A stretch of DNA of 64,000 bases from NCBI RefSeq assembly GCF_002109325.1, contig NZ_CP015348.1, forward strand, positions 27,501 to 91,500, in the 5' to 3' direction. The position numbers and the translations under genes are program-made. The notes below the pieces were generated by a model. That model made no database searches and was not told where the DNA came from. It was given only the letters and a program-made list of their open reading frames with translations. This stretch comes from Sporosarcina ureae. GTDB lineage: Bacteria; Bacillota; Bacilli; Bacillales_A; Planococcaceae. Of the stretch, positions 1 through 64,000 are shown one piece after another (the first letter of the stretch is position 1; every line of letters begins with the position of its first letter).

Positions 1-2163
<2,163 letters not shown>

Positions 2164-2239
2164 TATTTTAAAAAGTAGTTACTTGAACTACGCCAATGTC
2201 TTTTATTCAGTTTTGAGTGAACAAGCTTTACTCAAAGAG

Positions 2240-2355
<116 letters not shown>

Positions 2356-2360
2356 ACGCG

Positions 2361-2392
2361 AAGCCATTCCCTTTGGGGAGTGGCTTTTTTGT
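2361..2392 (+). terminator. rRNA operon terminator
   Basis: AAGCCATTCC pairs with GGAGTGGCTT (one G-U pair) around a short loop, and a run of six T follows. It sits six bases after the 5S gene and ends the rRNA operon. Confidence 0.9.
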
Positions 2393-2492
2393 GGTTTTAG
2401 GGGATCGTGCATGTTTGCTGTAATAAGTGGATGATTCCTTCATTTCTTGTGTTATCTAGCTAGCTTGATATGATCAATCGTTCTTCGTAAGC

Positions 2493-2603
2493 GCTCTATC
2501 CGTAGCGTTGACCGCTCTATTGATGTTGCTGGGTGCTCTATCCCTCCCCGTGACTGCTCTATCCGCCGTGCTCACCGCTCTATCATCCCCCACAACCGCT
2601 CAT
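2493..2603. repeat. 21-bp-periodic GCTCTAT cassette 1 (six units)
   Basis: The heptamer GCTCTAT starts at 2493, 2514, 2535, 2556 and 2577, with a variant GCTCATA at 2598. The period is exactly 21 bp, while the 14 bases between heptamers vary. The flank upstream of the first unit (GATCAATCGTTCTTCGTAA) is nearly repeated before cassette 2. This intergenic stretch (2393-2950) holds the two cassettes and no credible gene. A 67-residue reading frame through cassette 2 is repeat-derived and was not called. Confidence 0.9.
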
Positions 2604-2666
2604 AGCCTTCAATACGTAGCTAATTTTCACCAATAAATATGTATCGATCAATCTTTCTCCATAAGC

Positions 2667-2778
2667 GCTCTATCCACCGCGTTGACTGCTCTATTGGCAT
2701 CGCTAAGTGCTCTATCGCACGCTGCGACCGCTCTATCAGCCGTGCTCACCGCTCTATAGCCTCCCGCAACCGCTCATC
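2667..2778. repeat. 21-bp-periodic GCTCTAT cassette 2 (six units)
   Basis: Units start at 2667, 2688, 2709, 2730, 2751 and 2772; the last reads GCTCATC. Spacing is again exactly 21 bp, and the cassette sits exactly 174 bp after cassette 1. Related spacers occur in the same order in both cassettes (for example GTTGACTGCTCTAT against GTTGACCGCTCTAT, and GCTCACCGCTCTAT in both), so the whole cassette looks duplicated. A third cassette lies on the opposite strand near 50 kb. Confidence 0.9.
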
Positions 2779-2950
2779 GCCCCCAATTTATAAAGTTATT
2801 AAAGCTTTCAACTGCTTTGTGGACGAACAAGTGGTATCATGAGTCCGATAGCTGATTGTGATTAATAAATTACAATTGCATATTATTCACTACATTTCAG
2901 CGTTTTATGTAGACCCTTTATAAGTATAAATAGTAAAGGAAGTGCAAGAA

Positions 2951-3982
2951 ATGAGGAAAATACTTATACCAATAGCGTGTGCAGGTCTCCTCATAGGCTG
3001 TACGCAAACCAAAGATGCTAAAACTGAAATGCAAACAACAGAAAATGAAGTTCCACTAGAGGCACAAGATTTGAAAATATTAACTACTACTGAAGACGAG
3101 ATTCGATTCGTTGTAGGTTGGTTAAATGAAACAACAATTATGTACGTGGATCATCATGCTGCAGATGATCGTCTTCAATCGTTTGAATTGAAGACTGGAG
3201 AAATACATACTATATTTACGAGTTCTTCCATAATCTCTGAGGTAAAAATTCACTCTTCTGTTCCGCAACTACTCGTCAAAACAGCAAAAGACTCAACTGA
3301 AGCGATTATACATATACTCGATCATGATGGGAATGCATTAAATGAAGTGTCAGTAGAATCTTCAGAACTTGAGATTCAATGGAATGATATCGATGCTTCG
3401 CAAATACTGATTACAGCTTTCGCTGAAGATTGGAGTTATGACATTATACGATATGATGCGAATGACGATACTTTGGTGGCAGTAGAACTTGCTGATCCAT
3501 TTCCTGGCTGGTTAGGCACCGAAGAGCTGGTATATATGGAAGAGACGGACTTATTGAAAGAATCACTATCAACTGGTGAGAAAACAGTGCTCGCGAAAGA
3601 TGTCAATCAGTTTTATTCAGCGGGTGGTCGAGTATTGATTGAAACGTTTGACGGTGAGCACATACGGTATTCCGTGCTAGATACAGTGGGAGAAGAGATG
3701 AACACATGGCTTGCAGAAGATGATTCTTTTATGATGGACCAAGTGGTGTTTATGGATGAAAATACGCTGATGATGACCGTCACCAATCAAACTGAAATGA
3801 TGCCGACGAGTTTTCTAGTAGAAATACAGGATGGCAAGGAAGTGAAGCGTCAAGAGCTATCAGAAGGCGGCTCGCTTGATTGTAAAGGTAACAAGTGTCT
3901 AACGGGGTACAACTTGGATACGTGGATTGATGTAGAGACTGGTGAGGCTGTGAAGTGGTTGGAGATTGGACCATTGGAATAA
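2951..3982 (+). CDS. YqgU-like lipoprotein (beta-propeller type)
   Basis: A 343-residue secreted lipoprotein. The N-terminus MRKILIPIACAGLLIGC is a short signal peptide ending in a lipobox (LIGC), so the mature protein should be lipid-anchored on the outer face of the membrane. The rest is acidic and rich in short beta-strand segments, which fits the six-bladed propeller suggested for B. subtilis YqgU. The family call rests on position (first gene of the yqgU-yqgX neighbourhood) and overall character, not on a catalytic motif. The ATG at 2951 is preferred over an upstream GTG because AAGGAAG lies about 8 bases ahead. Its function is not known. Confidence 0.7.
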   Translation: MRKILIPIACAGLLIGCTQTKDAKTEMQTTENEVPLEAQDLKILTTTEDEIRFVVGWLNETTIMYVDHHAADDRLQSFELKTGEIHTIFTSSSIISEVKIHSSVPQLLVKTAKDSTEAIIHILDHDGNALNEVSVESSELEIQWNDIDASQILITAFAEDWSYDIIRYDANDDTLVAVELADPFPGWLGTEELVYMEETDLLKESLSTGEKTVLAKDVNQFYSAGGRVLIETFDGEHIRYSVLDTVGEEMNTWLAEDDSFMMDQVVFMDENTLMMTVTNQTEMMPTSFLVEIQDGKEVKRQELSEGGSLDCKGNKCLTGYNLDTWIDVETGEAVKWLEIGPLE

Positions 3983-4043
3983 AACTAGCTATAAAAGGTA
4001 AGTGAGTTTGATCGAAGTATGTGGCTGACGAAGCACTCTCCAA

Positions 4044-4091
4044 CCAAAAAAATAAGGACATCCCCGATAAAGGGGTGTCCTTATTTTTTGG
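4044..4091. terminator. Bidirectional terminator
   Basis: A long near-perfect inverted repeat, AAGGACATCCCC with GGGGTGTCCTT, is flanked by A- and T-runs on both sides. It can end both the lipoprotein gene (plus strand) and the small membrane gene (minus strand). Confidence 0.9.
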
Positions 4092-4094
4092 AAC

Positions 4095-4277
4095 TTATTT
4101 GTGTAATTGTGGTGGGTATCCTGAATATATAACAGTAGCAATCGTAAATCCTCCGATAACTACAACCGTTACCACATTGAAAACAATACTTAAAAGATTC
4201 CGCTCTTTAAAAGCTTGGACCGTTCCAAAGACTGCTAAGATTGCAATCAATCCAAAAATGATGACTAATAAATTCAT
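4095..4277 (-). CDS. DUF2759 small membrane protein (YqgW-like)
   Basis: A 60-residue protein with two predicted membrane helices (about residues 2-20 and 28-50) separated by a short charged loop (FKERN). Size, topology and position match B. subtilis YqgW (DUF2759). The ATG at 4277 is preceded by AAAGGAG. It is convergent with the lipoprotein gene and divergent from the metallo-hydrolase gene. No function has been assigned to the family. Confidence 0.8.
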   Translation of the reverse strand: MNLLVIIFGLIAILAVFGTVQAFKERNLLSIVFNVVTVVVIGGFTIATVIYSGYPPQLHK

Positions 4278-4435
4278 TGAGTAGACACTCCTTTCAACAT
4301 TGAAAAAATGAATGCCATAAAGCGATATTCCTCTTCTATTGTACTGTTAATGAAACGTTTTGTCGAGATTAAATAATGAACAATATTTGAAATTTGTGTC
4401 CGTATTCATTAATATTAGACAAAGAGGTGAGATAA

Positions 4436-5071
4436 ATGAGAGTACATATACATCCACTAGGTCCAATTCAGACGAATTGTTACATATTGGAAGACGAAAA
4501 AAAGAATTGTTTAATTTTTGATCCAGGCGAAGATGGGGAAGCTTTGCTTTCTGAATTGCGAAAGTTATCACTGAAGCCTGTTGCTATTATGCTGACACAT
4601 GCCCACTTTGATCATATAGGTGCGTTGGAAAAAATTCGTACTGCATATGATATCCCTGTATATTTGCATGTGGCAGAAAAGAAGTGGCTTGCAAATCCCG
4701 AGTTAAACGGTTCAGCGAAATATCCGGCACTGCCAGATGTCATTTGTAATCCAGCTGACGTCCTACTTCATGATGAAAAATATTTAGAAGTAGGTCCTTT
4801 TAAGATGGAGACGCGTCACGTGCCTGGACACTCTCCTGGAAGCGTTTGCTATATCTTTGAAGAGGATGGATTCGCCATCGTAGGGGATACATTGTTCCAA
4901 GGAAGTATCGGTCGTACGGACTTGCCAGGGGGCGACACAGAAACATTGCTTACAGCGATCCATGAACAACTGTTGACACTTGACGATGAAATGTTGATCT
5001 ATCCAGGACATGGAGCTGCAACGACACCTGGAAACGAAAAAGATCAGAATCCCTACTTGCACGGATTTTGA
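4436..5071 (+). CDS. MBL-fold metallo-hydrolase (YqgX / glyoxalase II-like)
   Basis: A 211-residue metallo-beta-lactamase-fold hydrolase. The metal-binding motif THAHFDHIG is at about residues 55-63. Further ligands are the His of VPGHSPGS (about 131), the Asp of GDTLFQGSIGRTD (about 150) and the C-terminal His of YPGHG. Family members include low-molecular-weight glyoxalase II-like thiolesterases; B. subtilis YqgX is the syntenic protein. It probably acts in the cytoplasm on a thioester such as S-lactoyl bacillithiol, but the substrate is an inference. The start ATG follows GAGGTGAG. It is monocistronic, with a terminator downstream. Confidence 0.9.
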   Translation: MRVHIHPLGPIQTNCYILEDEKKNCLIFDPGEDGEALLSELRKLSLKPVAIMLTHAHFDHIGALEKIRTAYDIPVYLHVAEKKWLANPELNGSAKYPALPDVICNPADVLLHDEKYLEVGPFKMETRHVPGHSPGSVCYIFEEDGFAIVGDTLFQGSIGRTDLPGGDTETLLTAIHEQLLTLDDEMLIYPGHGAATTPGNEKDQNPYLHGF

Positions 5072-5086
5072 TCAAAAGTAAAATAA

Positions 5087-5124
5087 ACAAAAAACAGCTT
5101 TCCATTGAGGAAGCTGTTTTTTGT
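5087..5124. terminator. Bidirectional terminator
   Basis: ACAAAAAACAGCTTTCC pairs with GGAAGCTGTTTTTTGT around a short loop, with T-runs on both strands. It separates the convergent metallo-hydrolase and DUF2626 genes. Confidence 0.9.
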
Positions 5125-5133
5125 ATGTACGGA

Positions 5134-5376
5134 TTAGTGTCCTCCACCAGGTACGTGAATGAAGATTGAATAGTAACTGAAACCAACCATGAAGATCATC
5201 AGGTATGCTCCGAATAAGTAAATATACATACGCTCTGAAAGCTTCAAGTATCCAAGTAGAATAAAGAAGATAGTACCTGCGACCATAAGTAAAGAAGCTG
5301 GAATCATATTTCCTACATAGAACATTACAGCAAAAATACCTGACCAGAATCCTAAAAGTTTAAACATATTATCCAT
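5134..5376 (-). CDS. DUF2626 membrane protein (YqgY-like)
   Basis: An 80-residue protein with three closely packed hydrophobic segments (about residues 6-25, 28-45 and 53-73) and a short His/Gly-rich tail ending in PGGGH. Size, topology and location between yqgX and comGA match B. subtilis YqgY (DUF2626). The ATG at 5376 follows AAGGAGG. No function is established for the family. Confidence 0.85.
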   Translation of the reverse strand: MDNMFKLLGFWSGIFAVMFYVGNMIPASLLMVAGTIFFILLGYLKLSERMYIYLFGAYLMIFMVGFSYYSIFIHVPGGGH

Positions 5377-5548
5377 CTAAGAATCCCTCCTTCACAACAT
5401 TACAATAAGCTCTTATCCATTATAATAGAACGTCAGCCTAAAAGTAAACTCCAATCGATTTTACATTGTGACAAAAGAGTGTACTTATGTGTACGGCTTT
5501 AGACAGTAGCTAGTTACAGTATAACAGAACATGAACTAAAATAATGTG

Positions 5549-5592
5549 AAAATTGATTTTTGATAGCAAATTCTTGATAAGAAATAAGTTTT
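5549..5592 (+). promoter_or_regulatory. Putative ComK-binding site upstream of comGA
   Basis: AAAA-N5-TTTT at 5549-5561 is followed after exactly 18 bases by AGAA-N5-TTTT at 5580-5592 (one mismatch). ComK sites in B. subtilis are two AT-boxes of form AAAA-N5-TTTT separated by 8, 18 or 31 bases, so the spacing fits. It lies 130-170 bases upstream of the comGA start. A possible -10 (TATACT, 5663-5668) lies downstream with only a weak -35. The rest of 5377-5719 is AT-rich with nothing else recognised. Confidence 0.6.
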
Positions 5593-5719
5593 GACTGAAT
5601 ATTGACTATCAAAAATGAATTAACACAAATGTAGTGTGTTTTTAAACAATTTAATTTCCCTATATACTTCTTTTTAAGATGAAAAGTGGTCTTTTGTCGA
5701 ATGGAGAAAGGAGAAAACT

Positions 5720-6724
5720 ATGGAAATTGATAAGAACCCTATAGAAAAAACATGTTTACAACTGCTTGAGAAAGCGATTGAGTCTGAAGCGACGGATATT
5801 CACTTTGTTCCCACGACACAAGGATATGACGTAACCATTCGCAAGCACTCGTACTTTTCAAAGATCGGTGAGTATCCACACACATTAGGTGGCCGTTTAA
5901 TTTCATTCTTAAAATTTTTATCTTCATTAGATATTAGTGAACAGCGTCGTCCCCAAAGCGGTTCCTTTCATCGATCATTCTTCGACTGTAACTTCTCTTT
6001 TCGCATTTCAACAATCCCATCTATTCAATTGAGAGAAAGTGTTGCCATCCGCATTCAAAAACATGACAAGATCGTCCCGCTAAATCAGTTGTGCTTTAAT
6101 CCTGACTGGACTGAACAATTAGTCGAAGCCGCTGCATGCAAACAGGGGCTGTTTCTTGTCACAGGACCCACTGGTTCAGGTAAAACAACTACACTTTACT
6201 CTTTGACATCGCATTGTGTAAGCGAACTTAAGCGTCATGTCATTTCACTAGAAGATCCTGTTGAGAATAATCACAGTCATCTACTGCAAATCCAAGTGAA
6301 TGAGCGCTCGGGTATTACATATTCTGCGGGATTAAAAGCTATTTTACGACATTCGCCTGACGTTATTATGATCGGTGAAATACGTGATGCAGAGACGGCT
6401 AAGATCGCTGTTGAAGCAGCGTTGACTGGACATTTGGTTCTTAGCACCATCCATGCGAAAGATCCTGTCGGTTGCTTGTATCGTTTGCTGGATCTTGGCA
6501 TTCATATGGAAGAACTTAGACAGACGATTATCGCAATATCCGCTCAACGCTTGATTACCCAACAGTCTGGAGAAACAGCAGCGGTTTTTGAGATATTACA
6601 AGAAGCAGAATTGCAATTAGTGACCGAAGCTATGGGTAATGGTCAAAGGTTTATAACGCCATTTGATAAGAAAATCGAAGTACAGCAAGCTTTGTATGAA
6701 AAGGTTCCTTATGATTCGGAATAA
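5720..6724 (+). CDS. comGA: ComGA, competence traffic ATPase
   Basis: A 334-residue secretion-type ATPase of the GspE/PilB family that powers assembly of the competence pseudopilus at the inner face of the membrane. Walker A is GPTGSGKTTT at about residues 149-158. An Asp box/Walker B-type segment, HSPDVIMIGEIRD, follows at about 211-223, and a conserved His box (LVLSTIHAKD) at about 240-249. It is slightly shorter than B. subtilis ComGA (356). It is the first gene of a seven-gene operon with overlapping ends. The start is supported by AAAGGAG 5 bases ahead. Confidence 0.97.
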   Translation: MEIDKNPIEKTCLQLLEKAIESEATDIHFVPTTQGYDVTIRKHSYFSKIGEYPHTLGGRLISFLKFLSSLDISEQRRPQSGSFHRSFFDCNFSFRISTIPSIQLRESVAIRIQKHDKIVPLNQLCFNPDWTEQLVEAAACKQGLFLVTGPTGSGKTTTLYSLTSHCVSELKRHVISLEDPVENNHSHLLQIQVNERSGITYSAGLKAILRHSPDVIMIGEIRDAETAKIAVEAALTGHLVLSTIHAKDPVGCLYRLLDLGIHMEELRQTIIAISAQRLITQQSGETAAVFEILQEAELQLVTEAMGNGQRFITPFDKKIEVQQALYEKVPYDSE

Positions 6725-7763
6725 AATATTCAGTCAGTCTGCCAATAAAAAGTTAATAAAACCAGCCGAGTTTTTAGTGCGACTTTCCGTGTTAATACAA
6801 GAAGGCTATACATTCCATGAAGGTCTTATTTTGATCTTACCCTACCACACAAAGGAATATGAAGAGAAACTTCAACAAGTTGAAGAGCAATTAAAGATGG
6901 GATATGGGGTTTCACATATTTTGAAAGGTTTAGGATTCGGTAATAGTATTATGCTTCCTATTGTGATTGCGGAAGTAGATGGCAACTTGATACGCGCGTT
7001 GAAAGAAGTAGCGGATCGTGTCAATCGTAAAGTGGAGAAGCAAAAACAGATTCGTAAACTATTAGCTTATCCAAGTGTGCTGTTTTCTTTCTTACTACTT
7101 TTATTAGTAGCATTCCGACAGTTTTTTCTGCCGAATTTTGAAGCGTTGACTGTAATGCGGGCGAATGAAGAAGGTGGACTCGTTCAATTACTGCCAAAGC
7201 TTGTGTCTTCCATACCAGATGTATTGTTAGTGCTAGCAGTTATTTTAGGTGTTGTTTTTTTGTTAAGCCGAATATGGTTGAAAAAGTTGTCCCCATACGA
7301 GGCTTTACACTATATTTTGAAAGTTCCTGGGCTGAAGACATTCTATAGTGAAATGAAAACTAGAGATTTTGCGAGTGAACTCGGTAGTTTACTGCAGTCA
7401 GGATTATCGATGCAAAGCGCCTTAGCGGTTCTGAATGAACAGACAGAAGACCCTATATTATCTGTTATCACAAACGAACTGAGTCAACAAATTATTTATG
7501 GAGAATCTTTGCATGAAGCGATCCGTTTAACTGATGGGCTGTCACCGAGACTTGCAGATTTTGCGAAGCATGGTGCTGATACGGGCTATTTGTCGAAGGA
7601 ACTTATGCTCTATAGCGAACATACGACGCAACAGCTAGAAGAGCAGGCTAGTAAATGGATTGCGATTCTACAACCCGCTCTATTTGGTGTGCTTGCCGTC
7701 TGTATCCTATTATCTTATTTATCTATTCTGCTACCAGTTTATAAAATGATCGACAGTATTTAA
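6711..7763 (+). CDS. comGB: ComGB, pseudopilus inner-membrane platform protein
   Basis: A 350-residue GspF/PilC-family polytopic membrane protein that couples the ComGA ATPase to pseudopilin polymerisation. Long hydrophobic helices lie around residues 120-145, 165-190 and 320-345, with two repeated cytoplasmic helical domains of the GspF type between them. The ATG at 6711 lies inside the comGA 3' end (14-base overlap), which suggests translational coupling. A reading frame extending further upstream exists but lacks a good ribosome binding site. Confidence 0.95.
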   Translation: MIRNKIFSQSANKKLIKPAEFLVRLSVLIQEGYTFHEGLILILPYHTKEYEEKLQQVEEQLKMGYGVSHILKGLGFGNSIMLPIVIAEVDGNLIRALKEVADRVNRKVEKQKQIRKLLAYPSVLFSFLLLLLVAFRQFFLPNFEALTVMRANEEGGLVQLLPKLVSSIPDVLLVLAVILGVVFLLSRIWLKKLSPYEALHYILKVPGLKTFYSEMKTRDFASELGSLLQSGLSMQSALAVLNEQTEDPILSVITNELSQQIIYGESLHEAIRLTDGLSPRLADFAKHGADTGYLSKELMLYSEHTTQQLEEQASKWIAILQPALFGVLAVCILLSYLSILLPVYKMIDSI

Positions 7764-7777
7764 GAGGAGGAAAAACA

Positions 7778-8089
7778 TTGCTAAAGAATGAAAGAGGTTT
7801 CACGTTAATAGAAATGATGATCGTGTTGCTGATCATAACTGTTTTGATTTTGATTGCAATCCCGAACGTCACAAAGCATTCCAAATCGATAGACGAAAAG
7901 GGCTGTGAGGCGTACGTGAAAATGGTAGAAGGTCAGGTGCAAGCATATAAAATGGACAAGAAATCCGTTCCCACACTTACGGCGCTGACTACAGATGGGT
8001 ATTTACCAGATAATCCTGCGTGCCCGAATGGTAACGCGATCACAATTACTGGAGACGGTAAAGTCACAGCAACTAATGGAGGAGGTTAA
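7778..8089 (+). CDS. comGC: ComGC, major competence pseudopilin
   Basis: A 103-residue type IV prepilin. The class III leader MLKNERG is followed by the hydrophobic segment FTLIEMMIVLLIITVLILIA, with cleavage expected between Gly and Phe and the conserved Glu at mature position 5. A Cys pair (in KGCEAY and NPACPNG) matches the intramolecular disulfide of ComGC. The TTG start at 7778 follows AGAGGAGG. It should be processed by ComC and polymerised into the DNA-uptake pseudopilus. Confidence 0.96.
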   Translation: MLKNERGFTLIEMMIVLLIITVLILIAIPNVTKHSKSIDEKGCEAYVKMVEGQVQAYKMDKKSVPTLTALTTDGYLPDNPACPNGNAITITGDGKVTATNGGG

Positions 8090-8531
8090 ACAAGCTATTG
8101 ACGACCAGCGCGGCTTTACTTTTTTAGAACTTTTGCTTGTGTTATCTATTATGATGATTATAACAGCCGTTATTCTTCCCTTTAGTGAGAAACGTTTACA
8201 GAGAGTGACTGAAGAAGATGCGTTGCAATTATTCATCGCGACCGTTCATGAAGCACAATTATATGCTATTACACATAAGGAAAGAGTTAGTTTAAAGTTT
8301 TATGAAGAGGGTCAGAAATATACGGTCGAAACGAATGGTTTAGTAGAGATATTACATGGTGAACTTCCTTCAGGAATGCACAGGTCGAAAAATTCTCCGT
8401 TAAGACAGTTGGACTTCGCTGAAACAGGATATTTGATTCGTACAGGAATAATAACTATTAATACAGAAAGTAAAGGTCTTGTCAAAATATCATTCCAGTT
8501 TGAACGGGGAAGGATGATCGTCTATGAATGA
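8076..8531 (+). CDS. comGD: ComGD, minor pseudopilin
   Basis: A 151-residue prepilin-like protein with leader MEEVKQAIDDQRG and the N-methylation segment FTFLELLLVLSIMMI, followed by a soluble beta-rich domain. The ATG at 8076 overlaps the comGC end by 14 bases. No strong ribosome binding site precedes this ATG, whereas a GGAGGAGG lies just after it, so the exact start is uncertain and could be a nearby non-ATG codon. The role, as a minor pseudopilin in the competence pilus, follows from operon order. Confidence 0.9.
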   Translation: MEEVKQAIDDQRGFTFLELLLVLSIMMIITAVILPFSEKRLQRVTEEDALQLFIATVHEAQLYAITHKERVSLKFYEEGQKYTVETNGLVEILHGELPSGMHRSKNSPLRQLDFAETGYLIRTGIITINTESKGLVKISFQFERGRMIVYE

Positions 8532-8823
8532 AAAAGGGCAATCGTGGCCTGAAGCTATGCTGTCTTTAGTAATTGTCATGGTCATTTTTAGTTCGCTTTT
8601 GCCCTTGGCTACCACATTGACGTCATCTGTGGCTGGAAAAAAGTCTGCGATGATTGCAGCACAGACCACATATCAAGCGGCTATACTGTTTAAATCTTCA
8701 GGACAAGCAACAGGACGGAGATCGTATGAAGAATTACATTATGATTGGACTGTCGAGGATGGCCAAGTTTGTGTAGTTTATGAAGTACAACGAGTCGCAA
8801 ATCGTAAGTGTGTGAGTATATGA
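8524..8823 (+). CDS. comGE: ComGE, minor pseudopilin
   Basis: A 99-residue protein with a short prepilin-type start (MNEKGQSWPEAMLSLVIV). The Gly-Gln junction and Glu at mature position 5 fit a processed minor pseudopilin, although the usual Phe/Tyr after Gly is replaced by Gln. It overlaps comGD by 8 bases and runs into comGF. The assignment rests on position and the leader; the C-terminal part has no motif. Confidence 0.85.
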   Translation: MNEKGQSWPEAMLSLVIVMVIFSSLLPLATTLTSSVAGKKSAMIAAQTTYQAAILFKSSGQATGRRSYEELHYDWTVEDGQVCVVYEVQRVANRKCVSI

Positions 8824-9254
8824 AATCATGGAATGAAAAAGGCTATTCATTATTGGAAAGTATTATTCATTTACTCATTTTCACCATGCTTATCCAACTA
8901 ACGGTGCTGTTTTTTTATTGGCAAACACCTATAGAAAAAGTATATCAAGGAGATTTGCTTGGTGAATGGGAACTGTTTTCTTTAGAGTTTCAGGAAGTAT
9001 TAGAAGAAGTAACAGCAGTCACTGAAATCAACCCTACAATTTTATCTTTTCAAACTAAAAGAGGGGAAATCATTATACAGCAATACAAGCAAATGATTCG
9101 AAAGGTGGTAGATGGCGACGGTCATGTTCCACTGTTGATGAATGTAAAAACCTACGCATTTACAGTGAACGGTAGCGAATTGCAGATTGCTGTCGAAATG
9201 ATGGATGGTAGGCGCAAAGAAAGGACGTTTGCGATTGGATTATATCAAGAATGA
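8820..9254 (+). CDS. comGF: ComGF, minor pseudopilin
   Basis: A 144-residue protein beginning MKSWNEKGYSLLESIIHLLI: a prepilin leader with Gly-Tyr cleavage junction and the conserved Glu at position 5. The soluble part (about residues 45-144) ends in IGLYQE and resembles the ComGF family. The ATG at 8820 overlaps the comGE stop (ATGA arrangement), which favours it over a start 12 bases earlier. Confidence 0.9.
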   Translation: MKSWNEKGYSLLESIIHLLIFTMLIQLTVLFFYWQTPIEKVYQGDLLGEWELFSLEFQEVLEEVTAVTEINPTILSFQTKRGEIIIQQYKQMIRKVVDGDGHVPLLMNVKTYAFTVNGSELQIAVEMMDGRRKERTFAIGLYQE

Positions 9255-9414
9255 GAAGGGAGGATCATTTATTTTCGCGATTGTATTATTATTTTTCGTA
9301 AGTCTCTTTCTTTTCTCCCTCGTTTCATGGCATGATAGTATCTACAGAATATACGACTGGCTCGAAATCTATTATGAGCGTAAAGCAGTTGAATTAATGA
9401 AACGGGATGGATGA
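9235..9414 (+). CDS. comGG: ComGG-like protein, short
   Basis: A 59-residue protein at the comGG position. It starts LDYIKNEKGGSFIFAIVLLF, a leader with KGGS followed by one membrane helix, and ends in a short charged tail. The TTG at 9235 is chosen because AAAGGAC lies about 8 bases upstream; a GTG or ATG further upstream would add ten residues. It is about half the length of B. subtilis ComGG (124) and keeps little beyond the membrane stalk. It overlaps comGF by 20 bases and ends in the aroK start. Confidence 0.75.
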   Translation: MDYIKNEKGGSFIFAIVLLFFVSLFLFSLVSWHDSIYRIYDWLEIYYERKAVELMKRDG

Positions 9415-9923
9415 AAATGAAAAGGATTTATTTGGTGGGTTTCATGGGGTGTGGAAAAAGCGCAATTGGTAAACGGCTGCATACGCTGACTGGTATTCCG
9501 TTCTTTGATATGGACCATGAGATCTCAGAACATATGCAAATGACGATTCCTGAAATATTTGATCAGTATGGAGAACTGTACTTCCGACAATTGGAGACAG
9601 AATTCCTGCAGAAGTTTCCGGAAGAATACTGTATTGTAGCGACTGGTGGCGGTGTGGCAGTAAAGGAAGAGAATATTCGTCTAATGCGAGAAACCGGCAT
9701 CGTATTTTTTCTTAATGCCTCATTCCGCGATATTTGGCGAAGAATCTCGACAGATGTCAATCGACCGATCGTGCAACAATCTTCGCGTCAAGAATTAGAA
9801 GCGCTGTATAAAAAGCGTAAACCAAAATATTTGAAGTCATCTCATTTTACAGTGGAGACGACGGGTAAGTCTTTAACGGATATTTCGGAGTATATTATCT
9901 TTCAAATCGAAAGATATCAATAA
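9411..9923 (+). CDS. aroK: Shikimate kinase
   Basis: A 170-residue P-loop kinase that phosphorylates shikimate at the 3-hydroxyl in the chorismate pathway. Visible motifs are Walker A GFMGCGKSAIG (about residues 8-18), the shikimate-binding FDMDHE (about 32) with RQLE (about 58), GGGVA (about 80) and the lid Arg in VNRPIV. It overlaps the end of comGG by 4 bases, so it is probably transcribed with the comG operon or from an internal promoter. ATGs at 9411 and 9417 are both possible. Confidence 0.95.
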   Translation: MKMKRIYLVGFMGCGKSAIGKRLHTLTGIPFFDMDHEISEHMQMTIPEIFDQYGELYFRQLETEFLQKFPEEYCIVATGGGVAVKEENIRLMRETGIVFFLNASFRDIWRRISTDVNRPIVQQSSRQELEALYKKRKPKYLKSSHFTVETTGKSLTDISEYIIFQIERYQ

Positions 9924-9931
9924 CTAAGGAT

Positions 9932-9978
9932 AAAAGCGAATGATTTAGTTGTGGATTAAACTATCATTCGCTTTTTTA
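9932..9978 (+). terminator. Terminator after aroK
   Basis: AAAAGCGAATGAT pairs with ATCATTCGCTTTT, with six T at the 3' side. It ends the comG-aroK transcription unit. Confidence 0.9.
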
Positions 9979-9995
9979 CTGTTATAAGAAATAGA

Positions 9996-10024
9996 TTGCG
10001 CTTACTTCTGTTAAATGTTAAGAT
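9996..10024 (+). promoter_or_regulatory. Probable sigma-A promoter of the gcv operon
   Basis: TTGCGC at 9996-10001 and TAAGAT at 10019-10024 with 17-base spacing, about 25-30 bases upstream of the glycine riboswitch aptamer. Its position between the aroK terminator and the riboswitch fits. Confidence 0.6.
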
Positions 10025-10054
10025 ATCAGTGAAGAAAAAATTAATTGAATCATG

Positions 10055-10222
10055 CGAATGATTGTATGGGGAGAGCGCGCATTAGGCGCCGCCGAAGGAG
10101 CAAGTAACAAACGTTATGAATCTCTCAGGTAACAAAACGCATACATGACGCATCTCTGGAGAGTGCTGAGTAATCAGCGGCCGAAGAAAGTATGGAAACT
10201 GTAAAGCTTTCAGGCAAAAGGA
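10055..10222 (+). promoter_or_regulatory. Tandem glycine riboswitch (gcvT leader)
   Basis: Two aptamers in series. The first has GGGGAGAGCGCG, GCGCCGCCGAAGGAGCAAG and ATCTCTCAGGTAACAAAA. The second has CTCTGGAGAGTGC, CAGCGGCCGAAGAAAG and CTTTCAGGCAAAAGGACAG. These are the conserved glycine-aptamer cores joined by a short linker. The intrinsic terminator immediately downstream overlaps the 3' end of aptamer 2, so glycine binding should favour read-through into the glycine cleavage genes (an on-switch, as in B. subtilis). Confidence 0.95.
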
Positions 10223-10262
10223 CAGGGGTTCTCTTTCATAGGAGACCCCTGTCCTTTTTTTG
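10219..10262 (+). terminator. Riboswitch expression-platform terminator
   Basis: GGACAGGGGT pairs with ACCCCTGTCC, followed by seven T. It shares the GGACAG with the aptamer 2 end, the usual mutually exclusive arrangement. The RBS and TTG start of gcvT follow about 50 bases later. Confidence 0.92.
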
Positions 10263-10313
10263 ATGAATTACCTACTGATCGTTTCTTGATTAGAACACAA
10301 AGGAGGAAACAGT

Positions 10314-11414
10314 TTGACGAATCCATTATTACGTACACCGTTATTTGAAAGTTACAAAGAGTACGGAGGTAAAACAATCGACTTTGGCGGTTGGGAGTTG
10401 CCTGTGCAGTTTTCTAGCATTAAGGCAGAACACGAAGCCGTTCGAACAAAAGCGGGATTGTTTGATGTTTCGCATATGGGAGAAGTTTTTGTTAGTGGTA
10501 GCGGAGCACTTGACTATTTGCAGAAACTTGTAACGAATGACGTTTCGAAACTGAAGATCGGCCAAGCACAGTATACAGTGATGTGTAACGAGCAAGGTGG
10601 AACGATCGATGATTTCTTAATTTATAAATTAGAAGATGAACGCTATTTATTAGTAGTTAATGCATCCAATATTGAAAAAGATGTTGAATGGATGGAAAAG
10701 CAGCAGACAGACAATGTGGTCATCGATAACCAGTCTTCGAACTATGCGTTACTCGCATTGCAAGGTCCTGTGGCGGAAACAATATTACAGAAACTAACAG
10801 ATGAAACGCTTGAAGAGATCAAATTTTTCCGCTTTAAAGAGCATGTTCAAGTAGGCGGGGAAGATGTGCTTGTTTCACGTACTGGTTATACAGGAGAAAA
10901 TGGATTTGAAATCTACGGTACAGCTGAAGCCATCCAGAACTTGTGGTCAAAGATTTTGCAAGAAGGCAAAGAAGATGGTGTCGTACCTGCAGGTCTTGGT
11001 GCACGAGACACATTGCGCTTCGAAGCGGGACTGCCACTATACGGTCAAGAGCTAAGAGAAGATATATCTCCACTCGAAGCAGGACTTGGTTTCGTCGTGA
11101 AAGTGAATAAAGAAGAAGACTTCATTGGTAAAGATGTATTAGTGAAGCAAAAAGAACAAGGCGTCGAACGTAAGCTTGTTGGACTCGAAATGATCGATAA
11201 AGGGATTCCGCGTACTGGATATAAAGTATTTGCGGGCGACAAAGAGATCGGTGAAGTAACAACTGGTACGCAGTCTCCTACATTAAAGAAGAACATCGGT
11301 TTTGCGCTATTGTCTACAGAGTTCACTGAGCTCGATACAGAAGTTGAAGTAGAAATTCGCACGAAACGTCTGAAAGCAAAAGTTATTGCAACACCTTTCT
11401 ATAAAAGATCATAA
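10314..11414 (+). CDS. gcvT: Aminomethyltransferase, glycine cleavage T protein
   Basis: A 366-residue tetrahydrofolate-dependent enzyme that releases ammonia from the aminomethyl-lipoyl H protein and makes 5,10-methylene-THF. It shows the family signatures [10 protein letters not shown] (about residues 47-56), [17 protein letters not shown] (about 190-200), [18 protein letters not shown] (about 228-245) and the C-terminal RTGY segment. Length is typical. The TTG at 10314 is the start, with AAAGGAGG 8 bases ahead. It is the first gene of gcvT-gcvPA-gcvPB under the glycine riboswitch. Confidence 0.97.
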
Positions 11415-11434
11415 GTGAAAAGGGGTAAACTATT

Positions 11435-12781
11435 ATGAAGCATCGTTATCTACCTATGACGGAGCAAGATCAGAAAGACATGCTTGAAACAATCGGAATT
11501 TCTTCCATCGATGAACTCTTTTCGGATATTCCCGAAAAAGTACGATTCAAAGGTGAATATAAGATCAAGCCTGCGAAATCCGAAACATCTCTTTTAAAAG
11601 AACTTGGACGTTTAGCTGCGAAAAACATCAACGCTCAAGACTATGCTTCGTTCCTAGGAGCGGGAGTCTATGATCACTATCGTCCGATCATCGTAGATCA
11701 TGTCATTTCACGTTCTGAGTTCTATACGGCATACACGCCATACCAGCCAGAAATTTCACAAGGTGAGTTGCAAGCGATTTTCGAATTCCAGACGATGATC
11801 TGTGAATTGACAGGCATGGAGCTTGCGAACTCTTCTATGTATGATGGCGGAACAGCACTAGCGGAAGCGGGCACACTTGCTGCAGGCCATACACGCCGCA
11901 AGAAGTTGCTTGTATCGGCTACTGTTCACAACGAATCACACGCAGTGGTGAAATCGTACGCTGACGGGCAGTATATTGAAGTTGTCACAATTCCTCATAC
12001 AGATGGCGTAACAGACATGGATAAGCTCAAGGAATTGATTGATGACGAGACTGCAGCAGTGCTTGTTCAATACCCGAACTTCTACGGACAAGTAGAGGAT
12101 CTTCAGGCAATCAGTGATATTGCACATGAAAACGGTGCATTGTCGATCGTTTCGGCGAATCCACTTGCTTTAGGACTCTTAACACCACCCGGAGCGCTTG
12201 GAGCGGATATTACTGTTGGAGACGCACAACCATTCGGCATTCCAGAGTCATTCGGTGGACCACACTGTGGATATTTTGCTGTATCGAAAAAGTTGATGCG
12301 TAAAGTACCAGGTCGTCTAGTCGGTGAAACGAATGATGATCAAGGTCGTAGAGGATACGTTCTGACTTTGCAAGCGCGTGAGCAGCATATTCGTCGTGAT
12401 AAAGCGACGTCCAATATTTGTTCGAATCAAGCGCTTAATGCTCTTGCAGCATCTGTTGCGATGACAGCCCTTGGTAAAGAAGGAATTAAAGAAATTGCGT
12501 ATCAAAACATCGCGAAAACAGCTTACGCGAAACAAGCATTTGAAAAAGCAGGCTTTGAAGTGAAATTCGGTGCTGCTCATTTCAATGAACTAGTCGTAGA
12601 TTGCAAATCACCGATTAAAGACGTTAACAAACGTTTGCTGGATCAAGGTATTATCGGTGGATACGATTTGAGTCTTGTGGACGAAAGTCTTGCAAACCAC
12701 GCACTGATCGCAGTAACAGAACAACGTACGAAAGAAGAAATCGATGCATACGTGCAAGAATTGGAGGCTATCCATGCATAA
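11435..12781 (+). CDS. gcvPA: Glycine dehydrogenase (decarboxylating) subunit 1
   Basis: A 448-residue P1 subunit of the two-chain glycine decarboxylase, with a PLP-enzyme-like fold but without the PLP lysine. It begins [20 protein letters not shown] and contains [10 protein letters not shown] (about residues 73-82) and [14 protein letters not shown] (about 100-113), followed by ARREQ-type segments. It forms an alpha2beta2 enzyme with gcvPB that decarboxylates glycine and passes the aminomethyl group to lipoylated GcvH, which is not encoded here. Its stop overlaps the gcvPB start. Confidence 0.97.
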
Positions 12782-14261
12782 GGAAAACCAATCACTCATT
12801 TTTGAAGTATCCAAACCTGGACGAATCGGTTATAGCTTACCTGAATTAGATGTACCTGAAGTAGATGTTGCGTCTATTTTATCTCAAGGTGTTATTCGCA
12901 CAGAAGACGCAGAACTGCCGGAAGTATCTGAACTGGACATCATGCGTCACTACACTGCATTGTCTAATCGTAACCATGGAGTCGATACAGGATTCTATCC
13001 ATTAGGTTCTTGTACGATGAAGTATAATCCGAAAATCAACGAAGCGGTTGCACGCTTCCCTGGATTCGCACGCGTTCATCCGTTACAAGACGAGTCTACG
13101 GTTCAAGGTGCACTCGAAGTAGCGTATGATCTGCAAGAGCACTTAGCTGAAATCACGGGGATGCCACAAGTTACATTGCAACCTGCAGCAGGTGCACATG
13201 GTGAGTGGACGGCATTGATGATGATTCGTGCTTTCCATGAAGCAAATGGTGATACACAGCGTACGAAAGTACTTGTTCCTGACTCTGCTCACGGTACAAA
13301 TCCAGCTTCTGCAACGGTTGCAGGCTTTGACACAGTGACAGTTAAGTCGAATGAAAAAGGCTTAGTTGATCTTGAAGACTTGAAATCAAAAGTAGGTCCC
13401 GATACTGCAGCATTGATGTTGACGAATCCAAACACGCTGGGGCTTTTCGAGGAAGATATCTTGGAAATGGCGGCAGCAGTTCACGGAGTTGGCGGAAAGC
13501 TGTATTATGATGGAGCAAACTTGAATGCCGTTATGTCCAAAGCACGCCCAGGCGATATGGGCTTCGATGCGGTACATTTGAACTTGCATAAGACGTTCAC
13601 AGGTCCTCACGGTGGCGGTGGTCCAGGTTCAGGTCCAGTTGGGGTAACTGACGAACTCGCTGCATTCCTGCCGAAACCAGTCATTGAAAAAGTGGATGAT
13701 CGTTTCGTACTAAACTATGATGTACCGCAATCTATCGGTCGCGTGAAGCCATTCTACGGAAACTTCGGTATTTACTTACGTGCATACACGTATATCCGCT
13801 CAATGGGTCCGGATGGCTTGAAAGCTGTTACTGAATATGCAGTACTCAATGCAAACTATATGATGCGTCGTCTAGAGCCATACTTCGACCTTCCGTATAC
13901 ACAGCATTGTAAACATGAATTCGTCTTATCAGGCCGTCGCCAGAAGAAGCTTGGCGCGCGTACACTTGATATGGCGAAACGCTTGTTAGATTTCGGATAT
14001 CATCCGCCTACAATCTACTTCCCGTTGAATGTCGAGGAAGCTATGATGATCGAGCCGACAGAAACGGAGTCAAAAGAAACATTGGATAACTTCATCGAAG
14101 CGATGATTCAAATTGCGAAAGAAGTAGAAGAGAATCCAGAAATCGTTCAAGAGGCACCACACACAACTGTCATCGGTCGTTTGGATGAAACTAAGGCAGC
14201 GCGTAAGCCTGTGTTGCGTTATATAAAAGAAGAGTCACCTGTAGAAGAAACTGTACAATAA
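12774..14261 (+). CDS. gcvPB: Glycine dehydrogenase (decarboxylating) subunit 2
   Basis: A 495-residue PLP-bearing subunit. The cofactor lysine lies in [20 protein letters not shown] (about residues 276-295). Upstream are [11 protein letters not shown] (about 77-87) and a glycine-rich PLP phosphate-binding region ([10 protein letters not shown]). The ATG at 12774 is supported by TTGGAGG 7 bases ahead and overlaps the gcvPA stop by 8 bases; an earlier in-frame start is not supported. It completes the riboswitch-controlled operon. Confidence 0.97.
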
Positions 14262-14274
14262 ATATACGATAATG

Positions 14275-14304
14275 GAGCACCGTTGAAACATAGCGGTGCT
14301 CTTT
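14275..14304 (+). terminator. gcv operon terminator
   Basis: GAGCACCG pairs with CGGTGCTC, followed by CTTTAATT. The T-run is short, so termination may be moderate. Confidence 0.75.
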
Positions 14305-14590
14305 AATTATTTTCCGGGGTAATTTTATTGAACTTCAACATCACATAGACTGGACGCCAGACAAGGTATTTCATTATTTTCAGAGGAATATTAGGAAGCT
14401 CTAGTGAATATAATTGAGAGCTATATACTGTCAAAGACACCAATACATTATGTTTTTTTCAATTGCTCATGATGAAATTGTAATCTCTATGTAAATAATA
14501 GTGATCATAATACTAGTAACTCACAGACTCTCTACCAAAATGAAAATTGTATATTATACGATAAACAATTGAGCGATGTCAACTAAAAAT

Positions 14591-14619
14591 TTGAGAAATT
14601 TCTGATTACATGTTATACT
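14591..14619 (+). promoter_or_regulatory. Strong sigma-A promoter ahead of the orphan gene
   Basis: TTGAGA at 14591-14596, 17-base spacer, TATACT at 14614-14619 with an extended TG one base before the -10. Transcription should start near 14626. The gene-free stretch 14305-14590 is AT-rich, and I see nothing else in it. Confidence 0.7.
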
Positions 14620-14625
14620 ATATAA

Positions 14626-14697
14626 GTACAAGTAATCGGGACTGCATTTGATGATCCTGCGCAGCTTATTCCAGCAAGGAATGGAGGGCGCTTTTTT
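14626..14697 (+). ncRNA. Possible small RNA or attenuator leader
   Basis: The predicted transcript from the promoter above reaches, after about 35 bases, a hairpin at 14659-14691 (GCGC...TTATTCC, loop AGCAA, GGAATGG...GCGC, with a 3-base internal mismatch), immediately followed by TTTTTT at 14692-14697. This is the layout of an intrinsic terminator. The product would be either a roughly 70-base RNA or a leader whose terminator controls the gene at 14825. No known riboswitch or T-box signature is visible. Confidence 0.45.
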
Positions 14698-14824
14698 GAA
14701 TTTGAAAATTGGCTTGTTCCATTTAATTTAATAATCTTTTTAAAAAGCAGGTTGTAGCAGGGGGTCTTGATAAGACTAACTGTCAAGACGTGTATCAAAG
14801 AATTTAATAGGAGGAGAATGTCTA

Positions 14825-15664
14825 GTGAATTTGATTAACGAAGAAATAACTCATAACGTGTTTGGTGAAGGAAATATTGTGGAACACGAGGAATCATTCA
14901 TCACCGTTGATTTTAACAAGGATCTTAAAAGATTTGTTTATCCCGATGCTTTTGAAAACTTTATTAAATTAAATGATCGAAGTATGGCAGAGTCGTTAGA
15001 AAAAGTCTTTGTAGAAAGAAAAGCTGAAGAGAAAATTCTTGAGAAGAAACGTAAAGAAGAAAAAGCTGCTCAAAGATTAGAACAGCAACGTAGAGAAATA
15101 CTCAAGAATCATAAAATTCATGAAAGCTCACAAATCGTTTTCTGGTTAGATTCAGAAAAGCAATCAGACATTTTGAATAGTTGGGAAATAACTACAGGCA
15201 ACATTCAGAGCGGGAAGAACAAAGGTCTACCGAACCCTGTTACACGTTTGCGCCCGAACAGTGCAGGTATTCTAACCGTAAGAACTTCTGATCAAACGGA
15301 AACGGAAAGAATCATTTTAGGTCTTTTCATGGTTGATGATACATTTACAGGTACTATTGGGGAAGACGGATTGGTTCCTTACCACCCTGAATATAGAATA
15401 ACACTGACAGAAGAAGAATCTCAGAAAATGCTTTTCTGGAATTACTACAAAAATAAAAACTACCCAGACCGTACTTCATGGAATTCGGGAACATTCCGCT
15501 ATTTTGATAATATTTGGACAGCTCAAATATTACGAGATATCATTGCGTTGAAAACGGATGAAGAAGAAATCAAAGAAGCACAAAATTTCATGGACTACTT
15601 CTGTAGAATGAATGCGATTGACATGACAAATATTCCAGAAGCTGAAGGTGCGCTGAACTCGTAA
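14825..15664 (+). CDS. Conserved protein of unknown function
   Basis: A 279-residue cytoplasmic protein I cannot assign. It opens MNLINEEITHNVFGEGNIVE, a short beta-rich segment (about residues 1-45) resembling small 'genes-open' domains of unknown role. A highly charged coiled-coil helix follows (about 60-95; KKRKEEKAAQRLEQQRRE), then a globular half (about 105-275) with WNYYKNKNYPDRTSWNSGTF and a run ending IALKTDEEEIKEAQNFMDYF. There is no signal peptide or membrane helix. The GTG start follows TAGGAGGAG. It is monocistronic, behind a promoter-hairpin leader. Confidence 0.75.
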   Translation: MNLINEEITHNVFGEGNIVEHEESFITVDFNKDLKRFVYPDAFENFIKLNDRSMAESLEKVFVERKAEEKILEKKRKEEKAAQRLEQQRREILKNHKIHESSQIVFWLDSEKQSDILNSWEITTGNIQSGKNKGLPNPVTRLRPNSAGILTVRTSDQTETERIILGLFMVDDTFTGTIGEDGLVPYHPEYRITLTEEESQKMLFWNYYKNKNYPDRTSWNSGTFRYFDNIWTAQILRDIIALKTDEEEIKEAQNFMDYFCRMNAIDMTNIPEAEGALNS

Positions 15665-15710
15665 CTAAAACGAGTTAAACGTGGCACTTTATGAATAACT
15701 GAACAAATTT

Positions 15711-15763
15711 AAAGCTGCCAGGTACGAGCACAGGATGACTGTGTTGGTACCTGGCAGCTTATT
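15711..15763. terminator. Long hairpin, probable bidirectional terminator
   Basis: AAAGCTGCCAGGTAC pairs with GTACCTGGCAGCTT, and the stem continues inward through CACAG/CTGTG around the loop GATGA, with one mismatch. This makes a stem of over 20 bp. It is followed by TATT only, so it may stop RNA decay or act as a repeat rather than a classic terminator. The remainder of 15764-15975 has no gene. Confidence 0.6.
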
Positions 15764-15975
15764 AATTTTCAAGAAATCATACAACACACAAATCGTTCCC
15801 GTTGTGCAGTGTACTATTTTGGATAGCAATACATACTAGTAGTCAATTCACATGAGCTTTTCTGATATAATTAAAATTAAGATATAAACTTCAGACATGC
15901 TGTTTATATAGTAAACAAAAAGCCGTCATACATATACAGTAAATTAAAAACTAGTACCAGGGGGAATGGATAAAA

Positions 15976-16962
15976 ATGCGAAATACAGTAACTGCGATGG
16001 ACGTTGCTAAGCTAGCTGGCGTTTCACAGTCATCAGTTTCAAGAGTTTATTTTGAAGGTGCTTCTGTTTCGGATAAAACTAGGAAACGGGTTCTGGAGGC
16101 GGCAGCCGAGCTTGGTTACCGTCCTAACGTATACGCGAGAAGTCTAATTACGAACCAATCTAAAATTATTGGGTTGGTAATGAAAAATGTGCAAAATCCA
16201 TTTTATGCGCATGTGTTGAAACGATTCAGCTCCATCTTTAAACAGCAGGGATACAGTATCTTATTTGTTTCAACAAATAATGATGAAATCCAAGATGAAG
16301 ACGTGGAAACATTACTCAACTACAATGTAGCGGGCGTAATCGTGACGGATGCTACGATGTCCCAAGAAGTGGGGGAAGAGTTCAAGCAAAGTCATATTCC
16401 CATAGTATTCTTTAATAGAAAGCCACGTAATAACGTCTATCATTCAATAAGTTGCAATAATTTACAAGCAGGTCGCTCTATCGCACAATTTTTATTAGCT
16501 ACTGGATCAACTGAATTAGCGTTGGTGACAGGTAATGAAGATACGTCGACAAGTATTGAACGAAAAAAAGGCTTTTGTGAAATACTCGATCAACAAAATA
16601 TCCCACTCCGTACGTATAATTCAGATTACACTTACGAAGGTGGATATAATACGGCAATGTCCATTTTAGAAGAAAATCAGTTACCTTCTGCAATTTTTGT
16701 TGCAAATGATATTATGGCACTTGGACTGCTGGATGCCTTTCGCAAGTATAAAGTTCTTATACCAGAACACACTAGGGTTATTGGATTTGATAATATCGCG
16801 ATGACTTCTTGGCCTGCATATGAATTAACTACATGGGAACAGCCAATAGAAGAAATGATCGAGAAAACAGTGACTTATCTGATGGATGAAGTCCAGTCCT
16901 ATACAGGATTAGTCCGCACAATAGAAGTGGATGGAAAATTAGTTGAAAGAAAAACCACATAA
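15976..16962 (+). CDS. LacI-family transcriptional regulator
   Basis: A 328-residue repressor. The N-terminal helix-turn-helix (TAMDVAKLAGVSQSSVSRVY, about residues 5-24) is followed by the hinge helix region (RPNVYARSLI, about 53-62). A periplasmic-binding-protein-like effector domain follows, with NPFYAHVLK, VTDATM, FVANDIMALGLL and VIGFDNI. It lies directly upstream of a four-gene catabolic operon in the same direction. A perfect 16-bp palindrome with a central CG lies in the gap between them, so this protein is very likely the operon's local repressor. The inducer is unknown. Confidence 0.93.
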   Translation: MRNTVTAMDVAKLAGVSQSSVSRVYFEGASVSDKTRKRVLEAAAELGYRPNVYARSLITNQSKIIGLVMKNVQNPFYAHVLKRFSSIFKQQGYSILFVSTNNDEIQDEDVETLLNYNVAGVIVTDATMSQEVGEEFKQSHIPIVFFNRKPRNNVYHSISCNNLQAGRSIAQFLLATGSTELALVTGNEDTSTSIERKKGFCEILDQQNIPLRTYNSDYTYEGGYNTAMSILEENQLPSAIFVANDIMALGLLDAFRKYKVLIPEHTRVIGFDNIAMTSWPAYELTTWEQPIEEMIEKTVTYLMDEVQSYTGLVRTIEVDGKLVERKTT

Positions 16963-16966
16963 TTGC

Positions 16967-16995
16967 TTGACTTTAATGAATTGTTGGACTAGTAT
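16967..16995 (+). promoter_or_regulatory. Sigma-A promoter of the catabolic operon
   Basis: TTGACT at 16967-16972, 17-base spacer, TAGTAT at 16990-16995. It begins a few bases after the repressor gene stop. The start of transcription should fall near 17002, just before the palindromic operator. Confidence 0.75.
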
Positions 16996-17011
16996 TTTCA
17001 TATAGAGTCTC

Positions 17012-17027
17012 TTGCATACGTATGCAA
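17012..17027. promoter_or_regulatory. Putative LacI-family operator
   Basis: TTGCATACGTATGCAA is a perfect 16-bp palindrome centred on CG, the typical form of LacI-family operators. It lies about 10-25 bases downstream of the expected transcription start, where a bound repressor would block elongation or promoter escape. I found no second copy upstream of the repressor gene. Confidence 0.75.
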
Positions 17028-17084
17028 TAGTAAGTACTCTTACAAGTTTTAGAAATATAGATCAGTAAAATGTCCAAAGAATAA

Positions 17085-17098
17085 TGTAAGCGGTTAAA
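17085..17098 (+). promoter_or_regulatory. Putative cre site (CcpA)
   Basis: TGTAAGCGGTTAAA matches the catabolite-responsive consensus TGWAANCGNTNWCA except for one position. It lies between the operator and the ribosome binding site of the first structural gene, a position used for CcpA roadblock repression. This is predicted only. Confidence 0.5.
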
Positions 17099-17115
17099 AA
17101 ATAGGAGGCGTACTC

Positions 17116-18396
17116 ATGGTAAAAGTGATTAAAGCAGGTAAATCTCAAGAAGAAGTAGTAGCAAACGACACAAAGGTATCCGAAATTGTTGCAGGAGCTT
17201 TGAAAGATGTAGAAACTCGTGGTGACCAAGCAGTTCGTGAATTATCTGAGAAGTTCGATAAGTGGAGCCCTGAATCATTCAGATTGAGCGAATCAGAAAT
17301 TAAAGATATCGTGGCACAAGTGCCTGATAGCGTCATTGAAGACATTAAGTTTGCACAAACTAATATTAAAGCGTTTGCAGAAGCACAACTGGCTTCATTG
17401 CATGATGTAGAAGTGGAAAATATTCCAGGAGTTATTTTGGGGCATAAAAATATTCCTGTAAACAGTGTAGGCTGTTATATCCCTGGCGGCCGTTACCCGA
17501 TGGTTGCGTCTGCGCATATGAGCGTATTGACTGCGAAGGTTGCAGGAGTGAAACGAGTGATCGCATGTACACCACCGATTAATGGTGAAATTCCAAAAGC
17601 GACGATAGCGGCTATGTATTTAGCAGGAGCAGACGAAATTTACTTGTTGGGCGGCATTCAAGCGATGGGTGCAATGGCGATCGGGACAGAAACAATTGAA
17701 TCTGTTGATATGATTGTCGGACCTGGTAATGCGTTCGTTGCAGAAGCGAAGCGTCAATTATACGGTCGTGTAGGAATAGACCTCTTTGCAGGTCCAACTG
17801 AGACATTAGTTGTAGCAGACCACACAGCAGATGCAGAAATGATAGCGATTGATCTTCTAGGACAAGGTGAACACGGACCAACGTCTCCTGGCGCATTGAT
17901 TACGACTTCTGAAGAGCTGGCACATGAAACTATTAAAGAAATTGCGCGTCAATTGGAAACGCTTCCGACAGCAGACGTTGCAAGCGTATCGTGGGAAGAC
18001 TATGGTCAAATATTGGTCGTGGATTCCATTGAAGAAGCTCGTGTAGAAGCGGATCGCTTGGCATTTGAACACGTAGAGATTTTAACGGAGAACCCAGATT
18101 ACTTCCTTGAGAATATGACTAACTACGGTTGCTTGTTCTTGGGACCAGAGACGAACGTAGCGTACGGGGATAAAGTAATTGGAACAAATCATACATTACC
18201 GACTAAAGGGGCAGCTCGTTATACAGGTGGATTATGGGTTGGTAAATTCATCAAAACAGTTACTTATCAGAAGATCACAACACCTGAAGCTTCAGCCTAT
18301 ATCGGCGAATACGCAGCAAGACTTTGTCTATTGGAAAACTTTGAAGGACATGCAAGACAAGCTCAACTTCGAGTAGATCGTTACGGAAAAAACTAA
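17116..18396 (+). CDS. HisD-family dehydrogenase (HpsN-like)
   Basis: A 426-residue NAD-dependent zinc dehydrogenase of the histidinol dehydrogenase family. Metal and catalytic residues are kept: GQGEHGP (Gln and His ligands, about residues 251-257), FEHVEI (catalytic Glu-His, about 316), [13 protein letters not shown] (Asp ligand, about 350) and the C-terminal [10 protein letters not shown] (His ligand). No other histidine genes are nearby, and the context is a LacI-controlled catabolic operon. The segment [20 protein letters not shown] resembles HpsN, which oxidises 2,3-dihydroxypropane-1-sulfonate. It is more likely a polyol or sulfonate-polyol oxidase than a biosynthetic HisD; the substrate is inferred. 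Confidence 0.85.
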
Positions 18397-18437
18397 AGAG
18401 AACTTTTAAGGTAGCAAGGTAATTAGGAGGAATGACT

Positions 18438-19754
18438 ATGTTAGGGATGATCGGCCTTTTTGGGGGACTTGCGATCTTGATCTTTTTGACAATGAAAGGG
18501 ATGAACCTTCTTATTGCGGCGCCAATTACAGCGCTGTTTATCGCGATTTTGAATGGAATCCCGCTGTTCCCACAGTTAGTAGAAGAAGGCGCGGTTAACT
18601 TCTTAACGAACTATATGGGCGGATTTACAGGATTCATCGCCTCTTGGTATTTGATGTTCTTGACAGGTGCAATATTCGGTAAAGTCATGGAAGACAGTGG
18701 TGGTGCTGATAGTATTTCAAAATGGATTGTCAGTAAAATCGGTATGAAGAGGGCGGCATTGGCCGTGGTTATAGCTTGTGCAGTGTTAACGTATGGCGGG
18801 GTAAGTTTGTTTGTTGTTGCATTCTCGGTATATCCGATGGCGCTCAGTCTTTTCAAACAAGCTGACTTGCCAAGAAGATTCATTCCTGCGGCACTGGCAT
18901 TCGGTTCTACGACATTTACGATGACATCTGCGGGATCTCCTGAAATCCAAAACTGGATTCCAATTGAGTTTCTTGGGACGACTCCATATGCTGGATGGGA
19001 AGTTAGTATTTTCGTAGCCGTCTTTATGTTCTTATTTGGCTATTGGTGGTTGAAACGAATGATTTCAAAAGCCGTTGCCAATGGCGAGAAATTCATCTCA
19101 AGAAAAACAGATAAAGAAGTAGATATGAAAAGAGATCTTCCTAATCCAATTCTTAGCATGATTCCGTTGGTTGTTGTACTTGGACTCACTTTACTTTTAC
19201 ACAAATCACTCGGAACATCCGCACTGATCATCTCTTTAAGTGGTGGTATATTGGCAACATTCTTGCTGAATAAAAAATACTTCCAGAACTTTGGACATGC
19301 GGTTGGAGAAGGGGCAATGGGTGCAGTGATTGCAATCGCAAACACTGCAGCAGTTGTTGGTTTTGGTGGTGTAGTAAAGGCGACACCGGCTTTTGAAGCG
19401 GCGGTCAACGTGATGACGGATATACCAGGTAGCCCACTGATCGGTGGAGCATTGGCAGTAGCGGTTATTGCCGGACTGACTGGTTCATCATCTGGTGGAC
19501 AAGCTATCGCCTTGCCACTACTAGCACCACATTATTTAGATTTAGGCGTCGATCCGGAAGCCTTGCATCGTACAGTTTCCATATCTTCAGGGTCACTTGA
19601 TTCACTTCCTCAAGGTGGATATGTTGTAACGACTATCCGATCCATTGCAGGTGAAACACATAAAGACGCGTACCCAGCATTTGGAGCGTTGTCAGTTGTT
19701 GTACCAATACTTGGTGCTGCGGTTGCAGTGATTCTATTCTCAATCGGACTATAA
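18438..19754 (+). CDS. GntP-family permease
   Basis: A 438-residue polytopic membrane transporter with about 12 hydrophobic segments. The pattern MNLLIAAPITALFIAILNG near the start, MTSAGSPEIQNWIP (about residues 158-171) and TGSSSGGQAIALPLLAP followed by SSGSLDSLPQGG (about 345-390) are typical of the GntP/gluconate:H+ symporter family. The ATG at 18438 has GGAGG 7 bases ahead. It lies 35 bases after the HisD-like gene. It probably imports the operon's substrate, an organic acid or polar hydroxy-acid. Confidence 0.88.
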   Translation: MLGMIGLFGGLAILIFLTMKGMNLLIAAPITALFIAILNGIPLFPQLVEEGAVNFLTNYMGGFTGFIASWYLMFLTGAIFGKVMEDSGGADSISKWIVSKIGMKRAALAVVIACAVLTYGGVSLFVVAFSVYPMALSLFKQADLPRRFIPAALAFGSTTFTMTSAGSPEIQNWIPIEFLGTTPYAGWEVSIFVAVFMFLFGYWWLKRMISKAVANGEKFISRKTDKEVDMKRDLPNPILSMIPLVVVLGLTLLLHKSLGTSALIISLSGGILATFLLNKKYFQNFGHAVGEGAMGAVIAIANTAAVVGFGGVVKATPAFEAAVNVMTDIPGSPLIGGALAVAVIAGLTGSSSGGQAIALPLLAPHYLDLGVDPEALHRTVSISSGSLDSLPQGGYVVTTIRSIAGETHKDAYPAFGALSVVVPILGAAVAVILFSIGL

Positions 19755-19830
19755 GAACATGAACCCAACGAGCCGTAACTTGGTTTGTTGGGTCTCTTAA
19801 TTTCCCAGGCAATGAAAAGGAGTGAATGAA

Positions 19831-20781
19831 ATGAATACTATAACGATTATAGGCTGCGGTACAATGGGCCACTCTATAGGATTGGCGGCTGCTTGGTCAG
19901 GTATTCCTGTTAGACTGGTTGGAATGAGCGAAAAGGATCTGGATAAAGCACGGGCTGGATTACAAAGTAAATTGGATACTATGATGGAAAACGGTCTTCT
20001 AGATGTAATTAAGATAAAAGAAATACAGAAAGCCATTGAATTCACAACTTCCTTAGAAGAGGCAGTTGTTGATTCCAGTTTCATTTTTGAAGTAATTCCT
20101 GAACAAATTGAATTAAAACGGGTATTGTATAAAAAGCTAGAGCAACTCGTCAGTAAGACAAGCATTATTGCTAGCAACACATCGGGATTTAAACCTAGTG
20201 AACTAGCTACAGAAATGAAGTATCCGAATCGATTCATCGTCACTCATTTCTGGAATCCTGCACATTTGATCCCGCTTGTAGAAGTTGTAAAGGGAGAGTA
20301 TACAGATGACGAAACGGTAGAGTCGGCAATGGAGTTACTCAGGTCGATGAATAAGAAGCCGGTACTTGTAAAAAAAGAAATCACGGGCTTTATAGGCAAT
20401 CGCCTTCAATACGCATTGTTTAGAGAAGCGCAGTATTTGTTGGACATTGGGGCAGCGTCTAAAGAAGACATAGATGCTGCAGTTACCTATAGCATCGGAC
20501 GTCGTTTGCCTGTTACCGGACCTCTAATGACAGCGGATATGGGCGGACTGGATGTGTTTTCGGCCATCTCGAATTATTTGTTTAGTGACTTGAGTGTAGC
20601 TGAGCAGTCGGGAGAAGCGGTGACTAGTCTCGTGGATGCGGGTCATTTAGGGGATAAAAGCGGACGTGGATTTTACGACTGGGATGAAAAGACTTCGCAA
20701 AAGATCAATAAAGAACGAGAACGCATGTTGATCGAATTCTTGAAGAATGATAAGAAGTTGGATGAGGAGGTAGAAAAATGA
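19831..20781 (+). CDS. 3-hydroxyacyl-CoA dehydrogenase-family oxidoreductase
   Basis: A 316-residue NAD-binding enzyme. The Rossmann motif GCGTMGHSIG is at about residues 7-16, EVIPEQIELK near 89, the SNTSGF segment (about 115-120), the HFWNPAHLIPLVEVV signature (about 134-148) with catalytic His, and the C-terminal dimerisation half with GDKSGRGFYDW. This fold covers 3-hydroxybutyryl-CoA, carnitine and L-gulonate dehydrogenases. HFWNPAHLIPLVE is closer to carnitine- or gulonate-type enzymes acting on free hydroxy acids. The ATG at 19831 follows AAAAGGAG. Its stop overlaps the SDR start. Confidence 0.85.
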   Translation: MNTITIIGCGTMGHSIGLAAAWSGIPVRLVGMSEKDLDKARAGLQSKLDTMMENGLLDVIKIKEIQKAIEFTTSLEEAVVDSSFIFEVIPEQIELKRVLYKKLEQLVSKTSIIASNTSGFKPSELATEMKYPNRFIVTHFWNPAHLIPLVEVVKGEYTDDETVESAMELLRSMNKKPVLVKKEITGFIGNRLQYALFREAQYLLDIGAASKEDIDAAVTYSIGRRLPVTGPLMTADMGGLDVFSAISNYLFSDLSVAEQSGEAVTSLVDAGHLGDKSGRGFYDWDEKTSQKINKERERMLIEFLKNDKKLDEEVEK

Positions 20782-21542
20782 GCAGCTATTTCACTGAACT
20801 TGCGGGCAAGACGATAATTGTTACCGGTGGAAGCAAAGGGATAGGAAAAGATATCGCGCGTACATTTGCGGAGCTTAAAGCGAATGTCATCGTTACTGGA
20901 CGTGATGAAGAAGTTCTTCAAAAAGCAGTATTAGAGCTGCAGGAGTTGAATCCAAGATGTATGGGGATACCGGGAGATTTAAGCAACTTATCTGTAATTC
21001 AACAACTGATCGAGACTGTCGTGACGGAGTTTGGAACGATTGACGTGTTAGTGAATAACGCGGGAGTAAATATTGCGAAGCTTGCAATGGAAGTGACTGA
21101 AGCAGATTGGGATACCGTACTTGATTTGAATTTGAAGTCGGTGTTCTTTAGCAGTCAGGCAGCCGCACGTCATATGCTGAAGCAAAACAGTGGCAAGATC
21201 ATTAATATCGCTTCACAAATGGCATTCGTAGGTTATTATAAACGTGCAGCGTATTGTGCCAGCAAAGGTGGACTTGTTCAATTGACGAAAGCGCTAGCGG
21301 TAGAGTGGGCGGAGCATGGTGTGACGGTCAATGCAGTAGCTCCTACGTTCATTGAAACTGAGTTAACAGAGAAGATGTTTGAGGATGTAGATTTTAAATC
21401 TGATGTAGAGAAACGTATACTATTAAATGGTTTGGCGAAACCGAAAGATATTTCAGGGGCGGTTCTATATTTGGCTTCTGATATGGCCGGTTTTGTTACA
21501 GGTGAAACGATTAAAGTTGACGGTGGATGGACAGCTATTTAA
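20778..21542 (+). CDS. Short-chain dehydrogenase/reductase
   Basis: A 254-residue classical SDR. TGGSKGIG (about residues 16-23) is the cofactor site, NNAG (about 91-94) the structural motif, and Ser (IASQMAF), YCASKGG (Tyr and Lys) form the catalytic set. The C-terminus ends GETIKVDGGWTAI, the usual SDR tail. It overlaps the preceding dehydrogenase gene by 4 bases (ATGA), so it is translationally coupled. It is the third oxidoreductase of the operon, which suggests sequential oxidation of a poly-hydroxylated substrate. Confidence 0.92.
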   Translation: MSSYFTELAGKTIIVTGGSKGIGKDIARTFAELKANVIVTGRDEEVLQKAVLELQELNPRCMGIPGDLSNLSVIQQLIETVVTEFGTIDVLVNNAGVNIAKLAMEVTEADWDTVLDLNLKSVFFSSQAAARHMLKQNSGKIINIASQMAFVGYYKRAAYCASKGGLVQLTKALAVEWAEHGVTVNAVAPTFIETELTEKMFEDVDFKSDVEKRILLNGLAKPKDISGAVLYLASDMAGFVTGETIKVDGGWTAI

Positions 21543-21562
21543 TGAGTGCATCATTGTAATAT

Positions 21563-21601
21563 AAAAAAGCGTCACTCGCGAGGAACCGAGTGACGCTTTT
21601 T
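21563..21601. terminator. Bidirectional terminator
   Basis: AAAAAGCGTCACTCG pairs with CGAGTGACGCTTTTT. It separates the convergent SDR (plus) and catalase (minus) genes and has T-runs on both strands. Confidence 0.93.
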
Positions 21602-21612
21602 GCTGGATATAA

Positions 21613-23676
21613 TCAGTAAATATCTCGATCCCAAAAGCGTTGTTGGGTAATTGCGAGTATATACTCGTCGTTAAATGCAGCAGTATTTTTAGCAAGCACA
21701 ATGCCTGGTCCTTTTTTCGCGTTAGATGCTGCGAATAAAGAGTTTCCGGTTTTCGCTACACTGATCGGCTTATAATGCATGAATGCTTCATTAATATAAT
21801 AGACGCTATCCGAATTGAATTTCGCTTGATTTGCTGCGTTTCCACCTACAACATACAGAGAATCGAATAGCACCGGAGCCGTGGTTGAAAATGTTTCATT
21901 GACTTGAACCTCTAGTCCATTCTTACCTCTTACCGTACCCAGTTTTTCACCAATCGTATACGTCCACACACCATACTTCGCTAAGTGTTCAATTGTGGAT
22001 TTCACTTCATCATCGTCAAAACCGTCGCCGATTAAAATGCCAACTTTCATGCTGTATGGATAGCGAGCAGTATTTTCCTGGCTCAGCGCAGGGGAGGATG
22101 CGGTCACATCCACTTGCTCGCCCGTCGGCTTGTTGACCCCTACATTATTCGCTATTGCAGTAGCCATTTCCCGATCAACGTTTGAGAACATATCCACCAC
22201 TTGTTGTCGAACACTTATACTATTCACTTTTCCTACTTCGAAGCTAAACGCGTTAATAATATGCTGCTTTTCGGGAGGCGACATACTGTTCCAGAACATT
22301 CGAGCTTGTGAAAAGTGATCTTTGAATGATTCACTCCGTGCTTGAATGACGCGGCCTTCTACTTTCTCAGCGTAATGTTCAAGACCGCCTTCTTTGGCTG
22401 TCGAAGTGGAAGGCGTGTTATTAGCGAGTGAATTTTTATGATAGCTTACTTTGCCAACATCAATCCGCTGGCGATTGAACCCATTACGCTGGTTATTATG
22501 GAACGGACATACTGCGCGGTTAATCGGAATTTCAGCGAAGTTCGGTCCGCCTAGTCGGTAGAGTTGGGTATCTAAATAAGATAGTAGCCTTCCTTGCAAG
22601 AGGGGATCGTTGGTGAAATCTATTCCAGGAACAATATTACCTGGGTGGAAGGCGGCTTGTTCGGTTTCGGCAAAGACGTTTGTGACGTTTTGATTTAATG
22701 TCATTTTTCCGATAATCTTAACAGGCACAATCTCTTCGGGCCAAATTTTGGTCGCATCGAGTATATCGAAATTAAACATAAATTCATCTTCTTCAGCAAT
22801 CATCTGCACGCCGAATTCATATTCTGCAAAATAGCCATTGTCAATACAGTCCCACAGGTCTTTACGTTGGAAGTCTGCATTTTTCCCTGCGATCTTCTGC
22901 GCTTCGTCCCATACTAATGAATGAACACCTAGTATCGGTTTCCAATGGAATTTTACGAATGTGGCTTTTCCTTCACTATTAACGAATCGGAAAGTATGAA
23001 CGCCAAAGCCCTCCATCATCCGCCAACTTCTCGGAATGGTGCGATCGGACATTTGCCACATGACCATATGGGCGGACTCCTGATTGTTTGCTACGAAATC
23101 CCAAAACGTATCATGCGCTGAAGCGGCTTGTGGCATATCCGTATCAGGTTCAGGTTTAACCGCATGAACGAGATCAGGGAACTTCATACTGTCCTGAATG
23201 AAAAATACAGGTAGGTTATTTCCTACTAAATCATAGTTACCTTCTTCTGTGTAAAACTTTACCGCGAAACCTCGAACATCTCTTGCTGTATCGACAGAAC
23301 CTAAATTACCCGCAACATTAGAAAAACGTGTGAAAACAGGAGTCTTCTTTCCGGGTTCTTGAAGAAAACCTGCTGTCGTATAATCTTTCATCGATTCATA
23401 TAACTCAAATTCGCCGTGCGCTGCATAGCCTCTCGCATGGACAACGCGTTCAGGAATTCGTTCGCGGTCAAAGTGCATGAGTTTCTCTTTTAAATGAATG
23501 CCTTCCATTAAAGTAGGTCCGCGTACACCGGCTTTTAATGATTCTTCATCATTGGATACTTTCACTCCTTGGTTCGTCGTAAACTTTTTGTCTTTGTTAT
23601 CTACTTTAAATTCATCTAACTGTTTCATTTTTTGATTTTGTTTAGGGTCCATATTTTTGTTAGTTGATTCATCCAT
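21613..23676 (-). CDS. katE: Large-subunit (clade II) catalase with DJ-1-like C-terminal domain
   Basis: A 687-residue haem catalase that breaks down hydrogen peroxide. The catalytic His lies in VVHARGYAAHGEFE (about residues 85-98), the distal Asn in GNNLPVFF, and the proximal haem Tyr in RLLSYLDTQLYRLGG (about 365). A C-terminal domain of about 150 residues beginning KVGILIGDGFDDDEV has the class I amidotransferase/DJ-1 fold seen only in large catalases; B. subtilis KatE (686) is the close match in length. The ATG at 23676 follows GGAGGAG; a longer frame upstream is not supported. Monocistronic. Confidence 0.95.
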   Translation of the reverse strand: MDESTNKNMDPKQNQKMKQLDEFKVDNKDKKFTTNQGVKVSNDEESLKAGVRGPTLMEGIHLKEKLMHFDRERIPERVVHARGYAAHGEFELYESMKDYTTAGFLQEPGKKTPVFTRFSNVAGNLGSVDTARDVRGFAVKFYTEEGNYDLVGNNLPVFFIQDSMKFPDLVHAVKPEPDTDMPQAASAHDTFWDFVANNQESAHMVMWQMSDRTIPRSWRMMEGFGVHTFRFVNSEGKATFVKFHWKPILGVHSLVWDEAQKIAGKNADFQRKDLWDCIDNGYFAEYEFGVQMIAEEDEFMFNFDILDATKIWPEEIVPVKIIGKMTLNQNVTNVFAETEQAAFHPGNIVPGIDFTNDPLLQGRLLSYLDTQLYRLGGPNFAEIPINRAVCPFHNNQRNGFNRQRIDVGKVSYHKNSLANNTPSTSTAKEGGLEHYAEKVEGRVIQARSESFKDHFSQARMFWNSMSPPEKQHIINAFSFEVGKVNSISVRQQVVDMFSNVDREMATAIANNVGVNKPTGEQVDVTASSPALSQENTARYPYSMKVGILIGDGFDDDEVKSTIEHLAKYGVWTYTIGEKLGTVRGKNGLEVQVNETFSTTAPVLFDSLYVVGGNAANQAKFNSDSVYYINEAFMHYKPISVAKTGNSLFAASNAKKGPGIVLAKNTAAFNDEYILAITQQRFWDRDIY

Positions 23677-23899
23677 CAAAAAATCTCCTCCATTACTAAT
23701 GTAAACTGCGTTATACATATAAATCTTTACTAGTGTATGTAGTATTTTAGCAAAATAGCACAAAGACTATTGATAGAGCAATTTTTAAAGCTTTCTAAGC
23801 TTCTGCATGCTTGCACGTTAGATAGTATAAGAGGTTTTATGATTATTACATGTATAAAAATATAAAGAACTTGGCGATTTAACTGAATATTATTTCCAT

Positions 23900-24064
23900 A
23901 TGGATCTGCTACATGATATATTGGATATCGTAATCAGAAGATACATACGTTTCACTAGAGATGAAAGAGAAGCAAACATTATTACAGATGAACTCTTGGC
24001 GTCTAGGTTGATGGGGGCATTTAGTACGGTCATGATCACTTTCGCTTTCATTGCAGATATCTAA
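23900..24064 (+). CDS. Possible small ORF (54 residues)
   Basis: In the 418-base gap between the catalase and amidohydrolase genes, an ATG at 23900 opens a 54-codon frame starting MDLLHDILDIVIRRYIRFTR and ending in the hydrophobic stretch LMGAFSTVMITFAFIADI. The composition looks protein-like (amphipathic start, single hydrophobic end), but there is no ribosome binding site. It may be a remnant of a longer membrane protein. Nothing else is seen in this gap apart from RBS sequence for the next gene. Confidence 0.25.
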   Translation: MDLLHDILDIVIRRYIRFTRDEREANIITDELLASRLMGAFSTVMITFAFIADI

Positions 24065-24094
24065 GTTCGAACTATATAAAGTGGAGGGGAAAAT

Positions 24095-25336
24095 ATGCAA
24101 AAGATTATAATAGAAAACGGATTAGTAATTGATGGAACAGGTTCGGAAAGTAAAGTTAATCAAATCGTAGTGATTACTGGTCAAAAAATCGAATTCATAG
24201 GAAAGAAATCCGAGTATCAAGCTACCGGAGATGAAACGATTATAGATGCACAAGGTGGAACGATTTTACCAGGCTTCATCGATACACATGTACATATGAT
24301 GATGCAATTTAGTCCTGTGGCGGAACGTTTGGCTACACCATTTTCGTTCATGTATTACCAAGCTGCGGAATATTTGAAAACTACATTACATGCGGGCATT
24401 ACGTCTGTTCGTGACGCACTTGGAGCCGATGCCGGAGTCAAAAAGGCGATAGAAGATGGATTCATTTCAGGTCCGAGAATGCAATTGAGTATCAATGCAT
24501 TGACTATTACAGGTGGACATGGCGATGGCTATACCGTTTCAGGAAATGTAATAGATATTATGCCTTCGAACTATCCGGGCATGCCGAATGGTTTATGCGA
24601 TGGTGTGGAAGAAGTACGTAAGAAAACACGCGAAATGTTGCGTGCTGGCGCAGAAGTCATTAAAGTACATGCTACAGGTGGTGTTTTGAGTGCTACTGAC
24701 CATCCGGAATTCACTCAGTTTTCATTGGAAGAACTTAAAGTGATGGTGGAAGAAGGTCACTTTAGAAAAGGAATCAAAGTAATGGCACATGCGCAAGGTG
24801 CAGAAGGAATTAAAAACGCGGTGCGCGCCGGTGTTCATTCGATTGAGCACGGAATTTTCATTGATGATGAAGCGATTGAATTAATGCTTGAAAACGGTAC
24901 GTTCCTCGTCCCGACATTATTAGCGCCAGTTGCAGTTTTAGAAACGGCGCATGAAACAGGGATGCCTGAAACGGCTGTGCAGAAATCTAAAGAAGTGATT
25001 GATCAACACGTCGCAAGTTTCACAAAAGCATATAATGCGGGCGTTAAAATCGCGATGGGTACAGATGCTGGCGTGTTCAAGCATGGTACAAACCTTCGTG
25101 AACTAGGTTTAATGGTTGATGCGGGTATGTCGCCTATGGAATCGATCATCGCTTCTACAAAAACAGCTGCGGAATGTTTAGGGTGGGAAGATCGAGTCGG
25201 TACATTGGAGACTGGAAAACTTGCGGATGTACTTGTTGTGAAAGGAAATCCTTTGGAAGATATTTATTCATTAGCTAATAATGACACGATTCAAGTAGTT
25301 ATTAAAGATGGCAAGGTAGAAAAGGATATACGGTGA
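24095..25336 (+). CDS. Amidohydrolase-superfamily metal-dependent hydrolase (Xaa-Pro dipeptidase-like)
   Basis: A 413-residue TIM-barrel metallohydrolase with the full binuclear metal set: HVH in GFIDTHVHMM (about residues 64-66), the carboxylatable Lys in EVIKVHATGG (about 189), His in MAHAQG (about 229) and EHGIF (about 249), and Asp in MGTDAG (about 326). Both ends carry the small composite beta domain (IIENGLVIDGTG and ADVLVVKGNPLED). Related enzymes cleave N-acyl or Xaa-Pro and arginine-containing dipeptides; the substrate cannot be told from sequence. The start follows GGAGGGG. Single gene. Confidence 0.9.
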   Translation: MQKIIIENGLVIDGTGSESKVNQIVVITGQKIEFIGKKSEYQATGDETIIDAQGGTILPGFIDTHVHMMMQFSPVAERLATPFSFMYYQAAEYLKTTLHAGITSVRDALGADAGVKKAIEDGFISGPRMQLSINALTITGGHGDGYTVSGNVIDIMPSNYPGMPNGLCDGVEEVRKKTREMLRAGAEVIKVHATGGVLSATDHPEFTQFSLEELKVMVEEGHFRKGIKVMAHAQGAEGIKNAVRAGVHSIEHGIFIDDEAIELMLENGTFLVPTLLAPVAVLETAHETGMPETAVQKSKEVIDQHVASFTKAYNAGVKIAMGTDAGVFKHGTNLRELGLMVDAGMSPMESIIASTKTAAECLGWEDRVGTLETGKLADVLVVKGNPLEDIYSLANNDTIQVVIKDGKVEKDIR

Positions 25337-25359
25337 TCGTTGATAAGTTCTAAATGATG

Positions 25360-25405
25360 AACACAAAAAGACTGTTTTTGAGATAAACGGTCTTTTTGTG
25401 TTTTT
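25360..25405 (+). terminator. Terminator after the amidohydrolase gene
   Basis: AACACAAAAAGAC pairs with GTCTTTTTGTGTT around an inner TGTTT/AAACG stem, and more T follow. Confidence 0.88.
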
Positions 25406-25516
25406 GAATTTATACAGAGTGTTGTCTATCCACTTGAACAAAACAACGACTTATATGATAGTAGACATAAGAACATGCGTGTACTATGGTGAATTGATTG
25501 TAAAGGGGAAATTCTT

Positions 25517-25987
25517 ATGGAAGTTGTATATGTTGCAGGTGGTTGTTTATGGGGAGTGCAAGCTTTTATCAAAACCTTGCCTGGTGTTCTACTAACAGAA
25601 GCGGGTCGAGCGAATGGATCGAGTCAAACGCTTGACGGCGAGTATGATGGTTATGCTGAATGTGTGAAAGTGGAGTTTAATCCTGTAGTTTTGACGGTTG
25701 ATAGATTAATGGAGTATGTATTTGAAATTATTGATCCATATAGTTTGAACAAACAAGGGCAGGATGTCGGCGAAAAGTATAGGACGGGCATTTATAGCGA
25801 ACAATCCGAACATTTACGTGAAGCGAATGCATTTATTCAAGCGAGACACGATGTCGATCGTATCGTGGTGGAAGTGGAACCTTTAACAAATTATATAAAG
25901 AGTGCAGACGAACATCAAGATCGGTTGGATCATTATCCAGAAGATTATTGTCATATTCCAGAGAATGTATTAAATAGGTACAAGTAG
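25517..25987 (+). CDS. msrA: Peptide-methionine (S)-S-oxide reductase, MsrA type
   Basis: A 156-residue MsrA-family protein that reduces methionine-S-sulfoxide. The active-site motif appears as AGGCLWGVQ (Cys at about residue 10), with Leu instead of the usual Phe in GCFWG. The family's YDGYAECVKVEF, QGQDVGEKYRTGIY and DYCHI segments follow, where the Glu and Tyr residues of the catalytic network are kept. There is no MsrB fusion. The stop is immediately followed by the ATG of the next gene, so the two are co-translated. Confidence 0.85.
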   Translation: MEVVYVAGGCLWGVQAFIKTLPGVLLTEAGRANGSSQTLDGEYDGYAECVKVEFNPVVLTVDRLMEYVFEIIDPYSLNKQGQDVGEKYRTGIYSEQSEHLREANAFIQARHDVDRIVVEVEPLTNYIKSADEHQDRLDHYPEDYCHIPENVLNRYK

Positions 25988-26497
25988 ATGGAGTTTACTA
26001 CGGCATTAGCTCATGTAAATAGAATGATGTATGAACCTCTTAACTTACCCATTTATTGTGTCCAAGAAGAAATGCAAAATGTGAAGTACGGTGCCGGAAC
26101 GTTTCAGTTGGCGACAAAAACTATTCGATTTAGGGTGGCGAACGTCACACCTACGAAAATTGGTCAGTTTGTGGCGTTCTGGCAAAAAGATAAACAGAAT
26201 CGAAATCAGCCGTATTCATATGAAGAGACGCCAGACTTTGTGGTCATTACGACTTTTAAAGATGATCGGCAGTTCGGTCAATTTGTTTTCCCTAGAGAAC
26301 TCCTTCTGGAACAGAATATTTTAGCGTCACCTTCTATAAAAGGGAAAATGGCTTTACGCGTCTATCCTGCCTGGGATCAGCCGACAAGCAAGCAAGCGTT
26401 GAACACACAGAAGTGGCAGTTGCCTTATTTTGTGGATATGAGTATTGCGGATCCTTTACAAAGTAGACAGGTGTTGGCGTTGTATGGTTTTGTGTAA
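25988..26497 (+). CDS. MepB-family protein
   Basis: A 169-residue cytoplasmic protein. The pattern VKYGAGTFQL, RFRVANVTPTKIGQFVAFW (about residues 48-66), FVFPRELLLEQNIL and KGKMALRVYPAWDQP is characteristic of the MepB family, named for the gene beside the mepA efflux pump of Staphylococcus aureus; its biochemical role is unknown. Here it is coupled to msrA rather than to a MATE pump. The start codon abuts the msrA stop. Confidence 0.85.
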   Translation: MEFTTALAHVNRMMYEPLNLPIYCVQEEMQNVKYGAGTFQLATKTIRFRVANVTPTKIGQFVAFWQKDKQNRNQPYSYEETPDFVVITTFKDDRQFGQFVFPRELLLEQNILASPSIKGKMALRVYPAWDQPTSKQALNTQKWQLPYFVDMSIADPLQSRQVLALYGFV

Positions 26498-26630
26498 TCA
26501 AAATTACGCGACTTATATAAGTATTTTACTTGATTTGCAGTACAAGTAGGTTGTTCTAGTGTGTGTAAATCATCCAGTTGAGTGGCTTACAAGGTAAAAT
26601 AACAATAAATTTAATACCGAATTAAAACAT

Positions 26631-26662
26631 CAAATGGCATTGGAATTAACAATGCCATTTTG
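26631..26662 (+). terminator. Possible terminator downstream of mepB
   Basis: CAAATGGCATT pairs with AATGCCATTTT about 135 bases after the mepB stop. The T-run is only four bases. The gap 26498-27066 has no gene; besides this hairpin it holds an extended -10 (TGCTATACT at 26691-26699) without a clear -35. Confidence 0.5.
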
Positions 26663-26896
26663 TCGTATGAACAGAATATAGGATTTATTATGCTATACTA
26701 TTGGTAATTTAAGTTGAGCTTTATTTTTTAACAAATGGACTATTAGTTGCTTTGTATAGGGCTATTCAACAATCCAGGTGAAAGTTACAGCCATCCCCCC
26801 CGTATTTTCTCTCTATCGTTCTTGCTTAGCCTTCACCATTCACTTTCTATGAAAATTTATTCAAATGTAACATAATATAACTATGTTAGATTCACG

Positions 26897-26933
26897 AAAA
26901 GTCTCTCTTTTATTTTGAAAGGGAGACTTTTTT
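26897..26933 (+). terminator. Orphan intrinsic terminator-like hairpin
   Basis: AAAGTCTCTCTTT pairs with AAAGGGAGACTTT, followed by a T-run. No gene precedes it within 400 bases on the plus strand. It could end an untranslated transcript from the extended -10 near 26694, or a decayed gene. Confidence 0.5.
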
Positions 26934-27011
26934 ATCTATTGTAGGTGTCATAGCTTTTGAATTTTGGGAATGAATTTGCAATCGTTGCAGAAAAACGCAT
27001 CAAAGGTTAGT

Positions 27012-27055
27012 AATAAAAAATAAGACTTTCTCCATTTTCACTGGAGGCAGTCTTA
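27012..27055 (-). terminator. Terminator of the toxin-immunity operon
   Basis: TAAGACTTTCTCCA pairs imperfectly with TGGAGGCAGTCTTA. On the minus strand the stem is followed by a T-rich run (the complement of TAATAAAAAA). It lies just past the immunity gene stop. Confidence 0.7.
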
Positions 27056-27066
27056 AATGATATAAA

Positions 27067-27603
27067 TTATTCATCGAACTTATAGAAATTATTAGCTGTA
27101 TATATTGGCCAATCCCAAAAATTAGAACCTTGTGAAATAATATATCTATCTACAAAAAGTTCCAAATTTAAATTTAGAGGTATAGATTCTAAAAAACTAC
27201 AGAGGTACAAATAGTTAGGTTGATTGTTTTTAACACTCTCCATATTGATAGATAGATAATTTTCAGATAGGTATCCTATTGGTAAGTATGGATGTTGGAC
27301 ATTTCCTGCGTTTTCTTGAATTTCATTCAAAGAAAAAAGCTCAAGCCCACCACCGATATTTATGTTATCTATTACCATTTGGAATAATTTTATTCCATTA
27401 CTATAATTTAAGAGCATTCTATAGTCTTCTGGAAATTTTACACCATTTTCTTTTTCTAAGTACAATATTTCATTATCTTCTGCAGATAAATTAAATGAGC
27501 ATATTCCTTCGTAATAATTACCTTTTTCTCCGTAAATTAAGATTTCTCCATTTGTACCTAATCGGTTCTTTAGTGTATCTAAAGATTTAGTAATAAAGTG
27601 CAA
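27067..27603 (-). CDS. SMI1/KNR4 (SUKH)-family immunity protein
   Basis: A 178-residue protein with SUKH-fold signatures: EKENGVKFPEDYRMLLNYSNG (about residues 65-85) is the classic helix-strand core, followed by LELFSLNEIQEN and YLPIGYLSENYLSINM. SUKH proteins neutralise nuclease toxins of polymorphic toxin systems, and the gene lies 20 bases downstream of an HNH toxin gene. The TTG at 27603 is chosen because GGGGGTGAT precedes it; an upstream in-frame start would overlap the toxin end. It has lower GC than the flanking core genes, typical of acquired loci. Confidence 0.85.
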   Translation of the reverse strand: MHFITKSLDTLKNRLGTNGEILIYGEKGNYYEGICSFNLSAEDNEILYLEKENGVKFPEDYRMLLNYSNGIKLFQMVIDNINIGGGLELFSLNEIQENAGNVQHPYLPIGYLSENYLSINMESVKNNQPNYLYLCSFLESIPLNLNLELFVDRYIISQGSNFWDWPIYTANNFYKFDE

Positions 27604-27623
27604 ATTATCACCCCCATAAATAT

Positions 27624-28572
27624 TTAGTAAGCACTCCACCACGGATTTAAAACTTTTTGATGTACGTTTCTTATTAGTGGAAATAAATTAGAGTTTGCAT
27701 TTGATCCACCATATTCTCTAGGGATGACATGATGGATATCGTAATCCACCCACTTCCATGGAGGATTCCCGTAAGTACCAATGTAATGTGCAATATATAT
27801 TCCTCTCTGAACACTACTATCCCAAGGAACTCTGTTCTCTTTAGGAACGACTGGCATATTGGCTTTTGTTGGACGAGCCATAGTTTTACCGTTATGAGTA
27901 TTTTTACCGATGGATATATTTTAGCTTTTTTATTTGCTAATACAGGTTTGGAGGAATCGGAAGATGTTTTTACTCCAAGTCCTGTCCAACCAGCAGTAGA
28001 TGTCGCTTTAGCCATTCTAAAATTAGTAGCTAGCACTTTATAATCCTTAGAATGTGTTTTTCCAACATATATATTAGCACCAGTCCATTCAATATCGTAA
28101 CCTGATCCACCAACTTTGGTATAAGTACCTTCTAAAGTTTTACTGTGATATAAGTGATATCCTGTCTTTATAATACTAGGCTTAGTACCAACAATACTTG
28201 TTATAGTGGATTTTAAATTGATAGTGCCGGTATTACTGTTATAAGTGTGTGTTGTAGTTATTCCTACGTGATTAAGGTTAGTAGCCATTGGAACAATCTC
28301 TTGTTTAGTTTCAGATTCTGGTAATGCGTCAGTTTCGAAGTAAGTTAATTCATCTTCATTGGTTGTTTCATAAGATTCTTGAACTGTTTCTTTAACATTA
28401 TCAAAAGATTCTTTTGAATTATTACCGTCAATTTCCAGATAGGTTGTTTCAGTTATTGTTTCTATCTCAGGGTCATAGACTATAAATTGTTCATTTCCTG
28501 TTGCTTGAGCATTAACATTTAAAAAAGAGAATGAAAATAAAATTAAAATTGATACTAAAAATAATTAACCAA
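27624..28572 (-). pseudogene. Secreted HNH-nuclease toxin gene, two frameshifts
   Basis: Reading the minus strand, an AGGGAGG site and TTG (28572) start a signal peptide (core VSILILFSFSFLNVNAQA), but the frame breaks after five codons at a T5 run (near 28556). The frame then runs open through an acidic linker and a beta-rich middle (from about 28510 to 27905). It breaks again in the A5 run of GTAAAAATACT (about 27898-27905). Restoring one base in each run gives one continuous protein of roughly 315 residues ending in an HNH domain: DIHHVIPREYGGSNANSNLF, then a final WW. It is a likely anti-bacterial DNase partnered with the SUKH gene. The gene is either inactive or carries sequencing errors. 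Confidence 0.75.
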
Positions 28573-28685
28573 TAATGTTCTATCCTCCCTTTTTTTCAAT
28601 TAATCAACATATAATAATATAACATAAGTAATTCCTGATAATTAGATATTTTGGGGAATGTCTTCTTTTTATTTTTTTGCTAAAC

Positions 28686-28835
28686 CCGAAGCCTGTTGCT
28701 TCAAACAAACTCCGTTTTTTTGCGCCTGCCGAAGGGACGTACCCCTTAAGGATTGAGGGGGTGGGGAGTTCGATTATTGGGGGTGCAGGGGAATCATTTC
28801 CCTGCTGGGTTTGGGCAAAGCCCAAGGTCTTTTCT
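28686..28835. other. Unexplained GC-rich segment in an AT-rich gap
   Basis: Within the gap 28573-28942, about 150 bases are much richer in G and C than both flanks. They contain GGATTGAGGGGGTGGGGAG, a small palindrome AGGGGAATCATTTCCCT, and the hairpin TTGGGCAAAGCCCAA at 28811-28825 followed by a T-rich run. A 73-codon minus-strand frame crosses it but lacks a credible start. It may be a remnant of plasmid or transposon non-coding DNA next to the resolvase gene; I cannot identify it. Confidence 0.4.
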
Positions 28836-28942
28836 TTTAAGTTATGATCCGAAAATTGAAACCAGCAGAATTAAAGTTATCATCGAGTCAGATATTAGGA
28901 CCATATGTTTATAGATGAAATGTATATATTGGTGATATTGGA

Positions 28943-29545
28943 TTATAGACCTTGATACACTTTCACCATCTTATAAAATGACGTTTTCTTCATATCTGCT
29001 TCCTCCATCGCTTTTACTGCTGTAATTTCCCCGTCCTGCCATTTATTATAGGATTGAATGAATTCATCTGTTATTTCAATTGATGGTCGTCCGAATTTAA
29101 CTCCATTGAAAAGGGCTGAATCAATACCTTCACGTTGACGTGTTCGTATTCTATCTCGTTCGTCTTCCGCAAGCCAAGAGAGAACTTGAAGAATAAGATC
29201 CGAGATGAAGCTGCCAATACTGTCTTTATATTTTGTGGTGTCTAACAAAGGCATATCCAGTACCACTATATCAGCCCCTATTTCTTTCGTAAGTTCTTGC
29301 CACTCATTTAAAATATCATCCTTGCTACGACCAAACCGATCCAGCGAATGAATATAAAGAATATCTCCTTTTCTTATCATCCGTTTCATTAATTGATATT
29401 GTTCTCGGTGAAAGTTCTTCCCTGATTGTTTATCGAGGAAAATATCACGGTTGCTAATTCCAATCTTTTTAATTGCTTCCATTTGGCGACTCTCATTTTG
29501 ATCTTTTGAGCTTACCCGAACATATCCGAATTTTCGATTCTCCAA
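28943..29545 (-). CDS. Serine recombinase (resolvase/invertase family)
   Basis: A 200-residue small serine recombinase. It begins MENRKFGYVRVSSKDQNESR, with the catalytic Ser in VRVSSKDQ (about residue 12). LDRFGRSKDDI (about 69-79) carries the conserved Arg pair, the E-helix occupies residues 105-140 (AEDERDRIRTRQREGI), and the C-terminal GRPSIEITDEF...TAVKAMEEADMKKTSFYK is the helix-turn-helix. Resolvases of Tn3/Tn552 and plasmid multimer resolution systems look like this. A three-part res-like site lies directly upstream. No transposase gene is present. Confidence 0.93.
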   Translation of the reverse strand: MENRKFGYVRVSSKDQNESRQMEAIKKIGISNRDIFLDKQSGKNFHREQYQLMKRMIRKGDILYIHSLDRFGRSKDDILNEWQELTKEIGADIVVLDMPLLDTTKYKDSIGSFISDLILQVLSWLAEDERDRIRTRQREGIDSALFNGVKFGRPSIEITDEFIQSYNKWQDGEITAVKAMEEADMKKTSFYKMVKVYQGL

Positions 29546-29588
29546 CTCGCACCTCCTAGAACGTTAGTTTCTACTATTATACCTTTAT

Positions 29589-29711
29589 ACGTTCGTAAAT
29601 GTATATGCAAGAAAGAGAACGTTCACAAACTATTTTCACAGTTTTACGGACATTTATTTTTATGTTTTGCTATTCCTTTCAACGTGTTCGTAAAAGTGTG
29701 CTTTTATGAAC
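29589..29711. other. Probable res recombination site (three subsites)
   Basis: Upstream of the resolvase gene are three spaced inverted-repeat sites. The first, at 29589-29622, has ACGTTC/GAACGT ends. The second, at 29621-29651, has GTTC/GGAC ends. The third, at 29686-29711, has near-perfect arms GTTCGTAAAAG and CTTTTATGAAC around TGTG. Gene-proximal subsites plus a distal short palindrome match the III-II-I order of Tn3-family res sites. The remainder of 29712-30086 has no gene, only a 39-codon open fragment ending at 29844 and a hairpin GCTTAG/CTAAGC near 29877-29902. Confidence 0.7.
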
Positions 29712-30086
29712 GGTAGGATTTTGAAGTATATTTTGCGGATTTAAGAACAATGGTAAATCTGAACAGCATTGGAACTTACTATTACAAAACTTATACTTAG
29801 AAGCTGCAAAAAAACATCGGGAGGAGAGATTGTTGAATACTTGAACATCGATATAACACCGATATACTAAAGAAATGCTTAGTTTTTCTATAACTAAGCG
29901 CTTCTTTCTATATACATAACTTATCTAGGTTATTGTGTTGACGTTTTCCTAATCTGAGTGCAATTCTATATATTTTTTTCAATCATTAGTCTAAATGCAG
30001 ATTATATTAAGTGAAATATATTTTTTTGAAAAAACATGTCACCATTTCGTGTGTTCAAGTGTGTTAGTAGTGAAGGGAGTTGAGGG

Positions 30087-30584
30087 GTGTTGCGACAAAA
30101 GTGGTCGGATGAACGAGATGCAAAGCGAATGGTTGATACATATGGCAATATGTTATTTAGTATTTGCCTGGTTATTTTATGTAATGAGAAAGATGCAGAG
30201 GATGCCGTGCAAGATACTTTTATGACGTATGTAACGAAATCTCCAACTTTTAATGATTCGGAACATGAGAAGGCTTGGTTGATAACGATTGCCACGAATC
30301 GCTGTAAGAATATGAGAAGGTACAATATTATTCGTAAGCATATAGATATCAATGATTTACAACTAAATTCCAAGAATAATCAAAACCATGATCTACTCGA
30401 CCACTTAATGAGATTGCCAACTAAACATAAAGTGGTTTTATTACTTCATTATGTGGAAGGTTATAAAGTCGATGAAATAGCAAAAATCCTTACCATTACT
30501 ACGTCAGCCGTGAAAAAGCGATTACAGCGGGGAAGAGTGCTTCTTCGAGAAAGATATCGAAAGGAGAATGAATATGGATTTTGA
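30087..30584 (+). CDS. ECF-type RNA polymerase sigma factor
   Basis: A 165-residue extracytoplasmic-function sigma factor. Region 2 is NMLFSICLVILCNEKDAEDAVQDTF (about residues 21-45, written here as positions), with KAWLITIATNRCKN following. Region 4 is LPTKHKVVLLLHYVEGYKVD with the recognition helix TSAVKKRLQRGRVLL (about 138-152). The start is GTG 30087 (GGAG 7 bases ahead) or TTG 30090. Its last 11 bases overlap the next gene, a membrane protein that fits an anti-sigma factor, so the pair probably responds to an envelope signal. Confidence 0.88.
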   Translation: MLRQKWSDERDAKRMVDTYGNMLFSICLVILCNEKDAEDAVQDTFMTYVTKSPTFNDSEHEKAWLITIATNRCKNMRRYNIIRKHIDINDLQLNSKNNQNHDLLDHLMRLPTKHKVVLLLHYVEGYKVDEIAKILTITTSAVKKRLQRGRVLLRERYRKENEYGF

Positions 30585-31305
30585 GAAGATTAAAGATGCC
30601 GTTTCTTCTATTGAAATGTCAAAAGCCATGGAAGATCGTATAAAAGAGAATATCGTAAAGAAAAAATCGAGTTCAGGGAATTATATAAGGTGGATCTCGG
30701 TAGCATGTGCATTTGGAATCCTTCTCTCTATACTAATAGGCACTTCGTTTTTTAATGAAAATGGCAATTTTACGATTATCGCTTATGCATCTAGTAATGA
30801 TGGGAATCAACTTAACATAAAACTCACATCAGAAAAAGCTACATTTAAATTATCAACTGAAGATAGAACGGATGGTAGTTTAATTAGTATAAGTGGTGGT
30901 GGAGCTAATTTGATTTTTACAGACGTTAGACTAAAAATAACTGGGGAACAGATTGAATCTATCACGTATACGTTAAGCGAAGGCAAGTTTGTGGAGGATG
31001 TTACATTTACATCTAAGGAGTATGTAAATACAGAATGGTTAGAAGCGGAAAAGATAAATTTTATTACTACTGAGCCTGGTTCTGGGAAATTCCAAGGGAT
31101 AAAGGAAATCGGAAATACGTATACCGTTCAGTATAATGAACAAGACAAATATGAATATACACTTGCTATTCCCCATGATGGTAATAATATACTAACTGAC
31201 GACAAAATAATCGAAGTAGTTGTTAACTATACCGACGGAAACTCCGAACAACAAGATGTTATCGTAACTCAAGAATCAGATTCTATTTCATTGAAACTCC
31301 ATTAA
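30574..31305 (+). CDS. Probable anti-sigma factor, single-pass membrane protein
   Basis: A 243-residue protein with a short cytoplasmic N-terminus (MDFEKIKDAVSSIEMSKAM, about residues 1-35), one membrane helix (ISVACAFGILLSILIGTSFF, about 41-60) and an extracytoplasmic beta-rich domain of about 180 residues. The layout matches DUF4179-type anti-sigma proteins encoded next to ECF sigma factors. There is no zinc-binding (ZAS) motif. The ATG at 30574 is preferred to one 6 bases earlier because AAAGGAG sits 7 bases ahead. It overlaps the sigma gene by 11 bases. Confidence 0.75.
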   Translation: MDFEKIKDAVSSIEMSKAMEDRIKENIVKKKSSSGNYIRWISVACAFGILLSILIGTSFFNENGNFTIIAYASSNDGNQLNIKLTSEKATFKLSTEDRTDGSLISISGGGANLIFTDVRLKITGEQIESITYTLSEGKFVEDVTFTSKEYVNTEWLEAEKINFITTEPGSGKFQGIKEIGNTYTVQYNEQDKYEYTLAIPHDGNNILTDDKIIEVVVNYTDGNSEQQDVIVTQESDSISLKLH

Positions 31306-31411
31306 ATCAATCAGATCTTTTAGGGTGTGTAGTAGCAGTGCTAAACTGGTTTTTTATGACTGTTGAATAATCTGCTGAAAAGCTCTCAAGGGATTGATGA
31401 AGGGATAAAGC

Positions 31412-31450
31412 AAGGACACCGAATTCATAGGCGAATTCGGTGTCTTTTTG
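31412..31450 (+). terminator. Terminator of the sigma/anti-sigma unit
   Basis: AAGGACACCGAATTC pairs with GAATTCGGTGTCTTT and ends in five T. Confidence 0.92.
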
Positions 31451-31500
31451 ATTTTAGTCACTAAACTGATTACTAGTAAAGGCGACATGTTTTATGTGTT

Positions 31501-32766
31501 TCAATACCCAATTGTCGAATCCGTTTCCCAATCATGCCGTGTAGCTTGTCTGTGCTGTTTTTGCAATTGGCGAATACGTTCTTCGTATTGAATAGTTGCT
31601 TCATAATGATAGGTAAGCGCGATTGACATATATAATTCGTTCAGCTGCGATACCGAAAGGCCTTTCGTTTGTTTTGCTATTTCCTCAACTTGGGCAATGG
31701 AGAGGATTTTTTTGCGGTCCAGCTTTTCAATGTATTGCTTGCGTACTGTTTCTGTCGGAGATTTGATTTCATACGTGCTGTCAAAGCGGCCTGCGCGATT
31801 GATGAGTGCAGGGTCGATACGTTCGGGATAATTGGTCGTGCCGATGATGAACAGGCCGTCACGGACATGTACGCCGTCGAGGATGTTCAAAAATGTGCTT
31901 CTCATATGTTCCGGCATCGAGTCGATGTCTTCAATCACGAGAATGGCAGGCGCTAAACGTTCGACGGTATTAAATACTTCCTGAACTGAATGGCTGCCGG
32001 TGTATTCTGTAATTTGCCAGTAGACGACAGGTGCGTCGGTTGTTCCCGTAATTGAGCGAACGAGCGTTGTTTTACCGTTACCAGGCGAGCCGTATAATAA
32101 TATTCCGCGCTTATAAGGTAGACCGTATTCTTTAAAAAATGCGCCTCCATCTCGGAAGAATTCATCGATCGAACGGAATAGATCATTTTTTAAATCTTCA
32201 TCCAGTAAGACGTCGCTACGTTCGATTTGTGTGCCTGCCGCATATGTCTTTTTCTCCATACCTTCTTCGGTGTCCACCAAATACGTAATATTCGACTTCA
32301 TCGCGTTCCGCTGTAATTGATTGAGTGACTCGATGAATTCTTTTACATGAGTGGCGGATGGGGCGAATACGGTATGTTCCGACCAGGTGGAGCCAGTTGC
32401 CACGTAATAGCTGATGTTGGCGATGGCGATTTCATGTTCAGGAAAGTAGATCAACTGATTGTCGATCGTGTCAGCACTCTGTAACGAAAATGCATTGGCG
32501 TCAGGGTCTTGCTGGATTTTTTGAGTCGGAAGCGTCGGGTATATGTGACTGAGTGACTCGAATGGCAATTGCTTGCGTTGGATCAGCTCTGGCAACATCG
32601 TTTCAGTGTATGAAGCGAATTCATCGACTTGGATGATTTGCCAGTTTGCAGGTGAACGCTGTTGAAGTGTGTCGAGTATGGCTTCAATGACGACACCATA
32701 ATATTGATAGTGTGTCAGTTTTTCGTATTGTGTAGGGTGAAGAGGAACTAAAAATTCTGGTTTCAT
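31501..32766 (-). CDS. AAA-family ATPase
   Basis: A 421-residue protein with a variable N-terminal half (about residues 1-205) and one AAA module. Walker A is GSPGNGKTT (about 228-236), Walker B ILVIEDID (about 277-284), sensor 1 IIGTTNYPERID, and the arginine finger region RAGRFDSTYEI. The AAA core resembles the FtsH/Cdc48/BCS1 group. No protease motif or membrane helix is present, so it is not FtsH. No partner gene is obvious and its role is unknown. It lies at the border between the accessory block and the conserved yqhL-lipM genes. Confidence 0.88.
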   Translation of the reverse strand: MKPEFLVPLHPTQYEKLTHYQYYGVVIEAILDTLQQRSPANWQIIQVDEFASYTETMLPELIQRKQLPFESLSHIYPTLPTQKIQQDPDANAFSLQSADTIDNQLIYFPEHEIAIANISYYVATGSTWSEHTVFAPSATHVKEFIESLNQLQRNAMKSNITYLVDTEEGMEKKTYAAGTQIERSDVLLDEDLKNDLFRSIDEFFRDGGAFFKEYGLPYKRGILLYGSPGNGKTTLVRSITGTTDAPVVYWQITEYTGSHSVQEVFNTVERLAPAILVIEDIDSMPEHMRSTFLNILDGVHVRDGLFIIGTTNYPERIDPALINRAGRFDSTYEIKSPTETVRKQYIEKLDRKKILSIAQVEEIAKQTKGLSVSQLNELYMSIALTYHYEATIQYEERIRQLQKQHRQATRHDWETDSTIGY

Positions 32767-32826
32767 TACGTAACACTCTCCTTATAAATAAGTAGATCCC
32801 CCTTAAAAAAGGAGGATCCATGATGA

Positions 32827-33213
32827 TTATTTTGTTTTAATTTTTCCTGACCATTGCTTGAAACCACCGCGAAGTTGATAGATCTCCGTGCATCCTTTTT
32901 TCTTAAGGAACAATGCAGCACGGCCCGTACGGCTTGTGTTTTGATCGTAAAGATAAACCGGCTTATCGGGACGAATTTCTTTATAGCGCTGTGAAAACTG
33001 TGTGAATGGGATATTACGAGCGCCTAAAATATGTCCTGCGTCAAAATCTTTCGGTTCGCGCACATCGATTAATTGTGCTTTACGATATCCTTGAATAAAT
33101 TCTTCTTGTGTTAAAGTAGTCAATGCTTTTCCGACCCGTATGTATGTGATGACAAAATACAAGATGACCGCGAGCACAGCTGCCCCTAAAACATAGTAAT
33201 TTAAATAACTCAA
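32827..33213 (-). CDS. Rhodanese-like membrane-anchored protein (YqhL-like)
   Basis: A 128-residue protein with one N-terminal membrane helix (NYYVLGAAVLAVILYFVITY, about residues 6-25) and a rhodanese domain: AQLIDVREPKDFDAGHILGA (about 52-71) and a C-terminal GCTEIYQLRGGFKQW. The active-site loop reads YDQNTSRTGRAALF, so the Cys expected at the loop start is Asp and thiosulfate sulfurtransferase activity is doubtful. The TTG at 33213 is chosen because GGAGG lies 6-7 bases ahead, giving the B. subtilis YqhL length. It is divergent from lipM. Confidence 0.85.
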   Translation of the reverse strand: MSYLNYYVLGAAVLAVILYFVITYIRVGKALTTLTQEEFIQGYRKAQLIDVREPKDFDAGHILGARNIPFTQFSQRYKEIRPDKPVYLYDQNTSRTGRAALFLKKKGCTEIYQLRGGFKQWSGKIKTK

Positions 33214-33358
33214 CAAACTTCCTCCTTCATCAATATCTCTATTATAAAGATTATCTAGCATCAGTTCAATCCTAATGATAAAATGAAAGGCGTTATTGTT
33301 TTTTTCATTGACGAATTCCTATACTATAAGTGAAGTATGAATACGAAGGAGAATGAAT

Positions 33359-34192
33359 ATGACAAAATCCATATGGCATTACGTGGACTCTGGAAAATGC
33401 AGTCCATCCTTCAATATGGCACTGGATGAAGCGCTTCTCGACTTACATAGTCGCGGAGAGATCGGTCCGGTTCTGCGGTTTTATGAATGGGAACCTGCTA
33501 CATTATCGATTGGCTATTTCCAGCAGATAAAAAAAGATATCGATATGGAAAAAGTAAAAGAATTAGGACTCGGTTTCGTCCGCAGACCTACAGGGGGCCG
33601 TGGTGTCCTGCATGAACATGAACTTACATACAGTGTCATTGTCAGCGAAGAATATGAAGGTATGCCCGAAACCGTAACGGAAGCGTATCGTGTCATATCG
33701 GGCGGATTGCTCGAAGGGTTCCGTAACTTGGGACTTCAGGCAGAGTTTTCGATTCCTGACAAAGAGGTAACAGAACAGCTACGCAGTCCTAAAAGTGGTG
33801 TGTGTTTTGATGCACCAAGCTGGTATGAGTTGGTCGTCGAAGGAAAGAAAGTGGCGGGCAGCGCACAAACACGTCAAAAAGGTGTCATTTTACAACACGG
33901 GGCTATTTTGATGAGTTTAGATGTCGATAAATTGACATCGATCTTCACCTATTCATCTCCTGCACTGAAAGAACGTGTCCGCAGAACGTTACCAGATCGT
34001 GCGATTGCGATTGATCGTTTGACCGATCGTGACATTTCAGTGAATGAATGCAAAGAGGCCTTTTCAAGAGGGTTTGAAAAATCCCTTGATATTTCATTGG
34101 AACCACTGGAATTAACCGCTGAACACCTTGCATTGGTTCACAAGATTGAGAAAGAAAAGTATGCGAACGATGACTGGAATTACAAAAAATAA
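33359..34192 (+). CDS. lipM: Octanoyl-[GcvH]:protein N-octanoyltransferase LipM
   Basis: A 277-residue BPL/LPL-fold transferase that moves octanoate from acyl carrier protein to GcvH in lipoate assembly. Visible features are [11 protein letters not shown] (about residues 75-85), the catalytic Cys in [12 protein letters not shown] (about 148) and the Lys in [10 protein letters not shown] (about 164). The ATG at 33359 follows AAGGAG at proper distance. B. subtilis keeps lipM next to yqhL and close to the gcv operon, which it serves by lipoylating GcvH; here the accessory block separates them. Confidence 0.95.
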
Positions 34193-34280
34193 AATTGGTT
34201 CTTTGGTTTTATTTTTTTGGGCAAAATGGTATGACATCAACGATTTTAGAATTCTGATGAAAACTGTCGATTGATATACT

Positions 34281-34329
34281 ATTCAATATGTAGTAGATTA
34301 TTTAATAAGACAAACACTATATGTTGTGT
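34281..34329. promoter_or_regulatory. Two NrdR boxes with an extended -10 promoter
   Basis: ACACTATATGTTGTGT (34314-34329) matches the NrdR consensus acaCwAtATaTwGtgt at all but one position. ATTCAATATGTAGTAG (34281-34296) keeps the core CWATATnTWG. The boxes are 33 bp apart, about three helical turns, as expected for paired NrdR sites. TGATATACT at about 34272-34280 is a good extended -10 for the nrdJ transcript. The leader 34193-34355 shows no cobalamin riboswitch. Confidence 0.8.
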
Positions 34330-34355
34330 TTGATGCTGTAGAAGGAGGATGTTAT

Positions 34356-35153
34356 ATGGTTACGATGTCGAAACAAGGCGAACCATCTTTGAACAAACAA
34401 CAACTGAATGAGGACATTGCAAATTTCCCTCAAGTGCACCCGATTACAGATGATATGAAGTTGACTCACAGTGGGGTATCACGTCTGGTGATGATCGATC
34501 GATATTCATTTAAGGATATGGAAAAGAAGACATTGAAAGAAGGCGATTTCGTCGTTCTGACAGTGAGAGAAGATCCGAAGTTTCCGGCACGAGGGTTAGG
34601 CTATATTACGAAGCTCGACCTAGAGAACAACAAAGCGGATATTTGGATTGAGGAAGAGTATCGTTCATCCATCGAAGATATGGACGCTCAATCTAAAGGA
34701 ATTATTACGCGTCCACTCGATGTGCTTGAAAAACCTCTTGAAGTGTTTTATGAGCAGATCGCGAAACGTAATGCGACAGGTCTTGCTTCTGTTGAGAAAA
34801 CGGAAGATCGACGCACAGAGTCGTATAACATGTTTTATGATCAGTTGAGCGCAATGAACTTCATTCCGGCGGGTCGTGTGCTGTATGGTGCAGGGTCAGA
34901 TACGGATGTTACGTTCTTCAACTGTTACGTTATGCCGTTTGTTCCCGATTCACGCGAAGGAATTTCCGATCACCGCAAGCAAGTGATGGAGATCATGAGT
35001 CGTGGTGGCGGTGTAGGAACGAATGGTTCGACATTGCGTCCACGCAACACATTGGCGCGCGGTGTCAACGGTAAATCATCCGGTTCGGTTTCATGGCTTG
35101 ATGATATTGCGAAGCTGACTCATTTGGTTGAGCAGGGCGGATCAAGACGTGGT
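34356..35153 (+). CDS. nrdJ: Adenosylcobalamin-dependent ribonucleotide reductase NrdJ, exon 1
   Basis: Class II reductase that makes deoxyribonucleotides, using B12 to form the active-site thiyl radical. This exon gives residues 1-266. It includes FIPAGRVLYGAGSD, TFFNCYVMP (the first Cys of the redox pair, about residue 189) and GGGVGTNGSTLRPRN, and ends in GGSRRG. The ATG at 34356 has AAGGAGG 7 bases ahead. The frame stops soon after 35153, but the protein resumes in frame at 36368, with group I intron hallmarks between. Spliced length is 853 residues, typical for NrdJ. The gene is preceded by NrdR boxes. Confidence 0.93.
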
Positions 35154-36367
35154 AAAGAGAAGTGCCTCGTCTATAAATAAACCTCGTGAATTGCTGGGAT
35201 ATCTTTATTGCTAAACATCCAATAATATTTATAGGGGTGTTACTAGTGAAAATATATGATGCTAAAGTTGAACAGAATTGTCGAATATGTGGACACATAT
35301 TCATGCATAACAAGCAAGGAAGATTCACTTCACACCTTTTATCAAATCATAACCTAAATCTAAATGAATACTTATTAATCCACTTCTATGATGAGAATGA
35401 TTTAAAATGTTCTTATGAGCTTTGCGATAAACTTGTTCAATTACGAAGGGGAACTCCTAAAAGATACTGCAGTAGGTCATGTGGTGGGAAAGGATTACCT
35501 TTAAAATGCTATATATGCTTTAAGAAATTTGAAGCATCAAATAGACAAACAAAAACATGTGGCTCGAAATGTGCAAAAACCTTAAAATCAAACAGTATAA
35601 TTAATTGGCATAAATCTATGACTGCTGAAGAGAAAAGGAAGCATTTCGAAAACATAATATCCAAAACGGCAAAAACTCGTAAAAAAAATGGAACTCCATC
35701 ATGGAATAGTGGAAAGATAGGCATTTATACAGAAGAGACAATTGAAAAAATCAGAGCTAGTACTTTAAAACAGTTAGCAAACCATTCATTTCAAAAAACA
35801 AAAATTGAAAAAGTGATGGAAGCTTTTCTTATATCTCTTGAAGTGAACTATGAGTATTCATTCATTCTAGATAAAAGACAATTTGATTTTTTCTTAAAGG
35901 ATTATAATTTGATTATAGAATGTGATGGGGACTACTGGCATGCAAATCCCAAGTTTTATCCAAAACCGGCAAACTGGCAATTAGAAAGAATTGAAATTGA
36001 TTTGCTGAAAGATGAAATTGTTAAAAGAAACGGATATCAGATAAAACGTTTTTGGGAAGATGACATTCTGAATAATTTTGAAACGGTGAAAGACATCATA
36101 AATGACTTGTTGGCTACAACGTGACTGGAAACGGTGAGCGTGAATGCTTGAAAACAACAAGTGGTTAAAGACAATCAGCAGCCAAGCCTCTAAGACGTTA
36201 GTTATGAGGAAGGTTCAACGACCATCGAAAGCATGCGAACAGCAGAAGCGAGTAGAGTAGGGTTCAAGCGAACTCCAAGTGCGAGGACATCTGTGGAAGG
36301 TGTAAGATATGGTCTGAACTCTATGGTGACATAGAGAGTTGATGTAGCGCATCAACGTAACGAAATG
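35154..36367 (+). other. Group I intron 1 in nrdJ (1,214 bases)
   Basis: Exon 1 ends GACGTGGT. Intron bases 35164-35171 (GCCTCGTC) pair with it as P1, including the conserved U-G at the splice site and one U-U mismatch. The 3' part has the core segments: P7 strands GTTCA/GACC (36213-36223) and GGTC/TGAAC (36311-36319), preceded by AATCAGCAGCCAAGC and AAGATATGGTCTGAAC. The last base is G36367, and exon 2 continues the reductase frame exactly (GGT|GCT). It contains a homing endonuclease gene between P1 and the core. Confidence 0.92.
35246..36124 (+). CDS. Intron-encoded homing endonuclease, Vsr/PD-(D/E)XK-like
   Basis: A 292-residue protein. The N-terminus has Cys/His zinc-ribbon-like pairs (CRICGHIFMH...SHLLSNH; CSYELC...CSRSC; CYICF...CGSKC). 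A NUMOD-type DNA-contact segment GTPSWNSGKIGIYT follows (about residues 169-182). A C-terminal nuclease half has RQFDFFLKDYNLIIECDGDY (about 232-251), with WHANP and IKRFWEDDI after it. This resembles the EDxHD/Vsr-related homing nucleases (I-Bth0305I type) rather than LAGLIDADG or GIY-YIG. GTG 35246 follows AGGGGTG. It should cut intronless nrdJ and drive intron homing. Strongly AT-rich compared with the exons. Confidence 0.82.
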   Translation: MKIYDAKVEQNCRICGHIFMHNKQGRFTSHLLSNHNLNLNEYLLIHFYDENDLKCSYELCDKLVQLRRGTPKRYCSRSCGGKGLPLKCYICFKKFEASNRQTKTCGSKCAKTLKSNSIINWHKSMTAEEKRKHFENIISKTAKTRKKNGTPSWNSGKIGIYTEETIEKIRASTLKQLANHSFQKTKIEKVMEAFLISLEVNYEYSFILDKRQFDFFLKDYNLIIECDGDYWHANPKFYPKPANWQLERIEIDLLKDEIVKRNGYQIKRFWEDDILNNFETVKDIINDLLATT

Positions 36368-37012
36368 GCTCAAATGATAATGTTATCCAACTGGCACCCG
36401 GACATTTATGAATTCATCATTTCCAAGATGCAAAATCCGCGAATTTTGCGTTATTTGATCGAAAACACAGAAGATGAAATGATTAAGAAGCTGGCACATG
36501 AAAAATTGAATTTCAAACCATTGACAGCACAAGAAGAAGCGATGTATCAAGGTGTTGCAAATTATAAAGAAATCCCCGGTCAAGGTGGATTTAACGCGGC
36601 GATCATTCGTGACGCGGAGTTGAAACTCCAAGATGGCGGAACGTATACTGTTCATAATCCAGAATTCCTGACAGGCGCGAACATTTCCGTCACATTAACG
36701 GATGATTTCATGAAAGCGGTGGAGGAGAACGCGGAGTATGATTTGCGCTTCCCAGCAGTCGAAAATTATTCACCTGAACAAATGAAACATTATAACGAAC
36801 AATGGCATGAAGTCGGCGATGTTCGTGAATGGGAACGTCAAGGACATGAAGTGCGTGTCTATCGTACGATCAAAGCCCGTGCATTATGGGATTTAATTAA
36901 TATCTGTGCTACGTATTCGGCAGAACCTGGCATTTTCTTTATTGATAATGCTAATAATGAAACGAATGCGAAAGCTTACGGACAGCAAGTTGTAGCAACG
37001 AATCCGTGTGGT
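36368..37012 (+). CDS. nrdJ: NrdJ, exon 2
   Basis: Residues 267-481 of the spliced reductase, from AQMIMLSNWHPDI to ATNPCG. It carries DAELKLQDGGTYTVHNPEF, the substrate-domain segments FFIDNANNETN and the Cys of NPCG, which becomes the thiyl radical. The exon ends in the middle of the conserved NPCGE motif at GGT (37012); exon 3 begins GAA and completes it. Codon use matches exons 1 and 3. Confidence 0.93.
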
Positions 37013-37261
37013 GGACTTCGCCTCACGTTAAAAATTGCGGGATGAAGCGGGAAAGCTGAGATGCCAATCCGAACCGAAGGCTGGAAGTAAAATTCTAGTC
37101 AGGGGCAACGCATACCTGGTGATCCTGATTGATAATAATCAGACTATAATCCAGGCACGAGACCGCAACACTGTATGAAAGAAACAGTGAAAATGTATGC
37201 TGAACTTACAGGAAGACAACTGTAAGAACTAGAGGATAAAAAGCCTTTAGGATAACAACTG
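37013..37261 (+). other. Group I intron 2 in nrdJ (249 bases, no ORF)
   Basis: Exon 2 ends CGTGTGGT. Intron bases 37020-37027 (GCCTCACG) pair with it to form P1, with a U-G at the splice site and one U-U mismatch in the same position as in intron 1. Core pairing TAGTC (37096-37100) with GACTA (37142-37146) fits P7. The intron ends at G37261, after which the reductase frame resumes exactly (GGT|GAA, NPCG|E). It contains no reading frame, so it is a minimal group I intron. Confidence 0.85.
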
Positions 37262-38380
37262 GAACAACCACTTGCACCATATTCCGTCTGTAACTTAGCT
37301 GCTGTGAACCTAGCTGAAATGACAGACAAAGAAACTAAAACAGTGAACTTTACGAAATTGATTGAAACAGTTAAAACAGGTGTACGTATGCAGGATAACG
37401 TCATCGACGCGACACCGTATTTCCTTGAAGACAATAAAGTACAAGCCCTTGGTGAACGCCGTGTGGGACTTGGGGTTATGGGACTTGCCGATCTTCACAT
37501 CTATTGTGAGAAAACATACGGCTCCGCTGAAGGAAATCAATTAGTGGAAGAAGTATTTGAAACTATTGCAACCACTGCTTATCGTGAATCCATCGAATTA
37601 GCGAAAGAAAAGGGAAGTTTCCCATTCTTGATCGGTAAAACAGATGAAGAAACGAAAGCATTGCGTCACGCGTTTATCAATTCGGGCTTCATGAAACGCA
37701 TGCCTGAAGATATCCGTGAAGCGATTCTTGAACATGGTATTAGAAATTCCCATTTACTTACAGTTGCACCTACGGGATCTACTGGAACAATGGTAGGAGT
37801 TTCGACAGGATTAGAACCATATTTTTCATTCACATACTACCGCAGTGGCCGTCTAGGGAAGTTCATCGAAGTAAAAGCAGAAATCGTGGAAGAGTATTTG
37901 CAAGCTAATCCAGATGCAGATCCGAATAACTTACCTGATTGGTTTATTTCTTCAATGGAACTAGCACCAGAAGCGCATGCGGATGTACAATGTATCATTC
38001 AACGCTGGATTGACAGCTCTATCTCTAAAACTGTTAACGCGCCGCGCGGTTACACAGTGAAGCAGGTTGAGAGTGTCTATGAGAGATTATATAAAGGCGG
38101 AGCGAAAGGCGGTACAGTATACGTCGACGGTAGCCGTGATTCACAAGTACTCACTCTAAAAGCGGAAGATAATATCCCCGACACAGGAGAAGAAGTCGAA
38201 GTGGCGGAACAGCCAAAAGTTGTGCTCGTCAATACGATTCAGGCACTGCGTTCTACAAATGTTACGATCGGTTCAGAAGTGGGCGACACATGCCCAGTTT
38301 GCCGACAAGGCACAGTAGAAGAAATTGGTGGATGTAACACATGTACGAATTGCCAAGCGCAATTAAAGTGTGGATTATAA
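37262..38380 (+). CDS. nrdJ: NrdJ, exon 3
   Basis: Residues 482-853. It starts EQPLAPYSVCNLAAVNL, with the second redox Cys (SVCNL) and the loop after NPCG. Then come GLGVMGLADL, VAPTGSTGTMVGVSTGLEP (the phosphate-binding loop) and a C-terminal Cys-rich tail (DTCPVCRQG...GGCNTCTNCQAQLKCGL). The tail has a zinc-ribbon-like CxxC pair plus the terminal Cys that passes electrons from thioredoxin. A GC-rich terminator follows. Confidence 0.94.
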   Translation, partial: EQPLAPYSVCNLAAVNLAEMTDKETKTVNFTKLIETVKTGVRMQDNVIDATPYFLEDNKVQALGERRVGLGVMGLADLHIYCEKTYGSAEGNQLVEEVFETIATTAYRESIELAKEKGSFPFLIGKTDEETKALRHAFINSGFMKRMPEDIREAILEHGIRNSHLLTVAPTGSTGTMVGVSTGLEPYFSFTYYRSGRLGKFIEVKAEIVEEYLQANPDADPNNLPDWFISSMELAPEAHADVQCIIQRWIDSSISKTVNAPRGYTVKQVESVYERLYKGGAKGGTVYVDGSRDSQVLTLKAEDNIPDTGEEVEVAEQPKVVLVNTIQALRSTNVTIGSEVGDTCPVCRQGTVEEIGGCNTCTNCQAQLKCGL

Positions 38381-38393
38381 ATATATAATAGCG

Positions 38394-38429
38394 ACCCTCA
38401 AGTGCATGTATAGCGCTTGGGGGTTTTTT
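38394..38429 (+). terminator. nrdJ terminator
   Basis: ACCCTCAAGTGC pairs with GCGCTTGGGGGT, followed by six T. The following gap to 38678 is AT-rich with no gene. Confidence 0.88.
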
Positions 38430-38678
38430 CAATATAATAATAACGATAAGTACTTTAGACTTGATATTTCTCTTTGCGTGTATAATTACTTACGCATACA
38501 ACCCACAGTGCATAAGCGAATTATTGATACATATTTAACTACTTTCTAGAAAAATTAGATAAATCTATTAATTTGTATTGATAAAATATTCTCATTATTA
38601 TATACTAAGATAACAAATAATCTGAGTATTCATTATAGAATCAGATCAATACATAGCAGACGAGAAAGAAGGGGTTTC

Positions 38679-40103
38679 ATGCTGACGTTTTTATCATCCA
38701 TCGTCTTGTAAATTGTAGGTTACCTGACGTATTCAAAAGTAGTAGAAAAGGCATTTGTAATTGATGATGCTAGAAAAACGCCTGCGTACTTGCAGGAAGA
38801 CGGAATGGATTATGTACCGATGAGTTGGTGGAAAGGTTGGCTGATCCAGCTACTCAACATTGCAGGGCTAGGTCCTATTTTCGGAGCGATTGCAGGTGCA
38901 TTATACGGTCCCGTCGCATTTATTTGGATCGTGTTCGGTAGTATTTTTGCAGGTGCTGTGCACGATTATTTCTCGGGTATGTTGTCCTTGAAGCATGGGG
39001 GCGCACAATTCCCTAGAATTGTAGGAGAGTATTTGGGAGATATCGCAAGGCGCTTCATCAATGTTATTTCCATCGTCTTAATGGTTCTTGTAGCAGCCGC
39101 TTTTACAGCAGGGCCTGCTCAACTTATTTCATCTATTACACCGCTATCATTTATCGTGTCACTTATACTAATATTTGGTTATTTTGTCTTGGCTGCTATT
39201 TTGCCTATCAATAAAATTATTGGACGTTTGTATCCGGTATTCGGCGTAGTGTTAATCGTAATGGCCGTCGGAATCGGTGGGGCGTTATTGTTCGGACCGG
39301 AGAAAATACCGAATCTGACATTACAAAACTTACATCCAGGTGAATTACCGATTTGGCCGCTACTAATGGTCACCATTTCTTGCGGGGCCATTTCTGGTTT
39401 CCACTGTACACAGAGTCCAATAGTTTCACGTACGATGAAAAAAGAATCGGAAGGGCGTAAAGTCTTTTACGGTGCGATGATTGCTGAAGGCGTTATTGCG
39501 ATGGTGTGGGCTGCGGCAGGTATGACGTTCTTTGGAGGCACGTCCGGATTACAAGGCGCGTTGGCTGCAGGTGGTCCAGCAGGTGCTGTCAATGAAATCT
39601 CTAGTACTTTGCTCGGTTCATTTGGAGGGTTATTAGCTATATTAGGTGTTATCATTTTACCGATTACAACAGGCGATACAGCACTACGTTCAGCGCGTAT
39701 GATCTTTACGGAAGCGACTTCCAAGTGGTTGAATCCCGATAAAAAGTGGGTCATTCTTGCATCTACGCTGTTGTTGGGTGTTCCGATGTTCTATCTTTCT
39801 ACTATTGATTACTCCTTCTTATGGCGTTATGTAGGCGGAACAAACCAGTTAGTGGCAGCTGTTATGCTTTGGACCGCCACTTCCTACTTAATAAGAGAGA
39901 AACGGTCTCATTGGATTGCAGGTATTCCTGCGATGTTCATGACCGCAGTTGTCGTGACGTACTGGATGTATGCCCCTGAAGGACTGCACTTAGGTTACGG
40001 TTTATCCGTAAGTACGGGAATCATAGTATCCGTTGCGATTGGAGTGTTTTATGCACTGAAAGTAATCGAATCCAAACGACTACCAGCGTTTGTAAGTGAA
40101 TAA
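38679..40103 (+). pseudogene. cstA: CstA-family carbon starvation/pyruvate transporter, early in-frame stop
   Basis: The frame from ATG 38679 (AGAAGGGG ahead) reads MLTFLSSIVL, then TAA at 38709-38711, then IVGYLTYSKVVEKAF and the remaining roughly 463 residues without interruption. The rest has a typical CstA core: TPAYLQEDGMDYVPMSWWKG, FGAIAGALYGPVAF, VHDYFSGMLSLKHGGAQFP, CGAISGFHCTQSPI and GDTALRSARM, with about 12 membrane helices. CstA proteins import peptides or pyruvate. A single T-to-A change would explain the stop. Unless there is re-initiation at a weak downstream start (for example TTG 38790), the first membrane helix is lost. Could also be a sequencing error. Confidence 0.8.
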
Positions 40104-40105
40104 CG

Positions 40106-40143
40106 AAAAGGACTCTCAGCATTCGTGCTAAGAGTCCTTTTTG
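40106..40143 (+). terminator. Terminator after cstA
   Basis: AAAAGGACTCTCAGC pairs with GCTAAGAGTCCTTTT, with T at the 3' end. Confidence 0.92.
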
Positions 40144-40156
40144 TGTTTTAACTAGA

Positions 40157-40192
40157 CAAAGCCCCAAATGCATAACGCATTCGGGGCTCGTT
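40157..40192 (-). terminator. Terminator of the yqhQ gene
   Basis: AGCCCCAAATGC pairs with GCATTCGGGGCT. On the minus strand the stem follows the stop codon and is followed by a short T-rich run. Confidence 0.8.
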
Positions 40193-40197
40193 TTCAC

Positions 40198-41187
40198 TTA
40201 TGAAAGAAGAGGTTTTGGCTCATTTGCTTCTTCTACTTCTACAGCAGCTTCAGGGTTTAGCACTCCAACTCCATGCTCTTCGACTTCAAGTAACTTTTCG
40301 AATGAAGCAATGGCAACTTCGACTTGCTTGTCATCTGGCTCTTTTGTTGTCAGTAATTGCAACCAAAGTCCGGGATAACCTAGATAACGAAGTACCGGTA
40401 CGTTACGCACGGCATTCGTCAACTGCAATACTTCAAATGACACGCCAAGTACTACAGGAATCAATAAAATCCGGTTCAGAACACGTAACCAAAGCGGGTC
40501 AGTCGGAACTAGGAAGTAGATGAACATTCCGACAATCACTGTAAACAAAATGAAACTACTACCGCATCGGTAATGTAAACGAGATTGCGATTGAACGTTT
40601 TCTACTGTCATTTTCATATTACTTTCGTAGTTATTGATGACTTTGTGTTCCGCTCCGTGATATTGGAAAACACGTTTGATAAGCGGTGTCAGTGAAATCA
40701 ATCCAATATAGGTCAGCAACAAGAATAGTTTGAAGAAACTTTCAATCATGATTTGCGCCGTTTTGCCAGGTGCTACAGATTGGAATAACTCTGCTAAGAA
40801 AACCGGCACGAGAGTAAAGACGAATTTACCAAATATAAATGATAAAACACCGACTGCTGCTACTCCGAGAATCATCACAAGTTTCGACGTCTCTTCTTCT
40901 TTCGCATGATCCTCTTCTTCGCCAGGCATCACGTCGTAGCGATCACTCGCGAACGTCAAATGCTTGGAACCATTTCCAGCGGATTCAATCAATGCTACAA
41001 TTCCACGGATTAAAGGAATTTTCTTTAATTTAGTACGAACAGGATGTGATTCTCTCGGTACGTGGTAGTACTCGATCGTATCATCTTTACGGCGAATTGC
41101 AGTGACCGTATCCTTCTTTCCACCGAACATTACACCTTCTATAAGTGCTTGACCTCCGTATGCTGGAGGAGTTTTCTGTTGGCTCAT
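40198..41187 (-). CDS. DUF1385 membrane protein (YqhQ-like)
   Basis: A 329-residue protein of the DUF1385 family. It shows YGGQALIEGVMFGGKK (about residues 10-25), FQYHGAEHKVINNYE (about 175-189) and HYRCGSSFILFTVIVGMF (about 206-223), all family hallmarks. There are four or more membrane helices and an acidic C-terminal tail of about 30 residues. B. subtilis YqhQ occupies the same place before yqhR-aroQ. The family has been described as putative metal-dependent enzymes; no activity is established. Confidence 0.93.
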   Translation of the reverse strand: MSQQKTPPAYGGQALIEGVMFGGKKDTVTAIRRKDDTIEYYHVPRESHPVRTKLKKIPLIRGIVALIESAGNGSKHLTFASDRYDVMPGEEEDHAKEEETSKLVMILGVAAVGVLSFIFGKFVFTLVPVFLAELFQSVAPGKTAQIMIESFFKLFLLLTYIGLISLTPLIKRVFQYHGAEHKVINNYESNMKMTVENVQSQSRLHYRCGSSFILFTVIVGMFIYFLVPTDPLWLRVLNRILLIPVVLGVSFEVLQLTNAVRNVPVLRYLGYPGLWLQLLTTKEPDDKQVEVAIASFEKLLEVEEHGVGVLNPEAAVEVEEANEPKPLLS

Positions 41188-41309
41188 AACATACCCACAC
41201 TTTCTGTCGTAAGAAACGATATTCCTATTGTACTAAAAAAACTGAAGTTGCACCATTGAGATGTTTAAAAATATGTAAATAACCCGACACTGGAAGGGGA
41301 GGTATTGTC

Positions 41310-41735
41310 ATGAAAATTACATCAACACATGTTTGGACAGCTGTCATGGCGGCTGTACTAGCTATCATCTCATTAAAATTTCTTAAAGTGTTTAAATTTA
41401 TAAAATGGTCGCCGATCGGCTGGACTAAGAAATTTCATATGTTTGCAACCTATCCTAGTTGGCTTAAATGGATAATATTGTGGGCAATCTGCTTTTTGCT
41501 ATTTTTTATTTTATACTATCTCGCACGTCTAACGTTCAAGATTCCGCCCTCGGTGTCTTCATTAATCATCACGGTCATTGCGATTATTTTTATTGAATGG
41601 ATGATTCACGTAAAAGCGGATTTGACGATGACACAGTTCATTAAAAAAATATCGATTCCGTTTGCTTGTCTGTTTGCGATGATCTTCCGTTTCGTGATAG
41701 GAACGTCTGTCTACATGAAAAAAACATTTGGTTAG
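41310..41735 (+). CDS. YqhR-like membrane protein
   Basis: A 141-residue protein with four hydrophobic segments (about residues 8-24, 51-71, 79-96 and 110-131), the third being IPPSVSSLIITVIAIIFIEW. Position between yqhQ and aroQ, size and topology match B. subtilis YqhR (DUF/YqhR family). The start ATG follows GGGGAGG. It may be coupled to the aroQ-pepP-efp transcript. No function is known. Confidence 0.88.
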   Translation: MKITSTHVWTAVMAAVLAIISLKFLKVFKFIKWSPIGWTKKFHMFATYPSWLKWIILWAICFLLFFILYYLARLTFKIPPSVSSLIITVIAIIFIEWMIHVKADLTMTQFIKKISIPFACLFAMIFRFVIGTSVYMKKTFG

Positions 41736-41805
41736 AACGGTATTAGTTTGTCCCGCTACCTCGTTGTGCTAAAATAGGAAAGAAAAATGAGTGGGAGGGG
41801 ATTAA

Positions 41806-42252
41806 GTGGAGCTGTTACTCTTAAATGGTCCAAACCTGAACCGGCTGGGCAAGAGAGAACCGGATATTTACGGTGCGGAGACACTGGCGGATATAGAAAG
41901 CCGAATCGAGCGTCTAGCGAATGAGTCAGATGTTACGCTTTCGTGTTTCCAATCCAATATTGAAGGTGAGCTAATCAACCGAATTCACGATGCAGGCGAT
42001 CAAGAAATTGATGGCATCATCTTTAATCCAGGCGCGTTTACACATTACAGCATTGCCCTGCGTGACGCGGTCGCATCGATTTCTGTTCCGGTAATTGAAG
42101 TCCATATCTCGAATATACATACTCGTGAAGAGTTTCGGCACACCTCTGTCATTGCGCCTGTCGCGGCAGGACAGCTTTGCGGCTTTGGAACAGCGGGCTA
42201 TGATCTCGCTTTCCAAGCGTTCTTGTTACAACGAGAGGAGAGAAAATCTTGA
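41806..42252 (+). CDS. aroQ: Type II 3-dehydroquinate dehydratase
   Basis: A 148-residue dodecameric-type dehydroquinase that converts 3-dehydroquinate to 3-dehydroshikimate in the shikimate pathway. The N-terminus LLLNGPNLNRLGKREPDIYG (about residues 3-22) carries the catalytic Arg and Tyr of the lid. NPGAFTHYSIALRDA (about 74-88) and EVHISNIHTREEFRHTS (about 99-115) follow, with the catalytic His in the latter. GTG start after GGGAGGG. It overlaps the peptidase gene by 4 bases. Confidence 0.96.
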   Translation: MELLLLNGPNLNRLGKREPDIYGAETLADIESRIERLANESDVTLSCFQSNIEGELINRIHDAGDQEIDGIIFNPGAFTHYSIALRDAVASISVPVIEVHISNIHTREEFRHTSVIAPVAAGQLCGFGTAGYDLAFQAFLLQREERKS

Positions 42253-43307
42253 AAATAGAGAAATTGAGAAAGTTATTGGAAGAACAGCAACTCGATGCAT
42301 TATTCATCACGAACTCATACAACCTTCGTTATATGACGAACTTCACAGGCTCAGCGGGAACTGCCATCATTTCAAAAGATGACGCAGTATTCATTACAGA
42401 TTTCCGTTATATGGCGCAGGCCAATGACCAACTAACGGGTTATCGTATCGTCCAACACACGGAAACGATGATTCAAGAAGTTGCGAATCAAGTGAAAGAA
42501 ATGAAAATCGATACACTGGGCTTCGAGAAAGAAGATCTTAGTTATAGCCAGTTTGAGATGTATGACAAGCAAGTTGATGCAAAACTAGTGCCTGTCGCTG
42601 GTTTAGTAGAGAAGTTGCGTTTGATCAAAAACCCTGAAGAAATAGAAGTGCTTAAGCAAGCGGCAGCGATTGCGGATGCAGCATTTGTCTATATTTGTTC
42701 AGTCATCCAAGCGGGTAAAACAGAGCTTGAAATCGCCAATGAACTAGAATTCTTCATGCGCAAACAAGGCGCGACTTCTTCTTCATTTGACATAATTGTT
42801 GCTTCAGGCGAAAGAGGGGCTTTACCACATGGGGTTGCTTCTGATAAAGTGATTGAGACTGGTGATTTAGTTACAATGGATTACGGTGCCCTCTATAATG
42901 GGTATATCTCTGACATCACAAGAACAGTTGCGATCGGCGAACCTTCTGCTAAACTTCGTGAAATTTACGAGGTAACGTTACATGCTCAAGAATTGGGTGT
43001 GGAACAGATCAAACCTGGTATGACAGGTATCGAAGCGGATGCAATTACACGCGACTATATTAAGTCCAAAGGTTACGGCGAAGCATTCGGTCATTCAACT
43101 GGTCATGGTATCGGAATGGAAGTCCACGAAGCTCCATCGTTATCATTCCGTTCGAATACAGTGCTTGTGCCGAATATGGCCGTAACCGTGGAACCGGGAA
43201 TTTATCTTCCTGGAATTGGCGGCGTGCGGATCGAAGATGATATACTGATCACAGAAACAGGTAACGAACGTTTGACAAAGTCTACTAAAGAACTGCTTAT
43301 ATTATAA
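42249..43307 (+). CDS. M24-family Xaa-Pro aminopeptidase/dipeptidase (YqhT-like)
   Basis: A 352-residue pita-bread metallopeptidase. The N-terminal creatinase-like domain (about residues 1-125) is followed by a catalytic domain with the five metal ligands: Asp in VTMDYGALYNGYISDITRT (about 210-228, two Asp), His in FGHSTGHGIGMEVHE (about 280-294), Glu in VEPGIYLPG and Glu in GVRIEDDI (about 330). Typical length for PepQ/PapA-type enzymes. The TTG start overlaps the aroQ stop, and efp follows after 24 bases, so the three are one operon. Confidence 0.94.
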   Translation: MKIEKLRKLLEEQQLDALFITNSYNLRYMTNFTGSAGTAIISKDDAVFITDFRYMAQANDQLTGYRIVQHTETMIQEVANQVKEMKIDTLGFEKEDLSYSQFEMYDKQVDAKLVPVAGLVEKLRLIKNPEEIEVLKQAAAIADAAFVYICSVIQAGKTELEIANELEFFMRKQGATSSSFDIIVASGERGALPHGVASDKVIETGDLVTMDYGALYNGYISDITRTVAIGEPSAKLREIYEVTLHAQELGVEQIKPGMTGIEADAITRDYIKSKGYGEAFGHSTGHGIGMEVHEAPSLSFRSNTVLVPNMAVTVEPGIYLPGIGGVRIEDDILITETGNERLTKSTKELLIL

Positions 43308-43331
43308 TCGGTTAAAAATGGAGGAATACGA

Positions 43332-43889
43332 ATGATTTCAGTAAACGAGTTTCGTACAGGACTAACAATTGAAGTGGATGGAGACATTTGGCGTGTAATG
43401 GATTTCCAACACGTAAAACCAGGTAAAGGTGCAGCGTTCGTTCGTTCGAAGTTGCGTAATCTTCGCTCAGGTAACGTCAATGAAAAGACATTCCGTGCGG
43501 GAGAAAAAGTAGCAAAAGCACAAATTGACAACCGTCGTATGCAGTATTTGTATGCGGATGGCGAGATGCACGTATTCATGGATAATGAGTCATACGAGCA
43601 AATCGAACTTTCTGAAAAGCAGTTGGAGTATGAGCTGAAGTTCTTGAAAGAGAATATGGAAGTTCACGTAATTACGTACAAAGAAGAAGTACTTGGTGTT
43701 GAGTTGCCAGTGACAGTTACGCTTGAAGTAGCTGAAACAGAGCCTGGTATTAAAGGTGACACAGCTAGTGGTGGTTCGAAGCCAGCGAAAATGGAAACTG
43801 GCGTTGTGGTTCAAGTGCCATTCTTCGTTAACCAAGGCGATATGTTGATTATCAACACAGAAGAAGCGGAATACGTTTCCCGTGCGTAA
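43332..43889 (+). CDS. efp: Elongation factor P
   Basis: A 185-residue three-beta-barrel translation factor that relieves ribosome stalling at polyproline. The KOW-like N-terminal domain has [20 protein letters not shown] (about residues 23-42), where the modified residue tip PGKGA lies; Lys29 is the expected 5-aminopentanol-type site in Bacilli. The OB domains follow with the C-terminal signature [20 protein letters not shown]. The start is supported by GGAGG. A terminator follows. Confidence 0.97.
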
Positions 43890-43906
43890 GTAAATAGGTA
43901 AAACGA

Positions 43907-43937
43907 GGATGTCCCAGGAATGGGGCATCCTTTTTTG
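43907..43937 (+). terminator. efp terminator
   Basis: AGGATGTCCC pairs with GGGGCATCCT around a short loop, followed by six T. Confidence 0.9.
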
Positions 43938-43998
43938 CGTGGGGATAATTCGCAAGTTAAAAGCACGTGCTTAGGAATAGTGAGTGAATTTGTGAGCG

Positions 43999-44490
43999 CG
44001 AGGGGATGGAAGCTCCAGCTGGCGGACGCTTTCCCATGGGCTCTCGGTGAGCCAACCAGGTCGCAAGCTCCCTTTTGGTTATCTCTCCTTTCGAGCTGAT
44101 CCTGCGGGAAGAGCCGTAACGAAGGACGGCTTTTGCGAGTACAAGCGAAGCGTTAGGAGCACATCTTTGCACTTCGCCGCCAGCTTCCGCTTCCATCCTA
44201 CTTTGATAGTGGTAGTACTTATATAACTCACTGTAGGCAGTATGTGAATTATTGTTTGTTTTAACTTATTTTAATTAATGTACTGAAGTTCAAAATGGAT
44301 TACAACACTTACTTTAATGACTAAAAAAGTATCACCCACTCGCATTGCAAGGGATTGGCGCGAAGGAGGGGCGACTCCGGGAGGATCAGCGGGACAGGTG
44401 AAACACCTTGTGAGCGTAGCGAGCGGTGTGGTTCACCGCCCGCCCTCCGGAAAGCGTCCCCTCCGTAGCGCCAATCCCAACCCCAACACA
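43999..44490. repeat. Two-part palindromic repeat element, copy 1
   Basis: A roughly 492-bp element with an inverted partner at 61457-61954. Part A (44004-44198) is bounded by GGATGGAAGC-TCCA-GCTGGCGG and its complement with only the inner four bases differing. Part B (44351-44478) is bounded by GGGATTGGCGC...GGAGGGG and its complement with 2-3 mismatches. Both parts contain related subterminal blocks (GGACGCTTTCC; GATCMNGCGGGA). The AT-rich 150 bases between them are also conserved in both copies. The frames through part A are not called as genes. No gene exists between efp and 44596. Confidence 0.9.
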
Positions 44491-44595
44491 AACTTCTCCT
44501 AATTCTTTCAATCAATAATGACACCTAAACTTTTATACTTTTGCATATCCAACAACCATGTTTCATAGAGTGGACTATGGAGGAGGCGTAGCGGG

Positions 44596-44805
44596 ATGGA
44601 ACTGAATGATTTATTGCGCATCGCCGGCGTCGGATTGGTGATTGGGGTATTGCACGTATTTTTCGAGCAAACAGGCAAGAAAGAATTCTCGTTTTTCCTG
44701 TTTTTCTTGGCCTATCTGTACATCTCGATCGAGCTATTGATGTTCCTCAGAATATTCTTCACGGAGATCACGGAATTCTTTAGCTGGCTATCCATGGCGA
44801 TGTAA
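44596..44805 (+). CDS. spoIIIAC: Stage III sporulation protein AC
   Basis: A 69-residue two-helix membrane protein of the SpoIIIA-SpoIIQ channel that links mother cell and forespore. The motif IAGVGLVIGVLHVFFEQTGKKEF (positions 9-31) is typical of SpoIIIAC. The ATG follows TGGAGGAGG. It is the first gene of the operon here: spoIIIAA (ATPase) and spoIIIAB, normally upstream, are absent and a repeat element lies in that place. Confidence 0.92.
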   Translation: MELNDLLRIAGVGLVIGVLHVFFEQTGKKEFSFFLFFLAYLYISIELLMFLRIFFTEITEFFSWLSMAM

Positions 44806-45183
44806 ATGGCAGTTCTCTTTCAATTATTTGTCGTGTATCTCTTGCTGCTTCTACTTTCATTTGCTGCACCTGCCTTGCACCCCATTCTCTACACCGCGCT
44901 GTTCTTACTCGTCACGGTGTATGTGGTGTTCACGGTACTAGTGCCCTTTGGTTCGACATTGATCGAGTTAACAGAAAAAATGCCGTCGCCTTATGCCACG
45001 CTATTAGTAGTCAGTGCAGGTCTGTATTATGTGGCAGAAGTTCTGTCGCTTCAGATGAAGGATGAAGGGTACGGGGCATTTGCGCAGTTGTTTCAGACTA
45101 GCATGAAAGTAGTCATCATGACGTTGTGGCTACCGTATATCACGCAATTGATCGAGACGATTCACGCGTTCATTCCCTGGTGA
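44806..45183 (+). CDS. spoIIIAD: Stage III sporulation protein AD
   Basis: A 125-residue polytopic membrane protein of the SpoIIIAC/AD family, about the usual length (B. subtilis 133). It has four hydrophobic segments and the conserved tail SMKVVIMTLWLPYITQLIE near residues 99-117. The start codon immediately follows the spoIIIAC stop, showing tight coupling. It acts in the engulfing mother-cell membrane as part of the channel complex. Confidence 0.9.
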   Translation: MAVLFQLFVVYLLLLLLSFAAPALHPILYTALFLLVTVYVVFTVLVPFGSTLIELTEKMPSPYATLLVVSAGLYYVAEVLSLQMKDEGYGAFAQLFQTSMKVVIMTLWLPYITQLIETIHAFIPW

Positions 45184-45218
45184 ACGAATCCTTACAATAC
45201 TGAATGGACGAGGCATCT

Positions 45219-46118
45219 ATGCTGAATTTTCTGCAGGAAAGTATCGCCGGTATCATCGGACCATTTTTCTTGTTGCTCATCATGTTGCTCCTAGCATCTC
45301 TCGTCGATTTCTTTCTTCCGGCGTTTCAAAAATGGACGAGGTTTCTGTTGCTGATTATGATCTTAGTCTTGCTAATTGAACCAGCGAGGGAGAGTTTTAC
45401 GCAGATCCAGGTGATCACGCATACGATCGCTTCTTTATTCCTCGGGATGTATCCGTTAATTGCTGCAATGATTTTGGCATCCGGCGCGACGTTTGGCGTC
45501 TTGAATTTTCAACCGGCCTTGCTGTTGTTTGCGCAAGGAGCTGTCGTGTTTGCGGATAAGTTTCTGTTGCCAATATTGCTGACGGCGTTATTGTTCGATA
45601 TCTTCACGCGATTGGTGCCGGAGATTCCGTTCACGAAAATGGCAGATCTACTGCGTACGTCATTGCTTGCAGTCGTTTCTGCGATGGTGGCAGCCTATTC
45701 CATCTTCATTACGGCAGGTGGTGCGCTTTCTTGGACGATGAATGGGGCGTTGAATGAACCGCTGAAGGAGTTGATCAAGCAGAATATTCCCGTCATCGGT
45801 TCGCTGTTGACGGATACGCTGGGATCGATCGGGCGTTATTCTTCCGGTGCGACGGCGTACATGAGTGTCTGGCTACTTGTATCGATTTGGACGATTGCGC
45901 TATTGCCGGCGGTGCGAATTCTTTGTATTGCGTTTTTATTTAGATGGACCGCAGCAATTATCGAACCGTTTTCACAAAAAGAAGTATGTGGGTTACTGGA
46001 TGATATTGGTCGTACGTTGTTTGTGTTATGTGCCATTTCGTTTTTGCTGACATTCGCTTTCATCTATACGACGATTTTCATTGTGACGTTCATTAAACTC
46101 ATGACGTTCGGGAAATGA
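45219..46118 (+). CDS. spoIIIAE: Stage III sporulation protein AE, short form
   Basis: A 299-residue polytopic membrane protein. About seven hydrophobic stretches are seen, plus the conserved pattern MYPLIAAMILASGATFG and RILCIAFLFRWTAAIIEPFS near the end. It matches the C-terminal three quarters of SpoIIIAE (399 in B. subtilis) but lacks the N-terminal signal peptide and extracellular domain of about 100 residues. ATG 45219 has GACGAGG 6 bases ahead; an ATG 15 bases earlier lacks a site. Confidence 0.85.
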   Translation: MLNFLQESIAGIIGPFFLLLIMLLLASLVDFFLPAFQKWTRFLLLIMILVLLIEPARESFTQIQVITHTIASLFLGMYPLIAAMILASGATFGVLNFQPALLLFAQGAVVFADKFLLPILLTALLFDIFTRLVPEIPFTKMADLLRTSLLAVVSAMVAAYSIFITAGGALSWTMNGALNEPLKELIKQNIPVIGSLLTDTLGSIGRYSSGATAYMSVWLLVSIWTIALLPAVRILCIAFLFRWTAAIIEPFSQKEVCGLLDDIGRTLFVLCAISFLLTFAFIYTTIFIVTFIKLMTFGK

Positions 46119-46127
46119 GGCAAGTGT

Positions 46128-46295
46128 ATGGAAGTATTTTTAGTGGGTCTAGCAAACTTGGTAGTGCTTGCGCTGATTATTCAGCTGCTAGCTAGCCAAG
46201 AGATGGAAAGAATGATTATTCCTTTGTGTAAGGTAGCGATCGGCATTTGGATTTTGCAATATTTTCTACAGTTCGCAAGTCATAAGTTACTGTGA
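46128..46295 (+). CDS. spoIIIAF: Stage III sporulation protein AF, membrane part only
   Basis: A 55-residue protein (MEVFLVGLANLVVLALIIQL as its first 20 residues) with two membrane helices. It lies between spoIIIAE and spoIIIAG, where spoIIIAF belongs. SpoIIIAF in B. subtilis has 206 residues, with two N-terminal helices and a cytoplasmic/intermembrane ring-building domain; only the helices remain here. No further coding remnant is seen before spoIIIAG. The gene is either a genuinely reduced form or a truncated remnant. Confidence 0.6.
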   Translation: MEVFLVGLANLVVLALIIQLLASQEMERMIIPLCKVAIGIWILQYFLQFASHKLL

Positions 46296-46359
46296 CGCTA
46301 CATATTATGCAAATGTAGAATTCGTTTTGGTCAAGTCTAGTTGAGATGGTGATGGAACT

Positions 46360-46782
46360 ATGGAAAAGCCCACAGGGAAACCCCGATTGATCATGATCGG
46401 TTTGATGGTTATGGTGGTTAGCGTTTTATACATCACCAGTACGGCGAATGTAGGAGGGGAGAAACAGAAAAAAGAAGAGAAACGCATGCTGTCAACACTT
46501 GAAGAAACACTTGAACAAATGGAAGGGCTAGGGAAAGTGACGGTTTATTTTCATTATGATGAAAAAGAAGAAGAGAGCCCGTTAGCTAATTACTTCTCAG
46601 TTTCATCCGCTTCGAAAAACCAATCGCCACTGCAGGGGTTGCTTGTCGTAGCGGAAGGGGCAGAAGATCCAGCTGTACGAAACGGACTTTCACAACTCTT
46701 AGCCAACGTCCTACAATTGCCTGAACATCGTATCGTCATCGTGGAAATGAAGAAAAGGGGGAATCAACATGAAAGCCAATAA
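46360..46782 (+). CDS. spoIIIAG: Stage III sporulation protein AG, short form
   Basis: A 140-residue single-pass membrane protein. The helix is at about residues 10-27. The intermembrane part keeps GLGKVTVYFHYDEKEEESP and GLLVVAEGAEDPAVRNGLSQ, followed by LLANVLQLPEHRIVIVEMKK: the ring-building motif of SpoIIIAG. B. subtilis SpoIIIAG has 229 residues; the large beta-triangle insertion between the two halves appears missing here. The 3' end overlaps spoIIIAH by 14 bases. Confidence 0.88.
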   Translation: MEKPTGKPRLIMIGLMVMVVSVLYITSTANVGGEKQKKEEKRMLSTLEETLEQMEGLGKVTVYFHYDEKEEESPLANYFSVSSASKNQSPLQGLLVVAEGAEDPAVRNGLSQLLANVLQLPEHRIVIVEMKKRGNQHESQ

Positions 46783-47320
46783 ACGAACAGTTTGGTTTTT
46801 AACATTACTCAGTCTAGTCGCAGTGATTTCAATCTACTACGTGAAGAATGAATCTCCAATGCCATTTGATGGAATTGCAATCTTCACGAAAGAAACAAAG
46901 GACGCAACGAAGTTACTCGAAAAGGAAGGCAAGTCGGAAGAAGTAAAGCCGGTATTTGCTGAATCGTATATTTTCCAGGATATGCGCATGGAGGTTCGCA
47001 ATGAACGCAGCGAAACCGTGCAGCAGTTGACAGAAAAAATGACGTCCTCTGATTTCTCTGCTGAAGAGAAAAATGAAATTTTCAATGAAATTGCGGATTT
47101 AAGAAAAATAAGTTCGACAGAAGCACTGATGGAGATGCAAATTGCTGCGCTTGGTTACCCAGAGGTGTTTGTACGCGGAGAGGGTGATCGCGTCAACGTG
47201 ACAGTGTTATCGAATGAAAGTCACTCACCGAAAATGGCCGCTGAAATCACACAGTATGTGATGTCGAGTTGGGATGGCGCACAAACTGTAAAAGTAGATT
47301 TCGCGGAAACAAAAGAATAA
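46769..47320 (+). CDS. spoIIIAH: Stage III sporulation protein AH
   Basis: A 183-residue single-pass protein: N-terminal helix (TVWFLTLLSLVAVISIYYV, about residues 7-25), a coiled linker (about 65-115; RNERSETVQQLTEKM) and the C-terminal ring-building domain (ALGYPEVFVRGEGDRVNVTV, about 127-146) that docks with SpoIIQ across the intermembrane space. Slightly shorter than B. subtilis (218). The ATG follows AAAGGGGG. Last gene of the operon, with a terminator downstream. Confidence 0.92.
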   Translation: MKANKRTVWFLTLLSLVAVISIYYVKNESPMPFDGIAIFTKETKDATKLLEKEGKSEEVKPVFAESYIFQDMRMEVRNERSETVQQLTEKMTSSDFSAEEKNEIFNEIADLRKISSTEALMEMQIAALGYPEVFVRGEGDRVNVTVLSNESHSPKMAAEITQYVMSSWDGAQTVKVDFAETKE

Positions 47321-47324
47321 TGAT

Positions 47325-47354
47325 AAAAGGAAGTCCATGCGGCTTCCTTTTTTT
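47325..47354 (+). terminator. spoIIIA operon terminator
   Basis: AAAAGGAAG pairs with CTTCCTTTT, with a long T-run. Confidence 0.82.
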
Positions 47355-47590
47355 GTATCTTAAAAAATATCGAACTCATACTATTTTCTATTTTCAGCAT
47401 ATGGGTAAACCGTCTATTCGACAATTGATAACGCATCGACACGATTTTAGTTTAATAGTCATAAAATTTGGAAACTAAACTGTATTTTTCAAGAATAATA
47501 GAATAATTTGTGTTTTAGCTATTCCATAATTGCGGTAAAACGTCTATCATAGTATACGATAGGTAGAAAAATTAGTTAGGAGAATCAGTT

Positions 47591-48082
47591 ATGTTGAAAA
47601 TTCAAGAAATCCGCGAAATTATTAAGTTAATTGATCAATCATCCATCCAAAAGTTCACATTTGAATCAGATGGAGGGAAAATTAAACTAGAGAAAAATGA
47701 TGGACAAGCCGTAACAACGGTTACTGAAGCACCTGCAGCACCGGCTCCAGTTCAGGCTCCAGCAGCACCTGTAGCGGTAGCAGCTCCAACTCCGGCTCCA
47801 GCACCTGAAGCGCCAGCAGCTGAAGTAGCGGCAGACGAAACATTACACAAAATTACATCTCCAATGGTTGGAACATACTATCAAGCTGCATCACCTGACG
47901 CAGAAGCATACGTTAAAAAAGGTGATAAAGTTACAGCTGAATCCATCGTTTGTATCGTAGAAGCAATGAAATTATTTAACGAAATCGAATCAGAAGTATC
48001 TGGTGAAATCGTTGAAATCTTAGTGCAAGACGGTCAACTAGTGGAATACGGACAACCTTTATTCCTTGTTAGAGAAAACTAA
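47591..48082 (+). CDS. accB: Acetyl-CoA carboxylase biotin carboxyl carrier protein
   Basis: A 163-residue BCCP: an N-terminal helical part, an Ala/Pro linker (about residues 46-80), then the biotinyl domain with the modified Lys in IVEAMKLFNEIE (about 127). It carries biotin between the carboxylase and transferase steps of malonyl-CoA synthesis. The start follows TTAGGAG. An accB-accC operon, as in most Bacilli. Confidence 0.97.
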   Translation: MLKIQEIREIIKLIDQSSIQKFTFESDGGKIKLEKNDGQAVTTVTEAPAAPAPVQAPAAPVAVAAPTPAPAPEAPAAEVAADETLHKITSPMVGTYYQAASPDAEAYVKKGDKVTAESIVCIVEAMKLFNEIESEVSGEIVEILVQDGQLVEYGQPLFLVREN

Positions 48083-48095
48083 GGAGGAGTAACTA

Positions 48096-49442
48096 ATGAA
48101 AAAAGTTTTAATCGCAAACCGTGGAGAAATCGCAGTACGGATTATTCGTGCATGTAAAGAAATGGGTATCAAAACTGTTGCTGTCTATTCTGAAGCAGAT
48201 GCAGAGGCGCTACACGTTCAACTGGCAGACGAAGCAGTTTGTATCGGGCCACGTCTATCAACAGACAGCTATTTAAACTTCTCAAACGTCATCAGTGCTG
48301 CAAAAGCAACTGACTGTGACGGAATCCATCCTGGTTATGGTTTCCTTGCAGAGAACGCAAGCTTCGCAGAACTATGTGAAGAAGTAAATATCGAATTCAT
48401 CGGGCCAACAGCGGCAGCGATTTCGAAAATGGGAACAAAAGATGTAGCGCGTAATACAATGGCGTCTGCAGGTGTTCCGATTGTTCCTGGTTCTGACGGC
48501 ATCGTGGACGACGCAGATCATGCACTTGAAATCGCAAGAGGTCTTGGATTCCCAGTAATCATCAAAGCAACAGCTGGTGGTGGCGGTAAAGGAATTCGTG
48601 TGGCACGTGATGAAGACGAGCTAGTCAAAGGCGTTAAAATCACACAAAAAGAAGCGGCTGCGGCTTTCGGTAACCCAGGCGTTTATATAGAGAAATATAT
48701 CGAAGTATTCCGTCACGTAGAAGTACAAGTACTTGCAGACAAGTATGGCAACGCGATTCACTTAGGTGAGCGTGATTGTTCTATACAACGCCGTATGCAA
48801 AAACTTGTCGAGGAAGCTCCATCTCCTGCGTTGACTCCTGAAATGCGTGCTGAAATGGGTGAAGCGGCTGTTAAAGCAGCTAAAGCTTGTAACTATCGTG
48901 GTGCGGGTACTGTAGAGTTCATTTTTGATCATATTAATCAAAAGTTCTACTTCATGGAAATGAATACACGAATTCAAGTCGAGCATCCTGTAACAGAAAT
49001 GATCACGGGAATCGATTTAATTCAACAACAGCTAAAAGTAGCTTCAGGCGAAGAATTAGCATTTAAACAAGAAGATATTAAATTCAATGGCTGGTCAATT
49101 GAATGCCGGATCAACGCAGAAAATCCTGAAAAGAATTTCATGCCATCTCCTGGTAAAGTAACGATGTACTTACCACCAGGCGGCTTTGGTGTACGTGTGG
49201 ATTCAGCAGTATACCCAGGCTACACGATTCCTCCGTTTTACGACTCAATGGTCGCAAAATTGATCGTTCATGCGGATACGCGTGAGCAAGCGGTCGCTCG
49301 GATGAAACGTGCATTGGATGAATTCGTAGTAGAAGGCGTCCATACAACGATTCCTTTCCACGCGAATGTAATGGATAACGAAATCTTCCAGTCGGGTGAT
49401 TTTGATACAAAGTTCTTAGAAAAGTACGACGTCATGAAATAA
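48096..49442 (+). CDS. accC: Biotin carboxylase subunit of acetyl-CoA carboxylase
   Basis: A 448-residue ATP-grasp enzyme that carboxylates biotin on AccB. It shows [19 protein letters not shown] (about residues 5-23), the glycine-rich ATP loop [14 protein letters not shown] (about 157-170), [20 protein letters not shown] (about 226-235) and the [13 protein letters not shown] signature (about 288-300). Length is standard. The start is 13 bases after accB, with AAGGAGG. Confidence 0.98.
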
Positions 49443-49458
49443 TTGGAGGAGAAGTGTA

Positions 49459-49845
49459 ATGGCTGATAAAACAAATGCATCGTTTGTCGGAATGACACCG
49501 TCTGGAGATGCTGCACTCGGACGAGTCCAACTCGCACCTGAAGTACTCGAAGTCATCATTGGCATCGCGACGTCAGAAGTGCGTGGCGTAATTGCCACCC
49601 AAGGAAATTTTGCGACAGGCGTTGCGGAAAAGTTGGGTAAGGTAATGTACGGTAAAGGTGTAAAGACCGAATGGGCAGACGAAGGACTAAAAATCGATGT
49701 GTATTGCATTATCGAGTATGGCCATTCCATCCCTACGATTGCTACGGAAATTCAAAGTGAAATCCGCCAAGCGATTTATCATATGACTTCGCTTCAGACA
49801 CATGAGGTAAATGTCCGTATAACAGGCATTCATTTCGAAGACTGA
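49459..49845 (+). CDS. Asp23/Gls24-family envelope-stress protein (YqhY-like)
   Basis: A 128-residue Asp23/Gls24-family protein. Hallmarks are LGRVQLAPEVLEVIIGIATS (about residues 21-40), GVIATQGNFATGV and GLKIDVYCIIEYGHSIPTIA (about 75-94). B. subtilis YqhY holds the same place after accC and has been linked to acetyl-CoA carboxylase control. GGAGGAG lies 9 bases before the ATG. It is followed by a terminator. Confidence 0.93.
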   Translation: MADKTNASFVGMTPSGDAALGRVQLAPEVLEVIIGIATSEVRGVIATQGNFATGVAEKLGKVMYGKGVKTEWADEGLKIDVYCIIEYGHSIPTIATEIQSEIRQAIYHMTSLQTHEVNVRITGIHFED

Positions 49846-49870
49846 ACGGTTTTTTTGAATGAAATTATAA

Positions 49871-49918
49871 CTGAAGACAAACCTCCTACTGATCGTGGGG
49901 GTTGTCTTCGGTTTTTTT
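49871..49918 (+). terminator. acc-yqhY terminator
   Basis: CTGAAGACAAACCTCC pairs imperfectly with GGGGGTTGTCTTCGG and is followed by seven T. Confidence 0.9.
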
Positions 49919-49965
49919 GTGGCGGTTGTAGTTTTGTAGTTTTATCCGCAGGAGATGTGGGGGGC

Positions 49966-50097
49966 TATGAGCGGTTGAATGTTGTCTATGATCACTCCAG
50001 CGAATCTTATGAGCGCTTGCCGACCGTAATAGAGCACTCAGCACTTGCTATAGAGCGGTCAAGAGTGTTCTATGAGCACTTAATCGAATCTAAGAGC
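49966..50097. repeat. 21-bp-periodic GCTCTAT cassette 3 (reverse orientation)
   Basis: On the plus strand, GAGC (complement GCTC) occurs at 49969, 50011, 50032, 50053, 50074 and 50094, with GATC at 49990 in the same register. Steps are 21 bp except the last (20). The best units read ATAGAGC and TATGAGC, the complement of the heptamer in cassettes 1 and 2. It is less perfect than the other two and has one extra unit. The rest of 49919-50323 carries no gene. Confidence 0.8.
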
Positions 50098-50323
50098 GAA
50101 TCCGTTTATTGGTCTTCATCGCAAGCCCATGGGAAAGCGTACACCTAGAACGTCGATCCATTTTGCCTTCAACCGTAACCACTATGCTACGTCAATGAAT
50201 TTATGAACAACTTGACCAAAAATGCAAACTGGTGACATAAAATCGCTTGATTCTACTAGTTCTTTTCCTGCCTTTTGTGCTATCATTAGGTTTTGAAGAT
50301 GAGCGGTAGAGGAGATAACGATT

Positions 50324-50698
50324 ATGAAACGACGAGAAGCACGTGAAAAAGCAATTCAAACGCTGTTTCAGCTAGACAATAGTGAGATGAACGTGGACGA
50401 AGCGATAGGTTATATCGTGGAAACACCACTGGATTCATTCTACGAACAACTAGTTCGAGGTACAGCGGAACATTTGACAGAAATCGACAGTGAAATCACA
50501 AATAAATTGGAAAACTGGACCATCGACAGATTGCCGAAGATCGAACGTACAGTGTTACGATTGGCTGTCTATGAACTGCTTCATAATGAAGAAGTTCCGA
50601 ATCGGGTCATCATGAACGAAGCGATTGAGCTATGTAAGACGTTCGGTGACGAAAAGTCGGGCCGTTTTGTTAATGGGGTACTTTCTAAATTTAAGTAA
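50324..50698 (+). CDS. nusB: Transcription antitermination factor NusB
   Basis: A 124-residue all-helical protein that with S10 (NusE) binds boxA RNA to prevent premature termination in rRNA operons. Signatures are [15 protein letters not shown] (about residues 3-17), [14 protein letters not shown] (about 76-89), [16 protein letters not shown] (about 94-109) and the final [10 protein letters not shown]. The start ATG lies 7-8 bases after GAGGAGA. Confidence 0.96.
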
Positions 50699-50775
50699 CC
50701 GAAATCGTCACTACTAGTAGCAAGCTTGAGCTCGATCAACTTTCAATACAAATAAAAAAGTTTGGTGGGAAAATC

Positions 50776-51645
50776 ATGTCTAGTAAAAAGATTGATGGAA
50801 AAGCAATAGGACAAGAAATCCGAAATGAACTAAAAGAAGAAGTCGCTTCTTTAGTAGCACAAGGGGTTCAACCTGGTCTAGCTGTTATTTTAGTTGGAGA
50901 AAATCCGGCATCTGAAACTTACGTGAGAAACAAAGAAAAATCCAGCAAGGAAGCCGGTATGAAATCCGTGCTCACTAAATTGCCCGACACCGTGTCAGAA
51001 CAAGAACTGTTGGCTGAAGTGGAAAAACTCAACCAAGACGATACGATTGATGGTATTTTGGTGCAATTGCCGTTACCTAAGCATATTGACGAAAACAAAG
51101 TCATCCGCGCGATCAGTCCTGAAAAAGACGTCGACGGATTCCATCCGATGAATGTCGGTAAAATGTTGATTGGTCAAGAAACGTTTTTGCCATGTACTCC
51201 ATACGGCATCATGCAGTTGCTTGAACGATCAAACGTAGATATTGCGGGCAAACACGCGGTGATTATTGGTAGAAGTAATATTGTAGGGAAGCCGATGGGA
51301 CAACTGCTGTTGCAAAAAGATGCAACGGTTACGTATTGTCACTCCCGTACAGAAGATCTGAAGAAATTTACGTTACAAGCGGATATTTTAATTGTCGCTA
51401 TTGGAATGGCTAAATTCATTACAGGTGATTACATCAAAGAAGGCGCAGTGGTTATTGACGTCGGTATGAACCGTGATGAAAACGGTAAGCTATGTGGGGA
51501 CGTTGATTATGAATCAGCGGAGAAGCAAGCGAGCGCTATTACACCGGTACCAGGTGGAGTAGGTCCGATGACGATTACGATGCTATTGAAAAATACTGTC
51601 GAAAGTGCGGAGAATAAATTAAAGGCACGTACGCAAAATAAGTAA
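50776..51645 (+). CDS. folD: Methylenetetrahydrofolate dehydrogenase/cyclohydrolase FolD
   Basis: A 289-residue bifunctional enzyme interconverting 5,10-methylene-THF and 10-formyl-THF. The active-site region [20 protein letters not shown] (about residues 37-56) contains the catalytic Tyr and Lys; [13 protein letters not shown] (about 94-106) and [11 protein letters not shown] follow; the cofactor loop is [18 protein letters not shown] (about 159-176); [15 protein letters not shown] closes the family pattern. A hairpin without T-run (51654-51681) separates it from xseA. Confidence 0.97.
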
Positions 51646-51708
51646 TTCTAAACGAGAGACGCTCTTCATGAGCGCCTCTCTATACATAAAAGGGCAGGTG
51701 ACGGAAAC

Positions 51709-53058
51709 ATGTCCAATCAAACTTTTTTAACCGTTCAAGCGCTAACGAAATATGTCAAACGTAAATTTGACGCAGATCCTCATTTGCGAAATGTTTATGT
51801 AAAAGGTGAATTGTCGAACGTTAAATTGCATCCGTCCGGTCATATTTACTTTACGTTGAAAGACGATAAGACGAGAATCCAAGCGGCCATGTTCCGTTCT
51901 CGTTCCAATACACTTCAATTTAAGCCTGAAAATGGTATGAATGTACTGATCACAGGAGATGTGACGGTGTTTGAAACGGCAGGATCGTACCAGCTCTACG
52001 TACAAACGATGGAGCCAGACGGTATCGGGGCGCTGTACCTAGCTTTTGAACAGTTGAAAAAGAAGCTTCAGCAAGAAGGATTGTTTGAACAACGATTTAA
52101 GCAACCCATTCCGCAAGTACCGCAACGAATCGGTATTATTACTGCTGAATCGGGTGCTGCATTACGTGATATGTACTCGACGATCAATCGACGCTTTCCG
52201 ATGGCAGAGATGCACTTATTCCCAGCTCTTGTGCAAGGTCGTACCGCAGTCCCTTCGATTGTCAAAGCAATTGAACAAGCGAATCGCATGGCGAACGTGG
52301 ATGTGTTGATTGTGGGGCGGGGTGGTGGCTCTATAGAAGACTTATGGGCATTTAACGAAGAAGATGTGGCGCGTGCTATTTTCTCCAGTCGTATTCCGAT
52401 CATCAGTGCAGTAGGTCACGAAACGGATACGACAATAGCAGATTTTGTTGCGGATTTACGTGCACCTACGCCGACTGCAGCAGCTGAGATGGCCGTTCCG
52501 GACCAACTCCAATTATTCCAACATCTGAAAAATCAACAGCGGTCCATCTATATGGCTGCACAAACATTGATTAAGCAGTTGAATAAGCGGTTAGAAACAG
52601 CTCAAGCTGCCTATCCACTTCAATATCCGGATCGGCTATACAGACCGTTTATCGAGAAAATTGATGGCCTTGAAGATCGATTGCATCGCAGCAGTGTCGC
52701 CATCGTCCAAGGGAAACGGATGAATTTTGATCGCTTATACGCGGGTTTTCAGTACTACACACCGATTCGACGCATCCAGCTTGAACAGCAACAGACAAAA
52801 CAATTGGAAATGCGTTTGAACCGTGCAGCACAGCAAACAATTACACAACGTCAGCAGCATTTTGTGTCATTGATGCGCATGATGCAAGCCCTGAATCCAT
52901 TACAAGTGATGGAAAGAGGCTTTTCGATCGGTTATAAAGATGATGAAGTGATTAAATCCATTCAAGATGTAGTGAGCGGTGATCACGTAACGCTTCAATT
53001 GGCGGACGGATCTATTTCTACTATTGTAAAAGAAATCATTCCAAAGGAGGTCGAGTAA
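51709..53058 (+). CDS. xseA: Exodeoxyribonuclease VII large subunit
   Basis: A 449-residue large subunit of the single-strand exonuclease. An N-terminal OB domain (about residues 20-100; VYVKGELSNVKLHPSGHIYF) is followed by the catalytic domain with IGIITAESGAALRDM (about 138-152), VDVLIVGRGGGSIEDLWAFN (about 198-217) and SAVGHETDTTIADFVADLRAPTP (about 229-251, positions). A long coiled-coil region (about 270-400) binds the small subunits. GGTGACGG precedes the ATG. xseB follows after two bases. Confidence 0.96.
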   Translation: MSNQTFLTVQALTKYVKRKFDADPHLRNVYVKGELSNVKLHPSGHIYFTLKDDKTRIQAAMFRSRSNTLQFKPENGMNVLITGDVTVFETAGSYQLYVQTMEPDGIGALYLAFEQLKKKLQQEGLFEQRFKQPIPQVPQRIGIITAESGAALRDMYSTINRRFPMAEMHLFPALVQGRTAVPSIVKAIEQANRMANVDVLIVGRGGGSIEDLWAFNEEDVARAIFSSRIPIISAVGHETDTTIADFVADLRAPTPTAAAEMAVPDQLQLFQHLKNQQRSIYMAAQTLIKQLNKRLETAQAAYPLQYPDRLYRPFIEKIDGLEDRLHRSSVAIVQGKRMNFDRLYAGFQYYTPIRRIQLEQQQTKQLEMRLNRAAQQTITQRQQHFVSLMRMMQALNPLQVMERGFSIGYKDDEVIKSIQDVVSGDHVTLQLADGSISTIVKEIIPKEVE

Positions 53059-53060
53059 GG

Positions 53061-53303
53061 ATGGCAGAAGATAAAGAAATGCAATTCGAGCAGGCAATGC
53101 ACCAGTTAGAAGAAATTGTACAGAAGTTGGAGGCTGGAGAAGCGCCTTTGGATGATACGATCACATTGTATAAACAAGGGATGAAGCTCTCCGCCTATTG
53201 CCAGAAAAAATTACAAAATGCAGAAAAACAATTGATTCGCATGATTGATCAAGAGGGTAATGAATCTTCATTTGATCCGACAGCAGGTGAGCCGAATGAA
53301 TGA
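53061..53303 (+). CDS. xseB: Exodeoxyribonuclease VII small subunit
   Basis: An 80-residue helical-hairpin subunit. FEQAMHQLEEIVQKLEAGEA (about residues 9-28), PLDDTITLYKQGMKL and the C-terminal basic helix CQKKLQNAEKQL are diagnostic. It is translationally coupled to xseA (2-base gap, AAGGAGG within the xseA end) and overlaps ispA by 8 bases. Confidence 0.96.
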   Translation: MAEDKEMQFEQAMHQLEEIVQKLEAGEAPLDDTITLYKQGMKLSAYCQKKLQNAEKQLIRMIDQEGNESSFDPTAGEPNE

Positions 53304-54180
53304 GAAACTACAAGCTTTTGTCGATAAAATGATTCCGGAAATTGAACGAGAATTAACGAATCAATTAGCGAAGCCTGATATTCCGGCTGCTTTGCACGAG
53401 TCCATGACGTATTCCATCGCTGCGGGCGGGAAGCGTATTCGTCCTTTACTCGTTATGGCTGTGTTACATGATCTGAATAAAGATTCGGCAGATGCATTGA
53501 AAGTGGCAGCTTCTGTCGAATTGATACATACATATTCATTGATCCATGATGATCTACCTTGCATGGATGACGATGATTTCAGAAGAGGAAAACCTACGAA
53601 CCATAAAGTGTATGGAGAAGATGTGGCGACACTTTCTGGAGACGCCATGCAAGCAATGGCATTCCAGGCGCTCGCGGACCTTCGTGAAACACCACCTTCT
53701 GCTGCGATTGAACTCGTTGGGTTACTCGCGAAAGCTTCAGGTGCACAAGGGATGGTCAAAGGACAGGTCCTTGACATGAAAGGTGAACATCAATTATTAC
53801 CTTTAGCTGAATTAGAGGAAGTTCATATTCATAAAACAGGCGCATTACTCTCATACTGTATTGAAGCAGGCGCTGTACTAGCACAAGCTTCAGCAGAACA
53901 ACGCGAGCAACTTAACCGTTTTTCTCGCAACATTGGATTAGCTTTCCAAATACAAGACGATATTTTGGATGTTACCGCTACGACCGAGCAATTAGGTAAG
54001 CCGGCAAATAGTGATACATCAAGCGAAAAGTCGACGTATCCTTCATTACTTGGACTAGACGGAGCGCGTGAACAATTAAAAGCGCGTCATGAAGAAGCCC
54101 TAGATGCGTTACAGTCTATTGGATTAGAAGAGTCAGTTTTGTGTTTGTTAGCGGATTACATCATTGAGCGAAATATGTAA
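53296..54180 (+). CDS. ispA: Farnesyl/geranyl diphosphate synthase (polyprenyl synthetase)
   Basis: A 294-residue all-helical prenyltransferase that condenses isopentenyl diphosphate with allylic diphosphates. The first Asp-rich motif is in LIHDDLPCMDDDDFRRGKPT (about residues 83-102), with two residues between Asp clusters; the second is FQIQDDILDVT (about 217-227). GGKRIRPLL binds the diphosphate. The ATG at 53296 is preferred over an upstream in-frame start because AGGTGAG lies ahead. It makes precursors for undecaprenyl, quinone and haem chains, next to dxs. Confidence 0.95.
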   Translation: MNEKLQAFVDKMIPEIERELTNQLAKPDIPAALHESMTYSIAAGGKRIRPLLVMAVLHDLNKDSADALKVAASVELIHTYSLIHDDLPCMDDDDFRRGKPTNHKVYGEDVATLSGDAMQAMAFQALADLRETPPSAAIELVGLLAKASGAQGMVKGQVLDMKGEHQLLPLAELEEVHIHKTGALLSYCIEAGAVLAQASAEQREQLNRFSRNIGLAFQIQDDILDVTATTEQLGKPANSDTSSEKSTYPSLLGLDGAREQLKARHEEALDALQSIGLEESVLCLLADYIIERNM

Positions 54181-54314
54181 TTTGAAACCGTTATATTTGT
54201 GTCGTACGTTGTTACTGTTATAATGTAGAAACAAACTACAGCTACTTGATTTGATGAACAATAAATAGCGCGTACGAATGGAAAAACCTACTTACTAGAT
54301 GAAGGTGTGTGATC

Positions 54315-56216
54315 ATGATGGATCTAACAACGATTACCAATCCATCTTTTATAAAAGAGCTCGATAAAGAACAATTGGAAGCATTGGCGGCAGATATTCG
54401 TCATTTTTTGATTGAGAATTTATCGGTGACTGGCGGGCATATCGGGCCGAATCTGGGTGTTGTCGAATTAACGATTGCATTGCATAAAATATTCGACAGT
54501 CCAACCGACAAGTTTTTATGGGATGTAGGACATCAGTCATATGTCCATAAAATTCTGACGGGCCGAGCTGGCGAGTTTGATACTCTTAGAAAATATAAAG
54601 GATTGAGCGGATTCCCTAAAATGGCGGAGAGCATACATGATGTATGGGAAACCGGCCATAGTTCAACATCTTTGTCAGCGGCTATGGGAATGGCGGTTGC
54701 ACGAGATATTAAAAAGGAAAATAGTTTTGTCATCCCGATCATTGGTGATGGAGCTTTGACTGGCGGTATGGCGCTTGAAGCATTGAACCATATCGGTCAC
54801 GAAAAGACGAATCTCACGGTCATTCTAAATGACAATGAAATGTCTATTGCTCCAAACGTTGGTGCATTGCATTCGATACTTGGAAAATTACGTACGGCTG
54901 GAAAGTATAATAACGTCAAAGACGAACTGGAATTCTTGTTGCGTAAAATCCCAGCAGTAGGCGGCAGAGTCGCGACAGCTGCGGAACGTGTGAAAGACAG
55001 TTTGAAATATTTGGTAGTTAACGGAGTCTTCTTTGAGGAGCTTGGATTCACGTATTTAGGACCGATTGATGGCCATGACTTTGTGGAATTGGAGCGTTCT
55101 CTTCAATATGCGAAGAAAATGGAAGGACCGGTATTACTTCATGTGATTACGAAAAAAGGTAAAGGGTATAGCCCAGCTGAGTTAGATAAAATAGGTACAT
55201 GGCATGGTACGGGGCCTTATAAGATCGAAACGGGAGATTTTGTGAAATCCCCTGTAAAAGGTCCTGCTTGGAGTGCGTTGATTTCTGAAACAGTGCGTAA
55301 ATTGGCAAGAGAAGATCGACGCATTGTCGCGATTACGCCTGCAATGCCTGTCGGATCAAAACTTGAATCTTTCGCTGCAGAATTCCCAGATCGATTCTTC
55401 GATGTAGGAATTGCCGAGCAACATGCGACGACGATGGCAGCAGGACTTGCCGCGACTGGAATGAAACCGTTCCTAGCGATTTATTCGACATTCTTACAGC
55501 GAGCATACGATCAAATGTTGCATGATGTGACACGTCAGAAGCTCAATGTCTTTATAGGTATTGACCGTTCGGGACTTGTTGGTGCAGATGGAGAAACACA
55601 TCACGGTGTATTTGACATTGCGTTCTTGCGTCATTTGCCAAACTTGGTCATCATGATGCCAAAAGACGAGAATGAAGGTCAACATATGGTGAAGACCGCT
55701 ATCGATTACGATGAGGGCCCAATCGCGCTTCGTTTCCCACGTGGAAATGGTTATGGTGTACCGATGGATGAAGAGCTTCATACGATTCCAATTGGTACGT
55801 GGGAAGTTTTGCAAGAAGGTGAAGACGCGACGATCTTGACATTTGGAACTACAATTCCAATGGCGTTCGCTGCGGCTGAACAACTAAAAGCAAAAGGCAA
55901 ACATGTCGCGGTTGTGAATGCGCGTTTCATTAAGCCGATGGATACGGATTTACTGGATGAGCTATTTGCGAAAGGTAAACCGATTATTACGATTGAAGAA
56001 GCTGTACTTGCTGGAGGATTCGGCAGTGGTGTAATGGAATATGCAGAACAAGTCGGTCATACAGGTACGATCTTTGAGAGAATCGGTATTCCGGATGAAT
56101 TCATTGAACACGGCGGTGTGGATAAATTATTAATTGAAGTCCATATGACACCAGATCATGTGGCGGAAGTAACTGCAGCGGCTATTAAGCAGGCAGCGGA
56201 AAGAGAAAGAGTATGA
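54315..56216 (+). CDS. dxs: 1-deoxy-D-xylulose-5-phosphate synthase
   Basis: A 633-residue thiamine diphosphate enzyme, the first step of the MEP isoprenoid pathway (pyruvate plus glyceraldehyde 3-phosphate). [14 protein letters not shown] (about residues 40-53) and [13 protein letters not shown] (about 72-84) bind substrate. [15 protein letters not shown]...NDNEMSI (about 143-177) is the ThDP/Mg2+ motif. [17 protein letters not shown] (about 360) and the transketolase-like C-terminus follow. ATG 54315 has GAAGGTG ahead. The stop overlaps the next gene. Confidence 0.97.
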
Positions 56217-57037
56217 GTGGTGCACCTGTGAAAAAAGAGAGAGTGGATATATTGCTTGTGGAGCGTGGTTTGACAGAATCACGTGAGCAAGCAAAACGTT
56301 CCATCATGGCGGGACTTGTATACACTGATACGTCTAGAATTGAAAAAGCAGGAGAGAAAATCGCGGTTGATGCGCCATTGACTGTAAAGGGTCCTGCGAT
56401 TAAATATGTAAGTCGTGGTGGCTTGAAATTGGAAAAGGCATTGGTGTCTTTTCCTATTTCCGTGAAGGAAAAGATTGTTCTCGATATCGGTGCTTCGACA
56501 GGCGGCTTTACAGATTGCGCACTACAAAACGGAGCGAAACATTGTTACGCGCTAGATGTAGGGTATAATCAGCTCGCTTGGAAGATCCGACAGCATGATC
56601 AAGTGACCGTGATGGAGAGACAGAACTTCCGTCATGCGACTGTAGATATGTTTACAGAAGGGTTACCGGAAGCTGCGACAATCGACGTTTCATTCATTTC
56701 GTTATCACTAATTTTGCCTGCTCTAAAGAAAATTATTGTACCAGGCGGACAAGTTGCGGCGCTCGTAAAACCACAATTTGAAGCGGGTAAAGATAAAGTC
56801 GGTAAAAAAGGGATTGTCCGTGATCCTGCTATCCATCTTGAAGTCTTGGAAAAGATTGCTAAGATGGCGGTGGCGGAAGGATTTTCAGTAAAAGGGGCTA
56901 CCTATTCGCCTGTTACAGGTGGAGAAGGCAATATAGAGTTCTTGTATTATTTAGTAGCTGAAGACGAAGCGACAACTGATTTCACGACAGATGACTTTAA
57001 AAATTTAGTCAAACAGGCTCATAATGATTTAACATAA
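56213..57037 (+). CDS. TlyA-family rRNA 2'-O-methyltransferase/hemolysin-like (YqxC-like)
   Basis: A 274-residue protein with an N-terminal S4 RNA-binding domain (about residues 8-70; [20 protein letters not shown]) and an FtsJ-like SAM methyltransferase domain. The latter has [20 protein letters not shown] (about 88-107), [12 protein letters not shown], the K-D-K-E type residues [12 protein letters not shown] (about 159-170) and [10 protein letters not shown]. TlyA proteins 2'-O-methylate rRNA. Its ATG overlaps the dxs stop by 4 bases; B. subtilis yqxC lies in the same place. Confidence 0.94.
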
Positions 57038-57063
57038 CGCGCAATGAGTTGCGCGTTTTTTAT
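57036..57063 (+). terminator. Terminator after the TlyA-type gene
   Basis: AACGCGCAA pairs with TTGCGCGTT around TGAG, followed by T. It immediately follows the stop codon. Confidence 0.9.
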
Positions 57064-57114
57064 ATGATTAGTATACTTTTGTTTATGAACCCAAGACGAT
57101 CGGAGTGAATGAAA

Positions 57115-57564
57115 TTGAATAAAGGACAACGGCATCTACGTATTAGAGAGATTATTACAAATCATGAAATCGAGACACAGGATCAATTGGTCGAAAGTCT
57201 GAAAGATGCTGGAGCAGATGTCACGCAAGCTACAGTTTCGCGTGATATTAAAGAAATGCACTTGATTAAAGTACCTTCTCCGTCAGGGAATTATAAATAT
57301 AGCCTACCGCCGATCCACCGCTATAATACGGAAGAGAAATTGAAGCGTATGCTAGAAGACGCGTTTGTCGGAATCGATAGTGCAAGTCACTTCATCATGC
57401 TGAAAACGCTTCCCGGTAATGCGCAGGCAGTAGGGTCGCTTGTCGACAACTTGGACTGGGATGAAATGCTTGGAACGATTTGCGGCGACGATACATGCTT
57501 GATCATTTGCCGTGAAGAATCTCAAACAGAGTATGTAAAAGATAAACTATTATCAATGCTATAA
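57115..57564 (+). CDS. ahrC: Arginine repressor AhrC/ArgR
   Basis: A 149-residue hexameric, arginine-sensing regulator of arginine synthesis and breakdown genes. The winged-helix N-terminus contains [16 protein letters not shown] and [19 protein letters not shown] (about residues 36-54). The C-terminal arginine-binding domain contains [17 protein letters not shown] (about 101-117) and [14 protein letters not shown]. The TTG at 57115 gives the usual length (149) and better spacing to CGGAG than the ATG 6 bases earlier. The next gene, recN, follows as in B. subtilis. Confidence 0.95.
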
Positions 57565-57581
57565 GTGAGGTGAGGATTTCT

Positions 57582-59282
57582 TTGTTAAGCGAACTTTCGA
57601 TTAAAAACTTTGCTATTATTGAACAACTTGAAATCGCATTTGACGACGGATTAACGGTGTTGACCGGTGAAACAGGTGCCGGGAAGTCAATTATCATCGA
57701 TGCTGTCCAACTACTCGCTGGTGGCCGTGGATCACAAGAATTCATTCGTCATGGTGCAAAAAAAGCTGAGCTTCAAGGACTTTTCACTATCGATCAAAAT
57801 ATCAAAGCCGTGTCAGAGAAATTGACGGAATTTGGCATCGATACAGAAGAAGGTATTGTAATTTTACGTCGAGATATTAGTGCTAGCGGGAAATCCGCTT
57901 GCCGTGTCAATGGTAAACTCGTAACGATTGCTATATTGCGTGAGATTGGTTCTTTGCTAATCGATATTCACGGACAGCATGAAAATCAAGAATTGATGAA
58001 TGAAAAGCGCCATATTCATTTGCTGGATTTCTTTATTGGTGAGCCAATTGAGCGAGCTATGTCGACCTATACCGAACTTTATGATAAATATAAAAAACTT
58101 CAGCAACTTATTGCTACGAAAACGCAAGACGAACAACAAATCGCACAAAAAATTGATCTGTACAAGTTCCAATTGGAAGAAATCGACGCGGCTAATTTAA
58201 TCGTCGGCGAAGAAGAAGCACTGGAGTCTGAACGTGTGAAGCTCCAGCACTTTAACCGTCTATTTGATCGCTTGAACACATCATATGAAGCATTATCGCT
58301 GGAATCGCACGGTCTTGACTGGGTTGGTAATTCGATGAGTGATCTTGAAGAAGCTGCGTCAATTGATGAAGAGCTAAAAACTATATCTGAAACGGTCAAT
58401 TCGTCATTTTATGCGCTACAAGATGTCTCGCATGATTTAAAACGAATGATTGATGGCATGGAATTCCAGCCGGATCGATTGGAATTTGTCGATGATCGAT
58501 TGGCATTATTTTTGACATTGAAGCGTAAATACGGCAAATCGTTAGAAGATATTTTGATTTATCGCGATAAGATTGCTGATGCACTCGATCAACTTGTCAA
58601 TCGTGACGAAAGATTGCATCAAAATCAGGAATTGTTGGCACAATACGTAGAAGATCTCGAAATTGAAGCGAATGAATTATCTATTATTCGTAAAAAAGCG
58701 GCGCTGTCTCTCGAAAAAGGGATTGAAGAGCAACTAAAACAATTATATATGGAAAAAGCGACATTCAAAGTACAAATTAGTCAAAAACAGCCGCATCAAT
58801 TTGACGCCAATGGATTTGACGAAGTGGTGTTTATGATTTCCACGAACTTGGGTGAACCACTCAAACCGTTAGTACGAGTGGCGTCGGGTGGCGAATTATC
58901 TCGAATGATGTTAGCGTTAAAAACTATTTTTTCTCAACATCAAGGTGTGACATCGATTATTTTCGATGAAGTGGATACGGGTGTGAGCGGACGTGTAGCA
59001 CAATCCATTGCTGAAAAAATTTCCATGATCTCTAGCCATTCACAAGTGTTATGTATTTCGCATTTACCACAAGTAGCTGCAATGGCCGATCATCACTATT
59101 TGATTAAAAAAGATGTGCATGATGGTCGGACAACTACGGCAATTCATGATGTTATGCAAAGAGAACGTACGGAAGAATTATCGCGTATGCTTTCAGGTGC
59201 AGAAATTACGACTTTAACGCTTCAGCATGCAGAAGAATTATTAGTATTAGCTGAACAGCGCAAACAGGAATTTCGTAAATAA
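57582..59282 (+). CDS. recN: DNA repair protein RecN
   Basis: A 566-residue SMC-like ATPase that acts early in double-strand-break repair and natural transformation. Walker A is LTGETGAGKSIIIDA (about residues 29-43); a long coiled coil spans about 160-390; the ABC signature is VASGGELSRMMLALKT (about 429-444); Walker B is SIIFDEVDTGVSG (about 459-471). TTG 57582 with GAGGTGAGG 6 bases ahead gives MLSELSIKNFAIIEQL, the normal RecN start. Confidence 0.97.
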   Translation: MLSELSIKNFAIIEQLEIAFDDGLTVLTGETGAGKSIIIDAVQLLAGGRGSQEFIRHGAKKAELQGLFTIDQNIKAVSEKLTEFGIDTEEGIVILRRDISASGKSACRVNGKLVTIAILREIGSLLIDIHGQHENQELMNEKRHIHLLDFFIGEPIERAMSTYTELYDKYKKLQQLIATKTQDEQQIAQKIDLYKFQLEEIDAANLIVGEEEALESERVKLQHFNRLFDRLNTSYEALSLESHGLDWVGNSMSDLEEAASIDEELKTISETVNSSFYALQDVSHDLKRMIDGMEFQPDRLEFVDDRLALFLTLKRKYGKSLEDILIYRDKIADALDQLVNRDERLHQNQELLAQYVEDLEIEANELSIIRKKAALSLEKGIEEQLKQLYMEKATFKVQISQKQPHQFDANGFDEVVFMISTNLGEPLKPLVRVASGGELSRMMLALKTIFSQHQGVTSIIFDEVDTGVSGRVAQSIAEKISMISSHSQVLCISHLPQVAAMADHHYLIKKDVHDGRTTTAIHDVMQRERTEELSRMLSGAEITTLTLQHAEELLVLAEQRKQEFRK

Positions 59283-59391
59283 AGTGTAATGTACAAGGTT
59301 TTCCATGGGAATGGGTACTGTTTATTTTACCCTTTCATACTTTCCCGACGAAAGGACATACCAAAGGTATCTTTCGTTGAGGAGGTGAAAC

Positions 59392-60345
59392 ATGGGATGG
59401 AATAAATCTTTCAAAACACTTTTAGCTCTTGTCTTGATGCTCTGCCTTGTGCCTGGAATTTCATTAGCCGAAGAAGAAACGCTCATTCCAATGGGAGACT
59501 CCATTGGTATTCAAATGGATTTGAGCGGGATTTATGTAACGAGTGACGTTAAGATTGATCAGCAGGAATGGCTGAAAAAAGGCGATATTATTCGCCAATT
59601 GAACGGTAACGATATGAAGCAACTTGTTAATTTTGAACGTGCTGTGCAAAAGGACAGCGCTACGATGATGCTCGACATTTTGCGAAATGGTAAACACGAA
59701 ACCATTCAAGCAGATCGGTCGCTCATTAAGCGCGCCACACCCTTCCTTAAGGACCGAACGGAAGGTACCGGAACATTAACTTACGTCGACCCGAAAAGTG
59801 GAACATACGGAGCGCTGGGACACCAGATCATTGATAGTACGTTACAGTCTGCTCCGCCGTTTGAAAAAGGCGCCATTTATTTATCGGAAATTAGTCAGAT
59901 TAAGAAAAGTTCTCCAGGATTTCCGGGATATAAAATTTCCTCCATTATTGATCAGAATAAGTTCCTCGGAAATATTCAAATCAATAATGTGTATGGAATA
60001 TTTGGTAATTGGAAAAATGCATACAATAAAGTATTGGCTGAACCCCTTGAAATTATGCAGCCGTTTGAATTGATGATCGGTCCAGCAGAAATATTTACTA
60101 CGGTGGAAGGTTCTACTGTAGAGAAATTCACCATCCAAATTACGAAGATAGAAGAAGAACAATTCCAAATCCAAGTAACTGACAAAAAATTACTGAGTAA
60201 GACGGGTGGGATCTTGCAAGGAATGAGCGGGAGCCCCATTATCCAAAGCGGTAAATTTGTCGGAGCCATTACGCATATGTTTGTGGACGAGCCGGAAAAA
60301 GGGGCCGCGCTTTTCCTGAAAACGATGCGAACAAATGAAAAGTAA
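59392..60345 (+). CDS. spoIVB: Stage IV sporulation protein B, SpoIVB-type serine peptidase
   Basis: A 317-residue secreted protease of family S55 that signals from the forespore to activate sigma-K processing. It has an N-terminal signal (LLALVLMLCLVPGISLAE, about residues 9-26), a PDZ domain (about 35-105; SGIYVTSDVKIDQQEWLKKG) and a protease domain with His in YGALGHQIID (about 142) and Ser in ILQGMSGSPIIQ (about 281). It is about 110 residues shorter than B. subtilis SpoIVB (426). Start after GAGGAGG. Next to spo0A as expected. Confidence 0.93.
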   Translation: MGWNKSFKTLLALVLMLCLVPGISLAEEETLIPMGDSIGIQMDLSGIYVTSDVKIDQQEWLKKGDIIRQLNGNDMKQLVNFERAVQKDSATMMLDILRNGKHETIQADRSLIKRATPFLKDRTEGTGTLTYVDPKSGTYGALGHQIIDSTLQSAPPFEKGAIYLSEISQIKKSSPGFPGYKISSIIDQNKFLGNIQINNVYGIFGNWKNAYNKVLAEPLEIMQPFELMIGPAEIFTTVEGSTVEKFTIQITKIEEEQFQIQVTDKKLLSKTGGILQGMSGSPIIQSGKFVGAITHMFVDEPEKGAALFLKTMRTNEK

Positions 60346-60386
60346 AAAAAAGCAGCCTGTGCGTAAAAATGCACAGGCTGTTTTTT
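60345..60386 (+). terminator. spoIVB terminator
   Basis: CAGCCTGTGC pairs with GCACAGGCTG, with A-rich upstream flank and six T downstream. Confidence 0.93.
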
Positions 60387-60574
60387 CGTATATGTGTTCG
60401 ATACGAAGAAAAGCGAAGAAAGTCGAAATAGGTAGAAAGCATCGTTCATAAGTAACATTTCATCCAAATTTTTAAGATAAAGTAGTAATTACCAAAAATA
60501 TGACTTACGATAATAAGAGAAAAACAGCGGGAAAACGAAATGTATCGCCGATCTTAAATCAGGGGGAATGGGTA

Positions 60575-61369
60575 ATGGAAAAAGTGAAAGTGGCAATTGC
60601 TGACGATAATAAAGAACTTGTGAAAACGATGATGTCTTATTTTGAAAAGCACGACGAAATAGAGGTAATTTGGACAGCGAATAATGGGCAAGTGTGCTTG
60701 ACAATGTTAGAAGAAGAGCGTCCTGACATTTTATTGTTGGATATTATCATGCCACATCTTGACGGCATTGGGGTGCTGGAGACGTTGAATGAGACGAATA
60801 AAATGGGGGATATGCAAATCATGATGTTGACGGCTTTTGGACAGGAAAATGTCATGTCACAAGCCGCAACTCTTGGTGCTTCGTATTTCATGTTAAAGCC
60901 TTTCGAATTCGACCGACTGATCGGGCAAATCTTCAAGGCAGCCGGGAAGCCGAAGAATACTATGCCTACGTTTGTCGTGCAGGAATCTCCACAGCAAACA
61001 GGTGTCGTGACGCAAAAGGTACTCGATACTGCGATTACGTCGATGATCAAAGAAATCGGCGTGCCCGCCCATATTAAAGGTTACGCGTTTTTACGCGAAG
61101 GCATACAGATGGTGTATAGTGATGTGGAATTGCTTGGTTCCGTCACGAAGATTCTGTATCCGGATATCGCGAAGAAGTACAATACGACACCGTCTCGCGT
61201 CGAACGGGCGATTCGCCATGCGATTGAAGTGGCGTGGAACCGTGGAAATTATGACTTGATTTCGAAGACGTTCGGTTATACGGTGCATCATTTGAAGAGC
61301 AAGCCGACGAATAGCGAGTTCATTGCAATGATTGCGGATAAGATCCGTTTGGAGCATATGGTGAGCTAA
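60575..61369 (+). CDS. spo0A: Master sporulation response regulator Spo0A
   Basis: A 264-residue phosphorelay end-point. The receiver domain has the acidic pair ADDNKE (about residues 9-14), the phospho-Asp in [12 protein letters not shown] (about 56), MMLTAFGQ (Thr) and MLKPFEFD (Lys, about 108). The C-terminal DNA-binding domain contains the recognition region [20 protein letters not shown] (about 208-227). ATG 60575 has AGGGGGA 7 bases ahead; a longer frame upstream is not supported. It is full length, so the entry control of sporulation looks intact here. Confidence 0.97.
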
Positions 61370-61400
61370 CGTAGTGAAAAAATAAATAAGGAATGACGTA

Positions 61401-61432
61401 AACCAACTAATCGGGTGTGTTAGTTGGTTTTC
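61401..61432 (+). terminator. spo0A terminator
   Basis: AACCAACTAA pairs with TTAGTTGGTTTT, with a short T-run. Confidence 0.88.
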
Positions 61433-61456
61433 ATTTGTTGAGGTTGAGGAGTGTAA

Positions 61457-61954
61457 TGTGTTGGGGTAGGGGATTTGCGCTTCGGAGGGGACGCGTTCCG
61501 GAGGGCGGGCGGTGAACCACACCCCTGCGCTGCGCTCCGGCGGGTGTTTCACCTGTCCCGCTGATCCTCTCGGAGTCGCCCCTCCTACGCTACAATCCCT
61601 TGCATTGTAAGTAGAAGATACTTTTTGTTGCGCATTAAAATAAGTGTTGTAATCGATTTTGAACTGTAGGACTTGGATCTAAAGAAGTTAAAACAGAACA
61701 ATAATTCACATACTACCTACAGTGAGTTATATAAGTACTACCACTATCAATGTAGGATGGAAGCGGAAGCTGGCGGCGAAGTGCAAGGATGTGCTCCTAA
61801 CGCTTCGCTTGTACTCGCAAAAGCCGTCCTTCGTTACGGCTCTTCCCGCAGGATCAGCTCGAAAGGAGAGACAACCAAAAGGGAGCTTGCGACCTGTTTG
61901 GCTCACCGAGAGCCTATGGGAAAGCGTCCGCCAGCTGGAGCTTCCATCCCATCG
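61457..61954. repeat. Two-part palindromic repeat element, copy 2 (inverted)
   Basis: This is the reverse complement of 43999-44490 along its whole length, including both palindromic parts (B at about 61470-61599, A at about 61750-61949) and the AT-rich linker. There are scattered substitutions and a few short indels; part B diverges more than part A. It fills the gap between spo0A and the FapA-family gene. The rest of 61370-62168 holds the spo0A terminator and otherwise nothing recognised. Confidence 0.9.
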
Positions 61955-62168
61955 TACTTACTAAGTAACTCACCTCTTTTAAGTATTTGATCTTGACCTA
62001 AACTATGCAATAAGCGAATCTAGGAATAAAGTCAGTATTTTTATATAGCACAATGAAAAAGAGCGAATGCTGTGAGGAATGGCTTATTTACATGGGTTAA
62101 ACGCAAAAAGTGCTATCTCTAGCGCGCTGGTATCTTCTATACTAGTAAATAAAGAGGGAGGGATTTCG

Positions 62169-63722
62169 TTGTTAGTAGAGAATGATTACTTTGATCTTCT
62201 AGAAGTGAACAATACTATCATGATGAATACCAAAAAAGCGGGATATCCACTAAAGTCATTTGACGCGCTGGCTGCCGATATTCCTAGGCTGAAACTGAAC
62301 TCATTCAAGGAGCTGATGAAAGCTCTTCAAACGGTGGGCGTGCATGAGATCGGCACGTATTCCGCTCCTTGTGAAGTATATATATCACCAAGTAAAATGA
62401 AGGTGGAACTGTATATTCATGCAACAAACGAAGAGTTTCTTAAAGATAAGGAACAATTTTTGAAACAAGCTGAAGAATTGCTTGACCAAAAAGAAGTAAA
62501 CTATGACAAAGAGAGTCTGCTTGGCTTGGCGTATCTACCAAGTAATCCGATGGTTATTGCAGTAGGCAAAGAACCCGTTAAAGGGGAGAGCGCACAAGTC
62601 GAGTATATCGCGATGCCGGACCGTAAACCGAATCTTCGTGAGGACGGTTCTGTCGATCACTATGAACTGAACTTCGTGACATCGATTGCGAAAGATGAAT
62701 GGTTAGGGGAAAAGACGCCTGCTAAAGAAGGATTTGAAGGTCATAACGTTTTTGGTGAACCGATAGCGGCTAAAAAAGGCGAGGACATTAAATTGGTCTA
62801 TGACCGTAAATCGGTCGGAGAGTTTGAAGAAGACGGAAAGATCGTCTTGCGTGCTTTACATGGCGGTGCCTTGGAAGAACTGAACGGTGCAATCAGTGTC
62901 GGTAAGCAACTAATCATTCCGGATGATGTAGGTACCAAAACGGGTTCAATTACATTTGACGGATCTGTGCGTGTAATGGGAACGGTCTCAGCTGGCTTTT
63001 CTGTCAATGCGACAGGGGATATTTCCATCGAAGGAAAAGAAGGCGTGACAAACGCCAAGGAAATCTATTCTGAAGAGGGCGATGTCTATATTAAAGGCGG
63101 CGTGTTCGGTGGAGGAGAAACGATTATCAAGGCAAAGAAAAACGTATTCGTGAAACATGCGAATAATTGTAAAATCTATGGAGAGCAAGTCAATGTCGGT
63201 CTCTATTCACTTGGCTCTGAACTATACGGGAACCATATTTGTGTCGATAAACATAAAGGCCGCATCATCGGTGGTCTTGCGGAGGCACTATTTTCTATCG
63301 AATGTGCAACGGTCGGAAATAACTCTGAGCGTTTGACGAAACTGATTGTCAAAGGGGTTAATAAAGAACTGGAGCTCGAAGAAATTCAACAATTGGCAGA
63401 AAAGCTAAAAACGGAGCACGAAGAACTGAAGAAAATCCGGCTGACGCTTGATAAAATGTCAAGTATCAAAGCAAGTCTTCCGGAAGGCCAGTTTGACATG
63501 CTAGAAAAGACCTTGCAAGCAAAGCAACAACAAATTATGTCGCTCGATCAAACAGTTAAAAATAAGTTGCAGCTCGTGCAAGTAGCTAGCACACCTAAAA
63601 TAGAAATCACACGCGAGGCACATCCGGGCGTGCAGATAGTAATAGGTGGAAAAGTTAGTATGTTGAATCGTATAACGAAAGGCGTTTTCGAATTAACGAG
63701 CGAAGGAGTATTGAATGTCTGA
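62169..63722 (+). CDS. FapA-family (DUF342) protein
   Basis: A 517-residue protein of the flagellar-assembly/polymerase-A-like DUF342 family. An N-terminal alpha/beta part (about residues 1-150) is followed by a right-handed beta-helix of short repeats: NFVTSIAKDEWLGEKTPAKE, then GVRVMGTVSAGFSVNATGDI-type turns and IKGGVFGGGETIIKAKKNVF (about 300-345). A coiled coil lies near the end (about 410-480). The TTG at 62169 is preferred, with GAGGGAGGG 6 bases ahead; an ATG at 62079 would add 30 residues. Its role is not established. It overlaps the next gene by 8 bases. Confidence 0.85.
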   Translation: MLVENDYFDLLEVNNTIMMNTKKAGYPLKSFDALAADIPRLKLNSFKELMKALQTVGVHEIGTYSAPCEVYISPSKMKVELYIHATNEEFLKDKEQFLKQAEELLDQKEVNYDKESLLGLAYLPSNPMVIAVGKEPVKGESAQVEYIAMPDRKPNLREDGSVDHYELNFVTSIAKDEWLGEKTPAKEGFEGHNVFGEPIAAKKGEDIKLVYDRKSVGEFEEDGKIVLRALHGGALEELNGAISVGKQLIIPDDVGTKTGSITFDGSVRVMGTVSAGFSVNATGDISIEGKEGVTNAKEIYSEEGDVYIKGGVFGGGETIIKAKKNVFVKHANNCKIYGEQVNVGLYSLGSELYGNHICVDKHKGRIIGGLAEALFSIECATVGNNSERLTKLIVKGVNKELELEEIQQLAEKLKTEHEELKKIRLTLDKMSSIKASLPEGQFDMLEKTLQAKQQQIMSLDQTVKNKLQLVQVASTPKIEITREAHPGVQIVIGGKVSMLNRITKGVFELTSEGVLNV

Positions 63723-64000
63723 CAGTCAAATATTTGCCCACCGCGGTGCTTCTGGACATTACTTTGAAAATACGATGCGTGCATTTTGGGGAGCCGTACA
63801 AAAAGGTGCGGATGGAATTGAATTGGATGTTCAACAGACGAAGGACGGACAGCTGGTCGTTATTCACGATAATGAATTAGTGCGTCTTGCTGGGATTGAC
63901 CAGCGCATTGATCAATTGACATCGCAGGAACTGCAACACATCAAAATTGGCAAAAGCGGATATCGCCGAATGTTTGGCCATTCCATCCCTGCATTATTTG
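63715..64000 (+). CDS. Glycerophosphodiester phosphodiesterase (YqiK-like), 5' part
   Basis: The first 95 codons of a GDPD TIM-barrel enzyme that cleaves glycerophosphodiesters to glycerol 3-phosphate. Catalytic His and neighbours are in IFAHRGASGHYFENTMRAF (about residues 6-24); metal ligands lie in DGIELDVQQTKDGQLVVIHD (about 33-52), with the second catalytic His at its end. The window ends inside the gene. B. subtilis has yqiK near spo0A as well. It is coupled to the FapA-family gene by an 8-base overlap. Confidence 0.93.
   Translation, partial: MSDSQIFAHRGASGHYFENTMRAFWGAVQKGADGIELDVQQTKDGQLVVIHDNELVRLAGIDQRIDQLTSQELQHIKIGKSGYRRMFGHSIPALF

Follow-up and report, generated by a model that had tools for sequence, protein, structure and literature searches.

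The class II ribonucleotide reductase gene nrdJ in this 64,000-nucleotide stretch of a Sporosarcina genome (the window) is very probably interrupted by two self-splicing group I introns of different families, the first a predicted mobile unit and the second of phage type, and in its genus the gene is a hotspot for such insertions. When the forward-strand exons at 34356-35153 (798 nt), 36368-37012 (645 nt) and 37262-38380 (1119 nt including the stop) are joined, they form a single frame of 853 amino acids followed by a stop codon. The initial annotation had proposed that removal of 35154-36367 and 37013-37261 restores an 853-residue reductase, and both the frame and the family match agree with it: residues 5-853 of the predicted spliced product match the NCBIfam model NF005991 (vitamin B12-dependent ribonucleotide reductase) with 1631 bits against a cut-off of 854, and TIGR02504 is matched with 580.6 bits against 399.95. 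To judge by this full-length match, the spliced product is a class II (B12-dependent) reductase. The junctions are seen in the joined frame where they had been placed, within GGSRRG/AQ and NPCG/EQ, and the NPCGE of the spliced protein aligns to NPCGE in 1xje, a B12-dependent reductase of solved structure. Without splicing, the frame of exon 1 stops after KEKCLVYK and that of exon 2 after GLRLTLKIAG.

Both inserts are group I introns, as the initial annotation held, on the evidence of P1, P7, the terminal G, covariation and orthologous insertions. Each has the 8-bp P1 described for it, with seven standard pairs, a U.G pair marking the splice site and a single U.U mismatch, and each has the P7 that had been noticed, GACCAU/AUGGUC for intron 1 and GCAUAC/GUAUGC for intron 2. 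Intron 1 (35154-36367, forward strand, 1214 nt) follows GGSRRG and ends in G. The exon strand of its P1 lies at 35146-35153 (GACGUGGU / GACGTGGT) and the internal guide at 35164-35171 (GCCUCGUC / GCCTCGTC), while the 5' strands of P3 (36138-36142) and P7 (36220-36225) have their partners at 36232-36236 and 36309-36314. The Rfam group I model RF00028 matches 36060-36336 with 50.1 bits, a margin of just 0.1 bit over its cut-off of 50, and this match together with covariation gives a P3/P7 core with P4, P6, P8 and P9 present. Across 53 pairs, 99.5% of cells are paired and 11 two-sided changes are seen against 5.9 in shuffles; slid versions of introns 1 and 2, used as a control, pair in 29.6-44.1% of cells. 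P4 and five of the six P7 pairs are invariant among the eight sequences, and the P1 of intron 1 tracks the exon codon in other families. A blastn search of the intron 1 core against phages matched 641 records, in none of which any one place spanned 80% of the query.

Intron 2 (37013-37261, forward strand, 249 nt) follows NPCG and contains no open reading frame. Its P1 is formed by the exon strand at 37005-37012 (CGUGUGGU / CGTGTGGT) and the guide at 37020-37027 (GCCUCACG / GCCTCACG) and is identical in 22 of 22 members of the family; the U.G pair stands at the 5' splice site and the last base is G. The pseudoknotted P3/P7 core, with P4, P6, P8 and P9 present, has the 5' strand of P3 at 37035-37040 (partner 37163-37168) and that of P7 at 37110-37115 (partner 37195-37200). 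Its alignment of 66 pairs has 98.9% of cells paired and 11 two-sided changes against 4.9 in shuffles. Within the genus P1, P3 and P4 are invariant and P7 differs in one unpaired cell, so that these four helices offer no covariation test there, but alternative complementary sequences for P3, P4 and P7 are found in phage relatives (helices assigned by hand), those for P3 in two relatives, with a third by eye. Extra hairpins, P7.1 and P7.2, between P7 and P3 are the mark of subgroup IA; intron 2 has them at 37116-37154, and its placement in IA is judged on these hairpins.

The Rfam covariance search that the initial annotation had put forward for both introns bore out intron 1 and failed for intron 2, where RF00028 gave no match even at E<=1. 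The same model gave no match in the loci of seven other scanned members of the intron 2 family, nor at the places of five phage relatives, and because of these misses RF00028, a means of detection rather than a definition, is not decisive for group I membership here. It was replaced, alongside the alignment and pair counts, by a purpose-built model of the family (R1), constructed without the P7 pairs, which matches in 28 of 398 genomes of the class (own genus included), 14 of the 28 being in nrdJ at the NPCG junction. Covariation, the phage relatives and this model show that intron 2 has a group I core despite the Rfam miss. It belongs to a phage-type family, different from that of intron 1. 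Across relatives the same ribozyme occupies the site either without an endonuclease or with one of the HNH, PD-(D/E)xK-like or LAGLIDADG type, and these endonucleases are unrelated to one another and placed in different loops; a GIY-YIG enzyme in the intron of G421 is suggested by a 60-residue piece that scores below the cut-off (E 0.046). Inteins had been considered at this site on account of long open frames and were rejected, the frames being endonuclease reading frames inside the same introns.

Searches of 68 Sporosarcina genomes recovered nrdJ in 50, while the NrdJ query returned just weak class I matches in the other 18, some of which are incomplete assemblies. Fifteen of the 50 genes are uninterrupted, 34 carry group I introns and one, that of G045, carries two group II introns that encode reverse transcriptases. 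Altogether 58 group I introns lie at five sites, with up to four in one gene, which makes nrdJ a dense group I intron hotspot in the genus. The view that a chromosomal class II reductase gene with two such introns is unusual thus does not hold within Sporosarcina, where two to four are found in 17 of the 50. The codon of intron 1 (site 798) is occupied in ten genes and that of intron 2 in 22, the window included in both counts and one of the ten being cut by a contig start; since the same exact codons are hit so often, the insertions are not a matter of chance. Sites 792 and 798, with eight and nine carriers, are never occupied together, an exclusion that is not significant in 50 genes (P 0.18). 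The script used to find P1 is less informative elsewhere: it gave four pairs in three of eight introns at 1959 and nothing clear in the other five, hence no convincing long P1, and no clear long P1 in 4 of 12 introns at 822, while at 798 it chose the wrong place in one of nine (G051), where the guide can be found by eye. The incomplete or frameshifted genes of G015, G047 and G023 entered the analysis wherever their sequence is available.

Most of intron 1 is occupied by an intact reading frame at 35246-36124 (forward strand, GTG start, 292 aa) for a Vsr/DUF559-like endonuclease, a gene that the initial annotation left out of its account of the intron. It matches Pfam DUF559 with 26.5 bits (cut-off 20.6) and phrog_559 with an E value of 1.1e-13; the assignment to the Vsr-like (EDxHD) homing endonucleases is weak, with Pfam Vsr at 20.4 bits against a cut-off of 27. 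A search of PDB sequences returned just three matches, none convincing (E 0.39-0.68), and a structure predicted from two sequences had a mean pLDDT of 35.9. Phage matches are distant, comprising 77 records all below 60% identity, and among the 80 loci kept from viral contigs the best-scoring has 41% identity over 106 residues. All six of the other strong relatives found sit at the same codon of nrdJ, after GGSRRG, including in NrdJ proteins that are just about 41% identical. The identities of endonuclease and NrdJ are out of step (55% and 41% in one case, 55% and 81% in another), and a dN/dS of 0.16 indicates purifying selection on the endonuclease.

The sister genome G043 has an nrdJ coding sequence 97.1% identical to that of the window, with the intron 1 site empty; its intron 2 equals that of the window over the 249 core nucleotides and carries in addition a 533-nt HNH cassette. 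This empty sister allele, the site fidelity and the discordant identities suggest indirectly that intron 1 is a mobile homing unit, whose endonuclease would cut intron-free alleles and so lead to its being copied in. The direction of the change between the two genomes is balanced: identity windows of 0.97-0.99 around site 798 reveal no long co-conversion tract against G043, and the codon footprint there is upstream only, so that gain in G000 (the window genome) and precise loss in G043 appear equally possible.

We propose that guanosine bound at P7 would attack the 5' splice site, presented by P1 with its U.G pair, and that the freed exon would then attack just behind the intron's terminal G, giving an mRNA that encodes the complete class II reductase. 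The intron 1 endonuclease would cut intron-free nrdJ at GGSRRG/AQ, with repair copying the intron in. Intron 2 has no endonuclease in this strain, while relatives carry one of several. The active-site codons may make nrdJ a hotspot because they are conserved targets.

Either homing or selection for splicing could fix exon codons beside the junctions, and a short synonymous-codon footprint is present in carriers at four of the five sites, both window sites included. Carriers are invariant in the bases beside the junctions, where non-carriers vary (G045 was excluded from these counts, and G047 was scored as a non-carrier at 798 although its contig starts inside such an intron). None of 784 control windows is as extreme as either window site, whereas 25 of the 784 match the weaker signal at 822. 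Third-position diversity at 798 is 0.14 vs 0.64 upstream and 0.38 vs 0.42 downstream. That the fixed codons reflect selection on P1 (and P10) pairing rather than a trace of homing, drifted alleles having lost splicing, is a serious possibility to which we give a little under even chances. The width of the footprint roughly equals that of P1 and P10 together; at 792, 798 and 1443 the guide pairs with the fixed exon bases, and at 798 the footprint keeps to the upstream, P1 side. It is two-sided, however, at 792, 1443 and 1959, and the script found no clear long P1 at 1959 or in the 4 introns at 822. Moreover, serine at 1959 is encoded by AGT in seven of seven carriers and by TCN in 38 of 42 other genes, a switch that needs two steps via another amino acid, which indicates import together with the intron.

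The introns might also be retained as a gate, with splicing tying production of the class II reductase to temperature, magnesium or the guanine-nucleotide pool, and the class I enzyme serving for ordinary growth. To excise one to four introns, guanosine and a folded ribozyme would be needed, and homing would bring new introns and rewrite active-site codons, leaving a switch for the host to exploit; we think this improbable. Less probable still is that the inserts are dead and nrdJ a decaying pseudogene, tolerated thanks to the class I reductase. The window genome does encode a class I small subunit (PF00268), as does every one of the 42 Sporosarcina genomes tested, the 18 genomes with weak class I matches alone could be read in the same way (some being incomplete assemblies), and exon 2 of nrdJ is frameshifted in G023, in an assembly 83% complete and 9% contaminated. 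Yet purifying selection acts strongly on the exons downstream of the introns, with dN/dS against G019 of 0.027 for exon 2 and 0.033 for exon 3 and zero amino-acid changes in exon 2 against G043; the endonuclease is constrained too, and the fixation of junction-adjacent bases in carriers also speaks against decay. Inteins are scarcely credible: reductase genes are known intein hosts according to the part of PMC3653736 consulted, and a first search gave long open frames at the insertion in some relatives (e.g. 1253 aa in G001), but in the window each 5' junction is followed by an in-frame stop, the codon directly downstream of the insert encodes Ala or Glu rather than Cys, Ser or Thr, and both introns show RNA covariation. 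Group II introns or another splicing element are as implausible, for despite the two in G045 no group II family reached its cut-off within the window, the one sizeable reading frame of intron 1 encodes a nuclease, and intron 2 measures 249 nt.

With group I introns at five sites and both empty and filled alleles, Sporosarcina offers a natural experiment on how introns and their endonucleases turn over within one chromosomal gene. In this genus one could test directly by what route endonucleases enter ribozymes, whether exon codons are rewritten by homing, and what draws introns to conserved active-site codons. The intron 2 family, common to Bacillota chromosomes and phages, escapes the standard Rfam model, and such genes are therefore likely to be annotated as broken.

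Mobile group I introns are already known from reductase genes, and those described here belong to that kind; we found no description in the literature of a dense nrdJ intron hotspot in the genus. The nrdE gene of phage Twort reportedly has two group I introns, and like nrdJ here it would be a single reductase large-subunit gene with two, but a phage gene of class I. The reductase of Nostoc punctiforme, a chromosomal host of a group I intron as here, is said to be B12-dependent. A single intron bearing an insertion element is reported for it (Meng et al. 2007, via PMC12702839), and the portion of PMC12702839 consulted describes no endonuclease hotspot, unlike the situation in Sporosarcina. Bacillus nrdE and recA and SPbeta nrdE/nrdF contain phage-like group I introns, some with endonucleases, in the sections seen of PMC3984707 and PMC3653736; bacterial or prophage reductase genes are hosts there too, whereas the host here is the class II gene nrdJ, which within one genus has introns at five sites and as many as four in a gene. 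A title cited in PMC4649490 refers to a reductase gene stacked with multiple splicing elements, as here, although these are inteins and group II introns rather than group I. Finally, the excerpts seen of PMC11878797 describe Bastillevirinae phages with mostly IA-like introns that carry P559 VSR-type endonucleases; the intron 1 endonuclease resembles these in matching phrog_559, but the introns of those phages lie in terminase genes and that of Sporosarcina in chromosomal nrdJ.

The nrdJ gene at 34356-38380 of the window reads as a class II (B12-dependent) ribonucleotide reductase only when two inserts are removed, intron 1 (35154-36367, 1214 nt) and intron 2 (37013-37261, 249 nt), and in the unspliced gene both reading frames meet stops shortly 3′ of the 5′ junctions. 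Their removal gives a protein of 853 residues, of which residues 5-853 match NF005991 (vitamin B12-dependent ribonucleotide reductase) at 1631 bits; this bears out to the base the coordinates of the initial annotation. Intron 1 separates GGSRRG from AQ and intron 2 separates NPCG from EQ. The NPCGE motif aligns to the same motif in the solved B12-dependent reductase 1xje; its cysteine is the thiyl radical carrier and its glutamate participates in catalysis. For the exons downstream of the introns, dN/dS against a relative, G019, is 0.027 (exon 2) and 0.033 (exon 3), and exon 2 has zero amino-acid changes relative to the sister genome G043. The window's genome encodes a class I small subunit, as do all 42 Sporosarcina genomes tested, so nrdJ is probably not the sole reductase, and the presence of another may be the reason that this gene tolerates its intron load.

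Both inserts had been interpreted as group I introns, and this interpretation is supported. Intron 1 matches the Rfam group I model RF00028 at 36060-36336 with 50.1 bits (cut-off 50). A structure drawn by hand for its core and seven ORF-less introns from the same site, comprising P1, P2.1, P3, P4, P6a, P7, P8 and P9 hairpins, leaves 99.5% of cells paired, and both partners have changed in 11 pairs, compared with 5.9 such pairs in shuffled alignments (0 of 500 reach 11) and 32.1-42.2% pairing in slid versions of the structure. The U·U mismatch in P1, pointed out in the initial annotation, has a possible explanation. Outside the genus, P1 of the intron at this site tracks the codon of the host, exon AGAGGT occurring with guide GCCTCT or GCTTCT and exon CGTGGT with guide GCCACG, so the mismatch in intron 1 can be read as a guide fitted to an AGA codon that now faces CGT.

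Intron 2 has no match to RF00028, so the Rfam model recognises one of the two proposed introns and misses the other; its group I identity is supported by covariation and by its phage relatives. Among eleven ORF-less introns from its site, the window's included, 98.9% of cells are paired and 11 pairs are changed on both sides, in P6a, P7.1, P7.2, P8 and P9.1, against 4.9 in shuffles (0 of 500 reach 11) and 29.6-44.1% pairing in slid versions. The hairpins that intron 2 has between P7 and P3 are characteristic of subgroup IA. Within these eleven, P1, P3 and P4 are invariant and P7 differs by one unpaired cell only. Phage relatives, present in 76 records found by blastn, supply alternative complementary sequences for the core helices, which were assigned by hand, the script testing complementarity only. 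P3 is UUGCGG/CCGCAA in the window, UUGAGG/CCUCAA in Bacillus phage BpSp, UCCCUG/CAGGGA in Listeria phage LIS04 and, read by eye, CGGCGG/CCGCCG in Exiguobacterium phage EauM-23; P4 is changed on both sides too, and P7 is GCAUA/UAUGC, or GACUA/UAGUC in EauM-23.

A model built from the eleven introns, R1, matches five of the six phage loci tested. RF00028 finds none of these five introns at E≤0.001, so the failure to detect this family lies with the Rfam model itself. R1 also matches 28 of 398 genomes of the class, and these represent 17 of 145 genera, Sporosarcina among them. The match lies inside nrdJ after NPCG in 14 of the 28, six within the genus and the others in G253, G280, G137, G196, G249, G319, G421 and G447, and the host genes include reductases just 40-45% identical. 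No NrdJ frame was found near the match in the other 14 genomes or at the second locus of G137; several of the flanking frames resemble, by eye, tape measure, terminase, DNA polymerase and helicase genes. One weak match (22 bits; L124 in G257) lies beside a frame that resembles a gene for a thiamine-dependent decarboxylase rather than any phage gene. The terminase region of phage LIS04 (L092, 387-2510) has an intron of this family adjoining fragments with intein/Hint annotations, so that two kinds of splicing element seem to lie side by side.

Of the 121 genomes covered by the NrdJ search, 68 belong to the genus, the window's among them; 50 of these 68 have nrdJ and 18 gave weak hits only. The gene is uninterrupted in 15 of the 50; interrupted genes were read in 34 other members of the genus and in G106 from outside it. 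Group I insertions occupy five exact sites, in the numbering of the window's CDS: 792 (8 genes), 798, the site of intron 1 (9 genes, plus G047, whose contig starts inside such an intron), 822 (11 genes), 1443, the site of intron 2 (22 genes), and 1959 (7 genes). The total is 58 introns in 34 genes, with one in 17 genes, two in 11, three in five (G009, G013, G024, G032, G062) and four in one (G005, locus L038), where a 30-nt exon separates two of them; in six genes, introns at both 792 and 822 leave such a 30-nt exon. The nrdJ of G045 (L058) is instead interrupted near the NPCGEQ codons by a pair of group II introns that encode reverse transcriptases (2714 and 2616 nt). One lies 6 nt 3′ of site 1443, and the frame is intact once both are removed. 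Across 13 loci, RF00028 recognised introns at 792, 798, 822 and 1959, some under the cut-off, and none of the seven at 1443. The Ureibacillus nrdJ and five Tetragenococcus nrdJ genes showed no interruption.

Every site has both ORF-bearing and ORF-less introns (divided at a length of 700 nt). The endonuclease families, called from one representative per blastp cluster and site, are Vsr/DUF559-like at 798, LAGLIDADG with a helix-turn-helix at 792, and HNH at 822 and 1959. At 1443 an HNH enzyme lies in loop L5 (G018, G043, G056), a LAGLIDADG enzyme near P9 (G033), and in seven genomes loop L8 holds an ORF that has no Pfam match above cut-off and reads like a PD-(D/E)xK-type protein; eleven introns have no endonuclease. 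Four ORF-less introns at this site (L038, L041, L061, L065) have an extended P5 hairpin whose arms look like the HNH cassette's ends and may be scars left when an endonuclease was lost. The sister genome G043, whose CDS is 97.1% identical to that of the window, is empty at 798, and its intron at 1443 differs from intron 2 only by a 533-nt HNH cassette in L5, the remaining 249 of 249 nt being identical; the two genomes therefore differ in one intron by presence and in the other by the endonuclease only.

The intron 1 endonuclease has matches at E≤0.001 in 20 of the 398 class genomes. Seven of these are at E<1e-100 (its own, G019, G104, G253, G196, G247 and G280), all in nrdJ immediately 3′ of GGSRRG, and G120 retains a 27-residue remnant after the same motif. 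Since its identity to the window's enzyme stays at 55% in G104, G196 and G247, where NrdJ exon 1 is 41% identical, and in G253, where the exon is 81% identical, endonuclease and reductase have different histories, which fits transfer between hosts. In a comparison of the window's genome with G019, the endonuclease has a dS of 0.45 and a dN/dS of 0.16; the nrdJ values are 0.76 and 0.04. The protein matches phrog_559 (E 1.1e-13), a family listed as carrying a VSR endonuclease domain and occurring in terminase introns of Bastillevirinae phages (PMC11878797); as the Pfam Vsr match is below cut-off, the label is tentative.

The exons around the insertion sites carry a footprint in their codons. At three sites all carriers share the same nine nucleotides immediately 5′ of the junction: AGACGTGGT upstream of 798 (9/9 carriers, 2/40 non-carriers), CCGTGTGGT upstream of 1443 (22/22 and 6/27) and CCAACGGGT upstream of 1959 (7/7 and 0/42). 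Third-position diversity over 24 nt is 0.26 in carriers versus 0.53 in non-carriers around 798, and 0.16 versus 0.53 around 1443. Sliding the test along the gene gave no window as extreme (0/784) for 792, 798, 1443 or 1959, and 25/784 for 822. Flanking exon could have been imported together with the intron, as favoured by the serine codon at 1959, which is AGT in all seven carriers; in the 42 others it is TCN in 38 and AGC in three, one row being a truncated-contig artefact. Selection for P1/P10 pairing could leave such a trace, and is favoured at 798, where diversity is lost upstream only (0.14 versus 0.64 upstream, 0.38 versus 0.42 downstream); at 1443 the loss affects both sides and has vanished by 30 nt. 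Target preference of the endonucleases could also be the source.

Two further elements were seen in this genome. At L001, outside the window (C1:2777814-2781138), one group I intron (85.1 bits) splits a flagellin gene and another (82.2 bits) follows the gene; a C-terminal tail ending QGVLQLLR and a stop occurs before and after the second intron, and this duplication might provide alternative ends. A glycine riboswitch (61.9 bits) lies at 10058-10150 of the window.

No published description of group I introns in Sporosarcina nrdJ was found, in a search mostly outside subscription journals, and RNRdb, with more than 100 curated group I introns (PMC2795772), may catalogue some. Bacteria are known to carry group I introns in recA, nrdE and flagellin genes (PMC3984707) and, in Nostoc, in a reductase gene (PMC12702839), nrdJ is split in two phages (PMC3653736), and inteins and group I introns prefer conserved sites (PMC2814812). 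Against this background, the interest of the Sporosarcina gene is a dense, polymorphic community of introns in one chromosomal gene, with a codon footprint and a family overlooked by Rfam.
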